A program made the position numbers and the translations under genes. From Gemmatimonadota bacterium (GTDB lineage: Bacteria > Gemmatimonadota > Gemmatimonadetes > Gemmatimonadales > GWC2-71-9), in assembly GCA_009692185.1 (NCBI GenBank), contig SHZT01000004.1, positions 62,001 to 126,000 on the forward strand: 64,000 nt of DNA, in the 5' to 3' direction. Within the stretch, counting starts at the first letter, position 1, and each line of letters opens with the position of its first letter. Below the pieces are notes generated by a model. It did not search any database and was not told where the DNA came from. It worked only from the letters and a program-made list of their open reading frames with translations. Positions 1-64,000 of this stretch are shown here, piece after piece.

Positions 1-438
1 ATGCTGATCGCGGACCACCTGAACTTCATGTTTCGGAACCCGTTGCTGGGTCCGGTGGCCCCGGGGGAACAACGCTTCCCGGACATGTCTGCGTCCTACG
101 ACCCCGGCCTCCGCCAGTTGGCGCGCGATGTTGCGTTGGCGGGCGGCATTCCGCTCGACGAGGGCGCATACGCTGGCCTGCTGGGACCATCCTACGAGAC
201 ACCGGCCGAAATCCGCATGCTCCAACGACTTGGTGCAGATGCCGTGGGCATGTCCACGGTTCCCGAGACCATCGCTGCCCGCGCCCGCGGGCTCCGGGTC
301 TTGGGTATTTCGACTATCACCAACCTGGCCGCCGGCATATCGCCCACCCCCCTGTCACATCACGAAGTGGTCGCCGCCGGCAAGGCCGTAGGGGAACGAC
401 TCGAACGTCTTGTACGGGGCGTACTTCGAGGCCTGTAG
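1..438 (+). CDS. purine nucleoside phosphorylase, C-terminal part (cut by window edge)
   Basis: Last ~145 residues of a class I (trimeric) purine nucleoside phosphorylase, which phosphorolyses purine (deoxy)nucleosides to free base and (deoxy)ribose-1-phosphate in cytoplasmic salvage. Visible family signatures are [14 protein letters not shown] near the left end, [20 protein letters not shown] and [12 protein letters not shown], followed by [12 protein letters not shown] and PLSHHEVV. Family members are about 270 residues, and the segment starts in mid-fold, so the ATG at base 1 is an internal methionine and the true start lies left of the window. It ends at TAG 436-438. Nothing follows on the same strand for about 350 bases, so it appears to end its transcription unit. 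Identity is secure; the exact substrate preference is not visible. Confidence 0.93.
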
Positions 439-791
439 CTCCGCGGCGACTCGGCGCTCTCGACGTGGCTGGATTCGATTGCAACGTCGGTCGTGCTGAA
501 TGGACTGCGAAAGGTGAAACGGTTCCGGCTTCGTGAAACGGACCTGGAAGATGCGGGCGACGTGCCCGGCCACGACCGGTCGGCCGACCCGGACCTGAAA
601 TACAACCTGGAGCGCGCCATTGATGGCTGCCAGAGAAATACTGCCTCCCGTCCGCAACTGACCGAGGTGAGGGCCATGGCACGGTTTGAGGAATTGTTCC
701 TCAAGTGAGCCGTCCGAAGCCGTAGGCACCTGTAATAGAAACCTTTGATGCGTCACTCGCTCGTGACGGGCACAGGCCCGTTGCGGGCGTT
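439..791. other. 353-base stretch without a recognisable gene; contains a perfect hairpin
   Basis: No convincing gene between the nucleoside phosphorylase stop and the exopolyphosphatase start. A 71-codon plus-strand frame at 493-708 and longer minus-strand frames show no family motif. At 686-704 there is a perfect inverted repeat, TTGAGGAA-TTG-TTCCTCAA, which could be a processing or termination hairpin, though no T-tract follows. A promoter for the downstream polyphosphate genes should lie here but I cannot place one confidently. Confidence 0.5.
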
Positions 792-2450
792 ATGTTATCG
801 TCTGATACGATGACTGCGCCTCTTCTTCTCCCTGATCGCCCGCGCCTCGCCGCCATAGACGTCGGGACCAACACCATTCGGTTGATCGTCGCCGAGGTGG
901 AGTCCGACGGGACGTATCGCGTGCTGGACGAAGAGCGGGAGCCCGTGCGGCTGGGAGAGGGCCTGTCGCAGAGCGGCCGGCTGTCTCCTGATGCATTGGC
1001 GCGTGGGCTCGCCACCATCGGGAAGATGAAGGCGATTGCAGACGGATTTCAGGTCACCGATCTCAAGGCCGTGGCCACCAGTGCCGTCCGCGAAGCCGCA
1101 AACGGCAAGGTGTTCTGTCGCGATGCATTCAAGCGGCACAAGGTCAAGATCGACGTCATCTCGGGCGACGAAGAGGCCCAGCTCGCCTTCCGCAGCGCGA
1201 CCCGGCATTTCAGCCTCGAAGATCGCGCGTCCGCACTGGTGGATATCGGCGGCGGAAGCCTGGAAGTGATCCTCACCGCCGGCACGGCCATCGACCAGGT
1301 GCATTCCATTCCCCTCGGCGCCCTGCGGGTCACCGAGCGGTACTTCAAGTCCGACCCGCTCAAGCGGAAACACTGGCGGAAACTCAAGTCGGGCATTGAC
1401 CGGACGCTCAAGGAAGCAATCGGGAAACCGCCCTTTGCCTCCGAGATCATGATCGGGAGCGGTGGCACGTTCACCGCGCTCGCGCACATGGCGAAATGGC
1501 AACGCGAGGGGCGCCATGGTTCGGTTCAGGGGTACCTGCTATCCCGCGCGGAAATCCTGCACCTGCTCGACCGCCTGCGCGAAACGCCGCTCGAGGCCCG
1601 GCGGCAGATCCCGGGCCTGTCACCCGACCGCGCGGACATAATCGTGGCGGGTGCCGCGGTGGTTGCCCGGCTGACCAAGCGCCTGGGTACCCAGCAAATC
1701 CGGGTCAACGAGCGGGGGATCCGCGACGGCCTTCTGCTGGAGATGATCGGGGAACTGCCGGGACACCATTCCGGGCGACCGGAGCCCGCCGACCGGATGG
1801 AATGGGTGCGGGTGCTGGCACGGAAATGCCGCTCGAACGAGCTGCATTGCGAACACATTGCCCGGCTGGCGGGGCAGGTCTGGGACGGGGTCCAGGCGGG
1901 TTACGACCTTCCAGCGTGGAGCCGCGAACTGCTCCAGGCGGGCGCCTTGTTGCACGACATTGGCTACATCATCAACCACGCCAAGCACCACAAGCACGCC
2001 TATCACCTCATCATGCATGGTGACCTGCCGGGATTCTCCCCGCGCGAGGTCGAACTCATCGCCAACATCGCGCGGTACCACCGGCGGGCGTTTCCCCGGA
2101 AACGGCACGTGAATCTCACGCGGCTGTCGCGCGAGGATCGAGAACTGATCGGCCGGCTGGCGGGAATCCTTCGGATCGCCGACGGCCTGGACCGCACGCA
2201 CTCGCGCCTGATCACCGGCGTCCGCGCGGAAGACCGCGGCTCGCGTTTGCGAATCGTGCTCGATGCGCCGTCCTTGCCTCAGGTTGAGATGTGGGATGCC
2301 GAGCGGAAGGCCGGCCTGTTCCTGCGCGCGTTTGACGCGGATCTCGAGCTCCTGTGGCGCGACCCGGCGGGCAGCACGCGCCGAGGCCGCCGCACGGGGC
2401 CCCGCGCCCGCCGGGTGGGCCGGCGGGTGCTCGCGACGATCACCGACTGA
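792..2450 (+). CDS. ppx: Ppx/GppA-family exopolyphosphatase with C-terminal HD domain
   Basis: Hydrolyses terminal phosphates from inorganic polyphosphate (Ppx) or the 5'-phosphate of pppGpp (GppA); the two activities cannot be told apart from sequence. The N-terminal half has the ASKHA phosphatase signatures AAIDVGTNTIRLIVAEV (about residues 20-36), SGDEEAQLAFRS, LVDIGGGSLEV and IGSGGTFTALAHM. The C-terminal half is an HD hydrolase-like domain with LLHDIGYIINHAKHH and IARYHRR. Length (552) fits the long E. coli-type Ppx. Two in-frame ATGs, 792 and 810, are possible; neither has a clear Shine-Dalgarno. The stop is followed after 4 bases by ppk1, and SixA-like and CHAD-CYTH genes come next, so this is the degradative member of a polyphosphate operon. 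Confidence 0.9.
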   Translation: MLSSDTMTAPLLLPDRPRLAAIDVGTNTIRLIVAEVESDGTYRVLDEEREPVRLGEGLSQSGRLSPDALARGLATIGKMKAIADGFQVTDLKAVATSAVREAANGKVFCRDAFKRHKVKIDVISGDEEAQLAFRSATRHFSLEDRASALVDIGGGSLEVILTAGTAIDQVHSIPLGALRVTERYFKSDPLKRKHWRKLKSGIDRTLKEAIGKPPFASEIMIGSGGTFTALAHMAKWQREGRHGSVQGYLLSRAEILHLLDRLRETPLEARRQIPGLSPDRADIIVAGAAVVARLTKRLGTQQIRVNERGIRDGLLLEMIGELPGHHSGRPEPADRMEWVRVLARKCRSNELHCEHIARLAGQVWDGVQAGYDLPAWSRELLQAGALLHDIGYIINHAKHHKHAYHLIMHGDLPGFSPREVELIANIARYHRRAFPRKRHVNLTRLSREDRELIGRLAGILRIADGLDRTHSRLITGVRAEDRGSRLRIVLDAPSLPQVEMWDAERKAGLFLRAFDADLELLWRDPAGSTRRGRRTGPRARRVGRRVLATITD

Positions 2451-2454
2451 TCCG

Positions 2455-4737
2455 ATGAAGCGCCCGCAGATTCCTCCCGGCTTCCCGCGCGATCATTACC
2501 TGAATCGGGAAATCATGTGGCTCGCTTTCAACGGGCGGGTGCTGGAGGAGGCGGCTGACCCGACGAATCCCCTGCTCGAGCGACTCAAGTTCCTTTGTAT
2601 TTTCAGCTCCAACCTCGACGAGTTTTTCGAGGTTCGCGTCGCCGGGCTCCAGCAGCAGATCCTCGCGGGCATCGAGCCGCAAGATTACAGCGCCGACGGC
2701 ATGGGTCCGGCGGAACAACTCGCGGGAATCGACGCGCGGGTGCACCGGCTGGTATCCGAGCAGTACCGCCTGTTGTCGGACGACGTCATGCCGGGCCTTG
2801 GCTCGAGCGGCATTTCGTGGGTAAAGACGGCGGACCTCCAGAAAAGCGAGCGCGAGTACGTCGATGCGCTGTTCGCGAAGAGCGTATACCCGGTGCTCAC
2901 CCCCCTGGCGATCGACCCGGGGCACCCGTTCCCGCACGTTCACAACAAGAGCCTGAACATCGGGCTGATGCTCGAGGGTGTGCACGCGGGGAAGTTCCAG
3001 GAGCTGTTCGCGGTGGTGCAGGTCCCGGCCGTGCTGGACCGTGTCGTGCTCTTGCCGAAGAGCGGCGGCGAAGAGGCCGAGCGGATCCGCTTCGTCCTGC
3101 TGGAAGACGTGATTCGCGGCCACCTGGCCGAATTGTTCAGCGGGTTCCGGGTCATGGGGCACACGGTATTCCGGGTGACCCGGAACACCGACCTCGAGAT
3201 CAACGAAGACGAAGCCGAAGACCTGCTGCTGACCGTCGAAGAAGGCGTGCGGCAGCGCCTGCGGGGCGACGCGGTCCGGCTGGAGATCTCGGCGGACGCG
3301 GACAACCGGTTCGTCCAGGCGCTGGTCGAAGCCTTCGACCTCGACCCCAAGCGCGACGTGTACGGCGTGCCATCGGCGGTGGACTTGAGCGCCCTGAGCG
3401 CGCTCCACCAGCTGGAGGGCTTCAAGGCCCTCAAGGACGAGCCGCTGGTGCCTCGCGTGCCGCAGGCGGTGAGCGCGGCGCCCACCATCTGGGACCTGCT
3501 GCGCACCCAGGACGTCCTGCTGCATCACCCGTACGAGTCATTTGGCCCGGTGCGCGACTTCATCGAGCGCGCCGCGGACGACCCGCAGGTGCTGGCCATC
3601 AAGCAGACGCTGTACCGCACCAGCGCGGCGTCCCCCGTTGCGAGCGCGCTCGCGCGGGCGGCCCAGAACGGCAAGCAGGTGACGGCGCTGGTCGAGCTGA
3701 CGGCGCGGTTCGACGAACAGAACAACATCGTGTGGGCCCGGTCGCTGGAGCAGGCGGGGGTGCACGTGGTGTACGGCGTCGTGGGGCTCAAGACGCACTG
3801 CAAGGCCGCCCTGGTGGTACGGAAAGAAGGGGACGAGTTGCGGCGGTACGTGCACCTTTCCACGGGCAACTACAACCCGACCACCGCGCGGGTCTATACC
3901 GACCTGGGGCTGTTCACCGCCAACCCCGACTTTGGCGAGGACACCAGCGAGCTGTTCAACCTGCTGACAGGCTACTCCCAGGGACGCGAATGGCGGAAGC
4001 TCGTGGTCGCACCGGTGGGCCTCCGCGAGCGGGTGCTGCAGCTCATAGACCGGGAGCGGGCCAATGCCGAGGCTGGGCTACCCGCGCGCATCATCGTGAA
4101 AATGAACGCCCTGGTCGAGCCGTCCGTGATTGACGCGCTGTACCGCGCGGCCCAGGCCGGCGTCACCATCGATCTCATCGTTCGCGGCATCTGCTGTCTC
4201 CGGCCCGGGATCCCCGGGCTCTCAGAGCGGATCCGCGTGATCAGTATCGTGGACAAGTTTCTCGAGCACAGCCGCATCTTCTATTTCGAGAACGCCGGCA
4301 CCTCCGAGGTCTGGCTGGGGAGCGCAGACTGGATGCCGCGGAACTTCTTCCGCCGTATCGAGGTCATGTTCCCAGTCGAAGACCCGCGGCACAAGGCGCG
4401 CATCGTCGATGAGATTCTCGCGGCCATGCTGTCCGACAACGTGAAGGCCCGCGTGCTCCAGGCCGACGGCACGTATGTTCGCCGGACCGCGGCGGCGGGA
4501 GAGCCCGTGGTGCGGTCGCAGACGATCCTGCAGGGCCTGGCGCGCGGCCCCGCACGGGAAAGCGGCGAACACCCCGTGCAGTTCATTCCGGTGGTCTGGC
4601 GTGAGCCCGCCTCGGCCACACCCGCCTCCGACGCGCCGACTCCGGCGCGCATCCGCAAGAAGGCCCGGCGTGTCCGGTTGCCCCCCCGCGAGCGTCCGGC
4701 CCGCGAGTCTGGCGGCGGCGGTTCGGTTCCGGATTAA
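2455..4737 (+). CDS. ppk1: polyphosphate kinase 1
   Basis: Reversibly transfers the gamma phosphate of ATP onto inorganic polyphosphate through a phosphohistidine intermediate; normally membrane-associated. The 760 residues fit the family (about 690-750) with a short basic, Pro/Arg-rich C-terminal tail. Seen in order: N-terminal domain with FLCIFSSNLDEFFEVRVAG, the head domain, HHPYESF, IKQTLYRTS, ELTARFDEQNNI, the catalytic-histidine loop YGVVGLKTHCKAALVVR, HLSTGNYNP, and the second active-site segment LEHSRIFYFEN with LGSADWMPRN. The frame is open upstream to 2263, but that part lies inside ppx; ATG 2455, 4 bases after the ppx stop, gives the usual N-terminus. Translation is probably coupled to ppx. 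Confidence 0.96.
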   Translation: MKRPQIPPGFPRDHYLNREIMWLAFNGRVLEEAADPTNPLLERLKFLCIFSSNLDEFFEVRVAGLQQQILAGIEPQDYSADGMGPAEQLAGIDARVHRLVSEQYRLLSDDVMPGLGSSGISWVKTADLQKSEREYVDALFAKSVYPVLTPLAIDPGHPFPHVHNKSLNIGLMLEGVHAGKFQELFAVVQVPAVLDRVVLLPKSGGEEAERIRFVLLEDVIRGHLAELFSGFRVMGHTVFRVTRNTDLEINEDEAEDLLLTVEEGVRQRLRGDAVRLEISADADNRFVQALVEAFDLDPKRDVYGVPSAVDLSALSALHQLEGFKALKDEPLVPRVPQAVSAAPTIWDLLRTQDVLLHHPYESFGPVRDFIERAADDPQVLAIKQTLYRTSAASPVASALARAAQNGKQVTALVELTARFDEQNNIVWARSLEQAGVHVVYGVVGLKTHCKAALVVRKEGDELRRYVHLSTGNYNPTTARVYTDLGLFTANPDFGEDTSELFNLLTGYSQGREWRKLVVAPVGLRERVLQLIDRERANAEAGLPARIIVKMNALVEPSVIDALYRAAQAGVTIDLIVRGICCLRPGIPGLSERIRVISIVDKFLEHSRIFYFENAGTSEVWLGSADWMPRNFFRRIEVMFPVEDPRHKARIVDEILAAMLSDNVKARVLQADGTYVRRTAAAGEPVVRSQTILQGLARGPARESGEHPVQFIPVVWREPASATPASDAPTPARIRKKARRVRLPPRERPARESGGGGSVPD

Positions 4738-4780
4738 CCCAGGGGGGCGCGCGCCCGGGCGCCCTGGGTACCGTTCAACC

Positions 4781-5299
4781 ATGCAACTCATCCTGGTTCG
4801 ACACGCTCCCGCGGAGCTGCGGTCCGAAGACGGCGGCACCCAATCCGAGGACAGACTCCGCAGGCTGACTCCGAGAGGCCGGCGACGCATGGCCCGGGCT
4901 GCCCGCGGCCTGGTTCTGACGGTGCCCCTGCCCAGCATGCTCGCGACCAGCCCGCTGGTTCGCGCGGTGGAGACCGCCGAGATCATAGGGGAGGCGTACG
5001 ACCGGGTCCTTCCCGAGACGGTCACGGAACTCCAGCCGGGAGGCGGACCAGAGGCGGCGGTTGCCTGGCTCAAGCGACTTCCCCCGGAGCATCGGGTGAT
5101 CGCGGTTGGGCACGAGCCCGACCTGTCGATCCTGGCGGGCGTTCTCCTGGCCGGACGCCAGAGCCCCGTGCTCTCCTTCAAGAAGGGGGCGGCGTGTCTC
5201 CTGCGCTTCGAGGGTGATGTGAAGCCCGGCCTGGCGTTGCTCGAATGGTTCATGGCGCCCCGTCAATTGCGGCAGCTGGGCGAAACCAGGCCGACGTGA
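4781..5299 (+). CDS. sixA: SixA-like phosphohistidine phosphatase (histidine phosphatase superfamily)
   Basis: A 172-residue member of the histidine phosphatase (phosphoglycerate-mutase-like) superfamily. It begins with the catalytic motif LILVRHAPAE and has the second-half histidine in VIAVGHEPDL; TSPLVRAVETAEII is typical of SixA. In E. coli SixA dephosphorylates phosphohistidine on ArcB or PtsN-linked proteins. Here it lies between ppk1 and the polyphosphate-binding CHAD gene, so a role on polyphosphate metabolism, perhaps on the phosphohistidine of Ppk1, is a reasonable inference. ATG 4781 is chosen because the motif starts four residues later. The stop overlaps the next start as GTGA. 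Confidence 0.85.
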   Translation: MQLILVRHAPAELRSEDGGTQSEDRLRRLTPRGRRRMARAARGLVLTVPLPSMLATSPLVRAVETAEIIGEAYDRVLPETVTELQPGGGPEAAVAWLKRLPPEHRVIAVGHEPDLSILAGVLLAGRQSPVLSFKKGAACLLRFEGDVKPGLALLEWFMAPRQLRQLGETRPT

Positions 5300-6757
5300 C
5301 CCGCCTGCCGGTTGATCTTCTCGAACGATCGCCCGAGGAGTCGGCGCGGCTGGTCGCGCTCACGTTCGTCGAAGAGGCCAGCGCCGCCCAGAAACGGTTC
5401 GGTGATGCGGGGGACCCCGAGTCGCTCCACGACTTCCGGGTGGCGATTCGGCGGCTGCGAAGCACCTGCCGCGCGTACGCCGCGTGGCTCGAGACCAGTG
5501 TCTCGGCGAAGCTCCGCCGCCGCCTCCGGGGGCTCACCGAAGCCACCAACGCTGGGCGCGACGCCGAGGTGTTGCTGGTCTGGGTGCGCGAGCGGCGGGA
5601 GGCGATGGGTCCTGGTGGGCAGCCCGGCGCCGACTGGCTGGTGGCGCGCCTGGAACAACGGCTGGGTGGCGAGCATGGTCAGGGCGTCGAGGAGATCGCG
5701 CGCGAGTGGCGGGATCTCGCTGCGGTTCTCAAGCGGCGTCTGTCGGAGTTCGAGACGGTCGTCCACCTGGGCCGCGGGTCACGGCACCCGCCCTTCGGGC
5801 GCGTCGTGGGTGATCTGATCGAGCGGCACGTGGCGGGCCTGCGCGAGCGCCTGTCGGCGGTGGGGGGAAGGGACGATGCGGCCGAGGCGCACCGCGCGCG
5901 CATCAGCGCGAAGCGCCTGCGCTATCTGCTGGAGCCGCTGATCCGGCGGAGCCGGCCGGTGAAGGCCTTTGTCGAGCGCCTCAAGGGACTGCAGGACCTG
6001 CTGGGTGAATTGCGCGACGTACAGGTGCTCGCGCTCGAAATCACCCAAGCCGTGGAAGAAACGGCGGCCACCCGGGCGGGACGCCTGCACCGCCTGGCGC
6101 TCGACGGCGCGGAAGCGAAAATCGCCGGGCCCGTAGACGTGGGCGAAAGCGCGGGCCTGGTCGAGCTGGCGCGGATCGCTCGTGAGCGGGCGGACCATCT
6201 GTTCGCGGAGTTTGAGGCGGCGTGGTTGGGGGCCCGCGGTGAGCCGTTCCTGAGCAAGGTGGACCGGTTCGGCGAGTCGCTGGCCGCGCGCCGGCGGGCC
6301 GAGGAGGAAATCGAGCGGAAGTTCCTCCTCACGGCGTTGCCGGAACGGATTCGCGGCGAAATCCCGGCCGATGTGTCACAGGGCTGGATTCCCGGCACCG
6401 ACTTGCAGGAGCGTGTCCGGCGCCTTCACGGCCCCGATGGCGAGGTGTTCACCCGCACGCTCAAGTTCGGCACGGGCATCCGGCGCACCGAGATCGAGGA
6501 GGAAACAACGCGCGAGGTGTTCGATTCGCTCTGGCCCCTCACCGAAGGCCGGCGGGTGGAGAAGAAAGCGGTACGCGATTCTGGAAGGAGACCTGGTCTG
6601 GGAAGTGGATCAGTTCTGTGACCGGGACCTGGTGCTCGCCGAAGTGGAGTTGCCCTCGGAAGAAACCGCGGTGGAAGTACCGGGATGGCTCAAGCCCTAT
6701 CTGGTGCGGGAAGTGACGGACGAGGCCGAATACGTCAACCTGAACCTGGCGAGGTAG
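5296..6757 (+). CDS. CHAD domain-CYTH domain protein, frameshifted near 6565
   Basis: Fusion of an alpha-helical CHAD domain (conserved basic histidines; binds polyphosphate and is often targeted to polyP granules) with a CYTH triphosphate-tunnel domain. CHAD is seen in SLHDFRVAIRRLRSTCRAY and AHRARISAKRLRYLLEPL. CYTH begins at EEEIERKFLL (the EXEXK motif) and continues with RTLKFGTGIRRTEIEEET. The reading frame breaks inside the AAA run at 6565-6567: removing one A restores VEKKRYAILEGDL and the rest of the CYTH barrel in the +1 frame to TAG 6757 (486 residues). The break lies in a conserved motif, so an assembly or sequencing indel is the likeliest cause. GTG 5296 overlaps the previous stop. 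It may hydrolyse triphosphate or short polyphosphate. Confidence 0.85.
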
Positions 6758-7550
6758 GCGGTGGCACGAAGTGATTCAGCGGCCCGTGCCCGCTTCCCAG
6801 GCCGGGCGCGGAGCTGATGGCGCGGTGGACGAAATCGAGCGCGCCGGCCACTGCGTCCTCGAGCGACCGTCCCAGGGCCAGTCCGGCGGCGATCGCGGCC
6901 GATAGCGTACAGCCGGTGCCGTGCGTGGACGTGGTGACAATCCGGGGGTGGGTGAACCTCCGGGTTCCTTCCCGCGTGACCAGCACGTCAACCACGGTTG
7001 CCCCTTCCGCGTGACCGCCCTTGACCAGCGCGGCTCTCGCTCCCATCGCCACCAGTGCCGTGCCTGCCAGTTCCATCTGTTCGACTGAACGCACTTCGCC
7101 GGCCACCAAAATGGCGGCCTCGTCGAGGTTCGGCGTCACGACGGCGGCCAGCGGCACCAGTAATTCCGCGACGGTCGCTTCGGCGTCGTTCGTGAGCAGG
7201 CGATCGCCCGACGTGGCGACCATCACGGGGTCCAGTACGTAGTTTGGGAACCGGTGTCGCGCGATACCGCGGGCCACGGTCCGCACCAGGTTGGCGGTGG
7301 CGAGCATCCCGGTCTTGGTGGCGCGGGGCGGGAGGTCCTGGGCGAGTGCCTCCATCTGGGCGTCAACTATGTCGGGGGGAGCTGGGTGCACCGCCGTGAC
7401 GCCCCGGGTGTTCTGGGCGGTGATGGCGGTGATGACGCTGGTCCCGAACACGCCGAACTGGTGGAACGTCTTGAGGTCGGCCTGGATGCCGGCCCCGCCG
7501 CCCGAATCCGAGCCGGCGATGGTGAGCGCGATTACATTGTGACCCTCCAT
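6735..7550 (-). CDS. thiD: hydroxymethylpyrimidine/phosphomethylpyrimidine kinase
   Basis: Phosphorylates HMP and HMP-P to HMP-PP for thiamine synthesis (ribokinase family), acting after ThiC, which is also in this window. Clear signatures: [21 protein letters not shown] at the N-terminus, [36 protein letters not shown] and the anion-hole motif [17 protein letters not shown] with the catalytic Asp region. 271 residues is normal. The ATG (7548-7550) shares the tetranucleotide CATG with the start codon of the plus-strand methyltransferase gene, so the two genes diverge with no spacer. The 3' end overlaps the convergent CYTH gene by 23 bases. No thiamine riboswitch is visible for this copy; its promoter must lie in the neighbouring coding sequence. 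Confidence 0.95.
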
Positions 7551-8319
7551 GGCCTCCAATCTCGCGACCCTCGTCAAGAATCTCCAACAGCGCAAGGCGC
7601 GGAAGAAGCAGCGCCTCGCTGTGGCCGAAGGCGTGCGCCTGGTGGAAGACGCGCTGGCCGCCGGGGTCGTGTTCCGCGGGGTCATGGTTTCGAAGGAATT
7701 CGGCGACACGGAGCGCGCGGCCAAGCTCCTCCGTGACCTGTCCGCGCGGGCCGTGCCTATCGAAGACGTCGCCGAGAGCGTGCTCGCCCAGCTGGCCGAT
7801 ACGGACACGCCCCAGGGGGTGCTCGCCGTCTTCGAGCCGCCGACCTGGAGCTGGGACCGGATCGCGGTCGCACCGGGGGCGCCGGTGCTCGTCCTCGATG
7901 GCGTGCAGGACCCCGGGAACGTGGGAACGCTGCTGCGTACCGCTTTCGCCCTCGGCGCGGCCGGTACGCTCCTCCTGCCGGGCACCGCCGACCTGACCAA
8001 TCCCAAGGTGATCCGTTCCGGCATGGGGGCCACGTTCCGGCTCCCGAGCGCGACCGTGAGCCTCGAGGAATTCGGCGCGTGGGTCGAGCGCGAACGCGCC
8101 ACCGTGTGGGCGGCAGCCATGGAGGGCACGCCACTCCAGCGAGTCCCGCGCCCGGAACGGCTCGCCTTGATCGTTGGGAGCGAAGGCGCGGGCATCAGCG
8201 CGGGCGTGGCGGCCCTGGCCACGACGCGGGTGACGATCCCGCTCGCGCGCGGGGCCGAATCGCTGAACGTGGCGGTCGCGGCCGGGATCATCCTCCAGCG
8301 GGCACAGCATGATCGCTGA
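7549..8319 (+). CDS. TrmH/SpoU-family RNA 2'-O-methyltransferase
   Basis: A 256-residue SAM-dependent ribose 2'-O-methyltransferase with a trefoil-knot (SPOUT) fold, acting on rRNA or tRNA. The N-terminal substrate-binding domain is rich in Lys/Arg (KNLQQRKARKKQR, AEGVRLVEDALAAG). The three SpoU motifs are LVLDGVQDPGNVGTLLRTA, LIVGSEGAGI and VTIPLARGAESLNVAVAAGI. It resembles the group often annotated RlmB or TsnR; the exact target nucleotide cannot be read from sequence. It starts at ATG 7549, overlapping the thiD start on the other strand, and its end overlaps the prepilin peptidase gene by 11 bases, implying cotranscription. Confidence 0.9.
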   Translation: MASNLATLVKNLQQRKARKKQRLAVAEGVRLVEDALAAGVVFRGVMVSKEFGDTERAAKLLRDLSARAVPIEDVAESVLAQLADTDTPQGVLAVFEPPTWSWDRIAVAPGAPVLVLDGVQDPGNVGTLLRTAFALGAAGTLLLPGTADLTNPKVIRSGMGATFRLPSATVSLEEFGAWVERERATVWAAAMEGTPLQRVPRPERLALIVGSEGAGISAGVAALATTRVTIPLARGAESLNVAVAAGIILQRAQHDR

Positions 8320-9139
8320 CCCGTTCGTGCTGGGTGTTGCGGCGACCTTCGGGCTCCTGGCCGGCAGTTTCCTGAATGTCTGCATCGTGCGATTCCCCCG
8401 GGACCCGGACGACCCCGCCGATCCGGCGGCCAAGCTCCCCGCGACGGTCGTCAACTCCCGATCGATGTGCCCGCGCTGCGGCACGATGATCGCCTGGTAC
8501 GACAACATCCCGATTCTTTCCTGGGTCGTCCTTGGGGCCAAGTGCCGGCACTGCCGCGCACCCATCTCGGCTCAATACCCGCTGGTCGAACTCGCAGTGG
8601 CGGGCCTCTGGGTAGCCGCCGTCCGGCAGTACGGGATCACCGCGACCGCCGTAGCCGCGGGCGTGTTTGGGAGCATACTGCTCGGCATCATGGTGACGGA
8701 CGCGCGGCACTACATCATCCCCGACGAGTTCATGCAGGGTGGCCTGGCGCTGGGATTGGCGCTGTCGCTGCGGTACGGGTTCGGCGGGTTGGGAGATGCG
8801 GCGGTCGGGGCGGCCGTCGGGTTTGCGTTGCTCTACATCGTGGCGGTGGCCGGGGAGAAGGTGTTCGGCGAGGAAGCGATGGGCGGCGGCGACATCAAGA
8901 TGATGGCGATGGTTGGCGCGTTTGTCGGCTGGAAGGGCGTCCTGCTCACCGTCTTCGGTGGCGCTTTCCTGGCGACCGCGGCGTTCCTGCCGTTGTCATT
9001 GCTGGTGCGCTTCAAGCGCTCCTCGAAAGGCCGGTCCGAGCTGCCGTACGGGGTCTTCCTGGCGATCGCGGCGGGGGCGGTGTTCGTCGTTGGGGAAACG
9101 ATTGCCCACTGGTACATGAACTTTCTCAGGGCGGGCTAG
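8309..9139 (+). CDS. pilD: prepilin leader peptidase / N-methyltransferase (A24 family)
   Basis: Inner-membrane aspartic peptidase that cleaves and usually N-methylates type IV pilin or pseudopilin leaders. The N-terminal domain has GLLAGSFLNVCIVRFPR and two CxxC pairs (CPRCGTMIAWYDNIPILSW and CRHC) typical of the bifunctional methylating form. The catalytic aspartates lie in TDARHYIIPDE and GGGDIKMMA. Multiple hydrophobic segments follow; 276 residues is the usual size. No pilin or secretion genes occur nearby. It overlaps the methyltransferase gene by 11 bases and ends before an apparent regulatory region. Confidence 0.94.
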   Translation: MIADPFVLGVAATFGLLAGSFLNVCIVRFPRDPDDPADPAAKLPATVVNSRSMCPRCGTMIAWYDNIPILSWVVLGAKCRHCRAPISAQYPLVELAVAGLWVAAVRQYGITATAVAAGVFGSILLGIMVTDARHYIIPDEFMQGGLALGLALSLRYGFGGLGDAAVGAAVGFALLYIVAVAGEKVFGEEAMGGGDIKMMAMVGAFVGWKGVLLTVFGGAFLATAAFLPLSLLVRFKRSSKGRSELPYGVFLAIAAGAVFVVGETIAHWYMNFLRAG

Positions 9140-9144
9140 CTGAC

Positions 9145-9158
9145 ACTACATTTGTAGT
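9145..9158. promoter_or_regulatory. BlaI/CopY-type operator-like dyad
   Basis: Perfect inverted repeat ACTACA-TT-TGTAGT. The core TACAnnTGTA is the recognised half-site arrangement for the BlaI/MecI/CopY repressor family. It lies 57 bases before the ECF sigma start and just after the prepilin peptidase stop. No BlaI-type gene is in the window, so the regulator would act in trans. Confidence 0.5.
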
Positions 9159-9179
9159 TCACTCTGCAAGCGTCTTTCC

Positions 9180-9206
9180 AACCTTCTGTGGGGCCACGCC
9201 GTCCAA
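9180..9206 (+). promoter_or_regulatory. ECF-type promoter candidate for the sigma/anti-sigma operon
   Basis: AACCTT (9180-9185), a 16-base spacer and TCCAA (9202-9206) resemble the RpoE-class consensus GAACTT-N16-TCTRA. The predicted start of transcription falls within a few bases of ATG 9215. ECF operons are commonly autoregulated, which this arrangement would provide. Confidence 0.4.
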
Positions 9207-9214
9207 CTTTGTGT

Positions 9215-9790
9215 ATGAGCGCGACAGGCACCCACGCGGTGACACTCAGTGAAGAGATCGAGGCGGTGAGGGCGGACGCTGAGTTGGTAGACGCGGAGCT
9301 CGCCGCAAGCGGGGATGCCCACGCCTTCGAGCGGCTCTATCGGAGCCACGTCGCGCGGATCCACAGCCTGGCGCGGCGCATGATCAACGTCGATCATGCC
9401 GACGAGGCGACGCAAGATGTCTTCGTCCGGGCCTGGCAAAAGATCAATTCGTTCCGCGGAGAGTCGGCGTTCGGAACCTGGCTCCACCGGCTGGCGATCA
9501 ACGTGATCCTGGGGCGCCGCAGCTCGCTGGGCGTGGAGCGCGGGCGGTTCGACGACCAAGAGGGGTTGCTGGACGACGTGACCGCTGGGCCGGTGAGCCC
9601 CGATCTGGCGATGGACTTCGAGACTGCGATCGCCAAGCTGCCACCCGGAGCGAAGAAAATATTCGTGTTGCACGATGTCGAAGGGTTCAAGCACGAGGAG
9701 ATCGCCGAGTCGCTGGGGATCGCGGCCGGGACGTCGAAGGCGCAGTTACACCGCGCCCGCATGTTGCTCAGGCGTCACCTGACGCGGTGA
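9215..9790 (+). CDS. RNA polymerase sigma factor, ECF (sigma-70 family, RpoE-like)
   Basis: A two-domain ECF sigma factor of 191 residues. Region 2 is seen in AFERLYRSHVARIHSLARRM, DEATQDVFVRAWQKI and FGTWLHRLAINV; region 4 in LPPGAKKIFVLHDVEGF and EEIAESLGIAAGTSKAQL with HRARMLLRRHL. ATG 9215 is preferred to GTG 9188, giving MSATGTHAVTL. The stop overlaps or abuts a zinc-finger anti-sigma gene and two DUF4097 genes follow, an arrangement typical of cell-envelope stress sensing. It directs RNA polymerase to a small regulon, probably including this operon. Confidence 0.94.
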   Translation: MSATGTHAVTLSEEIEAVRADAELVDAELAASGDAHAFERLYRSHVARIHSLARRMINVDHADEATQDVFVRAWQKINSFRGESAFGTWLHRLAINVILGRRSSLGVERGRFDDQEGLLDDVTAGPVSPDLAMDFETAIAKLPPGAKKIFVLHDVEGFKHEEIAESLGIAAGTSKAQLHRARMLLRRHLTR

Positions 9791-9801
9791 AGGGGGACTT
9801 C

Positions 9802-10485
9802 ATGAACGACCAGTGGACCGAACGCCTCTCCGAGTACCTGGACGGCGAACTGACGGGAACCGATCAGGCGGCGCTGGAAGCACACTTGCCGCACTGCGCC
9901 GAGTGCGCCGGCGTCCTCGACGAGCTGCGGAACGTCGTGGCACGGGCCCGGGCGCTCGATGACCGGCCGCCGTCGCACGACCTGTGGCAGGGCGTGGCCG
10001 CGCTCATCGGCAAGGCACCGGCACCGGCTCCCGCGGCGCGCCCCGCCGTGCGGGTTCTCCGGTTCCCCAAGGTTTCCTTCACCGTTCCCCAGTTGGCCGC
10101 CGCAGCGCTCGCCCTCATGCTGGGGTCCGGCGCGGTCGTCTACCGCTGGGCCGGGAACAGCCGGACGGTCGTTGCGTCCCTCGAGCCTGGGGCGGAAATC
10201 CCGGTGTCGGTGCGCGCCGCGGCCGCGCTCGGCAGTGAACGGCTGGACTCCACGGTTGCCGGCCTGGAGCGGGCGCTGGGCGAAGGCCAGGGAATGCTGG
10301 ATACGTCCACCGTGCGGATCATTCGCCAGAACCTGGCGATCATCGACGCGGCGATTCTGCAGGCGCGCCGGGCGCTGTCCGCCGACCCGGCCAACGTGTA
10401 TTTGAACAACCATCTCGCTGGCACCATGAAACGCAAAGTCGAGCTTCTGCGCCGGGCAGCATTGCTGACGACCGTGCGAAGCTAG
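9802..10485 (+). CDS. anti-sigma factor with zinc-finger (zf-HC2) domain, membrane-anchored
   Basis: Predicted anti-sigma factor for the ECF sigma just upstream. The N-terminal zinc-binding segment has the signature LEAHLPHCAECAGVLDEL (HxxxCxxC) after an EYLDGELT motif. One transmembrane helix around residues 95-117 (LAAAALALMLGSGAVVYRW) separates a cytoplasmic sigma-binding part from a C-terminal extracytoplasmic helical part of about 100 residues. ATG 9802 is chosen because AGGGGG lies 4-9 bases before it; a GTG at 9787 that overlaps the sigma stop is possible. It presumably holds the sigma factor inactive until an envelope signal. Confidence 0.85.
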   Translation: MNDQWTERLSEYLDGELTGTDQAALEAHLPHCAECAGVLDELRNVVARARALDDRPPSHDLWQGVAALIGKAPAPAPAARPAVRVLRFPKVSFTVPQLAAAALALMLGSGAVVYRWAGNSRTVVASLEPGAEIPVSVRAAAALGSERLDSTVAGLERALGEGQGMLDTSTVRIIRQNLAIIDAAILQARRALSADPANVYLNNHLAGTMKRKVELLRRAALLTTVRS

Positions 10486-10500
10486 GAGACTGAGACACAT

Positions 10501-11634
10501 ATGTGGTTGACTGCAACAGCCCTGATAGCCCTGGCCATGCCGGTTCAGCAGCAGACCGACACCACGATTGCCGTGCGGGCCGGCGCCAAGCTGGAGATCG
10601 AGAACTACGGCGGGGAAACAGAGGTGACCACCTGGGACCGCGATGCCATCCGGGTGCATGCCGAGCACGGGGTGCGGGACCGGGTGGAGATCCGCGTCCT
10701 GGGATCCGTCGTCACGCTCAAGAGCCAGTCGCGCATGGGCCCGCCGCGGGCCATGGACTACACCATCACGGTTCCCGTGCACACCGACATCAGCATTTCC
10801 GGCGTGTACCAGGACGTGAGCCTCGATGGGGTGCAGGGGACGGTCGAGGTCGGGACGGTGAACGGCGACGTGACGCTCCGGGGCGGAGACGGTTTCGTGT
10901 CCCTCAAGTCTGTCGAGGGGGACGTCCGCGTCTCGAACGCGAAGGGCAGGCTGGTCCTGGAATCGGTGAATGGCGGCGTGCGGGTCGAGAATTCGACCGG
11001 CGACATCCAGGCCACCACCATCAACGGCGACGTCGAGCTGCTGGGCGTCACGTCCTCCAGCGTCGAGGCCAACACGGTCAACGGTGACGTGCTCTATGAT
11101 GGAACGATCGAGGACACGGGCCGCTACGACTTCAGCACCAACAACGGCGACATCACCGCCACGGTGGCGGAGACCGCCAACGCGACCGCGGCGGTCGAGA
11201 CCTTCAACGGCGAGTTCGAGTCGAGCTACGCCGTACGGCTCACCCAGTCGCGGAAGAACCGGTTCACGTTCGTCCTCGGGACCGGCGCCGCCCGGCTGAG
11301 CCTGAATTCCTTCAGCGGCACCATCCGGATCGCGCGGCCGGGCGAGTTGCGTGGCCGGGGCAGGGGCACCGGGCGCGGCACGGGCAGCGGGCGCAACCAG
11401 AACGAGAACCGCAACCGGAACAACAACAACAATGACAACGACTACAGCTACGACTACAAATATGATCACGCCTTCGATTTCAAGTTCGACTTCAAGCAGG
11501 ACTTCAAGCTCGACATCCTGGACGACCTGAACCTGGACATCAAGCTCGATATCGAGCGGGAGCTCCAGGGCCTGAGACACAATCTGAAGGATCTCAGGCA
11601 CGACCTCAAACACGACCTGCAAGGACTGCCATGA
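10501..11634 (+). CDS. DUF4097-family beta-repeat protein with unusual charged aromatic tail
   Basis: Secreted or surface protein of unknown function, 377 residues. A short hydrophobic N-terminus (MWLTATALIALAMPV) looks like a signal peptide. Residues about 30-280 form a right-handed beta-repeat with recurring (V/I)NGD or NGG turns (GTVNGDVTL, ESVNGGVRV, TTINGDVEL, NTVNGDVLY, STNNGDITA), typical of DUF4097 adhesin-like domains. The C-terminal ~95 residues are compositionally odd: Gly/Arg-rich, then Asn-rich, then alternating Asp/Lys with Tyr/Phe (DYSYDYKYD, DFKFDFKQDFKLD), ending in a Leu/His/Lys helix. It lies in the ECF operon, 15 bases after the anti-sigma gene, and overlaps the next gene as ATGA. 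Confidence 0.8.
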   Translation: MWLTATALIALAMPVQQQTDTTIAVRAGAKLEIENYGGETEVTTWDRDAIRVHAEHGVRDRVEIRVLGSVVTLKSQSRMGPPRAMDYTITVPVHTDISISGVYQDVSLDGVQGTVEVGTVNGDVTLRGGDGFVSLKSVEGDVRVSNAKGRLVLESVNGGVRVENSTGDIQATTINGDVELLGVTSSSVEANTVNGDVLYDGTIEDTGRYDFSTNNGDITATVAETANATAAVETFNGEFESSYAVRLTQSRKNRFTFVLGTGAARLSLNSFSGTIRIARPGELRGRGRGTGRGTGSGRNQNENRNRNNNNNDNDYSYDYKYDHAFDFKFDFKQDFKLDILDDLNLDIKLDIERELQGLRHNLKDLRHDLKHDLQGLP

Positions 11635-12443
11635 GCACGCGATCGAGCCTGATGGGACTGCTGGTTGGTGTCGTTGCCGCCGGAATCTGGACTGCACGGA
11701 CGGTGGGCCCGGTGGAGGCCGAGCAGCGTGGAGACTTCACGTGGAAGGGCCGGCTGGCCAAGGGCAAGACCATCGAAATCCGTGGCATCCGCGGAGCCAT
11801 GCGCGCCGAACTCGCCACGGGGCCGGATGTCGAAGTGTCGGCCATCAAGACGGCGCGCCGCAGCGACCCCGAGGAAGTGCGGATCGAGGTGGTGGAGCAC
11901 GAGGGCGGCGCTACGATTTGCGCGATCTACCCGGCGCGGCGTGGCAAGCCGGACAACGAATGCCGGCCCGGCGGGGGCGGGGACAACAGCTCGGAGAACA
12001 ACGACGTCGAGGTGCGGTTCTCGATCAAGGTGCCGGCCGGTGTCCGGTTCGCAGGCACCACGGTGTTGGGCGACGTGACGGCGCGTGACCTCAAGAGCGA
12101 CCTGGAGCTGCGCACGGTGAACGGCGGCATCGATGGGACCACCACGGGCTATGCCGAAGCCACCACGGTGAACGGGTCGATTGACCTGGTCATGGGCAGT
12201 GCCGGCTGGCCTCGCCACCTCGAATACCGCACCGTCAACGGCGGCATCACGATCCAGGTGCCGGACGGCATCAAGGCCGACGTCGAAGCCCAGACCGTCA
12301 ACGGCGACATCGAGAGCGACTTTCCGCTCACGGTGAGCGGGCGCTTTGGTCCCCGGAAGCTCTCGGGAACCATTGCCGGCGGAGGCCCCTTGCTGTCCAT
12401 GCGGACGGTGAACGGGAGTATCGAGCTGAGGCGGGCTCCGTAG
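11631..12443 (+). CDS. second DUF4097-family beta-repeat protein, exported
   Basis: 270 residues with an N-terminal signal peptide (LMGLLVGVVAAGIW) and a mature part rich in repeated VNG turns: LRTVNGGIDG, TTVNGSIDLV, YRTVNGGITI, QTVNGDIES and MRTVNGSIEL. This is the same fold class as the preceding gene without its charged tail, so the two are probably an old duplication. Two cysteines (ATICAIYP, NECRPGGGG) flank a Gly/Asn-rich loop and may form a disulfide. It is translationally coupled to the previous gene (ATGA, 11631-11634). Function unknown; the context suggests a cell-surface component controlled by the ECF sigma factor. Confidence 0.8.
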   Translation: MSTRSSLMGLLVGVVAAGIWTARTVGPVEAEQRGDFTWKGRLAKGKTIEIRGIRGAMRAELATGPDVEVSAIKTARRSDPEEVRIEVVEHEGGATICAIYPARRGKPDNECRPGGGGDNSSENNDVEVRFSIKVPAGVRFAGTTVLGDVTARDLKSDLELRTVNGGIDGTTTGYAEATTVNGSIDLVMGSAGWPRHLEYRTVNGGITIQVPDGIKADVEAQTVNGDIESDFPLTVSGRFGPRKLSGTIAGGGPLLSMRTVNGSIELRRAP

Positions 12444-12491
12444 GCGGGACTTTCCCGCCTGCTGGGTGTATGGTTGTGTTCACCAAACCCT

Positions 12492-13772
12492 GTGATTCCA
12501 CGAATGCTCGTTTTCTGCCTTGCCGCCGCCTTGGCCGGATGCTCCGCCGATGCCGAAAAACAGGCATCGTCGCAGGTGGACGCCATGGCGCGTCAGGTGA
12601 TTCCCAAGGTCGAGCGCGCCGTGGGCCTCAAGTTCCTGAGGCCGCCTTCGATCGCCATCCGCAGCAAAGAGCAGGTGCACGCCTACCTCGCGGCCAAGCT
12701 GGACCAGGACATGCCGCCGGAGGAACTGGAGCAGATCTCCACGGCGTATCGGCTCTTCCGCCTCATTCCCGACACGCTCAACCTCAGGGCCCTGCTGGTG
12801 TCGCTCTACTCCGAGCAGGTCGTCGGTTACTACGACCCCGACTCGACGACGCTGTACGTGGTAGACAAGGCGCCGCCGGAGCAGCTCCGGCTGGTACTCG
12901 CCCATGAACTGGTCCACGCCCTCCAGGGGCAGTACATGCCCCTGGATTCGCTGCTCGACGTCCGGCACCAGAATGACCGGCGGAATGCGGCGCAGGCGGT
13001 CATGGAGGGCCAGGCGACGCTGGCGTCCATCCAGGCAATGATGGCCCAGCCCATGGCGGACGAGGACATGCCCGCGTTCTGGGGCCAGTATCGAGAGGCC
13101 GTGCGGCGCGAACAGCTGCGAATGCCCGTTTTCAGCACCGCGCCGATGCTCATTCGCGAGGGGCTGATTTTCCCGTACCTGGCAGGCGCCGATTTCGTGC
13201 GGTGGTTCGTGAAACAATTCCCGGACACCTTGCCGTTCGGTCCCCGCCTGCCGCTTTCGACCGAGCAAATCCTTCATCCCGACAAGTACCTGCACGACGA
13301 TCACCCGGCCGACATCCGGTTCATGCGGGGGCCGGCGCCCGTCTATCACGACAACCTGGGGGAGTTCGAGACCCGCATCCTCCTGACGGTGCTGTCGGGC
13401 AGCGAGTCCGTGGGTTCGGCCGGGGCGCTCGGGTGGGCCGGTGACCGTTACGGGGTGTTCTCGGCGGGCGGCACGGAGCGGGCGCTGGTGTGGTGGACGC
13501 TCTGGGACACCACCACCGCCGCGGAGCGGTTCGCGCGCCTGCTGGACCGCGAATGGCGGAAGTCTCCCCGAGGCAACCGCCGAACCATCGTCGAGCAGGT
13601 CGAACTCGATGGCTATCCCGGTGTGAAACTGACCGACGCCCCGCCAGAGTGGGCTGGGTGGAGAACCCCTCCTGTTGTGGCGACCGGCGCCGCCCTGGCT
13701 CGGGGAATGACGGCCCCCAAGGCCATGCGCCGCGTACAACAAACCCTCCCGAGGCGCCCCGGCTCCAACTAG
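12492..13772 (+). CDS. lipoprotein with HExxH zinc-peptidase-like motif
   Basis: Unrecognised conserved-looking lipoprotein of about 426 residues. The N-terminus MLVFCLAAALAGC carries a lipobox (LAGC), so it should be membrane-anchored. Centrally, LVLAHELVHALQGQY contains an HELVH zinc-binding motif, and downstream EGQATLASI could supply the glutamate ligand, so a metallopeptidase fold is likely, catalysis less certain. YSEQVVGYYDPDSTTLYVV precedes it, as in other uncharacterised HExxH lipoproteins. The start is uncertain: TTG 12474, GTG 12492 and ATG 12504 are in frame and none has a clear ribosome site. It follows the DUF4097 pair and may belong to the same operon. Confidence 0.7.
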   Translation: MIPRMLVFCLAAALAGCSADAEKQASSQVDAMARQVIPKVERAVGLKFLRPPSIAIRSKEQVHAYLAAKLDQDMPPEELEQISTAYRLFRLIPDTLNLRALLVSLYSEQVVGYYDPDSTTLYVVDKAPPEQLRLVLAHELVHALQGQYMPLDSLLDVRHQNDRRNAAQAVMEGQATLASIQAMMAQPMADEDMPAFWGQYREAVRREQLRMPVFSTAPMLIREGLIFPYLAGADFVRWFVKQFPDTLPFGPRLPLSTEQILHPDKYLHDDHPADIRFMRGPAPVYHDNLGEFETRILLTVLSGSESVGSAGALGWAGDRYGVFSAGGTERALVWWTLWDTTTAAERFARLLDREWRKSPRGNRRTIVEQVELDGYPGVKLTDAPPEWAGWRTPPVVATGAALARGMTAPKAMRRVQQTLPRRPGSN

Positions 13773-13821
13773 GCGAAAGCCTTGGCGGGAGCGTGCTTAC
13801 GTGGCTACATTTGCGGGCTCT

Positions 13822-15126
13822 ATGTTTCAGGCCCTGTCGGAACGGCTGACTGCGGTCCTCAAGGGGCTCGCGGGTCGCGGGGTCCTGACGGACGAGGCGG
13901 TAACCGAGGGCCTGCGCGAGATCCGGCGGGTCCTGCTCGAGGCGGACGTCAGCTTCGAGTTGTCTCGGGCGTTTACCGAGCGGATTCGCGAGCAGGCGGT
14001 CGGGGTAACGGCGCTCAAGTCGGTGAGCCCCGGCCAGCAGCTGACGAAGATCGTGCACGACGAACTGGTCGTGCTGCTGGGTGGAAAGGCCGTGCCGCTC
14101 GCGTTCGCGTCGGTGCCGCCCACGGTGATCCTGCTCGCGGGCCTGCAGGGCTCGGGCAAGACCACGACGGCGGCGAAGCTCGCCGCGCGGTTGAAGCGGG
14201 AGAATAAGGCGCCGTTCCTGGTCGCCGCGGACTGGTACCGTCCGGCAGCGGAGGAGCAGCTGAGGCAGCTCGGCGCCCGCGCAGATGTGGCCGTGTTCGG
14301 CCGGGCCGATGGCCCGGGAGGCGATGACCTGGCGGCCTTTGTTCGCGCCGGCATTGTGGCGGCGGGGAAAGCCCGCGCCCGGACGGTCATTGTAGATACG
14401 GCCGGCCGTCTCCAGGTCGATGCGGAGATGATGGCCGAGTTGGTGAAGGTGAAGGAAGCGGTGCGTCCGCACGAAGTGCTGCTGGTGGCCGATGCCATGA
14501 CCGGGCAGGACGCGGTCAAGATGGCGCAGGGGTTTCACCAGACGGTGGGCATCACGGGAGTGATCCTCACCAAGCTCGACGGGGACGCGCGGGGCGGGGC
14601 GGCGCTGTCCGTCCACGGTGTCACGGGAGCGCCGATCAAGTATGTCGGCGTCGGCGAGCGGCTCGAAGCGCTCGAACCGTTCGACCCGGTACGGATGGCC
14701 GGGCGGATTCTCCAGCGGGGCGACGTGGTCTCCCTGGTGGAGCGGGCCCAGGAAACGGTGGATGCGGCCGAGGCCGGGCGCCTCGCGAAGAAGGCCGCGT
14801 CCAAGAAGGGAATGGACCTCGCCGATTTCCTGACGGCGATGCGCCAGGTACAGAGCATGGGGCCGTTGTCGTCGCTCATGGGCATGTTGCCCGGGGTGCC
14901 CAAGGTGCCCAAGGGCGTGAACCTCGACGACAAGCGCATGACGCATGTCGAGGCGATCATCCTCTCGATGACGCCCCGGGAGCGGCGTGACCCGGACGTC
15001 ATGAATGGGTCGCGGCGGGCGCGGGTGGCGAGGGGAGCGGGGCGGCCGGTGCAGGAAGTGAACCAGCTGCTCAAGCAGTTCGATCAGATGAAGACCATGA
15101 TGCAGAAGTTCGGTGGACGGAAGTAG
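13822..15126 (+). CDS. ffh: signal recognition particle protein Ffh
   Basis: GTPase subunit of the signal recognition particle, which delivers nascent membrane proteins to FtsY and the translocon. 434 residues with NG domain motifs LAGLQGSGKTTTAAKLA (G1), DTAGRLQVD (G3) and TKLDGDARGGAALS (G4 and following), ADWYRPAAEEQL, and the C-terminal M domain with MGPLSSLMGMLPG and NQLLKQFDQMKTMMQKF. ATG 13822 (MFQALSERL) is the canonical start; the frame is open to GTG 13801. Heads the classic ffh-rpsP-rimM-trmD-rplS-rnhB cluster. Confidence 0.97.
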   Translation: MFQALSERLTAVLKGLAGRGVLTDEAVTEGLREIRRVLLEADVSFELSRAFTERIREQAVGVTALKSVSPGQQLTKIVHDELVVLLGGKAVPLAFASVPPTVILLAGLQGSGKTTTAAKLAARLKRENKAPFLVAADWYRPAAEEQLRQLGARADVAVFGRADGPGGDDLAAFVRAGIVAAGKARARTVIVDTAGRLQVDAEMMAELVKVKEAVRPHEVLLVADAMTGQDAVKMAQGFHQTVGITGVILTKLDGDARGGAALSVHGVTGAPIKYVGVGERLEALEPFDPVRMAGRILQRGDVVSLVERAQETVDAAEAGRLAKKAASKKGMDLADFLTAMRQVQSMGPLSSLMGMLPGVPKVPKGVNLDDKRMTHVEAIILSMTPRERRDPDVMNGSRRARVARGAGRPVQEVNQLLKQFDQMKTMMQKFGGRK

Positions 15127-15140
15127 GCAAGGACAGCGGT

Positions 15141-15165
15141 CCCTCGGGCGCTTCGCGCCCTCGGG
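15141..15165. repeat. REP-like palindrome between ffh and rpsP
   Basis: A strong hairpin: GGGCGC-TTC-GCGCCC (15146-15160), extended outwards by CCC/GGG across a two-base mismatch. There is no T-tract after it, so it is not a typical terminator. It may be a repetitive extragenic palindrome or an mRNA processing site between ffh and rpsP. No second copy is seen in this window. Confidence 0.45.
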
Positions 15166-15196
15166 ATGACAACGGGCAGAGAGAAGGGGAGAAGCA

Positions 15197-15475
15197 ATGG
15201 CAACTCGAATTCGCTTGCGGCGCGTGGGGCGCAAAGGGCAGCCCTCCTACCGCATCGTGGTCACGGAGCACACCAACCCCCGGGATGGCCGCTTCGTGGC
15301 GTCGATCGGGCACTACAATCCACGCCCGAAGGACACGGTCCTGTCGGTGGACGTGGCCAAGGCCAAGATGTGGCTCGACCGTGGCGCCCTGCCGACGGAC
15401 ACGGTGCGTTCGCTGTTGAAGAAAGCGGGCGTCCTGAAGAAGGTCGGCTCCGCGGCGCCGCCGCCGCCGGCGTAA
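15197..15475 (+). CDS. rpsP: 30S ribosomal protein S16
   Basis: Small-subunit protein needed for 30S assembly. The N-terminus MATRIRLRRVGRKGQPSYR and IVVTEHTNPRDGRFVASIG, then HYNPRPKDTVLSVD are diagnostic. 92 residues with a short Ala/Pro C-terminal tail (SAAPPPPA). An excellent ribosome site, AGGGGAG, lies 5-11 bases before ATG. It is followed 10 bases later by rimM, as in most bacteria. Confidence 0.98.
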   Translation: MATRIRLRRVGRKGQPSYRIVVTEHTNPRDGRFVASIGHYNPRPKDTVLSVDVAKAKMWLDRGALPTDTVRSLLKKAGVLKKVGSAAPPPPA

Positions 15476-15485
15476 GGGACCACGC

Positions 15486-16019
15486 GTGGCCGACGCGCCC
15501 CCCGCCTGGCTCGCGGTGGCGCGGCTGGACAAGCCGCACGGGTTGAAGGGTGAGGCACTGGTGTTCGCGCTCACGGACGACCCGGACGACGTGTTCACCG
15601 AGGGCCGGTTCCTGGTGCCGCTGGGTGCCGACGGCCAGCCTGCCGGGGAACCGGTGAGAATCGTGCGGGCGAAGCGCTATCACCGGCAGTGGCTGTTCCG
15701 GTTCGCCGGTGTCGCCGACCGGACGGCCCTCGAGCAGTGGCCCAAGGCGTTGACGTTCGGAGTGCCGAGCAGGGAGTTGAAGCCCCCGCGTAACGACCAG
15801 CTGTACCGGCATGAGATCGCGGGTGTGGCGGTGGTCGTCGGTGGTGAGACGATCGGAGTCGTGAAGGCGCTGGCGCGAGGGCCGGGCCAGGACCTGCTGG
15901 TGATCGACATCGCCGGTCGCGAACAGCTGGTGCCGTTTCGGAAGCCGATCGTCAAGCGGGTGGATCGCGCGGCGCGGCAGATCGAGCTGGATCCGCCGCC
16001 GGGGTTGCTCGATTTGTGA
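15486..16019 (+). CDS. rimM: ribosome maturation factor RimM
   Basis: Assists 16S rRNA processing and 30S head assembly, acting with S19. 177 residues with the RimM N-terminal barrel (ARLDKPHGLKGEALVFALTD, GRFLVPLG, RAKRYHRQWLFRFAGVADR) and the C-terminal PRC-barrel (LYRHEIAGVAVVVGGETIG, LVIDIAGREQLVPF). GTG start at 15486, 10 bases after rpsP. The stop codon TGA overlaps the first of four GAAAAGG heptamers that lead to trmD. Confidence 0.95.
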   Translation: MADAPPAWLAVARLDKPHGLKGEALVFALTDDPDDVFTEGRFLVPLGADGQPAGEPVRIVRAKRYHRQWLFRFAGVADRTALEQWPKALTFGVPSRELKPPRNDQLYRHEIAGVAVVVGGETIGVVKALARGPGQDLLVIDIAGREQLVPFRKPIVKRVDRAARQIELDPPPGLLDL

Positions 16020-16045
16020 AAAGGGAAAAGGGAAAAGGGAAAAGG
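16018..16045 (+). repeat. four perfect GAAAAGG heptamers linking rimM stop to trmD start
   Basis: Four perfect tandem copies of GAAAAGG occupy 16018-16045. The first copy starts inside the rimM TGA and the last base is the G of the trmD GTG, so the repeat makes up the whole ribosome-binding region of trmD. Copy number changes would alter spacing and number of AAAAGG-type Shine-Dalgarno sites. Confidence 0.85.
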
Positions 16046-16740
16046 TGGCGCCGGTGTTGCGGCTGAACGTCGTCACCCTGTTTCCCGAGATGTTCGCCGG
16101 CGCGTTTGGCGCCAGCATCCTGGGACGGGCGGCGGCAAGAAAGGTCGTCGAGTACCGGGTTGTGAACCTTCGGGATTACGCGCACGACCGGCATCACACG
16201 GTAGACGATGCGCCGTACGGGGGTGGGGCCGGGATGGTTCTCAAGCCCGAGCCGTTTTTCGAGGCGCTGGACGACCTGGGCGCGAAGCCGCCGATCGTCT
16301 TGCTGTCGGCCCGGGGGAAGCCGTTCGGTCATGCGGATGCGGTGCGGTACAGCATGGGCAGCGAGCTGACGTTGTTGTGCGGGCACTACAAGGACATTGA
16401 CGCCCGGGTCGCCTCGGCGGCGGGGGTCGAGGAAGTGGCGGTCGGCGATTTCGTGCTGTCGGGCGGTGAGCCCGCGGCGCTGTGTGTGGCCGACGCGGTG
16501 GTGCGGCTACTGCCCGGGGCCCTGGGAGACCACGAGTCGGCGTCTTCCGATTCGTTTTACGAGGGGCTGTTGTCGCCGCCCAGTTACACGCGCCCGCCGG
16601 AGTATCGCGGGCAGAGGGTACCCGAAGTCCTGCTGGGCGGGGACCACGCGAAGATTGACGCCTGGCGCAAGGCCGAGGCGGAGCGACTGACGAAGGAGCG
16701 GCGCCCGGATCTGTGGGCGCGACACGAAAGCGACGAATAG
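16045..16740 (+). CDS. trmD: tRNA (guanine-N1-)-methyltransferase TrmD
   Basis: Makes m1G37 in tRNAs reading CNN and some other codons, preventing +1 frameshifting. 231 residues with the trefoil-knot signatures LNVVTLFPEMFAG, YAHDRHHTVDDAPYGGGAGM, LLCGHYKDIDARV, GDFVLSGGEPAALCV and SFYEGLLSPPSYTRPPEYRG. GTG start at 16045 (MAPVLRLNVVTL). The ribosome site is provided by four GAAAAGG repeats just upstream. rplS follows after 9 bases. Confidence 0.97.
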   Translation: MAPVLRLNVVTLFPEMFAGAFGASILGRAAARKVVEYRVVNLRDYAHDRHHTVDDAPYGGGAGMVLKPEPFFEALDDLGAKPPIVLLSARGKPFGHADAVRYSMGSELTLLCGHYKDIDARVASAAGVEEVAVGDFVLSGGEPAALCVADAVVRLLPGALGDHESASSDSFYEGLLSPPSYTRPPEYRGQRVPEVLLGGDHAKIDAWRKAEAERLTKERRPDLWARHESDE

Positions 16741-16749
16741 GGGCGAGGT

Positions 16750-17097
16750 ATGAACAAGCTGGAAACTATGGACCGCACAGGGCTGCGGACGGACATTCCC
16801 GACTTCAAGCCGGGCGACACCATACGGGTCATGGTGAAGGTCAAGGAAGGTGACAAGGAACGCATCCAGGCCTTCGAGGGCACGTGCGTGGCCCGGCGGG
16901 GCGGCGGCATCGGCGAGATGTTCACCGTGCGGAAGGTGTCGTCGGGTGTGGGTGTCGAGCGCATTTTCCCGCTCCAGTCGCCCATCATATCGGCCATCGA
17001 GGTGGTCCGCCGGGGGCGGGTGCGACGCGCGAAGCTTTACTACCTGCGCCGGTTGTCCAAGAAGGCGTCCCGCATCAAGGAGCACGTGGAGTCCTGA
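16750..17097 (+). CDS. rplS: 50S ribosomal protein L19
   Basis: Large-subunit protein at the 30S-50S interface. 115 residues with [59 protein letters not shown] and [20 protein letters not shown], all standard. Shine-Dalgarno GGGGCGAGG directly before ATG. rnhB begins 1 base after the stop, completing the conserved cluster. Confidence 0.98.
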
Positions 17098-17098
17098 C

Positions 17099-17716
17099 GT
17101 GATCCGCCCCACGCTCAAACGCGAACGAGCGTTATGGGCGGAGGGGTGCCGGTACGTTGCCGGCGTGGATGAAGTGGGGCGCGGGCCCCTCGCGGGCCCG
17201 GTGATGGCGGCGGCGGTGGTCCTGCTCCCGGGGTCGAAGCCGATCCCGGGGCTCCGCGACTCCAAGCTCCTCTCCGCGCTCCAGCGGCAGAAGATCGCGG
17301 TTGACGTACGAAAGCGGGCGGTGGCCTGGGCGGTTGCCGGGGCGTCCGTCCGCGAAATCGATCGGTTCAACATTCGCCGGGCTACGGCGCTCGCCATGCG
17401 GCGCGCCCTGGCCCGGTTGCCGTTTGTGCCCGACCGCATCCTGGTGGACGGCACGCCCCTCCCCGAGATCGGGTCCGAGCACGAGGCGATGGTGGATGGG
17501 GACGCGCATTGCCAGTCGATCGCGGCGGCGTCAGTTCTGGCGAAGGAAGTGCGGGATCATCTCATGGTCCTGCTGGGGCGCCGACACCCCGCTTTCGGCT
17601 GGGAGGGCAACAAGGGCTACGGCACGGCGGACCACCTGGCGGCGCTGGACCGGTGCGGGCCCACGCGGCATCACCGCACGAGTTTTTCCCCGGTGCTGCA
17701 GCTGAAGTTCTTCTAG
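17099..17716 (+). CDS. rnhB: ribonuclease HII
   Basis: Endonuclease that removes misincorporated ribonucleotides and RNA in RNA:DNA hybrids. 205 residues with the catalytic carboxylates in VAGVDEVGRGPLAGPVMAA, ILVDG and VDGDAHCQSIAAASVLAKEV, and the C-terminal HPAFGWEGNKGYGT motif. GTG 17099, immediately after the rplS stop, is the best start; the frame is open further upstream inside rplS. A GC-rich palindromic stretch after the stop may terminate the operon, but no T-tract is present. Confidence 0.96.
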   Translation: MIRPTLKRERALWAEGCRYVAGVDEVGRGPLAGPVMAAAVVLLPGSKPIPGLRDSKLLSALQRQKIAVDVRKRAVAWAVAGASVREIDRFNIRRATALAMRRALARLPFVPDRILVDGTPLPEIGSEHEAMVDGDAHCQSIAAASVLAKEVRDHLMVLLGRRHPAFGWEGNKGYGTADHLAALDRCGPTRHHRTSFSPVLQLKFF

Positions 17717-17805
17717 GAATGCCCCATGGGGGGGCCGGCGAGCGCGCCGACCCCCTCAGCGGGGCTGGAACTGTTGCTGGATTGTCCTGCGAAGAACTGC
17801 CGCTG

Positions 17806-18084
17806 CTACTTCAGGTGCTTGCTCACCAGCTTGGTCATTTCGAACATGTTGACGGTACCCTTGCCGCCGAAGACGGCCTTGAGGGCGGCGTCGGCGTTGA
17901 TGTTGCGGCGGTTCTTCTTGTCCTGGAGGCCTTTTCTCTTGATGTACTGCCAGAGCTTCTTGGTGACTTCGGTGCGGGGAATCGCCTTGCTGCCGACGAC
18001 TTCCGCGAGCGCCGCGCTGGGGTTCATTGGCTTCATGAATGCCGCGCTGGGTTTTCTCTTGGATTTCTTCTTCTTCGCTGCCAT
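17806..18084 (-). CDS. SWIB/MDM2-domain protein
   Basis: Small basic protein of 92 residues: a lysine-rich N-terminus (MAAKKKKSKRKPS) followed by a SWIB domain (MNPSAALAEVVGSKAIPRT, EVTKKLWQYIKRKGLQD, RRNINADAALKAVFGG, VNMFEMTKLVSKHL). The SWIB fold is best known from eukaryotic chromatin remodelling and from chlamydial topoisomerase; stand-alone bacterial copies are common in several phyla and probably bind DNA or nucleoid proteins. Starts at ATG 18084 with GAGG 11 bases upstream. Divergent from the ferritin gene across a repeat-rich 230-base spacer. Confidence 0.88.
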   Translation of the reverse strand: MAAKKKKSKRKPSAAFMKPMNPSAALAEVVGSKAIPRTEVTKKLWQYIKRKGLQDKKNRRNINADAALKAVFGGKGTVNMFEMTKLVSKHLK

Positions 18085-18153
18085 GTGAGGACCTCGAGAA
18101 GGAGTTGTGAGCGAGAACAACCAGCCCCAACTACGCCCCCAAAGTAAGGCATT

Positions 18154-18256
18154 CTCCCTCGGAAACAAGCCCGTTTCCGAGGGGAAAACGGCCTTTTTGG
18201 GCGTTTTTGGGCTTTTTTCCGAGGGAAACAGGTGTTTTTCTGAGGGAAACCAGCTC
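18154..18256. repeat. phased (C/T)GAGGG repeats, hairpin and T-tracts between SWIB gene and ferritin
   Basis: Contains a perfect hairpin with stem 18156-18166 / 18173-18183 (loop AAGCCC), then copies of (C/T)CGAGGG-AAA-C type motifs whose cores start at 18177, 18219 and 18240, spaced 42 and 21 bases, that is whole helical turns. Between them three 10-base units GCnTTTTTGG-like (18191-18220) give T-tracts in phase, a pattern expected to bend DNA. The region divides two divergent genes and is a good candidate for a regulator-binding or architectural site. Confidence 0.6.
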
Positions 18257-18314
18257 TTCCGGCCCGCAGCCGGCGGTCGCTATCTTACGGCAGGCTCAAT
18301 CCCGCGGGGGACCC

Positions 18315-18817
18315 GTGTCACTGCCCAAGACCGTCCAAGACGCGCTCAACGACCAGGTTGGCCGGGAGTTCTGTGCGGCCTACCTGTATCTCTCCATGGC
18401 CGCCTACTGCACCGCCCAGAATCTCCCCGGTTTTGCGCACTGGATGCAGCTCCAGGCCAAGGAGGAGATGGGGCACGGGATGAAGATCTACGGGTTCATC
18501 GAGGACCGGGCGGGCCGGGTTACCCTCCAGGCCATCGGCCAGCCACCTTCGGAATTCAAGTCCCCCCCCTGGACCTGGTTCAGCAGGTCTCGAAGCACGA
18601 GGAGATGGTATCCGGGGAAATCAACAAGCTGTACGCGCTGGCGGCCAAGGAGCGCGACTATGCGACGCAGGTGTTTCTCGAGTGGTTCCTGACGGAGCAG
18701 GTCGAGGAGGAAAAGAGCAGCATCCACCTGGTGGAGCGGCTCAAGATGGCCGGGGACAACAAGAGCGTGCTGCTGCTGCTCGATCGGGAACTGGGAGCTC
18801 GCGCGGCAGCCGAGTAG
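18315..18817 (+). CDS. ftnA: bacterial non-heme ferritin, frameshifted in a C8 run
   Basis: Iron-storage ferritin with ferroxidase centres: the first-helix glutamate in GREFCAAYLYLSMAAYC, EEMGHGMKIYGFIEDR in helix B, and after the break KHEEMVSGEINKLYALA and the helix-D motif EQVEEEKSS. Family length about 165-170; here 503 nt, not a multiple of three. The frame changes in the run of eight C at 18562-18569: before it the frame reads PPSEFKSP, after it LDLVQQVSKHE in another frame. Adding one C or removing two restores one protein of about 167 residues. GTG 18315 is the likely start. The homopolymer location points to an assembly indel, although phase variation cannot be excluded. Confidence 0.88.
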
Positions 18818-20311
<1,494 letters not shown>

Positions 20312-20325
20312 ATGACAGGGGACTT

Positions 20326-20733
20326 ATGCGCGTCAGGCAGACGGTACTCGGTTTCCTGCTGGTCGTCCTGGCCAGCGCCTCGGCACATGGGCAGGAACCG
20401 AAGGCCAGGCAGCCCAGGAAGGACCGGAACCTGATCACCCAGGAAGAGTTGGAGAAATCGGGTGTCCAGAATCTCGAGCAGGCGATTCGGAAGCTGCGCC
20501 CCGCCTGGCTTGCGAGCCGGGGTTCCGCGTCCATCGCCGGCGGCATGGCGGTATCCAAGGAGCAGGCGATGATGGTGTACCTGGACACGTCCCGGCTCGG
20601 GGGCGTTTCGGAGCTGGCGGCGTTCCCCATGGAACAGGTGAAGGAGGTTCGCTACTACTCCGCGGAGGCTGCCGTTTCCCGGTTTGGCAGCGACAACGTT
20701 TTTGGCGCTATCGAGGTCGTGACAAAGAAATGA
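20326..20733 (+). CDS. small secreted TonB-plug-like protein
   Basis: 135 residues with a signal peptide (TVLGFLLVVLASASAHG) and a mature part resembling an isolated receptor plug domain: LITQEELEKSGVQNLEQAIRKLRP, VYLDTSRLGG, MEQVKEVRYYSAEAAV and FGSDNVFGAIEVVTKK at the very end, the last phrase being typical of plug domains that normally precede a beta-barrel. No barrel follows. Such stand-alone plug proteins occur in Gemmatimonadota and Bacteroidota; function unknown. ATG 20326 has GGGGAC upstream. The end overlaps ychF as ATGA. Confidence 0.75.
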   Translation: MRVRQTVLGFLLVVLASASAHGQEPKARQPRKDRNLITQEELEKSGVQNLEQAIRKLRPAWLASRGSASIAGGMAVSKEQAMMVYLDTSRLGGVSELAAFPMEQVKEVRYYSAEAAVSRFGSDNVFGAIEVVTKK

Positions 20734-21770
20734 AAATCGGACTGGTGGGCTTCGCCGGGTCGGGGAAGACGACGGTATTCAATACCCTGACCGGCCTGGC
20801 GGTGCCTGTCGGTTTCGGGGGCGAGGTGCGGCTTGGATCGGTGAAGGTGCCGGACGAGCGGATTGACGCCCTCGCGAAGATCTTCAAGCCGAAGAAGACG
20901 ACATACGCCGAGATCATCTTCTGCGACATTCCCGGCGAGCACGGGGCCGAGCGGAAGGGTCTCTCCCGGAAGGCGCTGGTACAGATCGGCGAGCAGGAGG
21001 TCATCTGCCTGGTGGCCCGCGCATTCGAGAACCCCGCGCTCGAAACGAAGCCCGATCCGCTGGGCGAGCTCGATGCGTTTCACACCGAGTGCATCCTCGC
21101 GGACCTCACCATCGTTGAACGGCGCCTGGACCGGGCGAAGAAAGACAAGCCCGAGGCGTTCGAGCTGGCCGCCTTCGAGAAAATGAAGGAGACGCTGGAG
21201 CAGGAACTGCCGCTCCGGGCGTTGTCGGACCTGGAGCTCAACCGGAAGTACCTCAAGGGCTACTCCTTCCTGACTGACCGGCCGTTGCTGGTGGTACTCA
21301 ACCGGAGTGAGAGCGAGGCGGCGCTGCCGCTGCCGCTCGAGATGATGGGGCGGCTCAAGGCGTTGACGGCCGCGGGCATGGTGCTCTCCGCGAGCGTCGA
21401 GGCCGAAATCGCGGCGATGGACCCGGCGGACCAGGCGGCGTTCCTGGCGGATCTCGGGCTGACGGAATCGGCGCGGGCCCGGTTCATCCGGACGGCGTAC
21501 GGACTGCTCGACCTGATCTCGTTCTTCACCGTCGGCGAGGACGAAGTCCGCGCCTGGCCGCTAACGCGCGGGACCGGGGCCCGCGGGGCCGCGGGGGAGA
21601 TCCATACGGACCTCGAGCGCGGGTTCATTCGCGCGGAGGTCATTCCGTACAAGGTGTTCCTCGAGTTCGGCTCAGAGCAGGCGGTCCACAAGGCGGGCCG
21701 CCAGCAGGTGGAGGGGAAGGACTACGTGGTACAGGACGGCGACATTCTGCATATCCGGTTCAACGTCTGA
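20730..21770 (+). CDS. ychF: YchF/Ola1-family nucleotide-binding protein
   Basis: Obg-related P-loop ATPase that binds ribosomes and translation factors. 346 residues with G1 VGFAGSGKTTVFNTLTG, a G3 CDIPGEHG, a helical insertion, a non-canonical G4 NRSESE in place of NKxD (consistent with the ATP preference of this family) and the C-terminal TGS/ubiquitin-like domain (IHTDLERGFIRAEVIPY, GKDYVVQDGDILHIRFNV). Somewhat divergent and shorter than E. coli YchF (363). Translationally coupled to the plug-like gene upstream; the next gene begins directly at the stop. Confidence 0.9.
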   Translation: MKIGLVGFAGSGKTTVFNTLTGLAVPVGFGGEVRLGSVKVPDERIDALAKIFKPKKTTYAEIIFCDIPGEHGAERKGLSRKALVQIGEQEVICLVARAFENPALETKPDPLGELDAFHTECILADLTIVERRLDRAKKDKPEAFELAAFEKMKETLEQELPLRALSDLELNRKYLKGYSFLTDRPLLVVLNRSESEAALPLPLEMMGRLKALTAAGMVLSASVEAEIAAMDPADQAAFLADLGLTESARARFIRTAYGLLDLISFFTVGEDEVRAWPLTRGTGARGAAGEIHTDLERGFIRAEVIPYKVFLEFGSEQAVHKAGRQQVEGKDYVVQDGDILHIRFNV

Positions 21771-22004
21771 TTGCCTGACCTGGACGACGAATTCCCGCTC
21801 GGTGACGGCACTGCCGACACGACGGCCGAGGTGGTCTGCCCGTATTGCGGCACGGCGAATGAAGTGGCGCTGGACCCGGGGAGCGGCTCATCGCAGGAGT
21901 ATGTCGAGGATTGCCAGGTGTGTTGCCAGCCGTGGCAGGTCACGGTGACCTACCGGCAGGATGGCGGGGCGGACGTGGTCGTCGAGGCTACGAACCCGGA
22001 GTAA
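21771..22004 (+). CDS. CPXCG-motif cysteine-rich protein
   Basis: 77-residue protein of the Cys-rich CPXCG family: EVVCPYCGTANEVALD, SQEYVEDCQVCCQPW and WQVTVTYRQDGG, predicted zinc-binding. Function unknown; widespread in gamma-proteobacteria and others. Starts at TTG 21771, immediately after the ychF stop, and so is coupled to it. Ends in a 17-base convergent overlap with a minus-strand gene. Confidence 0.85.
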   Translation: MPDLDDEFPLGDGTADTTAEVVCPYCGTANEVALDPGSGSSQEYVEDCQVCCQPWQVTVTYRQDGGADVVVEATNPE

Positions 22005-22281
22005 GTGTCTTTGTCTGTTTCTGGTCGTCCGCGAGAATCATCATCCCCATTCCCTCCGGCCTGACCACCAACGCCACGCGGGCGGTTCCATCCGGCGCGC
22101 AGAGCTGAATCGACGGCACGTCGTTCCACGACAGCCCCACGATCAGGCGCGTTTCCCCGGCGGCGTCGATAAACGTGCAGGACGGGATTCCGGTGTCGTC
22201 CTCGCAGGAGAGCACCGCGCGGATACGGCCCTGCTGGTCAAGCAATTCCAGGCGTTTGGTCTGCACGACCTCATTTGTCAC
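21988..22281 (-). CDS. hypothetical small beta-rich protein
   Basis: 97 residues, not recognised. It reads as repeated beta strands (RLELLDQQGRIRAVLSCED, GIPSCTFIDAAGETRLIVGL, IQLCAPDGTARVALVV, MMILADDQ), a pattern of short strand-turn repeats with x-D-x-G turns. GTG 22281 is chosen because it overlaps the stop of the upstream gene as GTGA; the frame is open to 22344. Probably cotranscribed with the 170-residue gene upstream. Confidence 0.65.
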   Translation of the reverse strand: MTNEVVQTKRLELLDQQGRIRAVLSCEDDTGIPSCTFIDAAGETRLIVGLSWNDVPSIQLCAPDGTARVALVVRPEGMGMMILADDQKQTKTLTPGS

Positions 22282-22790
22282 GTGGCTGCCCCGGTCCGGA
22301 AGAACGCCCGGCTGTGCCAGGAGCGGCTGGCCGGGATCTCCCATTTGTCCTCCCTGAGGGCGCCCACCGTGACGATCGTGTTGTCGAAGACCACCGTGTC
22401 CGGCCCCACGGCGCCGGTATCGGCTAACAGATGGAACTCGGCGCGGCTGGTGGCGACCACCTGTGCACTCGCATTCCGATACCAGACCAGGCCGTTATCC
22501 GTGAGCCGCACGCCGAGCGTTTTTTCCGCGTCGCCCATGAAGTGGACCAGGGCGTCGATCGAGCAGCCGGAGGCGCCCGCGGCGGTTTCGTCCACGGCGA
22601 CGAAGAGGAACTGGTCGAAGCGCCACTCCCTGGCGGTCGCCAGCGGCACCTTGTGTGCTGTCCAGCGAACGAGGAATTCGTCGGTGGCTGCTAGGAACGG
22701 TGCGGCTTCCTGCGGCGTCAGCCGGCGCGATGCGGCGAAGGCCCAGAGGCGGGCGTCGCCGGGGAGCTGGTCAAAGCGGATCAATGGCAT
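22278..22790 (-). CDS. hypothetical protein, 170 residues
   Basis: Soluble protein without signal peptide or recognised motif: MPLIRFDQLPGDARLWAFA, FLVRWTAHKVPLATAREW, FLFVAVDETAAGASGCSID, GVRLTDNGLVWYR, GPDTVVFDNTIVTVGALRE and KWEIPASRSWHSRAFF. The segment around GASGCSIDALVHFMG looks conserved and may be functional. I recall similar short proteins as conserved hypotheticals in Bacteroidota and Gemmatimonadota but cannot verify this. First gene of a two-gene minus-strand operon. Confidence 0.65.
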   Translation of the reverse strand: MPLIRFDQLPGDARLWAFAASRRLTPQEAAPFLAATDEFLVRWTAHKVPLATAREWRFDQFLFVAVDETAAGASGCSIDALVHFMGDAEKTLGVRLTDNGLVWYRNASAQVVATSRAEFHLLADTGAVGPDTVVFDNTIVTVGALREDKWEIPASRSWHSRAFFRTGAAT

Positions 22791-22914
22791 AGTGAACGAA
22801 GTGTAGCGGGTTTCCAGGAGTCTGGCCCAGGCCAGCGAGAAGGTCGTCTCGCGACGGCCTCCTCTTCCGGCTCACCAGCATGAGTCATCCGCCCCCTGCC
22901 CGGCGGCTGGCCGT

Positions 22915-24570
22915 TCAGGGTGCGGTCTTGCCGGTGATGCCGTCATCCAGGCCGGTGAGTTCCCAGCGCACCAGCGAGATCGGGATCAGTCCCGCCGCAT
23001 CGAACTCGGCCATGAACCGTCTCAGCGTGAACTGATCGCCCATCTGGCGGGCCCGTTCGGCCATAAGTCGGTCGATTTCGATCTTGCCGATGACATAGCT
23101 CGTCCCGTAGGCTGGCTGCTGCAAGTACAGGTGCTGCTCGTGCCGAACGGTCCGGCCGTCGAGGCGGAGCCAGCCCCGGGGGGTCCACGAGGAGGCGAAC
23201 TTAGCGGCCTCTTCGATGGAGTAACCCTCGCCGTGCATCATCAGATCTCCCAGGGCGCGGGCGGCGCGCTGGGCCAGCAGGATGTAGATCAGCTCGCGCG
23301 AGCGGGGGCGAGCGTCCACCAGGCCGGCGTGCATCATGGTCTCTTCCCAACCGGTCGCGAGTCCTTCCGTGCGGCTGTCGAAGATGTTGTAGAGTAGCGG
23401 TCCCCGCCGGATCGGGGAGCCATGCGGTTCGTTCGCCATCCGGGCCAGGTCGAACCAGTGGTACCCATGGGTCCGCATGATCACCGGATCGCGATAGTCC
23501 ACCTCCGTGAAGAACTCACGAGGCCCATCGCGGAACCGCCCGCCCCGGGCGCGGAGGGCGGGCTCCATGTAGTTCTTGAGGGTGAGGATGTCGCGATCCC
23601 GGAGGAAGGTCATGTACTCCGTCACCCCGGCATTGAAGCGGCGCGCGTGCTCGGCGGCATTGGTGATCGGCATCTGCTCCGGCAGTCTGCGATTGTGCTG
23701 CTCTTCGAGCCGGAGGGCGGCGTGCGCCCGTGCTAGCTCCCGGCGCATGAGCGTGACTTCTTCCGCCCAGGTGTACGGGAGCAGGTGGACGTTCTTGAGG
23801 TACCAGTCGTAGTTTTCGGTGCCGATGCCGGACCGACCGGTCTTGGACGGTGCCTGTTGCTCCAGCCACGCGTGGAACCTGTCCGTCGCGTCCCTGGCGT
23901 TCTGAATATCCGCAAGCAGGCTGGCGTTTCCGCTGCCGACCCCGGCGGCGAGGCCCTCCAGGTTCGTGCTCTGCTCCTTCACGCTCTCGGTGCCGAAGAC
24001 CCAGATGTCCCTCGCGTTGTCCACCAGATTGCCCTTGGCCTGCTCGAGGAGCTTGGGGATCACCTTGAGCTTCGCGCCGAGATCGGCCGCAGCCTCCGCC
24101 GTCAGCGGGAACTGATACTGCCAGATCTCGATCGCCCCCCAGGCGAAATGGCCCTCGCGGGCTGGCTGGTCGCTCTGGGAGGGGAAGACCGAGACGTAGA
24201 AGGCGGGATTCCGGGCCCAGGGCCGGAGCACCCGGTGGTCGAAATCGAGGCCGTTCATTTCCGCGCGGACAATGTGATAATCCACCTGTTGCGCCACGGG
24301 CCATCCCCTGGGGTCGATGACGGCGAGCCGCCGCTGATACGTGCGGAGATCGGCCTTCTGCGCAGCCATGGCCTTCGAGGTGTAGTCGGGCACCAGGTCA
24401 GTGGCCTTCGGTTTCTGGAACGCTCGCCACTCTTCGAAGAGTTTCGTAAGATCTTCGTAGCGCGTGCTGGCGGCGCCAGCCCCCCCGGGTGCGCCCGTCG
24501 GGGCGCACCCCGCGACGACCAGAGCGGCGGCGAGCAGGAACGGCGTTCGGGACTGTGACCTGCGGGGCAT
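22915..24570 (-). CDS. DUF885-family lipoprotein
   Basis: 551-residue exported protein with lipobox (LLAAALVVAGC) and the DUF885 fold, an all-alpha, M3/M32-like metallohydrolase relative of uncertain activity. Seen: DYHIVRAEMNGLDFDHRVL, HFAWGAIEIWQYQFPLT, PSKTGRSGIGTENYDWYL, NVHLLPYTWAEEV, a pseudo-zinc segment in ATGWEETMMHAGLVD, LMMHGEGYSIEEAAKF and PAYGTSYVIGKIEID. A strict HExxH is replaced by W-EE-MMH, so catalysis is uncertain. ATG 24570 gives the signal peptide directly. Confidence 0.83.
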   Translation of the reverse strand: MPRRSQSRTPFLLAAALVVAGCAPTGAPGGAGAASTRYEDLTKLFEEWRAFQKPKATDLVPDYTSKAMAAQKADLRTYQRRLAVIDPRGWPVAQQVDYHIVRAEMNGLDFDHRVLRPWARNPAFYVSVFPSQSDQPAREGHFAWGAIEIWQYQFPLTAEAAADLGAKLKVIPKLLEQAKGNLVDNARDIWVFGTESVKEQSTNLEGLAAGVGSGNASLLADIQNARDATDRFHAWLEQQAPSKTGRSGIGTENYDWYLKNVHLLPYTWAEEVTLMRRELARAHAALRLEEQHNRRLPEQMPITNAAEHARRFNAGVTEYMTFLRDRDILTLKNYMEPALRARGGRFRDGPREFFTEVDYRDPVIMRTHGYHWFDLARMANEPHGSPIRRGPLLYNIFDSRTEGLATGWEETMMHAGLVDARPRSRELIYILLAQRAARALGDLMMHGEGYSIEEAAKFASSWTPRGWLRLDGRTVRHEQHLYLQQPAYGTSYVIGKIEIDRLMAERARQMGDQFTLRRFMAEFDAAGLIPISLVRWELTGLDDGITGKTAP

Positions 24571-24841
24571 TGTTAGAACCTCCGGGGGCCGTGAAACGGG
24601 ACATTGCGGTGCAAAGCGTGAGGCCGGATGACACCAAGATGCGGTTCGGGTACTGCTGTGGCCAGTATTCGGCGATGCCGATGAAAACCGGCAGAAAACC
24701 GTTACCACACTTGCAGGCGGCGACGAGGCCGACCTCGCACGCGCCGTGGCTCGGCGCTTCAACGGCAACGGCAAACAAACGGCAAACATCAGCCCTGCCT
24801 CTGAGCCTTCGAGTTCGCTAAGTTCTTCTGCCGTATAGTCC

Positions 24842-24914
<73 letters not shown>

Positions 24915-24926
24915 TCAGTTGGATCT

Positions 24927-26846
24927 ATGACCCTCCCTCGCGCAGTCCTTTCGCTCTGGCTCGGCTTCGCCCTGCTCGGCCGAGCGTCCGCGCTCGCGGC
25001 CCAGGCGTCCGTCGCCGACAGTTCGCCGTTCCGCGCGCTAACACTTCCGGCGCCCAACGCGGTTCGCACGGGCTCCGGCCGGCCGGGCGCCGCCTACTGG
25101 CAGCAACGCGTGGACTACCGGATCAGCGCAACGCTGGATACGGCCGCGAAAGAAATCCGGGGTCGGGAGGTCATTCAATACCACAATCAGTCTCCCGACA
25201 CCCTGCGCTATCTGTGGCTCTTCGTCGAGCAGAATCTCTGCGCCCCCCAAAGCGTCACCAACCAGTTGAACCAGCCGCCCCTCCAGTTCCTCGGCGCCAC
25301 GTTCGATTTCTCCTGCCAGGGGTCCGCGGGCGGACTGACGCTCGAGTCGCTCAAGAGCGGGGGAGCGGACCTCCGGAGCACCGCGCAGGGCACGACCCTC
25401 TACGTAGACCTGCCGCGTCCGCTTGCCCCCGGTGGGCAGGTCTCGCTGGAGGTTTCGTGGCGGTTCCGGGTGCCGCCCATGGGCGGCGGGCGCATGGGGC
25501 GCGACGGGCCGCTCTACGAAATCGCGCAGTGGTACCCGCGCCTGGTGGTGTACGACGACGTGAAAGGGTGGAACCACGAGCCGTATATCGGGGCCGGGGA
25601 GTTCTACCTGGAATACGGGACGTTCGACGTCTCGCTGACCGTCCCGGCGGGCTATGTCGTCGCCGCCACCGGCCAGCTGGTGAATCCCGAGGCCGTGCTC
25701 ACCGCCACCCAGCGTGAACGGCTCGTTCGGGCGCGGACATCGGACACGGTCGTCGCGATCATCACGAGGGACGAGGCCGAAGCCGCCCGTCTTGCCCGCC
25801 CCGCCCGACCTGCCCCTCCCGTCACCTGGCTTTTCACCGCGGACAGCGTGCGCGACTTCGCGTTCGCCGCCGCGCCCAACGTGCGGTGGGACGCGAGCGG
25901 CTGGAAAGGGATCCTGATCGAAGCCCTCTACCGGCCGTCAGCCACGCGGTGGGAAGAAGTCTGGAAAATGGGGCGCGAGGCGATCAAGAACTTCAGCGAA
26001 CAGTGGTATCAGTACCCCTACTCGCACGCCACGACGTTCGAAGGCCCGATCGAGGGCATGGAGTACCCCATGCTGACGTTCACGCCCAACAGCCCGTCGC
26101 GGGAAGACCAGCAATGGGTGATTGCGCACGAGTTCGGGCACCAATGGTTCCCGATGGTTGTCGGCTCTAATGAGCGGCTGTACCCGTGGATGGACGAGGG
26201 GTTCAACACGTTCATCGACCTGGAAAACACGGCTCGCTACTTTGCCGGAACGCCGTATGGGGACACCGTCGAGGTGCATCCCCTGCATCTCTACCCGGAC
26301 CATTCGAAACCCGGCGAGGAACAGCCGCTGATCACCAACCCGACCCAGGTGCGGGATCTGTTCTGGGTCGGCTACCAGAAGCCGGCCCTCATGCTCCACC
26401 TCCTTCGCCGCGAAGTGCTCGGCACCGAGCGGTTCGATCGCGCGTTCCGCGAGTACACGCGCGCGTGGGCCTTCAAGCACCCAACGCCGGCGGATTTCTT
26501 CCGGGTCATGCGGGACGTCTCGGGCACGGAGCTCGACTGGTTCTGGCGTGGGTGGGTGTACACGACCGCGCGGCTGGACCAGGTGGTGGATTCGCTGGTC
26601 GCCTGGCCGGATGGGGGTTCCAGCGTTGTCCTGGCAAGCCGGGGGACGATGCTGATGCCTGCCGAGCTCGGGCTCACGTTCGCCGACGGGACGACACAGC
26701 GGGTACAGCTTCCCGTCGAAATGTGGAACCTCGGGAACCGATTCACCTATCGGGTGCCGGGCACCCGCCCGGTTACGCGAGTGGAAATCGATCCCCGCCG
26801 GGCGCTGCCGGACATCGATCGCGCGAACAACGCCATGCCCCGCTAG
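24927..26846 (+). CDS. M1-family aminopeptidase-like metallopeptidase, exported
   Basis: 639-residue zinc peptidase with a signal peptide (AVLSLWLGFALLGRASALA). Beta-sandwich N-terminal domain (VDYRISATLDTAAKEIRG), then the M1 catalytic domain: substrate motif EGMEYPMLTF in place of GAMEN, zinc site VIAHEFGHQWFP, and the downstream glutamate in WMDEGFNTFID. Probably periplasmic, releasing N-terminal amino acids from peptides. ATG 24927 lies 12 bases after tRNA-Lys, so its promoter may be shared with the tRNA. Confidence 0.92.
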   Translation: MTLPRAVLSLWLGFALLGRASALAAQASVADSSPFRALTLPAPNAVRTGSGRPGAAYWQQRVDYRISATLDTAAKEIRGREVIQYHNQSPDTLRYLWLFVEQNLCAPQSVTNQLNQPPLQFLGATFDFSCQGSAGGLTLESLKSGGADLRSTAQGTTLYVDLPRPLAPGGQVSLEVSWRFRVPPMGGGRMGRDGPLYEIAQWYPRLVVYDDVKGWNHEPYIGAGEFYLEYGTFDVSLTVPAGYVVAATGQLVNPEAVLTATQRERLVRARTSDTVVAIITRDEAEAARLARPARPAPPVTWLFTADSVRDFAFAAAPNVRWDASGWKGILIEALYRPSATRWEEVWKMGREAIKNFSEQWYQYPYSHATTFEGPIEGMEYPMLTFTPNSPSREDQQWVIAHEFGHQWFPMVVGSNERLYPWMDEGFNTFIDLENTARYFAGTPYGDTVEVHPLHLYPDHSKPGEEQPLITNPTQVRDLFWVGYQKPALMLHLLRREVLGTERFDRAFREYTRAWAFKHPTPADFFRVMRDVSGTELDWFWRGWVYTTARLDQVVDSLVAWPDGGSSVVLASRGTMLMPAELGLTFADGTTQRVQLPVEMWNLGNRFTYRVPGTRPVTRVEIDPRRALPDIDRANNAMPR

Positions 26847-26953
26847 GCCCGCGCCACCTGATTCTGTAGTTTTGGGCAGGGAGCCGAGGTCTACCGGCGG
26901 CTCGTCGAAACCCAACTGGTCCCGGGAGCCGACCGCCTGACCGTCTGACCGCC

Positions 26954-27892
26954 TTACTGCCCCGCCGCCTTCATCGTCTTCGAAAACTTCGCGATATCCA
27001 GCAACGGCAGTCCGCCGTCCGTCGGGAACACGATGGTGGTTGCCTGGGATTCGGATGCCTTGACGAGGCTGGTGATGTATTCGTGCATCAGGTACTGGGG
27101 CGTGAGCGTGATGTTGATGATGCGCTGCGCATCCGCGATACCCTTGGCCTCGGTGACGCGCTGCTTGGCCTTCTGCTCCTCCACCTGCACCTTGAACCCT
27201 TCCGTCTGAATCTGCTGTTCCTGCGCGATCTTGGAGTTGATCGCCTCCGCCACCCGCGTGGGGGGCGTGATCTTCCGCAGGAAGAGCTGCGTGACGTGGG
27301 CGATGAAGATCGGCGTAGGCTCGCGGCTCATCAGTTTTTCCTGCACGGCGCGGGTCATGTCCGCGGAAATCGAGTCGCGGTACTGGATCTCGCCGATCGC
27401 GTGCCGGGCCATGCCGTCGCGCACCCACGCGCGGATCGCGTTGAGGACGGCGCTTTCCACAGCGTCATGATCGCCAATGCGGCGGTACAGCTCGACCACG
27501 TCGTCGGTGCGGATCTGGTAGCGGACGGCCACCTCGAGCTGGACCGCCATTTGCTCGCGGGAGAGGGCGTCCATGTTTTCGATTTCACCGCCGCTGGGGA
27601 ACTGAATCTCCCGTACCCGGAATTTTTCGACGGATGCCCACGGGCGCACGAGGTGCAGGCCCGAGTTGATAGGCGCGGCATCCACCTTGCCGAACGCGTG
27701 GACCACGCCCACCTCGCCGACGCCGATCACCGTGTAAGTGGCCCCGGAGACGAAGAGAATGCCCACGATGATGAGCAGCACGCTCAACCTGCTCAGCGCC
27801 CCGCGTCGCCCCGCCGATGCCATCTGCCCGCGCACGAGCATGACGACGACGCTGGCCACGAGAAACATCACTCCGATGCTTGTCAGGAACAT
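26954..27892 (-). CDS. prohibitin-like SPFH/band-7 membrane protein
   Basis: 312 residues with two N-terminal hydrophobic segments (IGVMFLVASVVVMLV; LSVLLIIVGILFVSGATYTVIG, split by a basic linker) followed by an SPFH domain (VIGVGEVGVVHAFGKVD, GLHLVRPWASVEKFRVRE, DALSREQMAVQLEVAVRYQI) and a helical C-terminus (AEAINSKIAQEQQIQ, VTEAKGIADAQRI). Prohibitin-type proteins form large ring or cage assemblies in the inner membrane and often hold FtsH-type proteases. No nfeD or protease gene is adjacent. A TGAC/GTCA dyad lies 31 bases upstream of ATG. Confidence 0.9.
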   Translation of the reverse strand: MFLTSIGVMFLVASVVVMLVRGQMASAGRRGALSRLSVLLIIVGILFVSGATYTVIGVGEVGVVHAFGKVDAAPINSGLHLVRPWASVEKFRVREIQFPSGGEIENMDALSREQMAVQLEVAVRYQIRTDDVVELYRRIGDHDAVESAVLNAIRAWVRDGMARHAIGEIQYRDSISADMTRAVQEKLMSREPTPIFIAHVTQLFLRKITPPTRVAEAINSKIAQEQQIQTEGFKVQVEEQKAKQRVTEAKGIADAQRIINITLTPQYLMHEYITSLVKASESQATTIVFPTDGGLPLLDIAKFSKTMKAAGQ

Positions 27893-27922
27893 GATTCCCC
27901 CTCGTTGGACGAGCTGAGCTGC

Positions 27923-27936
27923 GTGACGTAAGTCAC
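27923..27936. promoter_or_regulatory. GTGAC-GTAA-GTCAC dyad, CRP/FNR-like operator candidate
   Basis: Perfect inverted repeat in the divergent spacer between the prohibitin-like gene and the 95-residue gene at 28011. The shape (TGAC-N4-GTCA) resembles CRP/FNR-superfamily sites. No matching regulator is in the window. Confidence 0.35.
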
Positions 27937-28010
27937 ATCAATTGAGGCGAGTGCGCGACTCCGCACAAGCGATGTTTTCCCCTTGACCGGCTCTCCCCGG
28001 AGGGGTCATA

Positions 28011-28298
28011 TTGGCCGGATACGCCCTCTCAGGCTCGAATCCAGCGGGCTACGTCGTGGCGTGGAGAGTGATCGACGCGGCTGGTGAAACATGGCACGTG
28101 CAACCGGCGGCTGAGCGCCGGGCGAACGCGCAGTTGTGGCAGTTGGTGTTGTCATTCCGGTCGCAGACCGCGACGCAACGGCGCGCGTTCTGGGCCCCGT
28201 TTCCCATCGAGGCGGTCTCGAAGTCGTCCCTGTTCAACCAGGCAGAACGCATCCCCGACGACGCGCTGCGGGAACTCATCGCGCAACGTCGCACGTGA
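28011..28298 (+). CDS. hypothetical protein, 95 residues
   Basis: Unrecognised soluble protein: GYVVAWRVIDAAGETWHVQP, LWQLVLSFRSQTATQRRAFW and IPDDALRELIAQRRT. TTG start at 28011 is supported by GGAGGGG 5-6 bases upstream. First of three small genes leading into a lytic transglycosylase; spacing 18 bases to the next gene suggests one operon. Confidence 0.6.
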   Translation: MAGYALSGSNPAGYVVAWRVIDAAGETWHVQPAAERRANAQLWQLVLSFRSQTATQRRAFWAPFPIEAVSKSSLFNQAERIPDDALRELIAQRRT

Positions 28299-28316
28299 TC
28301 GGAGCAGCCCAGGCCA

Positions 28317-28574
28317 GTGTCGACCGCCTCAGTCCAGGATCTTCGCCGCATCGCAGAAGCAGTGGGACAGTTGCGTGACAGGCGGGTTCTCGACGTTGTC
28401 ATGCGCTCCGACTGCCGCCAGTTGCGCCTCACGCTCGAAGACGGCCAGATACTCCAGGTCTCCGTCCTGCTCGACGAGTCCGGCAAGCCGCGCCTCGACG
28501 TGGACCTCCTGCGCCCGGCAGACGGCGTGGCGACCCCCGGCCAGCTCGAGGTCCGCTTCGACGGCGGCGAATGA
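28317..28574 (+). CDS. hypothetical protein, 85 residues
   Basis: Small acidic protein, no family recognised. Helical start (STASVQDLRRIAEAVGQLRD) and a strand-rich middle (QLRLTLEDGQILQVSVLLDE, KPRLDVDLLRPAD). GTG start at 28317, 18 bases after the preceding stop. It sits between the 95-residue gene and an interrupted ORF in what looks like one operon. Confidence 0.58.
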   Translation: MSTASVQDLRRIAEAVGQLRDRRVLDVVMRSDCRQLRLTLEDGQILQVSVLLDESGKPRLDVDLLRPADGVATPGQLEVRFDGGE

Positions 28575-28589
28575 AGAAACGGGGTAGGG

Positions 28590-29036
28590 ATGGGCGCTGA
28601 AATCAGCCGCGAGCGGCTCCGATTCGTGGACTTCGAGCTGCAGCGGCTCTAGAACGGACGTTGCCGTGCACGGGTGGTGCTGGAATGGGGCCCGACCGAG
28701 CAGTTCGTCGGCACGGCCGAGGAGCTGGGCTCACAGGCGGGCGAGCTGCGCTGTGCGGCCCAAGCCGCCGTGGAAGCCATTGAGCGGGCGGTCGGCACGC
28801 AGGGCGTGACCTTCGAGCTGCTCGGCGTCAAGGCGGTGCGCGCATTCGACGCGACGGTGGTTATTGTTTCATTGACGTCCCGGCAGCAGGCGCGGGCGTC
28901 CCGGCTGGTGGGGTCCTTCATCACGGACGATTTCTCGTCACGCGGAGCGGCGCTGGCGGTGCTGAACGCCACGAACCGGTTGTTGGGGAACATCTTCAGT
29001 CGCACGGAAAAGGGGAATGGCGGCGACAAGCCGTAA
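28590..29036 (+). pseudogene. small conserved-looking ORF interrupted by an in-frame TAG at 28650
   Basis: ATG 28590, with GGGGTAGGG before it, opens a frame (MGAEISRERLRFVDFELQRL) that meets TAG 28650-28652 and then continues in the same frame through NGRCRARVVLEWGPTEQF to the stop at 29036. It is either one gene with a nonsense change (148 codons) or a shorter protein from GTG 28674 (120 residues). The rest has AEELGSQAGELRCAAQAAVE, TFELLGVKAVRAFDATVVIV and LAVLNATNRLLGNIF. Function unknown. It overlaps the next gene by 20 bases. Confidence 0.55.
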
Positions 29037-30693
29037 CGTCCTGCTCATCGGGATGCTGGCCATTGCCGGTTGCCGGGGGCACAGAGTTGCCTCGGCGCCT
29101 GAGCCCGTGCTGCCCGTCGTCGTGGCGCAGGCGGATGTGGCCGCGCCGGCGACCGGTGTTGCGGGGCAAGCGGGGGACGTAACCGTCGCCGACAGCTCCG
29201 CCATGGATTCGGTGGTGACGCCGGAGCAGGCGGATTCCGTCGCCGACGCGCGGACCCTGGCCGCCCTCGAGGAACTTGAGTTCGGGAGCCTCGACCGCGG
29301 AGCGCCCAACGTGAAGGGCGTCCTGCCGGCGCCGGTGGAAGCCGTGTCGGGGAAGGAAGTCGTCAAGGAGGCCACCAACCTGTTCGCCGAGCCGCGAGGG
29401 GGCGCCGAGGCCGCCAAGGGCCCGACCTACGACATCGACGTCACGTCGTTCGCGACGCACAAGACCGTCAAGGCGTACATGGGATTCTTCCAGCGCCTTG
29501 TGCGGGACCGCTTCGAGATCTGGCTGGGCCGCATGGCCCGCTACGAAGGCATGGCCCGCAACCGCTTCGCGGCGCAGGGCGTTCCGGAAGACATGATCTA
29601 CCTGGGGCTCATCGAGAGCGGGTTCTCGAATACCGCGGTGTCGCGCGCCAAGGCCGTGGGCATGTGGCAGTTCATGGCCGGGACGGCGAAGAAGTATGGC
29701 CTCGTCATAGACCAGTGGGTGGATGAGCGTCGCGATCCGTTCAAGGCGACCGACGCTGCTGCGCGGCTCCTGTCCGACCTCAACGGTGAATTCGGATCGT
29801 GGTACCTCGCCGCTGCCGCCTATAACGGCGGGTCCGGCCGGGTGTCGCGCGGGCTCCGGCGCCTCCGCGCCGCTGACACCGCGTCCGACGGCACGTTCTT
29901 CCGGCTGTCCGACAAGTTCTACCTGAAGCGGGAAACGCGGGACTACGTGCCCAAGCTCATCGCGGCGGCGCTGATCGCCAAGGAACCGTCGCGGTACGGC
30001 TTCACCAACGTCACGGAACTTGGTCCCCTCCAGTTCGACGAAATCACGGTGTCCGAGCAGACCGGCATGGACGTGCTCGCGCGCCTGGCCGACACCACGA
30101 CGGCGACGTTGCTGGAGCTCAACCCCCAGCTGTTCCGCGGCGTCACCCCCCCGGGCAAGGCAGTCATCGTGCGCGTGCCCGCCGGCAGCGGCACCATCGT
30201 GGCCCGGCGATGGAGCGAACTGCCCCCGGAGGAACGGGTCACGGTCATTGAGCACATCATTGTGAAGGGCGAGACGATTTCCGGAATCGCGAAGAAGTAT
30301 CACGTGGATGGGGCGCTCGTACTGGCCGCCAATCCGAAGATCCGGCCACAGGCCCTGCGGATCGGTCAGCGACTGGTGATCCCGGTGAGCCTGTCGGCAC
30401 GGGCCTCGCTCGCGACCGCGTCACGGTCGCCCCGCCGCGCGACACAGCCGAAGGCGGCGGTCCGCCCGACGGTGAAGCCCGAAGCCGCGACCCCTGGAGG
30501 CGCGGGGTATCACATGGTGAAAACGGGAGAGACGCTCTGGCTGATCAGCCAGCGCTATGGTGTGACCGTAAACGACCTTCGGAAGTGGAACGGTTTGTCA
30601 GCGGAACAGGGGCTGCGAGTTGGCGGCCGCCTGCTGGTGAGCGCTCAGCCCGCGGTGGGCGACGCGGCCGGGCCGGAAAGTCCTTCCCCCTAG
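29017..30693 (+). CDS. MltD-like lytic transglycosylase lipoprotein with two LysM domains
   Basis: Cleaves the MurNAc-GlcNAc bond of peptidoglycan. 558 residues: lipoprotein signal (VLLIGMLAIAGC), a low-complexity linker, an SLT domain with catalytic glutamate in IYLGLIESGFSNTAVS and GMWQFMAGTAKKYG, AAAAYNGGSGRVSRGL, then LysM modules around IIVKGETISGIAKKYHVDG and HMVKTGETLWLISQRYGVT. Overlaps the preceding small ORF by 20 bases. Its stop TAG overlaps the convergent SLT gene stop in a shared CTAG. Confidence 0.93.
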   Translation: MAATSRNVLLIGMLAIAGCRGHRVASAPEPVLPVVVAQADVAAPATGVAGQAGDVTVADSSAMDSVVTPEQADSVADARTLAALEELEFGSLDRGAPNVKGVLPAPVEAVSGKEVVKEATNLFAEPRGGAEAAKGPTYDIDVTSFATHKTVKAYMGFFQRLVRDRFEIWLGRMARYEGMARNRFAAQGVPEDMIYLGLIESGFSNTAVSRAKAVGMWQFMAGTAKKYGLVIDQWVDERRDPFKATDAAARLLSDLNGEFGSWYLAAAAYNGGSGRVSRGLRRLRAADTASDGTFFRLSDKFYLKRETRDYVPKLIAAALIAKEPSRYGFTNVTELGPLQFDEITVSEQTGMDVLARLADTTTATLLELNPQLFRGVTPPGKAVIVRVPAGSGTIVARRWSELPPEERVTVIEHIIVKGETISGIAKKYHVDGALVLAANPKIRPQALRIGQRLVIPVSLSARASLATASRSPRRATQPKAAVRPTVKPEAATPGGAGYHMVKTGETLWLISQRYGVTVNDLRKWNGLSAEQGLRVGGRLLVSAQPAVGDAAGPESPSP

Positions 30694-31427
30694 TCGGTCT
30701 TCTGCCGGAACGAAAACCCGCCGAGCACCGTTGTTGCGTAACGCCCCGTCGGGTTATGCCCGCCCTCCAGAATCTCTCTGAGCCGCGTCGGTCCCACGTT
30801 GTAGGCCATGAGCGCCAGCCGCATGTCGTCGCCGTACCTGACGTTCAGGTCGCGGAGGTAGCGGAACCCGATTCGCAGGTTCCGGACCGGCTCGAACAGC
30901 TGGGCCTCGGTAATGCGGGGCTCGTAGTGGCGCGCCGTCGCGACCTGTACCTGCACCAAGCCGATCGCATCGGCGCTGCTGCGGGCCTTCGGATTGAAGT
31001 TGCTTTCCACGCGGACCAGCCGGAACGCCAGGTCGGGGTCCACGCCTTCCGACAGGGCGGCGTCGAAGATGACGGTGCCCAATGTTGATGGAATCGTGTA
31101 CTGGGCGGAAAGCCGGACGATCTCGCTCGCGCGGTCTTCCTGCAGCAGGCCCAGCTCCGCATCGCCGCGCCGGGAGTCCAGGCGCTGGCGTATAGGCTCG
31201 AGCGGACTCATGAACGCCGTGCCGGTGTAGGGGGCCCCGGGCATGTCGCCGATCGAGCGCGACGACAATCCCACCGCGGTGGCGATCCCCAGAAGGCCGC
31301 CGAGGAACAGGACGCCCCTCAGGACCAGTACCTGGGTGGTGGCCATTCGGCGGAACCGGGCCTGTGTCGCGGCGAGGGTTTCCGGCCTCAAATCAGAACT
31401 CCCGGCGCCAGGCGCCGTGCGAGCCAC
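30690..31427 (-). CDS. membrane-anchored lytic transglycosylase (SLT family 1)
   Basis: 245 residues with one N-terminal transmembrane segment ([21 protein letters not shown]) and a C-terminal SLT domain: catalytic ES in [33 protein letters not shown] (usual GLMQ replaced by GLVQ), [17 protein letters not shown] and [15 protein letters not shown] 31427 overlaps the 3' end of moaC by 35 bases; ATG 31346 just before the membrane segment is an alternative. A second peptidoglycan hydrolase convergent with the MltD-like gene. Confidence 0.88.
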
Positions 31428-31869
31428 CAGTTTTTTCCATCAGGCGTATGTCTCCTATTTCCATTCCCCGATCTACGGCCTTCACCATGTCGTAGATCGT
31501 CAGCAACGTGACGGCAACCGCTGTCAACGCTTCCATTTCGACACCCGTCCGGCCAACCGCCTTGACCGTTGCCCGCACGAGGATGCCGGGCAAAGCCGAG
31601 TCCAATTCGGCCTTCACCTCTACGAGGTCCAGCCCGATGGGGTGACACAGCGGCACCAGGTCTGACGTGCGCTTGGCGCCCATGGTCCCGGCCACCTCCG
31701 CCGTGGCCAGGACGTCGCCCTTCGGGTTCCGGCTGGCTTCCACTTCACTGAAAGCTTCGGGTGACATGGTGATCCGGCCTTCGGCCACCGCAACGCGCGC
31801 CGTCTCGGGCTTCTCGCCCACGTCCACCATGCGAGCCCGTCCGGAGGGATCGACGTGCGAGAGCTTCAC
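31393..31869 (-). CDS. moaC: cyclic pyranopterin monophosphate synthase MoaC
   Basis: Second step of molybdenum cofactor synthesis (3',8-cyclo-H2GTP to cPMP). 158 residues with [37 protein letters not shown] and [29 protein letters not shown] 31869 overlaps the holB stop as GTGA. No other moa gene is nearby. The downstream SLT gene overlaps its end. Confidence 0.96.
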
Positions 31870-32927
31870 AGGAGACCCTGGAGGTCCTGACCCAGAACGG
31901 CCAGTCCGAGCCGGGGATTCAGATTTCCTTGCGCGTCGAACCGTGCTACTTCGACGCGCTTCAGTGCCTGGGACCACCGGACGGCACGCGCCCTGTCCCC
32001 AGTACCATCGGTCTTGAGGCGCAGGCGAATCTTGAGTGAGACAGCATCGAGCAGAGCCGTGTAGTCGCCGCGCGCCTGCCACGGTGCTTGCGCGAGCGCC
32101 GCGGTGGTCCATCCCACGGGGCCCTTTGCGACCGCACTCAGGAACGCCTCGGCGGCGCGGTCCGCCTTCTCGGTGTCTGTGTCGGCCCAGATCGCCCGTC
32201 CGATGGAGCCCTCGGCCAGGAGGACGCGCTGATCCAGTGCCGCTCCGGTGGCCGGCGGATCTGCCACGGTGCTCAGGTATTGGCGCACCGCGTCATCTGA
32301 AATCGGGCTCACCCGGATTGGCACCAGCCGCGAACGAACGGTCGGGAGGAGCGCCTGGGGATCGGCAACGGTCAGCATGACGACGGTGTCCGCCGCCGGT
32401 TCCTCGAGCACCTTGAGCAAGGCGTTAGCGGCTTCCGGGCTCGACTCCTGCACCACCAACCGCTCCGCGTCACCTACGATCACAACCTTCTTCCGGGCAA
32501 TGGCCGGTGTCAGGCTGATCTTGCGCTGAAGCAGGCGCACCGAAGAGACCGAGTGGCTGTCCATCCCGTCGGGGCGTCCGTATTGCGACTTCTCCCTCCG
32601 CTCGGCCATCACTTCAGCCAGGGATGCCTCGGCTTCCTCTACCTGCTTGGCGGTGTCTTGGGCTTTGGGGCGGGGGATCGGGACGAACCAGTGGAGGTCG
32701 GGGTGGGTGAGGGTCGAAACCCTGCTACACCCGGTACACCGTCCGCACGGTTTTCCCGCCGAGTTCTGTTCACACAGAAGCGCTTGGGCCGCCCAAAGGG
32801 CGAGGCGCTGCTTCCCGACGCCGGGAGGGCCAGAAAACATGCCTGACTGCGGGAACCGGCCGGAGGCGATTACGCCAGCCAGCCGATCCATCAGTGTCTC
32901 GTGCCCAAAAACCGGGGGTAGAGGCAT
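31866..32927 (-). CDS. holB: DNA polymerase III subunit delta' (AAA+ clamp-loader)
   Basis: Clamp-loader subunit of the replicative polymerase, 353 residues. Walker [15 protein letters not shown], zinc module CGRCTGCSR, a sensor/arginine region ([35 protein letters not shown]). An unusual basic/acidic insert ([20 protein letters not shown]) sits between the zinc module and the core. Heads a holB-moaC-SLT minus-strand run with 4-base overlap to moaC. Confidence 0.93.
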
Positions 32928-32986
32928 TCACAGAAATGTATGGACGGCATTGGCGGATTGGTAGCGTCAGACTTGCAACCAATTGA

Positions 32987-33015
32987 ATTATAATGAGATA
33001 CAGTGGTACTTTCAC
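32987..33015 (-). promoter_or_regulatory. promoter candidate for holB
   Basis: On the minus strand GTGAAA (33010-33015) and TATAAT (32987-32992) are separated by 17 bases, in a locally AT-rich 190-base spacer. The -10 is perfect; the -35 matches TTGACA at four of six positions. Transcription would start about 55 bases before the holB ATG. Confidence 0.4.
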
Positions 33016-33118
33016 GACACTGTAACCTGTTATTTTCGCGCCGAGACTTGGTATCGGTCACTTGAGAGGTTGTGAGTATGTGCTCACTATCTCTTTAGCG
33101 ATATGCGAGCGGCTGCTC

Positions 33119-34489
33119 TCATTTGCCGATACCGGAGACCAGATGGGCCAGCAGTGAGAGGTCGTGCGTCTGGAATTCCACCACCCGCGCCCGGCCACTT
33201 CGGACTCGGAAGAAAAGGCGGGTTGAGGGATCCGACTCCGCGGCGAACTCGTGGCTCCCCTGGTACAAAAGCCTGATCGCCGCGCCCTTGCCCAGTGTCG
33301 CCTCGAGTTTCCCCATCCGGAATCTAACCTCCATCGGAGTCGAGTCTCCCTGGAGCACGAAGTCGCCTTCATACAGCGATGCCCTCGGGGCTGTGAGGGC
33401 GACGTCCTTGACCGACGGCTTGGGTACCCCGAGGACCAGCAGGGCGACCTCGTCCGCCAGGCGACGGGCCAGCGCATCTCCGCTGTTTGCGAGTACTGCG
33501 ATGATGACGTCGTCGTCCGGGAAATAGGTAAGCTGGCTGGCGAACCCGGGAGTGGCTCCTCCGTGCCCGATGAAGGCATGCTTTTCCAGGCGTCCCACGT
33601 TCACGCCGTACCCGTAGCTGGCCCGGGACTGATCGTTGAGCTCGACCCGCTCGATCATCTGGTGCCAGGACAGGTTGTTGATCGCCTTCCGTTGACCGAC
33701 CGCCCTCTCCCACGCCACGAGGTCCAGCACGGTGGAACACAGGCCGCCCGCCGCGAACCCGGGCACCGGAAGCGGCGTGGGGTTCGGGAGGAGTGTGCCG
33801 TCGTGCGCGTCGTACCCGGTGGCGGACGCCGGGTTGCCCACGGCGCATTCACCGGTGGACGTCAGGTTGGCGGGGCCCAGCAAGGCATCTCGCAGGTAGT
33901 CGCCGTAGGCCTGGCCTGAGGCCACTTCAATGATTGCGCCGAGCAGGTAGTAGCCCGAGTTGCTGTAGGCGAAATGCTCGCCCGGGAGGAACGCGGGGGG
34001 CGTGGTCCGCAGGTAATCCACGACGCGTCGCTGGTCCGGCGCCTGCTCCGGCACATCGGGGCCGTCGAGCAGGGGGGCCGGCGCCAACCCCGAGATGTGC
34101 CCCAGGAGCTGTTTGATCGTGACCGGCTTGGGGCCTTCGGGAAACGCGGGCAGGTACCGGGCGATGGGGTCCGTGAGTTTGAGGCGTTTCGTTTCAGCAA
34201 GGCGCAGGATGGCGACGGCGGTGAACTGCTTGGTGATTGAGGCAATCGGGTAGACCGTCCGCTCGGTGGCCCGGACGCTGTCGGCGAGGCGGGCATAGCC
34301 GTATCCCCGGGCGAGGATGGTCTCCTTCCCCCGCGTCACGGCGAGCGAGAGTCCCGGCGCCGGGCTCCGTCGCAACATGTCTCCGGTGAGCGAGTCTATC
34401 CGCCCAATGAGCCGCGCGTGGCGTTGAGCCCCGGCGGGACCGGCAACGACGAGCAAAGCGGCGACAAAGAACGCGGAGTGGGCGAGCAC
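33119..34489 (-). CDS. beta-lactamase/DD-peptidase-fold serine hydrolase, exported
   Basis: 456 residues with a signal peptide (LAHSAFFVAALLVVAGPAGA) and class C beta-lactamase/PBP4*-like motifs: catalytic SITK (YPIASITKQFTAVAIL), YSNSGYYLLGAII (the YxN), and HGGATPGFASQL in place of KTG. A C-terminal lipocalin-like beta domain (LYEGDFVLQGDSTPMEVRF) follows, as in many serine hydrolases with esterase or peptidase activity. The substrate is unknown. Divergent from the histidine operon. Confidence 0.88.
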   Translation of the reverse strand: MLAHSAFFVAALLVVAGPAGAQRHARLIGRIDSLTGDMLRRSPAPGLSLAVTRGKETILARGYGYARLADSVRATERTVYPIASITKQFTAVAILRLAETKRLKLTDPIARYLPAFPEGPKPVTIKQLLGHISGLAPAPLLDGPDVPEQAPDQRRVVDYLRTTPPAFLPGEHFAYSNSGYYLLGAIIEVASGQAYGDYLRDALLGPANLTSTGECAVGNPASATGYDAHDGTLLPNPTPLPVPGFAAGGLCSTVLDLVAWERAVGQRKAINNLSWHQMIERVELNDQSRASYGYGVNVGRLEKHAFIGHGGATPGFASQLTYFPDDDVIIAVLANSGDALARRLADEVALLVLGVPKPSVKDVALTAPRASLYEGDFVLQGDSTPMEVRFRMGKLEATLGKGAAIRLLYQGSHEFAAESDPSTRLFFRVRSGRARVVEFQTHDLSLLAHLVSGIGK

Positions 34490-34513
34490 GGGAGAAAGCT
34501 ACGGCGCCCGGTC

Positions 34514-34543
34514 TTGACGCGCCCGCCGGAGCCGATGTACTGT
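34514..34543 (+). promoter_or_regulatory. promoter of the histidine operon
   Basis: TTGACG (34514-34519), 18 bases, TACTGT (34538-34543). The same TTGACG-N18-TAnnnT layout recurs before the membrane protein gene at 50822. Transcription start at about 34550 would leave only a few bases before the leader peptide ATG at 34554. Confidence 0.55.
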
Positions 34544-34553
34544 CCCTGCCCTT

Positions 34554-34637
34554 ATGACACTCACGGCACTTACGCACCACCACGCGAGCCATCATCGTAT
34601 GGCCCCGGCCGGAGCGAGGTTTTTCGCGCGCGTGTAG
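34554..34637 (+). CDS. hisL: histidine operon leader peptide
   Basis: 27-residue ORF beginning MTLTALTHHHASHHRMAP and ending at TAG 34635. Five histidines fall in seven residues (codons CAC CAC CAC ... CAT CAT at 34575-34595). It lies between the operon promoter and a GC-rich hairpin with a U-tract that precedes hisG, the textbook arrangement of a ribosome-stalling his attenuator: lack of charged His-tRNA stalls the ribosome, frees the upstream segment and allows read-through. No Shine-Dalgarno is visible, which agrees with a leaderless start. Confidence 0.85.
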   Translation: MTLTALTHHHASHHRMAPAGARFFARV

Positions 34638-34700
34638 TGGCTGTCTGTCGCGAGCGATCCATCGTTCCCCGGGGTAGTTGATCCCCGGGGTTTTGTTTTT
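34603..34700 (+). terminator. his attenuator: terminator hairpin and competing antiterminator segment
   Basis: Terminator: CCCCGGGG (34667-34674), 8-base loop, CCCCGGGG (34683-34690), then TTTTGTTTTT (34691-34700). Antiterminator candidate: CCCCGG at 34603-34608, just after the last His codons, can pair with CCGGGG 34669-34674 in the terminator's first arm. A further stem TCGCG/CGCGA (34624-34628/34649-34653) could form the pause or anti-antiterminator. Pairings are by eye; no folding energy was calculated. Confidence 0.8.
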
Positions 34701-34716
34701 CTATCCAGGAGTTTGC

Positions 34717-35577
34717 ATGGCGAAGACGCAACCGATTACGCTGGCCCTGCCCAAGGGGCGGATGTTCAGTTCGCTGGTCACGTTGCTGGCCCAGTCCGGG
34801 CTGGTGATCAAGGACCACGAGCGTTCATACCGTCCCAAGACGCCTGACCAGCGGCTCGAGCTCAAGATCCTCAAGCCACAAAACATTCCCGCCCTGGTCG
34901 AGCTGGGGCGCCATGACCTGGGGTTCACGGGGCACGACTGGGTGGTCGAGAACGGCGGCGCGGTCGTCGACCTGGACGACCTCGAACTGGAGCCGGTGAG
35001 CATTGTGGCGGCGGCGGCCGAGGCGTGGCAGCCGCCCACGGCCGGCGCGGCGCCGCTCGTGGTCGCGTCCGAGTACGAGAACATCTCGCGGCGGTTCCTC
35101 GAAGGAAAAGGCTGGACGCACCGGTTCGTGCGCTCGTATGGCGCCACCGAGGTGTTTCCGCCCGAGGATGCCGATCTCATCATCGACAACTCAGCCACCG
35201 GCCGGACGCTCCGGGAAAACGGGCTCAAGATCATCGAGACGATCATGACTTCATCCACCCGGTTCATTGCGTCGGAGCGTTCGCTGGCGCGGTCGGACGT
35301 GCGGGAGTTCACCGAGGATCTCGTCCTGCTGATGCGCGGCGTGCGGGCGGCGGCGAGCCGCGTGATGCTGGAAATGAACGTGGCGAACGGGAACCTCGGT
35401 GAGGTCATTCGCCTCCTGCCAGCGATGAAGAGCCCGACGGTCTCCCAGCTCGCCGATGGCTCGCACGTGCTCAAGGCCGCGGTGCCCCAAGCCGATGTTC
35501 CCCGGCTGGTACCCAAACTCAAGAAACTGGGCGCCAGCGACATTCTGGAATACCCGATCCGGAAGGTGATTCCGTGA
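34717..35577 (+). CDS. hisG: ATP phosphoribosyltransferase (long form)
   Basis: First enzyme of histidine biosynthesis: ATP + PRPP to PR-ATP. 286 residues, the long form with a C-terminal ACT-like regulatory domain (LKAAVPQADVPRLVPKL, ASDILEYPIRKVIP), so no HisZ partner is needed and feedback by histidine is expected. N-terminal LALPKGRMFSSLVTLL, DLGFTGHDWVVENGG, ADLIIDNSATGRTLRENGL are typical. Start ATG 34717 with AGGAG 7 bases upstream, just beyond the attenuator. Overlaps hisC by GTGA. Confidence 0.95.
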   Translation: MAKTQPITLALPKGRMFSSLVTLLAQSGLVIKDHERSYRPKTPDQRLELKILKPQNIPALVELGRHDLGFTGHDWVVENGGAVVDLDDLELEPVSIVAAAAEAWQPPTAGAAPLVVASEYENISRRFLEGKGWTHRFVRSYGATEVFPPEDADLIIDNSATGRTLRENGLKIIETIMTSSTRFIASERSLARSDVREFTEDLVLLMRGVRAAASRVMLEMNVANGNLGEVIRLLPAMKSPTVSQLADGSHVLKAAVPQADVPRLVPKLKKLGASDILEYPIRKVIP

Positions 35578-37370
35578 GCGTCCCCGAGGGCCTGGTCCGC
35601 TCGGCGATCCTGGCGATGCCGGCCTACCGGGGGCTCCCTGCCGGCCGGCGACCCGAGGTGCGGCTGGACGGCAACGAGAACCCGCTCGGCGCCTCGGCAG
35701 GGGTGCTCGCGGCGCTCAAAGCGCACGATCCCGCCACACTCGCCCGGTACCCCGCCTCCCAGGCGCTTAAGGAACGGTGGGCGAGGGCGCTGGGCGTGAA
35801 ACCGGACGAACTCCTGATCACCAACGGCTCGGGGCCGGCCCTCGCGCTCGCCGGCGAGCTGGTGCTCGGCGCCGGGGACACGTGCGTCATTGCCGCGCCC
35901 TCGTTCGAGCTGTACGCGTGGGTGGCGGAGCGGCGCGAGGCGCGGGTGGTCGCCGTGGCGTGCGACGCCGCGAACCAGTTCGCGTTTCCGGTGGAGGGGT
36001 TTCGCCAGGCGATCGAAGATGCCGGTGTGCCGCCCAAGCTCGTGGTCATCGGTTTGCCCGACAACCCCACCGGCACGGCGCCGCCAACAGAGTTCATCAC
36101 CACCATGGCCAAGGCTCACCGCCGGACGCTGTTCCTGGTAGACGAGGCCTACGTCGAGTTCTATGGAGTGACCGTAGTACCCCAGGCGGTGCGCCTGCCG
36201 AACCTGCTGGTCTCCCGCACATTCTCGAAAGCGCTGGGGCTCGCCGGCGAGCGCATTGGCGGGCTCGTCGGGCACGCGGAATTGATTGACTTGGCCCGGC
36301 GGATCAACGTCCCCTACCCGGTGACGGGCATGGCGGTCGCGCTGGGCCTGGCCGCCCTGGACGATTCGAAACACATCGTCGAAACCGTGCGCGTGTCTCG
36401 GGCTTCGGTCCGGCGCCTGGCGGCGGAAGTAAAAGCCGCCGGGTTTCCCACCATCGCGACCCGCGCCAACTACGCCCTTGTGAACACCGGAAGTTCCGCG
36501 CGCGCCGGCGCGCTCACGGCGCTGCTTGGGCGACGCGGCGTGGCTATCCGGAATCGGAGTCACCTGCAAGCCATGGGGGGCTGGGTCCGGATCAGCGCCG
36601 GCAACGAGCGGGACACGGAACGATGTCTCGATGAGATACGCCTGCTGACCGCCCCTTCGCCGGAAGCCATTCTCTTCGACATGGACGGCGTACTGGTGGA
36701 TGTGAGCCAGTCCTACGACGAGGCGATCGTCCGCACGACCGCGAGTTTTCTCCCGGCCGGGAAGCTGGTGAGTCGGGAGTCCGTACTCGCGGTGAAGGAG
36801 CGACCGAATGCGAACGATGACGTGGACGCGGCGTGCCTCGCGCTCGCGAAGCTCGGGTTCAAGCCCCCGCGGAAAGAAGTCGAGCGCCGGTTCCAGGAGC
36901 TGTACCTGGGCACCAGGAGAGACCGGGGCCTTCACGCGAAGGAGAAGTGGCTGCTGCCTGCTGCCCAGCTGCGCCGGCTGGCCCAGCGTTTCAAGCTCGG
37001 CATCGTGACGGGGCGCCCGCGCGACGAAGCCCGCATGGCGCTCAAGCGGAGCGGGACCGGGCGCTACTTCAAGGTGGTCATCACGGCGGATGACGTCCGG
37101 AAAAAGAAGCCGAACCCGGATCCCATTCGAGCCGCTCTCAAGAAGCTCCGGGTGCAGACCGCCTGGATGGTGGGCGATAGTCCCGCTGACCTGCTGGCCG
37201 CCCAGTGCGCCGGCATCGCGGCGATCGGCGTACGGGCCAGCGCGCCCGACGCGGCTCGCCGGGAGACGACGCTCCGTGCGCACCGGCCGCTCGCGGTGCT
37301 GGACATGGCGAGCGACCTGTTGAACGTGCTGGACGAACGAGACCGGTATGAGAAAGAGAGCCGCGGATGA
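35574..37370 (+). CDS. hisC: histidinol-phosphate aminotransferase fused to HAD phosphatase domain
   Basis: 598 residues. Residues 1 to about 355 are a HisC aminotransferase (fold type I PLP enzyme): LDGNENPLGAS, LPDNPTGT, LVDEAYVEFYG, the PLP lysine in SRTFSKALGLAGERIGG. Residues about 363-598 are a HAD hydrolase: nucleophile Asp369 in ILFDMDGVLVD, motif II GIVTGRPRDEA, lysine in KKKPNPDPI and motif IV MVGDSPADLLAA. HisB in this operon lacks its own phosphatase domain, so the fused HAD is the natural candidate for histidinol-phosphate phosphatase, placing the two consecutive steps on one chain. Overlaps hisG (GTGA) and hisB (ATGA). Confidence 0.92.
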   Translation: MSVPEGLVRSAILAMPAYRGLPAGRRPEVRLDGNENPLGASAGVLAALKAHDPATLARYPASQALKERWARALGVKPDELLITNGSGPALALAGELVLGAGDTCVIAAPSFELYAWVAERREARVVAVACDAANQFAFPVEGFRQAIEDAGVPPKLVVIGLPDNPTGTAPPTEFITTMAKAHRRTLFLVDEAYVEFYGVTVVPQAVRLPNLLVSRTFSKALGLAGERIGGLVGHAELIDLARRINVPYPVTGMAVALGLAALDDSKHIVETVRVSRASVRRLAAEVKAAGFPTIATRANYALVNTGSSARAGALTALLGRRGVAIRNRSHLQAMGGWVRISAGNERDTERCLDEIRLLTAPSPEAILFDMDGVLVDVSQSYDEAIVRTTASFLPAGKLVSRESVLAVKERPNANDDVDAACLALAKLGFKPPRKEVERRFQELYLGTRRDRGLHAKEKWLLPAAQLRRLAQRFKLGIVTGRPRDEARMALKRSGTGRYFKVVITADDVRKKKPNPDPIRAALKKLRVQTAWMVGDSPADLLAAQCAGIAAIGVRASAPDAARRETTLRAHRPLAVLDMASDLLNVLDERDRYEKESRG

Positions 37371-38014
37371 CGCAGAAGCCGCAGAAGGGGCAGAAGATGC
37401 AGAAGGGGCAGGTGCGGAAACGCCTCCGGTCCGCCGTCGTCAGGCGTGTTACGAAGGAGACCAGCGTCAACCTGACGCTCGCGCTGGACGGATCGGGGCG
37501 GACGAAAATCAAGACGCCTATTCCATTCTTCAGTCACATGCTGGACGCGTTTTGCCGGTTCGCGAACCTGGACGTGGAACTGACAGCGTCCGGGGACCTG
37601 GAGATCGACCAGCACCACACGGTCGAGGACGTAGGCCTCGCGCTCGGTCAGGCAATCGCCGAGGCCGTGGGTGACCGGGCCGGCGTGCGGCGGTCGGCGA
37701 GCGCCTTCGTACCGATGGACGACGCGCTGGGGTTTTGCTCCGTGGATCTTTCCGGCCGGCCGTTCTGCGCCTTTGACGCCAAGTTCGACAAGAACCGGCA
37801 GGGGGACCTCGAGCTGGACCTCGTGAGCGAGTTCTTCAAGTCGCTGGCCAACACGTCAAAGGCAAACTGGCACCTGCGGGTCGAGTACGGCGAGAACGAG
37901 CATCACAAGGTCGAGGCGCTGTTCAAGAGCGCGGGCCGGGCGCTTGGTGAAGCGGTGTCGAGGGACCCGGCGCGGGCCGGTGTCGTCCCGAGCACGAAGG
38001 GCGTGCTGGAGTGA
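37367..38014 (+). CDS. hisB: imidazoleglycerol-phosphate dehydratase (monofunctional)
   Basis: Dehydrates IGP to imidazole acetol phosphate. 215 residues; the IGPD core starts at SAVVRRVTKETSVNL and has PFFSHMLDAFCRFAN, LEIDQHHTVEDVGLALG, GENEHHKVEALFKSAGRAL. No N-terminal HAD domain (unlike E. coli). The first ~18 residues (QKPQKGQKMQKGQ) come from four 9-base units CAGAAGnnn (37373-37408); ATG 37397 or GTG 37412 may be the real start. Catalytic histidine/glutamate metal ligands are intact. Confidence 0.94.
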   Translation: MTQKPQKGQKMQKGQVRKRLRSAVVRRVTKETSVNLTLALDGSGRTKIKTPIPFFSHMLDAFCRFANLDVELTASGDLEIDQHHTVEDVGLALGQAIAEAVGDRAGVRRSASAFVPMDDALGFCSVDLSGRPFCAFDAKFDKNRQGDLELDLVSEFFKSLANTSKANWHLRVEYGENEHHKVEALFKSAGRALGEAVSRDPARAGVVPSTKGVLE

Positions 38015-38022
38015 GGTGCACC

Positions 38023-38607
38023 ATGGTGGCCGTGATTGACTACGGCGCCGGGAACCTCGGGAACGCCCAGCGCGCGGTAGATGAGCTGGGGTTTCGGAAG
38101 CAGATGGTGCGCACGCCCGGTGACCTGCCGGCGGACGGCCCGATACTCCTTCCGGGGGTGGGGAACTACGGGGCGGCGGTGAAGACGCTCGAGGCCTCGG
38201 GAGTGGCCGACGCGTTGCGGACGGCCGCCGCCGCGGGACGCCAGATGATCGGCGTGTGTCTCGGGCTCCAGCTCATGTTCCGGACATCGGAAGAGGCGGT
38301 CAATTTCCTTGGGCTGGGGATTCTCGAGGGCCGGGTGCGGCGGCTGGATTCTCGCGGTCGGCCCCTGCCGCACTTGGGGTGGTGTCCGGTCGGCAAGAAT
38401 CGCACGCCGATGTATTTCGCGCACAGCTACGTGGTGGAGCCGACGGACCGGTCGTCCATCACCGCGACGGCCGAGTGGGGAGAGACGTTTCCGGCGGTGA
38501 TCCGGTGGGGTGCGATTACCGGGTTCCAGTTTCACCCGGAGCGTTCTGGGGACCCCGGCCTCGAGGTGCTGGCGCACGCGATTCGCGGGGAAGATCTGCG
38601 GCTGTGA
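38023..38607 (+). CDS. hisH: imidazole glycerol phosphate synthase, glutaminase subunit
   Basis: Class I glutamine amidotransferase that supplies ammonia to HisF. 194 residues: VAVIDYGAGNLGN, oxyanion region LLPGVGNYGAAV, nucleophile in GVCLGLQLMF, and the catalytic His-Glu in FQFHPERSGD. ATG 38023 gives the standard N-terminus with GTGAGGTG upstream; a GTG at 38011 overlaps the hisB stop. hisF follows with GTGA overlap, so the two subunits are made together. Confidence 0.96.
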   Translation: MVAVIDYGAGNLGNAQRAVDELGFRKQMVRTPGDLPADGPILLPGVGNYGAAVKTLEASGVADALRTAAAAGRQMIGVCLGLQLMFRTSEEAVNFLGLGILEGRVRRLDSRGRPLPHLGWCPVGKNRTPMYFAHSYVVEPTDRSSITATAEWGETFPAVIRWGAITGFQFHPERSGDPGLEVLAHAIRGEDLRL

Positions 38608-39374
38608 GCTGGCCGAGGATTATCGTGTGCCTCGACGTGGCGAAGGGCCGCGTCGTCAAAGGCACCCAGTTCAAGGATCTCAAGGACCAGGGTGACCTCG
38701 TGGACCTCGCGCTCCGCTATGCGGACCAGGGCGCGGACGAAATCGCCTTTCTGGACATCGAAGCCTCAGCCGAGGCTGCACAGGAGCGGAGCACGCGCCT
38801 CGACTGGGTGGAACGCGTCGCGCGGCACCTGTTCGTGCCGTTCTCGGTGGGCGGCGGTGTCCGCAGCTGGAGTGACGCGCTGCGCCTGCTTGATTCCGGC
38901 GCCGACCGAATCAGTGTCGGCTCGGCGGCGGTGGCGCGGCCGGAGGTCCTGGGAGAGATCGCCAGCCGCGCGGGTGCGCAGGCGGTCATCCTGTCGCTGG
39001 ATGCGCGGCATTCGGGCCCGGACCGGTGTATCGTGACCCGGCGGGGCGGGCGGGAGGACACGACCATCGACGCGCTGGACTTCGCCCGAACAGCGGTGGC
39101 GCACGACGCGGGGGAGATTCTGCTCAACGTGATCGATTCGGACGGCACCCGGGCAGGGTTCGATATTCCCTATACCAGGACCATTGCCGAAGGGGTCTCG
39201 GTGCCGGTGATCGCGTCGGGCGGGGCAGGGCGAGTCGAGGATTTTCTTGCCGTACTCAAAGAGGGCAAGGCGGCCGCCGCGCTCGGGGCCGGCGTTTTCC
39301 ATGACGGAACACTTACGGTGGGTAATGTGAAAACCTTCCTCACGAAACACGGCGTGCCGGTGCGGCCATGCTGA
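38604..39374 (+). CDS. hisF: imidazole glycerol phosphate synthase, cyclase subunit
   Basis: TIM-barrel cyclase joining PRFAR and ammonia to IGP and AICAR. 256 residues with RIIVCLDVAKGRVVKGTQF, DEIAFLDIEASAE, VPFSVGGGVRS, ADRISVGSAAV, GEILLNVIDSDGTRAGFD and VIASGGAGRVEDF. Catalytic aspartates in CLDVAKG (D11 region) and IDSDGT are present. GTG 38604 overlaps hisH; the frame is open upstream inside hisH. Overlaps hisA by 7 bases. Confidence 0.96.
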   Translation: MSWPRIIVCLDVAKGRVVKGTQFKDLKDQGDLVDLALRYADQGADEIAFLDIEASAEAAQERSTRLDWVERVARHLFVPFSVGGGVRSWSDALRLLDSGADRISVGSAAVARPEVLGEIASRAGAQAVILSLDARHSGPDRCIVTRRGGREDTTIDALDFARTAVAHDAGEILLNVIDSDGTRAGFDIPYTRTIAEGVSVPVIASGGAGRVEDFLAVLKEGKAAAALGAGVFHDGTLTVGNVKTFLTKHGVPVRPC

Positions 39375-40594
39375 TTCCGAGCATCGACATCCAGGGCGGC
39401 AAGGCCGTCCAGCTTCGGCGGGGGAAGGAGCTTGTCCTCACGTCCGACAAGAATCCACGCGAGCTGGCCAGTGAGTTCGGGCGCGTGGGCGAAGTGACCG
39501 TGATCGACCTCGACGCCGCGATGGGGAAAGGCGACAACCTGGCGCTGGTTGAGGAGCTGTGCGGGCTGGCGCCGTGTCGCGTCGGGGGCGGGATCCGGAC
39601 CATCGACCGGGCGCAGCGCCTGCTCCGGGCCGGCGCGCGGAAGCTCATCATCGGGACCATGGCGGATCCGGTGTTCCTCTCCGAATTGCCCCCGGGCCGG
39701 GTCATCGTGGCGCTGGACGCTGACGGAGGGAAGGTCGTGGACCAGGGGTGGACGAATTCCACCGGGGAGACGCCCATAGACCGCGCGCGTCGGCTGACGC
39801 CTCACGTCTGCGGCTTCCTTTACACGCTGGTGGACCTGGAGGGGACGGAGCAGGGAATCGACCTGGCCCGGGTCAAGGCGCTGGCCGAGGCCACGAAGAT
39901 CCCGATCACCGCGGCCGGGGGCATTACCAAGGTGTCGGAGGTTGCGGCCCTCGACCAGATGGGGGTGGACGCCCAGGTCGGTATGGCGTTGTACCAAGGC
40001 CGCTTCACCGCCGCCGAGTGCCTGGTGGCGGTCATGGATTTCGCCCGCGACCGCGGGTACGTGCCGACGATCGTCCAGGACGTGCGGGACGGCCGGGTGC
40101 TGATGTTCTCGCGCTCGACGCCGGAAACGCTGCGAGAGGCGATCGAGAAAGGCGAGACGATACTGCATTCCCGCAGGCGCGGGCGCTGGCGGAAGGGCGA
40201 GGAATCTGGCAACACCCAGAAGCTGGTGCGGGTCGAGGTGGACTGCGACCGCGACACGCTGCTGTTCCTGGTTGAGCCGTCAGGGCCGGCGTGTCACACC
40301 GGGAAAGAGTCCTGCTTTGGGGAGCGCCCGTTTTCCCTCGAGCGCCTGCAGGAGATCATTTCGCATCGCCGCTCGGCGCCGCCGGGCACGAGCTACACGC
40401 AGGCCCTCCTGTCAGACCCCGTGGCGCGGAAGGCAAAACTCCTGGAGGAAGCCGCGGAGCTGGCGGACGCGCCGACGCACGAGAATGCGCAGTGGGAAGC
40501 GGCCGACTTGCTGTATCATGCGCTGGTAGAGATGGGGGCGCGGGGACTCAAGCTGAGCGAAGTGATTTCGGAACTGGAGGCGAGACAGCGTTAA
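39368..40594 (+). CDS. hisA: trifunctional HisA-HisI-HisE fusion
   Basis: 408 residues in one frame. Residues 1 to ~228: HisA isomerase barrel (LIPSIDIQGGKAVQLRRGK, VTVIDLDAAMGKGDN, CRVGGGIRTIDRA, FLYTLVDLEGTEQGID, ITAAGGITKVSEV). Residues ~230-318: HisI PR-AMP cyclohydrolase (VPTIVQDVRDGRVLMFSR, RWRKGEESGNTQKLV, metal ligands in EVDCDRDTLLFLVE and CHTGKESCF). Residues ~320-408: HisE PR-ATP pyrophosphatase (SLERLQEIISHRRS, SYTQALLSDPVARKAKLLEE, AADLLYHALVEM). It combines steps 2, 3 and 4. HisI-HisE fusion is common; an N-terminal HisA is not. The stop overlaps the convergent gene in TTAA. Confidence 0.92.
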   Translation: MLIPSIDIQGGKAVQLRRGKELVLTSDKNPRELASEFGRVGEVTVIDLDAAMGKGDNLALVEELCGLAPCRVGGGIRTIDRAQRLLRAGARKLIIGTMADPVFLSELPPGRVIVALDADGGKVVDQGWTNSTGETPIDRARRLTPHVCGFLYTLVDLEGTEQGIDLARVKALAEATKIPITAAGGITKVSEVAALDQMGVDAQVGMALYQGRFTAAECLVAVMDFARDRGYVPTIVQDVRDGRVLMFSRSTPETLREAIEKGETILHSRRRGRWRKGEESGNTQKLVRVEVDCDRDTLLFLVEPSGPACHTGKESCFGERPFSLERLQEIISHRRSAPPGTSYTQALLSDPVARKAKLLEEAAELADAPTHENAQWEAADLLYHALVEMGARGLKLSEVISELEARQR

Positions 40595-41688
40595 TCCCGC
40601 TCCCTCCAGATCTTCCACCGATCCACGACGTCATCGCCTCGTACCACTACGTACTCGTCGAACTGCGCCGCCGTGAGGCAGGAGTGGTTGGGCACGATCC
40701 GGACGCGGGTGCCGACGGGAAGCGGGCCGGCGATCACGCCATGCTCCTGTGAAACCGACACCACGCGCACGTCGTCCCGCAGGGTGTGCGCCGCATAGTT
40801 CTCGTAGATCTCGCCCATGGTATGCCGGGGAGCGAGCTCGGATCCGAGATCCTTTGAGAGCGAGAGGGCTCCCGCGTCGATCACGGCATGGTTGGTGCCC
40901 GGCTGTGCCGAGACCACGCTCGCCTGGAGCGTCAGCGCCACGTCTTGAAGCGCGCAGGAGCCCAGGATTACCTGGGTGTAGTCATAGAACGCGTAGTTCC
41001 CCGGGCGGGCCTCGGTGACTCCGTGCAGGTTCACGACCTGTGACATTGCCGGCGTCGAGCCGACACTCACGGCCCGCACCTTGATGTCCTCCTTTCGCAG
41101 GTGTTCCGCGAACTCGACCATCACCGACCGTTCCTGCTCCGCGACGCCGCAGATCTCGGCCGGGCTCTTGCCGTGGTACGAGTGTCCCGAGTGGGTCAGG
41201 ATCCCGTCGAAGGCGAGGGTGCGGGACGCCGCGAGGCGCCGCACAACATCGAGCGCAGGCGTCGAGTGCGGGTCCATGCCGGCGCGGTGATAGCCGCAGT
41301 CCACCTTGAGGAATACGTGGAAGTGGTGGCCGGTCCGTTCGAGTTCGTTCACCGCCTCGGCGGAATCCACCACCAGCCGGAGCGTGATGCGATCGGCCAG
41401 TGCGGCGGCCTCGGCGATGCGGTTGATGACAACCGGAAACGCCCACGTGATATCGGTGAACCCGTGGTCAGCGAAGACTTTTGCCTCGTACAGTGTCGAA
41501 ACGGTCAGCCCGTCAGCGCCGAGCGCCTTCTGCCGCTGGGCGATCTCGACGCACTTGTGCGTCTTGATGTGCGGCCGGAGCGCGACGCCCAGCGCGCGCG
41601 CCCGAGCCGCCATGCGCGCGAGATTCGCGTCGAGCACGTCGAGGTCGAGCAGCAACCCCGGCGTGACCAGGTCCTGGATGCGGGTCAC
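40591..41688 (-). CDS. D-threonine aldolase / D-serine dehydratase-like PLP enzyme
   Basis: 365-residue fold type III PLP enzyme (alanine racemase-like N-terminal barrel) of the DSD1/D-threonine aldolase group. PLP lysine in LRPHIKTHKCVEIA, CGYHRAGMDPHS, GSTPAMSQV, and the C-terminal metal-binding motif PNHSCLTAAQFDEYVVV (HxC). Reaction: D-threonine or D-serine cleavage or dehydration; which one is not decidable here. GTG 41688 overlaps the S46 peptidase stop (GTGA), so it is the last gene of a SnoaL-S46-this operon. Confidence 0.9.
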   Translation of the reverse strand: MTRIQDLVTPGLLLDLDVLDANLARMAARARALGVALRPHIKTHKCVEIAQRQKALGADGLTVSTLYEAKVFADHGFTDITWAFPVVINRIAEAAALADRITLRLVVDSAEAVNELERTGHHFHVFLKVDCGYHRAGMDPHSTPALDVVRRLAASRTLAFDGILTHSGHSYHGKSPAEICGVAEQERSVMVEFAEHLRKEDIKVRAVSVGSTPAMSQVVNLHGVTEARPGNYAFYDYTQVILGSCALQDVALTLQASVVSAQPGTNHAVIDAGALSLSKDLGSELAPRHTMGEIYENYAAHTLRDDVRVVSVSQEHGVIAGPLPVGTRVRIVPNHSCLTAAQFDEYVVVRGDDVVDRWKIWRERD

Positions 41689-43865
41689 CGGACCGGCGCG
41701 GTCAGTTCGTCGAGGATCCGGCGGGCGCCGTACATGTCGCGCAGGGCTTCGAGGATCGCTTCCGAGTGCACTGACACGGCGCGATTGGCCTCGGTATCGT
41801 AGATGAAGTCGCCCGGCAGGCTCTCGATGTTGCCGTCGAAGATGAGCCCGACCACGCGCCCGTTCCGGTCGATCATGGGGCTGCCCGAGTTGCCGCCGAT
41901 GATGTCGTTGGTGGATACCAGGTCGAGCGGCGTCTTCAGGTCGAAGGCGGCGGGGGGCGTTTTCCAGCGGGCAGGCAGGGCCCACTCGTCCCGCCCGGGG
42001 TTCGAGTAGGACCGGTCGTACATCCCGTAGAACGTGGTGAACCACGGGGCCTCGGTGCCGTTGTACTGGTAGCGTTTCACCACGCCGTCTGCGATCCGGA
42101 GCGTGAACGTCGCATCGGGCGCGATCGAGGAGCCGTACACCTCGAAGAGCGCCTTGGCGAGCTTGCCGGTCCGGACGTCTTCCTGCGCGGTGAGCTGGCT
42201 GTACTGCTGGTAGGTCTGCTGGAGCCGCGGGAGTGCGGCGCGCATGAGCTGAATGGCCGGGTCCGCGCCGTTGATGACCGACGACGGCGAACCCGCCAGT
42301 GCGGCACGCCGGGCCGAGTCCGCGACGGCAGACCCCGTGACGATGGCCCGCGCGGCTTCCAGTGGCGTGCGGCCCGACAGCGCCCGGCTTACCCAGGGGT
42401 CCGACGCGCCGAGCAGATCCTTCGCCTCCTGGAGCTGGGCGGCGAGGACGAGTGCATCGATTTCAGGGTTGATCTTCGCCGCGATGATTTCCGCCTTCAT
42501 GGTCGCCAGCGCGCTGTCGGGAACCTGGCCTGACGAAGCGGCGCCCGCGTACTGGAGCAGGTTGAGCGCGGTCCCGAACGTCTTGGACCGGAGGACCCCC
42601 CCCTGGGTCAGGGCGTTCAATGCCGGGGAGACCTTCGTGATCTGCTTCCGCAAATCGGCGATCTCATTCCACAGCATGCTGTACTGGGCCTGGAGGGCCG
42701 GCTTGGCGGCGATGGCTTTCTTGAAGTTCCGCTCGAACGCCACTTTCCGGGCGAACAGTTCTGGTGTCCTGAGTCCTTTGAGCTCGCCGGTGTAGGCCTT
42801 GAGCGCATTCGTGAGGCTGAAGTAGTCGTTTTCGATTTCGGGTTTCTGCGCCGGGTGCTTCTGCATGAAGTCCCAGAGAATCTTCGAGCGGCTATCGAGC
42901 ATTGCGATGGTGGACGGATGCTGGATATCCCGCTTGTACTCGAGCTGGGAGACGGTCTCGAGTCGTGAGGTCGAGCCCGGGTTCCCGACCACGAACACGG
43001 CATCGCCTTCCTTGGCGCCACCCTGGCTGAAGGGGAGGTAGTTGTCTGACTTGACCGGCTGGCCGTTCTCGTACAGCCGGAAGAACGACACGTCGAGGTC
43101 GTAGCGCGGGTAGGTGAAGTTGTCCTGGTCGCCGCCGAAGTAGGCGATTTGCACCTCGGGAACGAACACGAGGCGAATGTCCTCGTAGCGCTTGTAGCAG
43201 TAGAGCGAGTAGACGCCGCCGTGGTAAAGCGACGTGGCCTCGCAGCGAAGCTTGAGTTCCTCGCCCACGCGGGCCTGGATCTCCTCGATCTTGGCGTCCC
43301 GCGCCGCCACGGCCGCGGCGTCGTCGGCGCCGGCCGCGGCGTTCGTGACTTCCTTCGTCACGTCGCGGATCTCGACCAACTGGTCCACGTACAGGTCCGG
43401 CACCTTGCGTTCGTCTTCCGGCCGGGCCGCATAAAAGCCATTGGTAATGAGGTCTTCGCCCGGCTTGGTCACCGCGGTGGCGCCTTCCCGGGCGCAGTGA
43501 TGATTGGACATCACCAGGCCGTTGGGCGACACGAACGATGCCGAGCAGTTGGGCAGGCGGAGCGCCGCGAGGCGGACCCGCTTGAGCCAGTCGGAGCTCG
43601 GTGTGAACCCGTACTCCTGCTGGAAGTAGGCGAGCGGCGCGTTCTCGAAGGTCCACATTTTCCCGGTGTCGAATCGGCCGGGCTCGATGCCTAAGTCCGC
43701 CGTTGGGGCAGGGGCCACTGCGACAGGTGCAGGTGTCGGAGCCGCGAGAACAGGTCTTGGGTCTTGGGTCTTGGGAGAAGGGGGCGGTGCGGCGGCCGGC
43801 TGGGAGCCGGAACAGCCGAGCCCCGCCACCAACAGCAGGGAAAGAACGCGAACGCGCATGGTCAT
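41685..43865 (-). CDS. S46-family serine dipeptidyl-peptidase (DPP7/DPP11-like) lipoprotein
   Basis: Exported exopeptidase removing dipeptides from N-termini. 726 residues: lipobox (LLLVAGLGC) and Pro-rich linker, chymotrypsin-fold half with catalytic His in LVMSNHHCAREG, GGDQDNFTYPRYDLDVSF (Asp region), VFVVGNPGSTSRL, a helical insert, and catalytic Ser in IIGGNSGSPMIDRNG. Periplasmic, used to digest peptides as nutrients. ATG 43865 overlaps the upstream stop as ATGA; ATG 43859 is an alternative. Confidence 0.94.
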   Translation of the reverse strand: MTMRVRVLSLLLVAGLGCSGSQPAAAPPPSPKTQDPRPVLAAPTPAPVAVAPAPTADLGIEPGRFDTGKMWTFENAPLAYFQQEYGFTPSSDWLKRVRLAALRLPNCSASFVSPNGLVMSNHHCAREGATAVTKPGEDLITNGFYAARPEDERKVPDLYVDQLVEIRDVTKEVTNAAAGADDAAAVAARDAKIEEIQARVGEELKLRCEATSLYHGGVYSLYCYKRYEDIRLVFVPEVQIAYFGGDQDNFTYPRYDLDVSFFRLYENGQPVKSDNYLPFSQGGAKEGDAVFVVGNPGSTSRLETVSQLEYKRDIQHPSTIAMLDSRSKILWDFMQKHPAQKPEIENDYFSLTNALKAYTGELKGLRTPELFARKVAFERNFKKAIAAKPALQAQYSMLWNEIADLRKQITKVSPALNALTQGGVLRSKTFGTALNLLQYAGAASSGQVPDSALATMKAEIIAAKINPEIDALVLAAQLQEAKDLLGASDPWVSRALSGRTPLEAARAIVTGSAVADSARRAALAGSPSSVINGADPAIQLMRAALPRLQQTYQQYSQLTAQEDVRTGKLAKALFEVYGSSIAPDATFTLRIADGVVKRYQYNGTEAPWFTTFYGMYDRSYSNPGRDEWALPARWKTPPAAFDLKTPLDLVSTNDIIGGNSGSPMIDRNGRVVGLIFDGNIESLPGDFIYDTEANRAVSVHSEAILEALRDMYGARRILDELTAPVR

Positions 43866-44314
43866 GTGGACGTGATTCCTTTCACATCGAAGTAGACTCG
43901 TTCCCCACGGAATGTCTCCCGGGCCATGTCCCACGGGAAGAAGATCACGACTTTGAACTCCACTCGCTTCTTCGTGGCCTTGAAGTTGAGCCAATCGCGC
44001 TCGAACGTCCCGGTCACGTTGGCCTCTTCGGACACGCCTTGCGGGCCGATCACGATATTGGTCAGGTCAAAGTGAATGTCAGGAAAAGCGCCGAGGAGCT
44101 GGGTGTAGAACTGCGTCGCTCCGGCGTGGCCTTCCCACCGGTGCCCGGTCTGGACGGTTTCGTAGACGCAGTCGGGCGTGAGCGTGGAGATGAGCCCCGC
44201 GATGTCGCGCCGGTCCTCGGCAATGGAGTGGGTTTTCCATTCCTGGAGGATCCGGCTATACAGCTCCGGGGTGATTTCCCGTTTGAGCAACTCACGCACT
44301 TCGTCGCCGGCCAC
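43862..44314 (-). CDS. SnoaL-like / NTF2-fold protein (ester cyclase type)
   Basis: 150 residues of the NTF2-like superfamily: helix-rich start (LYSRILQEWKTHSIAEDRRD), DCVYETVQTGHRWEGHAGAT, QLLGAFPDIHFDLTNIVIGP, VTGTFERDWLNF and VEFKVVIFFPWD. Matches the SnoaL/ester cyclase group; whether it is an enzyme or a ligand-binding protein is unclear. GTG 44314 is the only in-frame start near this end. First gene of a minus-strand operon with the S46 peptidase and D-threonine-aldolase-like gene. Confidence 0.8.
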   Translation of the reverse strand: MAGDEVRELLKREITPELYSRILQEWKTHSIAEDRRDIAGLISTLTPDCVYETVQTGHRWEGHAGATQFYTQLLGAFPDIHFDLTNIVIGPQGVSEEANVTGTFERDWLNFKATKKRVEFKVVIFFPWDMARETFRGERVYFDVKGITST

Positions 44315-44391
44315 ACATGTTCCCTATTGGTTAGGGGTGGGAATCTATCAGCGAGCACCGTCTTCGGCCCGGGTTGCCCGCAAGATTCGGA

Positions 44392-44421
44392 TGGACGCCC
44401 CGGGGGCTCCGTGGGTAGCGT
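44392..44421 (+). promoter_or_regulatory. promoter candidate for the decarboxylase gene
   Basis: TGGACG (44392-44397), 18 bases, TAGCGT (44416-44421), then 6 bases to ATG 44428. Same spacing as the candidates at 34514 and 50783, with one mismatch in the -35. A leaderless transcript would result. Confidence 0.45.
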
Positions 44422-44427
44422 GTACCC

Positions 44428-45855
44428 ATGAACAAACCAGACCTCACGCTGGAACCGTCCGCCGACGAAATGCGCCGGCTGGCGCGGCTCGCGATGGACC
44501 GCATTGTCGAGCACATCGAGACCCTGCCCACCCAGCCCGCCGCGGACACCGCCGGCGGAGCTGACCTGGCCCGGTCACTCAAGGACGCCCTGCCAGAACT
44601 GGGTTCGCCGTTCGAGGAGCTACTGGACCTGCTCTACAAGAAGGCGGCGCCCAAGAGCTTCAACGCGGCCGGCCCGGGCTACCTAGCATATATACCGGGC
44701 GGCGGGCTTTTCCTTTCCGGATTGGCCGACTTCATGGCCGACACGCTCAACCGCTACGTGGGCGTCTGGGAAGCATCACCCGGGCTCGTGCAGCTCGAGG
44801 CCAACGTTATTCGCTGGCTGTGCGACATCGTTGGCTACCCGGCCGGGGCGGGCGGATTCCTCACCAGCGGCGGGTCACTCGCGAATTTCAGCGCAGTGGT
44901 GACCGCGCGTCGTCTCAACCTCCCCGAAGACTTTCTCAAGGGCACACTCTACTGCTCGAGTCACACGCATAGCTCCGTCCACCGGGCCGCGATGCTCGCC
45001 GGGTTCCCGGCCACGGCGGTCCGCGAAGTGCCGGTGGACGGACGCTTCTGCATGCAGGTGGATGACCTGGAGCGGCGGATCGTCGCAGACCGGAAGGCGG
45101 GACTCAATCCGTTCTTCCTGGTGGCGAGCGCGGGCACGACCAACACCGGGGCTGTCGATGACATCCCCGCGCTGGTGGAGATTGCCCGCCGGGAGAAGAT
45201 GTGGCTGCACGTGGACGCAGCCTACGGCGGGTTCTTCGTACTGACCGAGCGGGGACGGGCGACGCTCAAGGGAATCGTGCAGGCGGATTCCGTGACGCTC
45301 GACCCGCACAAGGGAATGTTCCTGCCCTACGGCACCGGGTGCCTGATCGTGCGCGACGCAACGACGCTCAAGAAGGCGCACGGCTATGGGGCGGAATACC
45401 TGCCGGCGGTGCAAAGCGACCCGGACTTCGTGGACTTCAACCAGATCTCCCCCGAACTGACGCGCGCGTTCCGTGGACTCAGGTTGTGGCTTCCGCTCAA
45501 GCTCCACGGGTTCGGGCCGTTCCGGAAGAATCTCGACGAGAAGCTGGACCTGACCGTATGGGCGGCGGACCAGCTAAGGGCGATGCCGGGCATGGAAATG
45601 CTCGCAGAACCCCAGCTGTCCATCATTGCATTCCGGTTGAACCGTCCAGGGTTTTCCACGACCCAGCTCAACGACCTGAACAAGAAGTTCCTGGCGGGAA
45701 TCAACCGCCGGAACCGCATCTTCCTGAGCGGCACGATGCTCGGCGACCGGTTTGCCCTGCGAATCTGCGTCCTGTCGTTCCGGACACACATGGAGAGAAT
45801 GAAGGAAGGAATGGACGACATCCGCGCCGCCGCGGTGGAGGCGGGGCAGGTCTAG
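44428..45855 (+). CDS. group II pyridoxal-dependent decarboxylase (aromatic amino-acid/glutamate type)
   Basis: 475 residues, fold type I PLP. Signatures: [77 protein letters not shown] and the PLP lysine in VTLDPHKGMFLPYGTG. Decarboxylates aromatic or aliphatic L-amino acids; the substrate is not predictable. Its TAG stop shares CTAG with the stop of the convergent dehydratase gene. No Shine-Dalgarno is seen; see the promoter just upstream. Confidence 0.93.
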   Translation: MNKPDLTLEPSADEMRRLARLAMDRIVEHIETLPTQPAADTAGGADLARSLKDALPELGSPFEELLDLLYKKAAPKSFNAAGPGYLAYIPGGGLFLSGLADFMADTLNRYVGVWEASPGLVQLEANVIRWLCDIVGYPAGAGGFLTSGGSLANFSAVVTARRLNLPEDFLKGTLYCSSHTHSSVHRAAMLAGFPATAVREVPVDGRFCMQVDDLERRIVADRKAGLNPFFLVASAGTTNTGAVDDIPALVEIARREKMWLHVDAAYGGFFVLTERGRATLKGIVQADSVTLDPHKGMFLPYGTGCLIVRDATTLKKAHGYGAEYLPAVQSDPDFVDFNQISPELTRAFRGLRLWLPLKLHGFGPFRKNLDEKLDLTVWAADQLRAMPGMEMLAEPQLSIIAFRLNRPGFSTTQLNDLNKKFLAGINRRNRIFLSGTMLGDRFALRICVLSFRTHMERMKEGMDDIRAAAVEAGQV

Positions 45856-46793
45856 AACAGCTGCTTCAACGTCGCTGGCGACAGGTTTCCTCCGCTGACG
45901 ACGCATACCACGCGAGTGCCCTTCGGCAGGACGATCGCCCCGCTCATCAGTGCCGCGAGCGCGGCCGCCCCGGCCGGCTCGGCGGCCAGCTTGGCCCGCT
46001 CGAAGATCGCCCGCAGGGCCTTGAGGATCGCCTCGTCGTCCACCAGCACCACCCGGTCTACGAACTTCTGCACGTGGGCGAGCGTGTGTTCTCCCGCGAA
46101 CGGCGCCGCGAGCCCGTCGGCCACACTCCGGGGCTGGTCCATCCGCTCCGGTTTCCCGGACGCCAGGCTCCGGGTCATGACGTCAGCCGTGACTGGCTCG
46201 ACGCCGATCACCTGCACATTTGGCTTCTTGAGCTTGATGGCCGCCGCAATGCCGCTGATCAGTCCGCCGCCACCGATGGGCACGATCACCACGTCTACGT
46301 CCGGTGAGTCTTCCAGGATCTCGAGGCCGGCGGTGCCATGCCCGGCGATGATGTCCAGGTCGTCGAACGGATGGACCATCGTCAGGTTGCGCGCCGTCTG
46401 GATGCGACGGGCCTCCTCCAGCAAGGGCCCGGTCGTCAGCACAGGCTCGCCGCCGTAGGCTTTCACGGCCTCGACTTTCGAGGTCACCGCGTGCGCTGGC
46501 ATGACGACCGTGGCCCGGCTGCCGACCCCCGCGGCCGCCCACGCGAGCGCGGCGCCGTGGTTTCCGGCCGACAGCGTGATGAACCCGCGGTCGATGTCTT
46601 CCCTGGGCAACTGGCGCAGCTTGTTGAGGACGCCGCGGACCTTGAACGACCCGGTTTTCTGGAACAGCTCGGCCTTGAACTCGAGTGTGAGCCCAAGCGG
46701 CGCGCCGAGACTGGCTGAACAGAAGGTCGGGGTGCGGTGGACCGCGCCGGCAATGCGCTTCCGGGCGGCCCGGATACTGGCGAGGGTGATCAC
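45852..46793 (-). CDS. threonine/serine dehydratase (catabolic type, no ACT domain)
   Basis: 313-residue PLP enzyme of the IlvA/TdcB/serine racemase group. PLP lysine in KTGSFKVRGVLN, phosphate-binding SAGNHGAALAWAAAG, IGGGGLISGIAAAIKL, VIGVEPVTAD and C-terminal VVCVVSGGNLS. Lacks a C-terminal ACT domain, so probably not feedback-regulated by isoleucine. GTG 46793 chosen; the frame is open upstream to 46883 inside the SDR remnant. Converts Thr/Ser to 2-oxobutyrate/pyruvate and ammonia. Confidence 0.92.
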   Translation of the reverse strand: MITLASIRAARKRIAGAVHRTPTFCSASLGAPLGLTLEFKAELFQKTGSFKVRGVLNKLRQLPREDIDRGFITLSAGNHGAALAWAAAGVGSRATVVMPAHAVTSKVEAVKAYGGEPVLTTGPLLEEARRIQTARNLTMVHPFDDLDIIAGHGTAGLEILEDSPDVDVVIVPIGGGGLISGIAAAIKLKKPNVQVIGVEPVTADVMTRSLASGKPERMDQPRSVADGLAAPFAGEHTLAHVQKFVDRVVLVDDEAILKALRAIFERAKLAAEPAGAAALAALMSGAIVLPKGTRVVCVVSGGNLSPATLKQLF

Positions 46794-46810
46794 GCTCGTG
46801 AGCCGACCGC

Positions 46811-47173
46811 TCAGAACCCTTCCTTGTCGAGGTTGAATCCCTGCCGCGTGCCGGCTTCGAACGCGCCGGCCGGCAGTAGCCAACGCGGAAACGGGAAGAT
46901 GGTTGCTTCGCGGGTGAGCCGGTTGCGCAAGCGCGGATTCGGGGCATTCACGATCCGGGACACGACGTCGGCCACGACCTCGGGGCCCGGCGCCTTCCCC
47001 TCGAAGCCGCGCATCGTCTTGAGCGCGCGGTTGCGCCAGGTTGCGTGCTCGGGCATGGGCGATGACTCCCGCGCCGTGCCGAAGACTGAATGTCCGTCTG
47101 TTGCGAGCCGTGCCGCGATGGCGGCGCCGATGCCCGACGACGCGCCCGTAACGAGCACCACTATCTTCGCCAT
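46811..47173 (-). pseudogene. short-chain dehydrogenase with internal deletion
   Basis: 120-residue in-frame remnant of an SDR normally about 270 residues. The N-terminal Rossmann part is intact (IVVLVTGASSGIGAAIAARL, HSVFGTARESS), then at about residue 40-44 (near 47045-47060) it jumps to what looks like the C-terminal end of the family (RNRALKTMRGFEGKAPGPE, VADVVSRIVNAPNPRLR, WLLPAGAFEAGTRQGFNLD). The middle ~150 residues, with NAG, catalytic Ser and YxxxK, are missing. It cannot be an active dehydrogenase. It lies 23 bases after tRNA-Asn and just before the dehydratase gene, same strand. Confidence 0.75.
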
Positions 47174-47195
47174 TACTCGCCTGAAGGAAAAAGAA

Positions 47196-47268
47196 CTCCC
47201 GAGGAGGGACTCGAACCCCCGACCCGGCGATTAACAGTCGCCTGCTCTACCAACTGAGCTACTCGGGA
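47196..47268 (-). tRNA. tRNA-Asn (anticodon GTT)
   Basis: Minus-strand cloverleaf: acceptor TCCCGAG / CTCGGGA, D-arm GCTCAGTTGGTAGAGC, anticodon stem GGCGA/TCGCC with loop CTGTTAA (GTT), T-arm with GGGTTCGAGTCC, discriminator G. CCA not encoded. Confidence 0.97.
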
Positions 47269-47288
47269 AGGTGGGGCAATATAGCCGT

Positions 47289-47892
47289 CTATTTGGTCGC
47301 GGTCGTGTAGAGGAGAACCAGGGTGAGCGCGATCTGCGAGATGTTGAGGAACAGGTTCAGATCCGCCCCGGTGAACGATTTCCGGGGGATGACGATCTGG
47401 TCACCGGAACGCACGCCCATTTCCTGAAGACTGCCGCCCTTGCTGAACGACAATTGCTGCTCGGTTCCGCCACGCAGGAGCCGGATCTTGGCTGGGGACC
47501 GGTCCGCCCGCCATGGCGACGACATCGAGCACCGAAAGCGTGGGGTCCACGGTGTAGAGGCCCGGCTGGCGCACTTCGCCCAGCACCGCCATGCGGAATA
47601 GCGGCGTGACCGTGACGAACGGCGACTTGTAGAGCACCTCGAGCCCCTGCCGCAGGCGTTCGCGCAGATCGTAGACCGTGAGCGTCCGGACGTCGATATC
47701 GCCCAGGACCGGGTATTGGAGACGGCCGGTCTCATCCACGGAGAACAACCCCGAAAACTCCTGGTGGCCCCAGACATCCACCTTGAGAACATCCCCGGGG
47801 CGGAGGGGGTGGCCACCCGGCGGGGCGTTTTGCGCGGCCAGCCCTGAAGGCAACGCGACGAGCAGCCAGGCGAGTGCCAAGTGTGTACGCAT
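47289..47892 (-). CDS. Wza-type polysaccharide export protein, frameshifted near 47500
   Basis: Small outer-membrane-type polysaccharide/biofilm export protein (Poly_export plus SLBB). Signal peptide ALAWLLVALPSGLAA; Poly_export LRPGDVLKVDVWGHQEFSG, FSVDETGRLQYPVLGDID; SLBB VLGEVRQPGLYTVDPTLSVL. The frame shifts at about 47497-47508 after DVVAMAGG; the other frame continues RSPAKIRLLRGG, RSGDQIVIPRKSF and a terminal hydrophobic segment LNLFLNISQIALTLVLLYTT. Total 604 nt, one base too many for a single 200-residue protein. No capsule or exopolysaccharide genes adjoin it. 32 bases after uvrA. Confidence 0.82.
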
Positions 47893-47924
47893 GCCGGGAA
47901 AGATTGTTGCGGCCGCTGGTGGGG

Positions 47925-50756
47925 TCAACACCGCGCGGCTTTGGACTCGAGGTCTCCGCTGACCGGCGCCTCTTCGAGGGCCTGCTTCAGGTAGCGGGCG
48001 GTGTGCGAGTCTCCTGCGGCGACATCCTCCGGGGTCCCGGCGGCCACGATCAACCCACCCGCGGAGCCGCCGTCCGGGCCGAGGTCAATCACCCAGTCGG
48101 CGCGTTTGATCACGTCGAGATGGTGCTCGATGACGAGGACGGTGTGGCCTGCGTCCACCAGGCGATCCAGCACCTTGAGCAGCGTGCGGACGTCTTCCAG
48201 GTGGAGGCCGGTGGTGGGCTCGTCGAGTATGTAGAAACGCCGCCCGGAGCCCTTCCCGCCGACCGTGGCGAGCTGGCGGGCGATCTTGAGCCGCTGGGCC
48301 TCCCCACCGGAAAGCGTCGTGGCAGGCTGGCCGAGGCGGAGGTAGCCCAGCCCGACCTGCTGGAGATGCCAGAGGGTCTTCCCCAGGCGTTCCTGGTGGC
48401 GGAACCGGCGAATGGCCTCGTCTACCGTCATCTCCAGCACGTCGGCGATCGAGTGGCCCTTGATGGTCACATCCAGCACTTCGCGCTCAAACCGGGTGCC
48501 GCCGCACGCTTCGCACGGAACGAAGATGTCTGCCAGGAACACCATTTCGATCTGCACGTGGCCCGCGCCTTCGCAGGCCTTGCACCGGCCGCCGCCCGAC
48601 GCGTTGAAGCTGAACGTGGCCGGCTTGTACTTGCGGGCGCGCGCCAAAGGCTGCTGGGCAAACAGCGTTCGCAGCTCGTCAAAGGCGCGGATGTACGTGA
48701 CCGGGTTCGAACGAGGTGACCGGCCGATGGGGGATTGATCCACCAGGACCACGTCCTCCAGTAATTCCCACCCGGTGAGTGACGTGATCTTGCCGACGTG
48801 CTCGCCCAGGTGCTCCTTGGCGCCGTGCTTGCCCTTGAGCCGCGACGCAAGCTGCCGGTACAACACGTCGTGGACCAGCGTGGACTTGCCGGACCCCGAG
48901 ACGCCGGTGACCGCCGTCAGGGTGCCCAGCGGGATCGCCGCATCCACGCCCTTGAGGTTGTGCAGTGTCGCGCTCGTGATGCCGAGCCAGAGCGGGCCCG
49001 CGCGCCGGCGTCCCGCGGGAACCGCGATTCGTTTCCGGCCGGTGAGATACTCGGTGGTGAGCGTGTTGGCCGTGCCGATGTGTTCCATGGGCCCGGCGTA
49101 CTGAAGCCGACCGCCGTGCTCCCCGCTCCCCGGTCCCAGCTCGATCATGTAATCGGCCGAGCGGATGGCCGCGGGGTCGTGTTCCACGACGACGACCGTG
49201 TTGCCCGCATCCGCCAGCTTCTTGAGGAGGGTCAGCAGGCGGCCGGTGTCGCGCGCGTGGAGACCAATGGTCGGCTCGTCGAGGACGTACAGCGTGTCCA
49301 CGAGGCTCGAGCCGAGGGCGTTGGCGAGCGCGATGCGCTGCGCCTCGCCGCCGGACAGCGTCCGGGTCTGGCGATCCAGCGTGAGGTAGCCGAGTCCGAC
49401 ATCGCACAGGAAAGCCACACGGGCGGTCAGCTCGCGGAGCACCGTTTCGGCGATCCCGCGTTCGAACGGCGTGAGATCGAGGGTTGGTACCCACGCGGCC
49501 ATTTCATCCGCCGTGCTGGCGCTCACTTCGGCAATCGAACGGCCGCCAATGCGGACCGCGAGTGCCTCCGGCCGGAGGCGGGCGCCGTGGCAGGCGGGAC
49601 ATTCGGAGGCGAGCTGGTACTGCCGGAGGAACACCCGGATGTACTGCTTGTATCGCTTGGACTCGAGCGAGCGCAGGTGCACGAATACGCCGATGAACCG
49701 GCCCGACTTTCCGTGCAAAAGGAGGCGCCGATGCGCCGCCCTCAACTTGTGCCAAGGCACGTCGAACGGAATGCCCTCTCGGCGGGCGACGTCCTTGGTC
49801 ATCCGGCGGCGGCCTTCGTACCGGGGCTTGGTCCAGGGGTCAACCGCCCCCTCGGCGAGCGAGCGCTCCGGCCGGGGGACGATCAGGCTCTCGTCGTATT
49901 CCAGCACCGCGCCGAAGCCGTTGCAGCCGGGGCAAGCGCCGTGCGGATTGTTGAATGAGAAGAGCGCCGGCGAAGTGCGGAGCGCGGGCGTCCCGCACGC
50001 CGTGCATAGCGGGTGCGACGAGAGGCGGATCGTCCGGTCCGGCAGGAAAACGTCGGCCAGGCCGTCGCCTTCGGTGAACGCGAGCGCCAGCGAGTTCGCC
50101 AGGCGGCCGCGGGAACCGGGATCTACGGTAATGCGGTCCACGACCACGTGGATGCCCGGGGTGTCGAGCCGCAGGTCGGGCGGAAGGGCATCAACCCGGT
50201 GCACCACACCTCCCGCCATCACGCGAACGAACCCGAGGGCGTTCAGGTTCTCCACGAGCAGGTCGTGCCCCGCCTGGCCGGTTTCAGGGAGCGGGAACGC
50301 AATGATTACCGCCAGCCCCGCCCCCTCGTCCAGGATCTGGTCTGCGGCAGTGGACGGCGAATGGAGGACAACCGGTGCCCCGCATACGTGACAGAACTGC
50401 CGCCCCACGCGGGCCCATAGCAGGCGCAGGTAGTCGTAGATCTCGGTGGCGGTGCCGACCGTGGAGCGGCTCGACGTCGTGGGGTTCTTCTGCTCGATGG
50501 CCACGGCCGGCGAGATGCCTTCCAGGCGGTCGACCGCCGGCTTGGGCATTCGCTCGAGGAACTGCTTGGCGTACGTAGAAAGAGATTCGAGGTAGCGGCG
50601 TTGGCCTTCGGCGTACAGGGTGTCAAACGCCAGGGAACTCTTCCCCGAGCCCGACGGCCCCGTCACCACGGTCATGGCGCCGCGGGGAATTTCGACGGTA
50701 ATGCCCTTGAGGTTGTGCTGACGAGCGCCGCGGACGACGATGCGATCGGAGGCCAC
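47925..50756 (-). CDS. uvrA: excinuclease ABC subunit A
   Basis: DNA-damage sensor of nucleotide excision repair; dimeric ABC ATPase. 943 residues: first Walker [20 protein letters not shown], zinc finger segments CHVC and CTACGTP...CPGCNGFG, signature [30 protein letters not shown]; second Walker [37 protein letters not shown] with [23 protein letters not shown] and [12 protein letters not shown] 50756 gives [17 protein letters not shown], the usual N-terminus. Divergent from the membrane protein gene at 50822. Confidence 0.97.
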
Positions 50757-50782
50757 GCCCAAGCATAACGAAGCCCGGGCGA

Positions 50783-50812
50783 TTGACGTAGCCTCGCGGT
50801 GGGCCGTACGTT
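50783..50812 (+). promoter_or_regulatory. promoter candidate in the uvrA-divergent spacer
   Basis: TTGACG (50783-50788), 18 bases, TACGTT (50807-50812), then 9 bases to ATG 50822. Layout identical to the his promoter (TTGACG-N18-TAnnnT) and again consistent with a leaderless mRNA. Confidence 0.5.
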
Positions 50813-50821
50813 GCCCCCTCA

Positions 50822-51907
50822 ATGGCTCAACTGCTTTCCCCACGCCTGCTGCGTCGCGGCCTCGAAGTGTTCGCCGCGATCTCCGCGGTCGGGTTCGTCG
50901 GCCTCCTGTTCTACGGGAACAACTTCCAGCAGTTCCTGGGCACCATGGGCTCACTCCATTGGGGCTGGGTCCTGGCCGGCGTGGCCCTCGCCTCCATGGA
51001 CTGGTTTGGGGCCGGACTCCGAATCTGGATACTGGCCCGGCACCTCGATCCCAAGGCGCCGTTCAAGGGCTCGATCATGGCCGGCGGTCTTTGCTCCTGG
51101 GCGAGCTCGCTCACGCCGCTCCAGACCGGCGGCGGCCCGATGATCGTCCTGACGCTCAGGCGCTACGGGACGCCGGTCTCACACGGGGTCATCGTCACGT
51201 TCATGAGCTTCGTGGCCACGGTGGTGTTCTTCGCCGTAGCGGGACCGACGGCCGTGTTCCTCGGCGCCGGAAAGGCGCTCCAGCAGCACGGGATCCTCGA
51301 ACGGAGCGTCACGCTGTTCGACATGTTTAACCTGAGCCTGTCGGTCTTCGTGGGCGTGGGCATCCTCATGTTCGCGGCCTTCTTCTTTCCCGGCCTCGCG
51401 CGGCGGGTCGCCCAGGGGGCGACGCGGTGGTTCGAGACGCACGGCTCGCCGAGGCTCGCCCGCGCCGCCGTGATTGCCCGGGAAGGGGTGGATCGCGCGC
51501 ACGACGGCATGAATGAGTTCATGAAGGCGCGCGGCTGGCTGGCGCTGGGGATGTCGGTGCTCGTGTCCGGACCGTCACATGCCAACAAGCTGCTCGCGGG
51601 CTACTTCGTGCTCCGGATGCTCGGCATTCACGCGAACTTCGTGGACGTCCTTCTCCTGCAGACGTTCATCACCTTCCTCCTGTACTTCGCGCCCACGCCG
51701 GGGGGGGCCGGGCTCGCCGAGATTATCTCGGTGGCGGTCATGTCCATCTACGTGCCGCGAGCGCTCACGCCGTCGTATATCCTGTTGTGGCGGATCGTGG
51801 TCAGTTATCTGACCGTGGGGTTCGGCTCCTATGTGTTCTGGCGGTTTCTCAAGATGGCGGAGGGCCGCGACGACGCCCCTTTGGAGGAACAAACGGTTCC
51901 GATTTGA
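50822..51907 (+). CDS. LPG synthase/UPF0104-type multi-pass membrane protein
   Basis: 361 residues, about eight hydrophobic segments, matching the lysylphosphatidylglycerol-synthase transmembrane (flippase-like) family: GWVLAGVALASMDWFGAGL, WASSLTPLQTGGGPM, SFVATVVFFAVAGP, FLLYFAPTPGGAGLAEI. The PxPGGxG motif near the end is characteristic. No soluble aminoacyl-transferase domain, so it is the transporter-like half only. Next come FHA and PP2C genes, 69 bases later. Confidence 0.85.
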   Translation: MAQLLSPRLLRRGLEVFAAISAVGFVGLLFYGNNFQQFLGTMGSLHWGWVLAGVALASMDWFGAGLRIWILARHLDPKAPFKGSIMAGGLCSWASSLTPLQTGGGPMIVLTLRRYGTPVSHGVIVTFMSFVATVVFFAVAGPTAVFLGAGKALQQHGILERSVTLFDMFNLSLSVFVGVGILMFAAFFFPGLARRVAQGATRWFETHGSPRLARAAVIAREGVDRAHDGMNEFMKARGWLALGMSVLVSGPSHANKLLAGYFVLRMLGIHANFVDVLLLQTFITFLLYFAPTPGGAGLAEIISVAVMSIYVPRALTPSYILLWRIVVSYLTVGFGSYVFWRFLKMAEGRDDAPLEEQTVPI

Positions 51908-51976
51908 ACGCGGTTGCCCCCCTTCCCAACGGGGGCTAGCTTTTCCGAAATACTCGGTCTCAGGGCTCACAACTGC

Positions 51977-53239
51977 ATGTCCTATCTCGAAATCGCCGGG
52001 CAGCGCCGACTCATTCCGTCCGGCGACGTCTCGATTGGCAGTGATCCTTCCAGCCAGGTCCATTTGACGGGCCCCGGCATTGCGGCGCGTCACGCATTCA
52101 TTCGTAATGGAACGGACGGTCAGGTCGTCATCCGCAAGGCCGCTGACCAGATGGACGTCCTGATCAATGGCGTCCGCCTGGGGCCCCAGCCCACGCCGCT
52201 GCTCCATGGCGACAAGGTTCAGATCGGCGACACCGAGATCCTGTTCGTGGACGAGCGGCGCAGCGGCTCGACCCAGTATGTGCAGGCGGTCAACCCGGCC
52301 ACCCTGGCTGCCGCAGGCGCCAAGGGAGGGAAGAAGGGCACTCCCACCGGGACGACGGGTGGCCGTCTGGTGTCGCTGACCGACGGGCGCGAGTACGCGA
52401 TTGCCGGCCAGTCGCTGGTGATGGGTCGCGACGCCGGCTGCGACGTGGTCCTTACGGGAAGGAACGTTTCGCGCCGCCACGCCGAGATCATGGCGACGCC
52501 GAAGGGCTACGTCCTGATTGACAGCAGTACCAACGGCTCGATGGTGAACGGCGAGAAGGTGCAGGGCCAGCGCGTGCTGGGCCGCGCGGACGTCATCAAG
52601 CTGGGCGAGGACGAATTCCGGTTCTATGCTGATTCTGCGCCGGCCGCTCCGCCGCCCCCACCCCCACCGCCGCCGTCGGGCCCGGGGCGCCTGGCCAACA
52701 CGATGTTTGGCATGAGAGCGCCGCTGCCACCGCCAGGGCTTGGAGCGCCGGTAGCGCCCCCACCGTTGCCGGCTCCTGCGCCAGCTCCGCCGCCGCCCCC
52801 GCCTCCTCCGCCGCCCGCGCCAAAGGCCGCTCCGGTGTCCCGGCCGAGCACGGCGGGTCCGCTCGCGACCCTGCTGGTGCGCTCAGGCGTGCTCAAGGGG
52901 ACGCGGTTCCCGATTCGGGTGCCGGTGGTGAACGTGGGGCGCGCGGATTACAACGACATCGTTATTCAGGATGAGAGCGTTTCGACGGTCCACGCCAAGC
53001 TCCAGCGTCGCGAGGGCGTGTGGGTGGTGGTGGACCTCGATTCCACGAACGGCACGTTCGTGGACGGTGAGCGCATCGACGGTGAGGCGCCGATCGCGCC
53101 CGGCGCCCTGCTCCGGTTTGGCGAAGTCGGGCTCATGTTCGAGTCCACGGACGACACCATCGACCCGGCCAAGGGCAGTTCGACCAAGATGCTCCCGGCG
53201 ATCAAGTTCCCGCTCCCGCCGTCCAAGGGATCGGCCTAG
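51977..53239 (+). CDS. protein with three FHA domains and proline-rich linkers
   Basis: 420 residues, phosphothreonine-binding scaffold. FHA1 (~5-90) is degenerate (DVSIGSDPSSQVHL, GIAARHAFI). FHA2 (~120-215) is canonical: SLVMGRDAGCDVVL, NVSRRHAEIM, LIDSSTNGSMVNGEKV. FHA3 (~300-400): VVNVGRADYNDIVI, SVSTVHAKLQRR, DLDSTNGTFVDGERI. Linker ~218-295 is Pro-rich (runs of 8-10 prolines). ATG 51977 gives MSYLEIAGQ. The adjacent PP2C phosphatase (start 2 bases after the stop) indicates a Ser/Thr phosphorylation circuit; the kinase is elsewhere. Confidence 0.9.
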   Translation: MSYLEIAGQRRLIPSGDVSIGSDPSSQVHLTGPGIAARHAFIRNGTDGQVVIRKAADQMDVLINGVRLGPQPTPLLHGDKVQIGDTEILFVDERRSGSTQYVQAVNPATLAAAGAKGGKKGTPTGTTGGRLVSLTDGREYAIAGQSLVMGRDAGCDVVLTGRNVSRRHAEIMATPKGYVLIDSSTNGSMVNGEKVQGQRVLGRADVIKLGEDEFRFYADSAPAAPPPPPPPPPSGPGRLANTMFGMRAPLPPPGLGAPVAPPPLPAPAPAPPPPPPPPPPAPKAAPVSRPSTAGPLATLLVRSGVLKGTRFPIRVPVVNVGRADYNDIVIQDESVSTVHAKLQRREGVWVVVDLDSTNGTFVDGERIDGEAPIAPGALLRFGEVGLMFESTDDTIDPAKGSSTKMLPAIKFPLPPSKGSA

Positions 53240-53240
53240 C

Positions 53241-54023
53241 GTGGCCGCCTCGGTCAAGTACTCCTTCGCGGGCCGCACCGACGTGGGGGTCATCCGGTCG
53301 GGCAACGAGGACAACTTTGCCCTGATGCCCGATGACGGCGTCTTCATCGTGGCCGACGGCATGGGCGGGCACGCCGCCGGTGAAGTCGCCAGCGAAATGG
53401 CGGTCAAGATCATCGGGCAGGGAATCGTCGGGCTGGCCGGCCAGCCCGACGAAGACGTGGCCGACCAGATCCGGTGCGCGATCCAGGAAGCCAACTCCCA
53501 GATCTTCCAGCGCACGCTCACCGAGACTGAAAAACGCGGCATGGGGACGACGGCGACGGCGCTCCTCGTGAACGGCGCGCATTACCTCATCGGGCACGTG
53601 GGCGATTCCCGGGCCTATCTCTTCCGCGATCACCGGCTGGTCCAGCTCACGAAGGACCACTCCTACGTGCAGGAGCAGGTGGACGCCGGCTACCTCACGC
53701 CGGACCAGGCCCGCACCCACCCGTACAGCAACGTGATCACGCGTTGCGTCGGAGCGAACGCCGAAGTGATTCCCGATCTCTACCTTGGCACATTGCGGCC
53801 GAACGATGTTTACCTGCTCGCGTCCGACGGGCTCACCGGCATGCTGGAAGACCACGAGCTGAACGCCGTGCTCGAAGGCGAGAGCGAGCCGGAAGCGATT
53901 GTGGGGACGCTGATCATGGAGGCGAATCGCCGCGGCGGGCTGGACAACATCACGGCAATCATCCTGCGCGTGGAGTCGGTGCGGCGGACGTCGGGTGAGA
54001 CGGCGGCGGTGATCGCCGGGTAG
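53241..54023 (+). CDS. PP2C-family serine/threonine phosphatase (Stp1/PrpC type)
   Basis: Mn/Mg-dependent phosphatase, 260 residues. Metal ligands and motifs: GVIRSGNEDNFALMPDDG, FIVADGMGGHAAGEVAS, GMGTTATALLVNG, GHVGDSRAYLFRDHRL, LTKDHSYVQEQVDAG, YLLASDGLTGMLED and RGGLDNITAIILRVE. GTG 53241, 2 bases after the FHA stop, so the two are coupled; likely reverses phosphorylation read by the FHA protein. Confidence 0.95.
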   Translation: MAASVKYSFAGRTDVGVIRSGNEDNFALMPDDGVFIVADGMGGHAAGEVASEMAVKIIGQGIVGLAGQPDEDVADQIRCAIQEANSQIFQRTLTETEKRGMGTTATALLVNGAHYLIGHVGDSRAYLFRDHRLVQLTKDHSYVQEQVDAGYLTPDQARTHPYSNVITRCVGANAEVIPDLYLGTLRPNDVYLLASDGLTGMLEDHELNAVLEGESEPEAIVGTLIMEANRRGGLDNITAIILRVESVRRTSGETAAVIAG

Positions 54024-54026
54024 AGT

Positions 54027-55082
54027 CTACTTGCTGGTAATACGCCTTCCGATCTCGACATACCTCGTCTGCAACGCCGGCCAGTGCTTCACCCCCAGGA
54101 ATCGCCGCGACTCCTCGACATAGTCGTCCTGGTACAGAAACCCAAAGAGCCCGACGATCAGTGAATCCGAAAGGGCGAGCTGGTAGTACTGGTCCGCCCG
54201 GACCAGGAGCAACGCTGCGTTCGCCGAGTCCCGCGCAGGGTCGGCCGGGCGCGCCTGCCGTATGAACGCGTCGGCAAACAGCATGATCCTCTGGCCGGCG
54301 CCCAGTTTTCCCTCGATCTGGCTCACGTACCACGGAATCGGATGCACCGCCCGGTAGTCCGGCTCGCCGCAGCTGTCCCACGAGCCGTAGCAGTCGAATC
54401 CGAAATAGTAGTAGCCGGCCGGAACCGGGTTGGCCAGGTCCGAGAAGGCGGACTCCTGCGTGTCGAAGTCGATCGCCGAAAAGGAGAAGGCCAGCGGTAT
54501 GGCCGGGAACGTCGTCTTGATCAGCGAGGCAACGGTCTCCAGCCTCGCTTTCATGTCTGCAGCGGGTGTTCCAATGACCTTGCCCTGGGAGTACGGCTCG
54601 TCGAGCGGGTAGAGGAAGGCCACGTCCTGGATGTAGGGGCGCACGTGGTAGACGAAGTATTCCCAGTTGTCGGCGTATTTCGCCGTAAGTGTCAGGTTCT
54701 CCTCGAAAAAGACGTTATGCGGAACCGCGAGCGCCACCTTGAGGCCGAGGCGGTGTGCATAGGTAAGCCTGGAGATCAGGCCGGTCATGTCCGCGAGATC
54801 ACTGGCGCTGACCCACGAGATATTGACGTGCCCGCACACCTCGGCGGTGGCCGGTGTAAGCCAGGCGAACCCATCCCCGAAGTAGCCGAAATACGTCGGC
54901 ACGTGGCTCCCCGCCGGTGGACTGGCCGCGGGACCCAAGGCACTCCCGGTGCAAGCGAGGCTCGCAGGCTCGGTCGATAACCAGCATCCCGACAGGACGA
55001 TGGATATGGCGCACGCGGACGCGGCCACGAGTGGCCGCGTCGCGGGCCTACTTGCCCGTGATTTGCCGGCCGATCTCGACAT
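54027..55082 (-). CDS. secreted lipoprotein of unknown function, tandem paralog A
   Basis: About 351 residues with lipobox (AISIVLSGC). The mature part looks like a small TIM-barrel or glycosidase-type enzyme: VPTYFGYFGDGFAWLTPATA, CGHVNISWVSASDL, LGLKVALAVPHNVFFE, DVAFLYPLDEPYSQG (acidic loop), FGFDCYGSWDSCG and LFADAFIRQARPAD. Closely similar along its length to the next gene. The start is uncertain: ATG 55082 lies inside that gene's end, GTG 55028 is the other option. No family recognised. Confidence 0.7.
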   Translation of the reverse strand: MSRSAGKSRASRPATRPLVAASACAISIVLSGCWLSTEPASLACTGSALGPAASPPAGSHVPTYFGYFGDGFAWLTPATAEVCGHVNISWVSASDLADMTGLISRLTYAHRLGLKVALAVPHNVFFEENLTLTAKYADNWEYFVYHVRPYIQDVAFLYPLDEPYSQGKVIGTPAADMKARLETVASLIKTTFPAIPLAFSFSAIDFDTQESAFSDLANPVPAGYYYFGFDCYGSWDSCGEPDYRAVHPIPWYVSQIEGKLGAGQRIMLFADAFIRQARPADPARDSANAALLLVRADQYYQLALSDSLIVGLFGFLYQDDYVEESRRFLGVKHWPALQTRYVEIGRRITSK

Positions 55083-56061
55083 ACCTCGCCTGGAGCGCGG
55101 GCCAGTGCTTGACCCCGAAAAACCGTTGTCCGGCCTCGACGTAGTCGTCCTGGTAGAGGAACGGGAACAGCCCCACGATCGATGAATCTGAGAGTACCAG
55201 CTGGTAGTACTGGTCTGCCCGAGCCACGCGCAACACGGCTTCCACCGTGTCCTGGCCCGCGTTGGCGCGACGACCACGCCCCTGCCGGACGAACGCATCC
55301 GCGAAGATGAAGATCTTCTGGTTGGCGCTCAACTTCGCCTTGATCTGGTCCACGAACCACGGGATCGGATGCGCGGATTGCTTCCTTCCGCAGCGATCCC
55401 ACGAGCCGTAGCAGTCAAACCCGAAGTAGTCGTAGTTGGCGGGCAGGGGGTTATCCAGGTCCGCAAACGCCGATTTCCGTGGCTCGAAGTCCATTGCCGT
55501 GAACGTGAAGGCGACCGGCACTCCAGGGAAGGTCTGCTTGATGAGCAAGGAGACCGTTTCCAGCCTGACCTTCATGTCGGCCGCGCTGGTTTTTGCCCCT
55601 TTCGCCTGCAGGTACGGTTCGTCAACAGCGTAGAGGAACGCCACGTCGCTGATATTTGGCCTGACCTGGTCGGCGAAGGTCTTCCATTTGCCGGCGTAGT
55701 CGGTCGCGAGCGTCATGTCGGCCGCCCAGAATACGTCGGCCGGAATCGCGAGCGCGACCTTGAGCCCCAGCCGGTGTGCGTCTGCGACCTTGGCGAGCAG
55801 CGCGGGCGTGTTTGCGATATCGCTGCTGACCCAGGAGACGTTGACGTGTCCGGCTACCTCGGCCGTCGTTGACGAGAGCCACGTGAACCCGTCCCCGTAA
55901 TAGCCGAAATAGGCCGGCAGGTGTGCTGCCACGACCGGACTTCTGGCAGAGCTGAACAAGGCCGGCGTGACTACGGGCGGCGCGCTCGAGGCGGGCCGGC
56001 ACGCGCCCAGGAAGAGGATTGTCGCCCGCATGAACAGGGCTGCTCGCCGTGCGTCACTCAT
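55048..56061 (-). CDS. secreted lipoprotein of unknown function, tandem paralog B
   Basis: 337 residues with lipobox (ILFLGAC) and the same motif order as paralog A: LPAYFGYYGDGFTWLSSTTA, AGHVNVSWVSSD, LGLKVALAIPADVFWA, DVAFLYAVDEPYLQAK, FGFDCYGSWDRCG, IFIFADAFVRQGR, VGLFPFLYQDDYVEAGQRF and KHWPALQARYVEIGRQI. The DEPY and ADAF acidic residues, together with an alpha/beta periodicity, suggest a glycoside-hydrolase-like barrel; this is inference only. Confidence 0.72.
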   Translation of the reverse strand: MSDARRAALFMRATILFLGACRPASSAPPVVTPALFSSARSPVVAAHLPAYFGYYGDGFTWLSSTTAEVAGHVNVSWVSSDIANTPALLAKVADAHRLGLKVALAIPADVFWAADMTLATDYAGKWKTFADQVRPNISDVAFLYAVDEPYLQAKGAKTSAADMKVRLETVSLLIKQTFPGVPVAFTFTAMDFEPRKSAFADLDNPLPANYDYFGFDCYGSWDRCGRKQSAHPIPWFVDQIKAKLSANQKIFIFADAFVRQGRGRRANAGQDTVEAVLRVARADQYYQLVLSDSSIVGLFPFLYQDDYVEAGQRFFGVKHWPALQARYVEIGRQITGK

Positions 56062-56064
56062 TGG

Positions 56065-57204
56065 TCACCGCGCTTCAAGGACGGCCAGAATAACGTCGGC
56101 CTTCACCGACCGGGGTTCAGCCACGAACACCCGGAACCGCCGGGCGCTGTCGTGCAGGGCTCCGGCCACTCGTTGCAGGTCGAGGTCCACGTCGTCTACC
56201 GACCCGTCGCGCCGCTGAACCGGCAGGTCCACCGCGAGCATCGCCGGTTTGACAGGATAGTCCAACAGTACATCCCCTGCCTTCAATCCCAGCTCCTCCG
56301 CCAACGCGTCTTCGGCCCGCTCCGCCCGATCGGGGTCGGTCGCGATCCAGTCAACGGATCCTTCCGGCAGTTCCGATGACGGCAGTTCCAGCGCCCGTTT
56401 GTAGAGGCGCCGTTGCCGGAGTTGCTGCGCAAGCGGTGCGTCTGGCAGGGCGCGAAGTTTTTCCATCAGCGCCTCGTCGGTGCTCTGGGCGATCCATTCC
56501 GGGTCCAGCTCTTTCCGGGCGATCGCCGTGCGGACCATGCGCTTGAACATGGCGGTGGCGCTCCGTACCGCGTGGTGCCAGTACACGTTTCGGTACATCT
56601 GGTACTTGGCGAAGAGCAGGGACTCGAGCGCCGCGGCGCCCCGTTCGTGAATCCCGATCGTCAGCCCGCCCCGGTCGGCCTTCACCAAGGTCAGGCAATC
56701 CAGCAGCCGGTCCACGTCCACGTTCCCATACGGCACGCCGCACATGTGAGCGTCGCGCGTCAGGTAATCGATCTTGTCCAGGTCGAGCGAGCCGGAGATG
56801 AGTCCCTGGAGCGGGCTTCCGCTCCGGCCCAGAATCAGTTCCGCCACCCGCTCCACAGCGCGGGGCACACCGGTGCGGGTGAGGATGCCCGCGATCTCGG
56901 AGTGACGCAGTTGCTGCACGCCCAGCGCCTCGTGCGAGAGGAGGCCGGCTTCTTCCAGCGAGTGGGAAAACGGGTAGTGGCCGAGGTCGTGGAGCAGCGC
57001 GGCGAAGTGGACGAGGGGAATGTCGTCGGCGGGAACGCCGGCCAGGTGCCCGCGTTCGCCGAGGAGCGTGGTCGCGCGCCGGGCGAGGTGATACGTGCCC
57101 AGCGCGTGCTCGAACCGGTTGTGGGTCGCGCCGGGATACACCAGGAACGCGTGACCAAGCTGGCGGACATAGCGGAGACGCTGGAACGGCGAGGAGTCCA
57201 CCAA
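56065..57204 (-). CDS. HD-domain phosphohydrolase (dNTPase/SAMHD1-like)
   Basis: 379 residues from TTG 57204. HD motifs: SPFQRLRYVRQLGHAFLVYP, THNRFEHALGTYHLAR, LLHDLGHYPFSHSLEE, LDLDKIDYLTRDAHMCG. Matches the HD family that hydrolyses (d)NTPs or related phosphates; substrate unknown. In-frame codons upstream still read like family sequence (VIRDPLWSNIRIEPDALA, to about 57258), yet no ATG, GTG or TTG precedes them before a stop, so the true start is unclear. Its 5' side is tight against pckA. Confidence 0.85.
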   Translation of the reverse strand: MVDSSPFQRLRYVRQLGHAFLVYPGATHNRFEHALGTYHLARRATTLLGERGHLAGVPADDIPLVHFAALLHDLGHYPFSHSLEEAGLLSHEALGVQQLRHSEIAGILTRTGVPRAVERVAELILGRSGSPLQGLISGSLDLDKIDYLTRDAHMCGVPYGNVDVDRLLDCLTLVKADRGGLTIGIHERGAAALESLLFAKYQMYRNVYWHHAVRSATAMFKRMVRTAIARKELDPEWIAQSTDEALMEKLRALPDAPLAQQLRQRRLYKRALELPSSELPEGSVDWIATDPDRAERAEDALAEELGLKAGDVLLDYPVKPAMLAVDLPVQRRDGSVDDVDLDLQRVAGALHDSARRFRVFVAEPRSVKADVILAVLEAR

Positions 57205-57272
57205 CGCGAGCGCGTCGGGCTCGATCCGGATGTTGCTCCAGAGCGGATCGCGGATGACCTCGAAGTCGGGGG

Positions 57273-58883
57273 CTACGGTCCCGCCTTTCGCACGGCTTCG
57301 GTCACCTGGCTGGCGAATGTCTTGAAGTTTTCCCGGAACATGTCAGCCAGCTTCGCGGCGGCCGCGTCGTACTTGCCGGCATCTTTCCACGTCGAGCGCT
57401 GGTCCAGCACGCCCGCGGGAACGGACGGAACGGCAGTGGGGACCTCCAGGCCGAACACGGGGTCGCGGCGGGTGGGGACCGTGTCCAGCTTGCCCTCCAG
57501 CGCCGCGCGGATCATGGCGCGCGTGTGGGCCAGCGCCATGCGCTTGCCGACGCCGTAGGGACCGCCGGTCCAGCCGGTGTTGACCAGCCATGTGTGCACG
57601 CCGTGTTTGGCGATCCGCTCGCCCAGCATGGTGGCGTATTTCCCCGGCGGCAGGGGGAGAAACGGAGCGCCGAAGCAGGCGCTGAATGTTTCCTTGGGCT
57701 CGGTGACCCCACGCTCGGTACCCGCGGCCTTCGCGGTGTAGCCCGAGAGGAAGTGGTACATGGCCTGGTCCCCGCTCAGCCGGGCGATAGGCGGGAGGAC
57801 ACCGAAGGCATCGGCCGCGAGGAACACGATGTTCTTCGGGTGGCCGGCGCGGCCAGTGGCGACGTGGTTCGGAATGAAGTGAATCGGGTACGAGGCGCGG
57901 GTATTCTCGGTGATCGAGTCGTCGTCCAGGTCGATCTCCCGGGTGTCCGGGTTCATGACCACGTTCTCGAGGATCGTGCCGAACATGCGCGTGGTGGCGT
58001 AGATCTCGGGCTCGTCCTCCTTCGAAAGGCGAATCACCTTGGCGTAGCACCCGCCCTCGAAATTGAAGACCCCTTCGTCACTCCAGCCGTGCTCGTCGTC
58101 GCCGATCAGCTCGCGGGCCGGGTCGGCGGACAGGGTGGTCTTGCCGGTGCCGGAGAGCCCGAACAACACCGCGACGTCACCCTGCCTGCCCACGTTCGCC
58201 GAGCAGTGCATGGGGAGGACGTTCTGGTGCGGGTACAGGTAGTTGAGGATCGAGAACATCGATTTCTTCATTTCGCCGGCGTACTTGGTGCCGGCGATGA
58301 GCACGGTGCGGTCGCGGAAATTGACGGCGATCACCGTGCCCGAGCGCGTGCCGTGCCGTCCCGGGTCGGCCTGGTAATCCGGCGCGTGCAGGACGGTGAA
58401 CCCGGGCGTGAAGCCGGAGAGCTCCTCGGTGGCCGGCCGCAGGAACATGTTGTAGACGAACATGGCCTGCCACGCATTCGTCGTGACGAAACGCGTCGGA
58501 ACGCGGTAGCGGGGATCGGCGCCCGCAAACAGGTCACGCACGAACAGCTCGTCACGGCCCGCAAGGTAGGCGAGGATATCGTGATGCAGGACATCCCAGT
58601 GGGCGAGGGACATCGGCTGGTTGACCTTGCCCCACGCGATTTCCGCCTCCGAGGACGGTTCCTTCACGACGAACTTGTCGTTGGGGGACCGGCCGGTGTG
58701 GGGCGTGGTGACCGCGATGAATGCGCCGCCGTCGCTGACCTGCCCCTCGCCGCGGCGCACGGCGGCCTCGAAGAGGGCCTCCGGGTCCAGGTTCCATTGC
58801 ACCTGGCCCCTGGGCTTCAAGCCCGGGGCGATTTCGTGAGCGTCGTCCTGGAGGCGCGACTGCGACGGTATCCGGGTCGGCAT
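57273..58883 (-). CDS. pckA: phosphoenolpyruvate carboxykinase (ATP)
   Basis: Gluconeogenic enzyme: oxaloacetate + ATP to PEP + CO2 + ADP. 536 residues: [37 protein letters not shown]-loop [14 protein letters not shown], metal site [35 protein letters not shown] and the C-terminal [18 protein letters not shown] 58883. Upstream neighbour (17 bases) is the malic enzyme gene, giving a PEP-pyruvate-oxaloacetate node pair. Confidence 0.97.
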
Positions 58884-58900
58884 GATCCGATGAGTTCGAG

Positions 58901-61163
58901 TTAGGCGGAGCCGCCTCGCGACTGGCGCAGGCGCTCCTGGGCATCCACGGCCGCGATGACGGCGATGTTGACGATGTCGCTCACATCACTGCCGCGTTGT
59001 AGAACGTGTACCGGCCGGGCCATCCCGACGAGGATGGGGCCGATGGCCTGGGCGCCGCCGACGCGCCAGAGCAGTTTGTACGCGATATTGGCGGCGTTCA
59101 GGTCGGGGAATATTAACACGTTGGCCGACCGCCGCAGACGGGAAAACGGGTAGCGTTCCCGCAGGACCGATTCCATGACGGCGGTATCCACCTGCATTTC
59201 GCCGTCCACCATCAGGTTGGGATCCCGGGCCTGCAAGGTGCGCACGGCCTCGGCGACCGTGTCGGAGTGGGCGTGCCGGGTCTCGCCGAAGTTGGAGAAC
59301 GAGAGCATGGCCACGCGCGGCTCGATCCCGAGGCGCCTGACGAAGTCGGCGGTGGCCTGCGCGATATCGGCGAGGCGCGTGGTGTCGGGCGCGATGTTGA
59401 CCGTGCAGTCGGCGAAGAAATAGGTGTCCTGGGGCAGGATCATCATGTAGATGCCGCACACCGCCTGCTGGGCGTCCGCCACGCCAATGGTCTCGAGCGC
59501 GGGCCGGATCGTGTCCGGGTAGTTCATCTCCTCGCCCGCCACGAGCGCATCGGCGTCGCCGGCGGCGAGCATCATGCATCTGTAGTAGACCGGCTGGGCC
59601 ATGCGCGCCCGGGCTTCGGACAACGTGATCCCCTTCCGCTGGCGCCGAGTCCACAAGGCGCGGGCGTAGGTGTCCACGTGCGGCGAGGTCGCCGGGTCGC
59701 GCACCACGACGCCTTCGAGCGACACCCCCACGGTCTTCGCCACCTCCCGCACCTTCTTTTCCCGGCCGAGCAGGATCGGGTTGGCGATGTTCTCGTCCAC
59801 GAGGATGCGCGCGGCCCGCACCACGCGCGGGTCGTCTCCCTCGGGGAACACGATCCGCTTGGGGTCGGACGCGGCGCGGTTCGAGAGCCCGCGCATCACG
59901 GCACGGGCGCGGCCGAGCCTCGAGGGTGGCCCGATACTCCTCGACGTCCACCGCGCCGGGCGCCGCGCCCGAGGTCACCGCCGCCCACACTACCGCCGGC
60001 GCCACCCAGAGCAGGACGCGCGGATCGAACGGCTTGGGAATCAGGTAGTTGGCCCCGAACCGGAGCTGGTCGATGCCGTAGGCCCGGTTGACCGCGTCGG
60101 GCACGTCTTCCTTGGCCAGCGCGGCCAGGGCACGCGTGGCGGCCATCTTCATTTCTTCGTTGATCGCGCGGGCCCTCACGTCCAGGGCGCCGCGGAAGAT
60201 GAACGGGAATCCCAGGACGTTGTTCACCTGGTTCGGGAAATCGGACCGGCCGGTGGCGACAATCGCGTCGGGCCGCACCGCCATCACGTCCTCAGGCAGG
60301 ATTTCCGGGTCGGGGTTCGCCAGGGCGAAGATGATCGGCTTGTCGCCCATCTTCTTCACCATGTCCTTCTTGACCACGCCCCCGACCGACAGCCCGACGA
60401 ATACGTCGGCGTCCTTGAGAGCGTCGCTCAGCGTCCGCGCCTTGGTCTTGGCGGCGAAGCGGGCCTTGTACGCGTCCACCTTGTCGCGGCCCTGGTAGAC
60501 CACGCCTTCCCGATCCACCAGCAGCACGTGGTCCCGCTGGACGCCGAGCCGCACGTAGTGCTCGGCGGTCGCGATGGCGGCGGCGCCGGAGAACACGACC
60601 CGGATCTGCCCGATGTCTTTCCCCGTCACCTCGAGCGCGTTGAGCAGGGCGGCGCCGCTGATGATCGCCGTGCCGTGCTGGTCGTCATGGAAGACGGGAA
60701 TGGAGAGGGTCTTCCGCAACTCTTCCTCGATGCGGAAACAGTCAGGAGCGCGAATGTCCTCGAGGTTGATGCCGCCTACGGTGGGTTCGAGCAGCTGGCA
60801 GAAGCGAATGACTTCTTCCGGGTCCTGGGAGTTCACCTCGAGGTCGAACACGTCCAGATCGGCGAAAGTCTTGAAGAGAATCGCCTTGCCCTCCATGACG
60901 GGTTTTCCCGCCAGCGGGCCGATGTTGCCGAGGCCGAGCACCGCGGTCCCGTTGGTGACCACGGCCACCAGGTTGCCCCGGATGGTGTACTTGTAGGCCT
61001 CTTCGGGATTGGCCGCTATTTCCTGGCAGGGGATCGCGACGCCCGGCGTGTACGCCAGCGAAAGATCCCGCTGGTCGCGGAACGGCTTGGTGGGCACGAC
61101 CTGGATCTTCCCGGGCCGCCCGCCAGCGTGGTAGTCCAATGCATCTTTGCGCAACGTGCTCAT
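58901..61163 (-). CDS. maeB: NADP-malic enzyme with phosphotransacetylase-like domain (MaeB type), frameshifted near 59920
   Basis: Oxidative decarboxylation of malate to pyruvate. N-terminal malic domain: [83 protein letters not shown]-terminal PTA-like regulatory domain: [70 protein letters not shown]. The frame breaks at about 59919-59925, after EEYRATLEA; the correct frame resumes at [15 protein letters not shown]. 2263 nt, which adding two bases would restore (754 residues). The break is between domains, in GC-rich sequence. Confidence 0.9.
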
Positions 61164-61227
61164 GACGAATCCTGCCGACGCAACAAGGAAGGCCAGCGTA
61201 ACCCCGGGCGGGGCAAGGTGTCAAGAA

Positions 61228-61860
61228 TTACGTGCGGCGTGTGTCGAGCGCGTTGATCATCGCCACCCGTCGGGCGTGGCGGTCGCCCCCGAAGGGCGTT
61301 GTGAGGAAGACTTGAGCTATGTCGGCCGCCAGGCGTTCCCCGATCAATCCACCACCCAGCGTGAGCACGTTGGCGTCGTTGTGCTCCCTCGCGTTCCTGG
61401 CGGTGGTGAGGTCATAGCACAGGGCCGCGCGTACGCCCGCGATTTTGTTCGCGACCATCGCGCTCCCGATCCCCGCGCCGTCCACCATGATGCCGAACCG
61501 CGCGCCACCGCTCGCCACGAGGTCCGCCACGTGCGCGGCGTAGATGGGGTAGTCCACCGCTTCGGTGCCCGGGCAGCCGACGTCGTTGTGCTCGAGACCC
61601 AACTCCTTGATGGCCGTCTTGAGCGATTCCTTGAGCCGGAACCCGCCGTGGTCTGAGCCCAGGGCGACGACGAAACTGGCGGGAGGGGCAGGAGGGGCAG
61701 GAGGGGCAGGAGCCGGGCCCTGCGCGTTGAGTGCGACGCCCAACGCGCTCGCCGCATCCCGTGCCGCCGGCGTGACCAGGTCGTCGGGGCCGATCTCCAG
61801 CGCCTTGCCACTCCGGGCGGCGTCCCGAATGGTGCGTTCGGTTATCACCCTTCGCTTCAT
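61228..61860 (-). CDS. rpiB: ribose-5-phosphate isomerase B with N-terminal extension
   Basis: Interconverts ribose-5-P and ribulose-5-P. 210 residues. RpiB core from about residue 63: FVVALGSDHGGFRLKESL, NDVGCPGTEAVDYPIYA, GIMVDGAGIGSAMVANK, IAGVRAALCYDLTTAR, REHNDANVLTLGGGLIG. The usual catalytic Cys in DGTGIG-type loop is replaced by Ala in VDGAGIGS. The N-terminal ~45 residues (VITERTIRDAARSG, DDLVTPAARDAASALGV) form a separate helical module, joined by a Pro/Ala linker from tandem 9-base repeats. Overlaps the next gene by ATGA. Confidence 0.9.
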   Translation of the reverse strand: MKRRVITERTIRDAARSGKALEIGPDDLVTPAARDAASALGVALNAQGPAPAPPAPPAPPASFVVALGSDHGGFRLKESLKTAIKELGLEHNDVGCPGTEAVDYPIYAAHVADLVASGGARFGIMVDGAGIGSAMVANKIAGVRAALCYDLTTARNAREHNDANVLTLGGGLIGERLAADIAQVFLTTPFGGDRHARRVAMINALDTRRT

Positions 61861-62489
61861 GGCGTGATATCGGAGGCGGTGTGATACAGCCGCTGGGCGC
61901 TGGCTCCGTCCCGCGATGACAGCTCCCGCGCCTGTACGACCCCGAATGGGGCACCATACATGATGTCCGTGACCCGGTCACTGTGCTGGAGCAGCCCGAT
62001 GGTGTGCCCGATCTCATGCACGGTCACCCGCGCCAAACAGTTGGCAACCTGCTCGGCCGTGAACCCCGCGAACCAGCGCAACGTGACGACGATGGGCAGT
62101 GCCATGTGATTGTCGGTTCCCACGGTCAGCGTGGTCCGGCCGTCACAGGCCGGGGCGGGCGGCGCGGTGGAGAGCGGGGCGGTGGGCGGCGCCGACCCCG
62201 TGATTTCAATCCGCACCTGCATGGTCGTCGAGTCCGTGATTCTCGTTCCTTCGAATTCGCCGTACAGGAACTGGTCCTCCCATGAACGGATTCCTTCATC
62301 TACATAGGCCGGCAGGGCCCCCTTGGGCTCCGCCCAGTAGCGGACCGGCATGCGGCCGGCATTCCAATGGAATACGAGATTATCGGGCTGGGAGCGGAAA
62401 GCATATCCCGCCGGACGGTCCGGCTGGGTGATGGCACAGCCGACCGTTGCCATGGCGACTAGCGGGAACAGGGCACGGCGCGGTTTCAA
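61857..62489 (-). CDS. matrixin-like zinc metalloprotease lipoprotein
   Basis: 210-residue exported protein with lipobox (LVAMATVGC) and metzincin motif VTVHEIGHTIGLLQHSD (HExxHxxGxxH) followed by a Met-turn DRVTDIMYG. Short for a secreted protease and without a propeptide cysteine switch seen. Likely cleaves surface or extracellular proteins. Translationally coupled on both sides (ATGA overlaps with rpiB downstream and with the outer-membrane-type gene upstream). Confidence 0.85.
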   Translation of the reverse strand: MKPRRALFPLVAMATVGCAITQPDRPAGYAFRSQPDNLVFHWNAGRMPVRYWAEPKGALPAYVDEGIRSWEDQFLYGEFEGTRITDSTTMQVRIEITGSAPPTAPLSTAPPAPACDGRTTLTVGTDNHMALPIVVTLRWFAGFTAEQVANCLARVTVHEIGHTIGLLQHSDRVTDIMYGAPFGVVQARELSSRDGASAQRLYHTASDITP

Positions 62490-63088
62490 TTGACGGCGAT
62501 CCGCGAGAGCGTGAGCGACAGGGTCAACCGATGGACCGACTGCGCGCCCGAGAAACCGTCGTCGCGCAGTTTCGTGGTGGTGAACCGGTGCAAGTCATAG
62601 GCCAGCTCGATGATCATCCGCAGCCCATTCCCCGCCGTTCGTTCCGTTCCCAGCCCGAACCCGACCAGCGGCAGAATGGGCGCCCCACCGGAGAACAGGT
62701 TGCCGTCGGTGTGATCGGGATCATACGCGATGGCCCCGATGGATGCCCGTGCGACGATCGAGCGGAGCATTACTCGGGACAGCGACAGGGTGGGCGTCCA
62801 GACGGTGAGCGGCACGATGACTTCCGACGAGTCACCGGAGTGGCGGGAGAGATGGGCCCAGGACGTGCTGAACCCCAGCGCGACCCGCCACAACGAGTCC
62901 AGGTCGTTCTCCAGCGTGAAGCCCAGGTTCGGAGCCGGGGCGGTGCGCGCGGAGATCCGCTGGACGATCGAGTCCGTGACGAGCGCGGACGACCCGGTGA
63001 CGCCGGCCCGGAGGCCGATCCGCAGCTGGGCGGTGGCCGGAGTCGTGAACGCGCAGAGCGCCACGAGCAGGACGGCGGGGTGAATCAT
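62486..63088 (-). CDS. outer-membrane-type beta-barrel protein, hypothetical
   Basis: 200 residues with signal peptide (AVLLVALCAFTTPATA) and alternating hydrophobic/polar strands typical of a small beta-barrel (LRIGLRAGVTGSSALV, PNLGFTLENDLDSLWRVALG, EVIVPLTVWTPTLSLSRVML), ending with LTLSLTLSRIAVN, a terminal strand. No family recognised. ATG 63088 overlaps the glycosyltransferase stop (ATGA). Confidence 0.7.
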   Translation of the reverse strand: MIHPAVLLVALCAFTTPATAQLRIGLRAGVTGSSALVTDSIVQRISARTAPAPNLGFTLENDLDSLWRVALGFSTSWAHLSRHSGDSSEVIVPLTVWTPTLSLSRVMLRSIVARASIGAIAYDPDHTDGNLFSGGAPILPLVGFGLGTERTAGNGLRMIIELAYDLHRFTTTKLRDDGFSGAQSVHRLTLSLTLSRIAVN

Positions 63089-64000
63089 GGGGCGGCGAAA
63101 TGGTAGAGGCGAATTGATGTCCCGGCTACCGCGGTGGGCGGAATCGTGTCCAGCCACTCGAACCCCTTGCTGCCGGGCACAGCCAGTCCCTTGATGACCG
63201 CCACGCTCACCGCAACCCAGCCGGTGGGCCGCTCATGGGGCGCGAGGGGGCGAACGTGTCGAAAGTGCAGCGTGGGGTCCGCTGAACCGAAATAGGCCAG
63301 TGCGAGCGAGTCCACGCCACGCGCCTCGACGGTGTCCGCCAGGCGAAACAGGTCTTGCCCCCAGTCCAGGTCGCTCCCGACGAGAATGTTCTCCGGGTGT
63401 CTTCCGCCCAATGCGTTGAACCATGGGAGAAAATCAGGGTAGGCGCGCGCGGTCCCGACCAGTTGCCATGCGAGGAGAATGGTCGTCATCGCCCGCGCGC
63501 CCGTGGCGAACCGCGCGGAGCGCCAGAGGGCGAGGGCACCGACGCCCGCGGCAATGGCCAGGAGTGGATAGACCGGCAACACCTGGCGGAGGCCGATACT
63601 GGGCGCGAGGCGCATGCCCACCAGGAGAATCGCGCCGGCCGCCGCGATCGGGCCGAGGCAGGCAGGGCGGCGAATGGCCGCGACCACGCCAGCGAGCGCA
63701 AGAATAAGAAACGGGATGGGTGTCTTCACCAGGATTGCAACGGGGAAGAAGTACCACCACCCTGTTGTCGAGAGGTTACCAAAGAGGTACCCCTCCCAGC
63801 CGGTGCGCTTGTGGTCGAGTACTTCGCCCAACCCGCGCCAGAATTCTGGTGCGGGAACCGGGATGTCCGTTGTGACCGGACCGAACGAGAAACCGTAGAT
63901 GGCCCATGTGGCCAACGCCGCTGATGCCGTTACCAGCGCGACGGCCTTGGGAGACGGTGTCGTCCTGGTCTTCGGCTCCTGGAACCACCAGACGCCGAGA
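63085..64000 (-). CDS. membrane glycosyltransferase (GT39/ArnT-like), C-terminal part, runs off right edge
   Basis: Open from the window edge through 305 codons without a start; the TTG at 63915 is internal. Several hydrophobic segments (WYFFPVAILVKTPIPFLILA, AAGAILLVGMRLAPSIG, VLPVYPLLAIAAGVGALALW) precede a soluble C-terminal part with NILVGSDLDWGQDLFRLAD and LALAYFGSADPTLHFRH. This matches the C-terminal half of dolichyl-P-mannose/ArnT-type glycosyltransferases; donor and acceptor unknown. Last gene of the right-hand minus-strand block. Confidence 0.75.
   Translation of the reverse strand, partial: LGVWWFQEPKTRTTPSPKAVALVTASAALATWAIYGFSFGPVTTDIPVPAPEFWRGLGEVLDHKRTGWEGYLFGNLSTTGWWYFFPVAILVKTPIPFLILALAGVVAAIRRPACLGPIAAAGAILLVGMRLAPSIGLRQVLPVYPLLAIAAGVGALALWRSARFATGARAMTTILLAWQLVGTARAYPDFLPWFNALGGRHPENILVGSDLDWGQDLFRLADTVEARGVDSLALAYFGSADPTLHFRHVRPLAPHERPTGWVAVSVAVIKGLAVPGSKGFEWLDTIPPTAVAGTSIRLYHFAAP

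Follow-up and report, generated by a model that had tools for sequence, protein, structure and literature searches.

Several fusions of histidine biosynthesis genes have been catalogued. A 2007 survey gives hisIE, hisNB, HIS7 and HIS4; a hisA-hisI fusion is absent from it, nor did it find a HIS4-like protein among prokaryotes (PMC1963479). A 2024 survey described four archaeal assemblies in which HisA/F is fused to HisIE (PMC11237513). Another set of described systems links the HisA family to the TrpF step. PriA has been called exclusive to Actinomycetota (PMC13055916), and the papers cited here describe takeover of the TrpF role by HisA-family enzymes for that phylum only (PMC5404923, PMC13055916). 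In its TrpF-only enzymes, shown as such by complementation, residues Trp145 and Arg85 (PriA numbering) have been lost (PMC13055916, PMC5404923), and Arg143 has been linked to TrpF activity (PMC4732765).

The DNA analysed here, referred to as the window, is a stretch of 64,000 nucleotides from a Gemmatimonadota bacterium (contig SHZT01000004.1, positions 62,001 to 126,000). It contains a tightly overlapping his operon whose last gene joins HisA, HisI and HisE (Table 1). This frame begins with ATG and continues for 408 codons without interruption. Its product matches the Pfam families PF00977 (His_biosynth; residues 2-214, 153.8 bits), PF01502 (PRA-CH; residues 250-317, 85.4 bits) and PF01503 (PRA-PH; residues 325-406, 62.7 bits), each far over the curated cut-off, and the HisE part also passes the cut-off of TIGR03188. 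An AlphaFold model, built with a 34-sequence alignment of fusions, has a mean pLDDT of 92.6 and a pTM of 0.81; HisA's final helix (215-222) and HisI's opening strand (232-238) are joined without a low-confidence stretch. The preliminary description of one polypeptide carrying the three domains, directly next to HisF, is thus borne out.

Table 1. Features of the his operon and its leader region (window coordinates).
Feature	Position	Strand	Details
Putative his leader peptide, MTLTALTHHHASHHRMAPAGARFFARV	34554..34637	+	27 residues, five His in eight codons
Terminator-like GC hairpin and T-run in the leader-hisG gap, likely attenuator	34667..34700	+	
hisG, long form, regulatory C-terminal domain	34717..35577	+	PF01634, PF08029
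hisC with HAD phosphatase domain, candidate histidinol-phosphatase	35574..37370	+	TIGR01141 and PF13419/TIGR01548, one frame
hisB, dehydratase only	37367..38014	+	PF00475, 195 bits
hisH	38011..38607	+	TIGR01855, 172 bits
hisF	38604..39374	+	TIGR00735, 294 bits
hisA-hisI-hisE fusion	39368..40594	+	408 aa; 7-base overlap with hisF end
HisA domain of fusion	39368..40033	+	residues 1-222
HisI domain of fusion	40058..40327	+	residues ~231-320
HisE domain of fusion	40337..40591	+	residues 324-408

In Foldseek searches, the halves of the model match solved HisA/PriA structures (TM 0.84, target-normalised, for the fused HisA against PriA 3zs4) and solved bifunctional HisIE structures. The protein shares with HisIE (PDB 6j22/6j2l) the HisI-HisE order, with 39% identity in the structure alignment, but it has a complete HisA ahead of HisI. 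Its architecture is of the same kind as that of the archaeal HisA/F-HisIE proteins (PMC11237513); those come from archaea only, whereas the present fusion is mapped over bacteria as one clade, together with its operon and partners. Fungal HIS4 (HisI-HisE-HisD; PMC1963479) is likewise a multi-step his fusion containing HisI-HisE, but it has HisD and no HisA, whereas the window fusion has HisA and no HisD.

A single frame of this kind might arise if separate hisA and hisIE genes had been joined by an assembly or frame error. This reading is scarcely credible and is contradicted by a same-genus relative, whose fusion copy is 72% identical to that of the window, and by many other, independent single-frame fusions. 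In particular, 41 single-frame HisA+HisI proteins, the same-genus copy included, could be aligned across the junction, where the spanning stretch measures 40-47 residues in all of them; the frame error that the preliminary description had proposed to look for at this position was not found.

The residues conserved in each domain support the proposal that the three domains together would cover the route from PR-ATP to PRFAR. In the HisA domain, Asp7, Arg77, Asp117, Trp128, Thr153 and Glu158 are invariant in all 41 fusions. The equivalents of PriA Asp11, Arg85, Asp130, Trp145 and Thr170 are kept throughout, so that the fused HisA has both the catalytic Asp11 and the ProFAR-binding residues Arg85, Trp145 and Thr170; at the equivalent of PriA position 143 the window protein has Gln. 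The HisI metal-site residues D292/C293/D294/D296, C309/H310 and C316 are also invariant (41/41), as are the acidic HisE residues E360, E361, E364 and D380 in the 34-sequence alignment. The earlier statement that all key motifs are intact therefore holds for the key residues of the three domains, except at the second catalytic position of HisA (PriA Asp175), which is Glu158 in the window protein and Glu in all 41 fusions. This conservative change is also seen in nine non-fused relatives, and the fused domains are therefore assigned to a Glu-type HisA subfamily. Since the fused HisA is the sole HisA in most fusion genomes, it is expected to function despite the Glu at 175.

No other HisI is encoded in the genome and no other PRA-PH match reaches HisE strength, so the his pathway depends on the fusion. 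HisD is a separate gene on the same contig, about 38 kb past the window end. The HisC-HAD fusion, which is common to many related operons, could supply the histidinol-phosphatase otherwise absent from the operon. We infer that the trifunctional protein would convert PR-ATP successively into PR-AMP, ProFAR and PRFAR, and that HisF/HisH, encoded next to it, would use the PRFAR. Upstream of hisG, a comparable leader, MTTVREIHHAHHHRPAPAGTKAARV, lies at the corresponding position of the sister genome, together with a similar hairpin and T-run. Of 17 fusion operons, 9 have a His-rich leader, compared with 1 of 7 non-fused operons and 0-2% in shuffles. An Rfam scan of the his leader gave nothing above family threshold there, and its folding is not clearly more stable than that of shuffles (z -1.4), so the argument for attenuation draws on the leader peptide, the hairpin and T-run, and the sister genome. 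From these features, leader and hairpin likely constitute an attenuator.

It is also conceivable that the fusion exists for channelling, with PR-ATP passed to PRFAR via adjacent active sites. A single chain does hold three consecutive steps, and its linker regions are short and conserved in length. However, the domains run counter to the order of the pathway, steps that are not consecutive are fused in other operons of the clade (HisA-HisI-HisC, HisA-HisI-HisE-HisD), and co-expression with fixed stoichiometry would account equally well for the conservation; sharing one chain is by itself no proof. Channelling is thus an unlikely reason for the fusion, and the clade offers natural material for asking whether joined consecutive enzymes channel at all.

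HisA-HisI-HisE is a fusion of an already known type, spread between many phyla. A genome-contig scan with an open-frame check found single-frame fusions in Gemmatimonadota, Melainabacteria, Cyanobacteria, Myxococcota, Acidobacteriota, Spirochaetota, WOR-3, Planctomycetota and Pseudomonadota and in two archaeal records, the phyla being assigned by record titles; the 41 aligned proteins, which also include relatives from a genome search, come from about nine phyla, archaea included. Of 200 Gemmatimonadota drawn evenly, 33 gave a near full-length one-frame match and one further match was weaker. The preliminary description had called the addition of HisA rare, an assessment that holds in part only, given its presence in some nine phyla and in 33 of the 200 Gemmatimonadota and the earlier archaeal reports. 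A 450-aa frame (G183:C272:3877-5202), which matches the whole fusion at 39% identity, may be an independent HisA-HisIE fusion.

Phylogenetic trees unite the HisA domains of the fusions in a single clade (support 92/88 with 41 rows, 99/94 with 58 rows), which adjoins non-fused Glu-type HisA inside the Glu-type subfamily. The Gemmatimonadota fusions fall in at least two places: those of the window's genus group with Cyanobacteria, Melainabacteria and relatives, and the remaining ones with Myxococcota and relatives. A single Gemmatimonadota clade is rejected (p-AU 0.0006 with five rows, 3e-05 with 22 rows, for groups that were named after the first tree was seen). The gene order HisG, HisC-HAD, HisB, HisH, HisF, HisA-HisI-HisE also recurs in several phyla with the fusion. 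One fusion clade, split Gemmatimonadota and a recurring operon order together argue for lateral movement of the operon: the fusion clade would travel between phyla in a compact his operon, which Gemmatimonadota would have acquired at least twice. A quick HisF tree carried a long-branch warning, with HisA taken for HisF in some loci, and its placement of the window HisF was left unused. Two records titled Bordetella parapertussis (L037) and Bifidobacterium breve (L042) have a HisA that groups with MAGs of other phyla, and these titles look wrong.

Larger and variant fusions were also found. In genus g67 of family f7 (Gemmatimonadota), the fusion frame extends over 895-1161 codons in eight genomes, and in all four of these that were scanned (L197, L199, L203, L211) a full histidinol dehydrogenase (391-405 bits) follows HisE, giving HisA-HisI-HisE-HisD in one frame (864-881 residues). 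By its domain content, this predicted four-domain protein is a HIS4-like fusion in bacteria that begins with HisA. In two of the 41 aligned fusions, from Spirochaetaceae (L032, L033), the order is HisA-HisI-HisC, without HisE. A clade that reaches up to HisA-HisI-HisE-HisD lengthens the list of prokaryotic his fusions. HisH and HisF are in one frame (HIS7-like) in L174, L175, L176, L206, L210, L212 and L022, operons that also carry HisA-HisI-HisE.

The window's genome (99.94% complete) has, besides the fusion, a gene for a stand-alone HisA, flanked by an M23-type peptidase gene and ftsY. Most of the 17 relatives examined have this gene in the same slot, M23 peptidase - hisA - ftsY - recG, where M23, FtsY and RecG are names from our own reading of the sequences. 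The 18 stand-alone HisA proteins form their own clade (99/99); PriA of S. coelicolor, the single PriA in the tree, is a long branch outside it. The genome has trpD, trpC, trpB and trpA, but TrpF gave no match up to E = 1, with 14 of 14 controls positive; trpF is thus absent with other trp genes present, the setting by which SubTrpF is recognised. Among the 51 genomes searched, all five with the fusion, the window's included, lack TrpF and have a stand-alone HisA, and five further relatives without HisI/HisF and without TrpF have retained it, with gene absences resting on draft genomes throughout. TrpC is present in nine of these ten TrpF-negative genomes, the exception (G017) being 61% complete.

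These distributions suggest that the older, ftsY-linked HisA of the phylum most likely became re-specialised for the TrpF step and stands in for the trpF that is missing. It could instead have some other role, with the TrpF step taken by an unrecognised enzyme, since the gene lies beside ftsY, distant from the trp genes, and the protein evolves fast (54% identity between the genus's two genomes, versus 65-78% for their his proteins). That reading is improbable: the stand-alone HisA is retained in trpC-positive genomes that have neither trpF nor a his pathway, and its residue pattern matches that of the TrpF-only enzymes. Three genomes with a stand-alone HisA but without the his pathway (G036, G040, G021) have weak or divergent TrpF-like matches, which weighs against re-specialisation; divergent TrpF-like proteins are found in G036 and G038 (L188, L193; ~76-81 bits, with a KICC motif) and in G040, and in G036 and G040 the TrpF-like gene and trpC are on different contigs.

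In the stand-alone HisA, Trp145 is kept in 4/4 his+/TrpF+ genomes and lost in 10/10 of the TrpF-negative genomes named above, all ten of which keep Arg143. For Trp145 retention (4/4 versus 0/10) the Fisher p is ~0.001, but the tree of these proteins allows a single loss of Trp145, so the genomes are not independent and the match with trpF loss does not represent many events. One exception (G044, 71% complete) lacks TrpF and the his pathway, yet keeps Trp145. The stand-alone HisA of the window's genome has Ser at Trp145, Ala at Arg85 and Arg at Thr170, and keeps both catalytic Asp and Arg143. The last three residues would also suit a bifunctional, PriA-type enzyme that performs both the PRFAR and the TrpF step and makes the fused HisA partly redundant. 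This possibility is about as improbable as the unrecognised enzyme, given that Trp145, Arg85 and Thr170 have all been replaced and that comparable losses abolish HisA activity in Actinomycetota enzymes (PMC13055916, PMC5404923).

Re-specialisation to TrpF agrees better with the closest precedents. Like SubTrpF and SubTrpF2 (PMC5404923, PMC13055916), the stand-alone protein has the HisA fold, occurs where trpF is absent and has lost Trp145 and usually Arg85, and in Ornithinimicrobiaceae, too, such an enzyme coexists with a separate HisA. It differs in belonging to Gemmatimonadota, in forming its own ftsY-adjacent clade and in coexisting with a HisA that is fused to HisIE, and it is known here from sequence. 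The most likely arrangement in the window's genome is a division of labour in which the fusion would serve histidine only and the ftsY-linked HisA tryptophan; that the fused HisA is the sole HisA beside HisF in most distant fusion genomes supports its histidine role. With Trp145 and Arg85 kept and Gln at 143, the window's fused HisA has a pattern opposite to that of the TrpF-only enzymes. Taken together, we consider it probable that a trifunctional fusion for histidine arrived with a laterally moved operon and that the stand-alone HisA was re-specialised to the TrpF step. If so, Gemmatimonadota would provide a second case of a HisA-family enzyme re-assigned to the TrpF role. Living relatives show the stages his+/trpF+, his-/trpF- and his as a fusion without trpF. 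As to the order of events, we lean slightly towards a course in which loss of trpF and of histidine synthesis came first, the ancestral HisA then took over as TrpF, and histidine synthesis was later regained repeatedly via a mobile operon with a three- or four-enzyme polypeptide.

An extra His_biosynth gene of the window's genome, on contig C3, was considered as a further HisA and rejected, since the HisH2-/WbpG-like genes beside it mark it as an AglZ/HisF2 glycan gene. The second His_biosynth gene of L036 was likewise set aside as a parallel case, its neighbours indicating a similar HisF2/HisH2-type cluster. Elsewhere in the window, a TPP riboswitch (64.6 bits) lies at 18877-18976.
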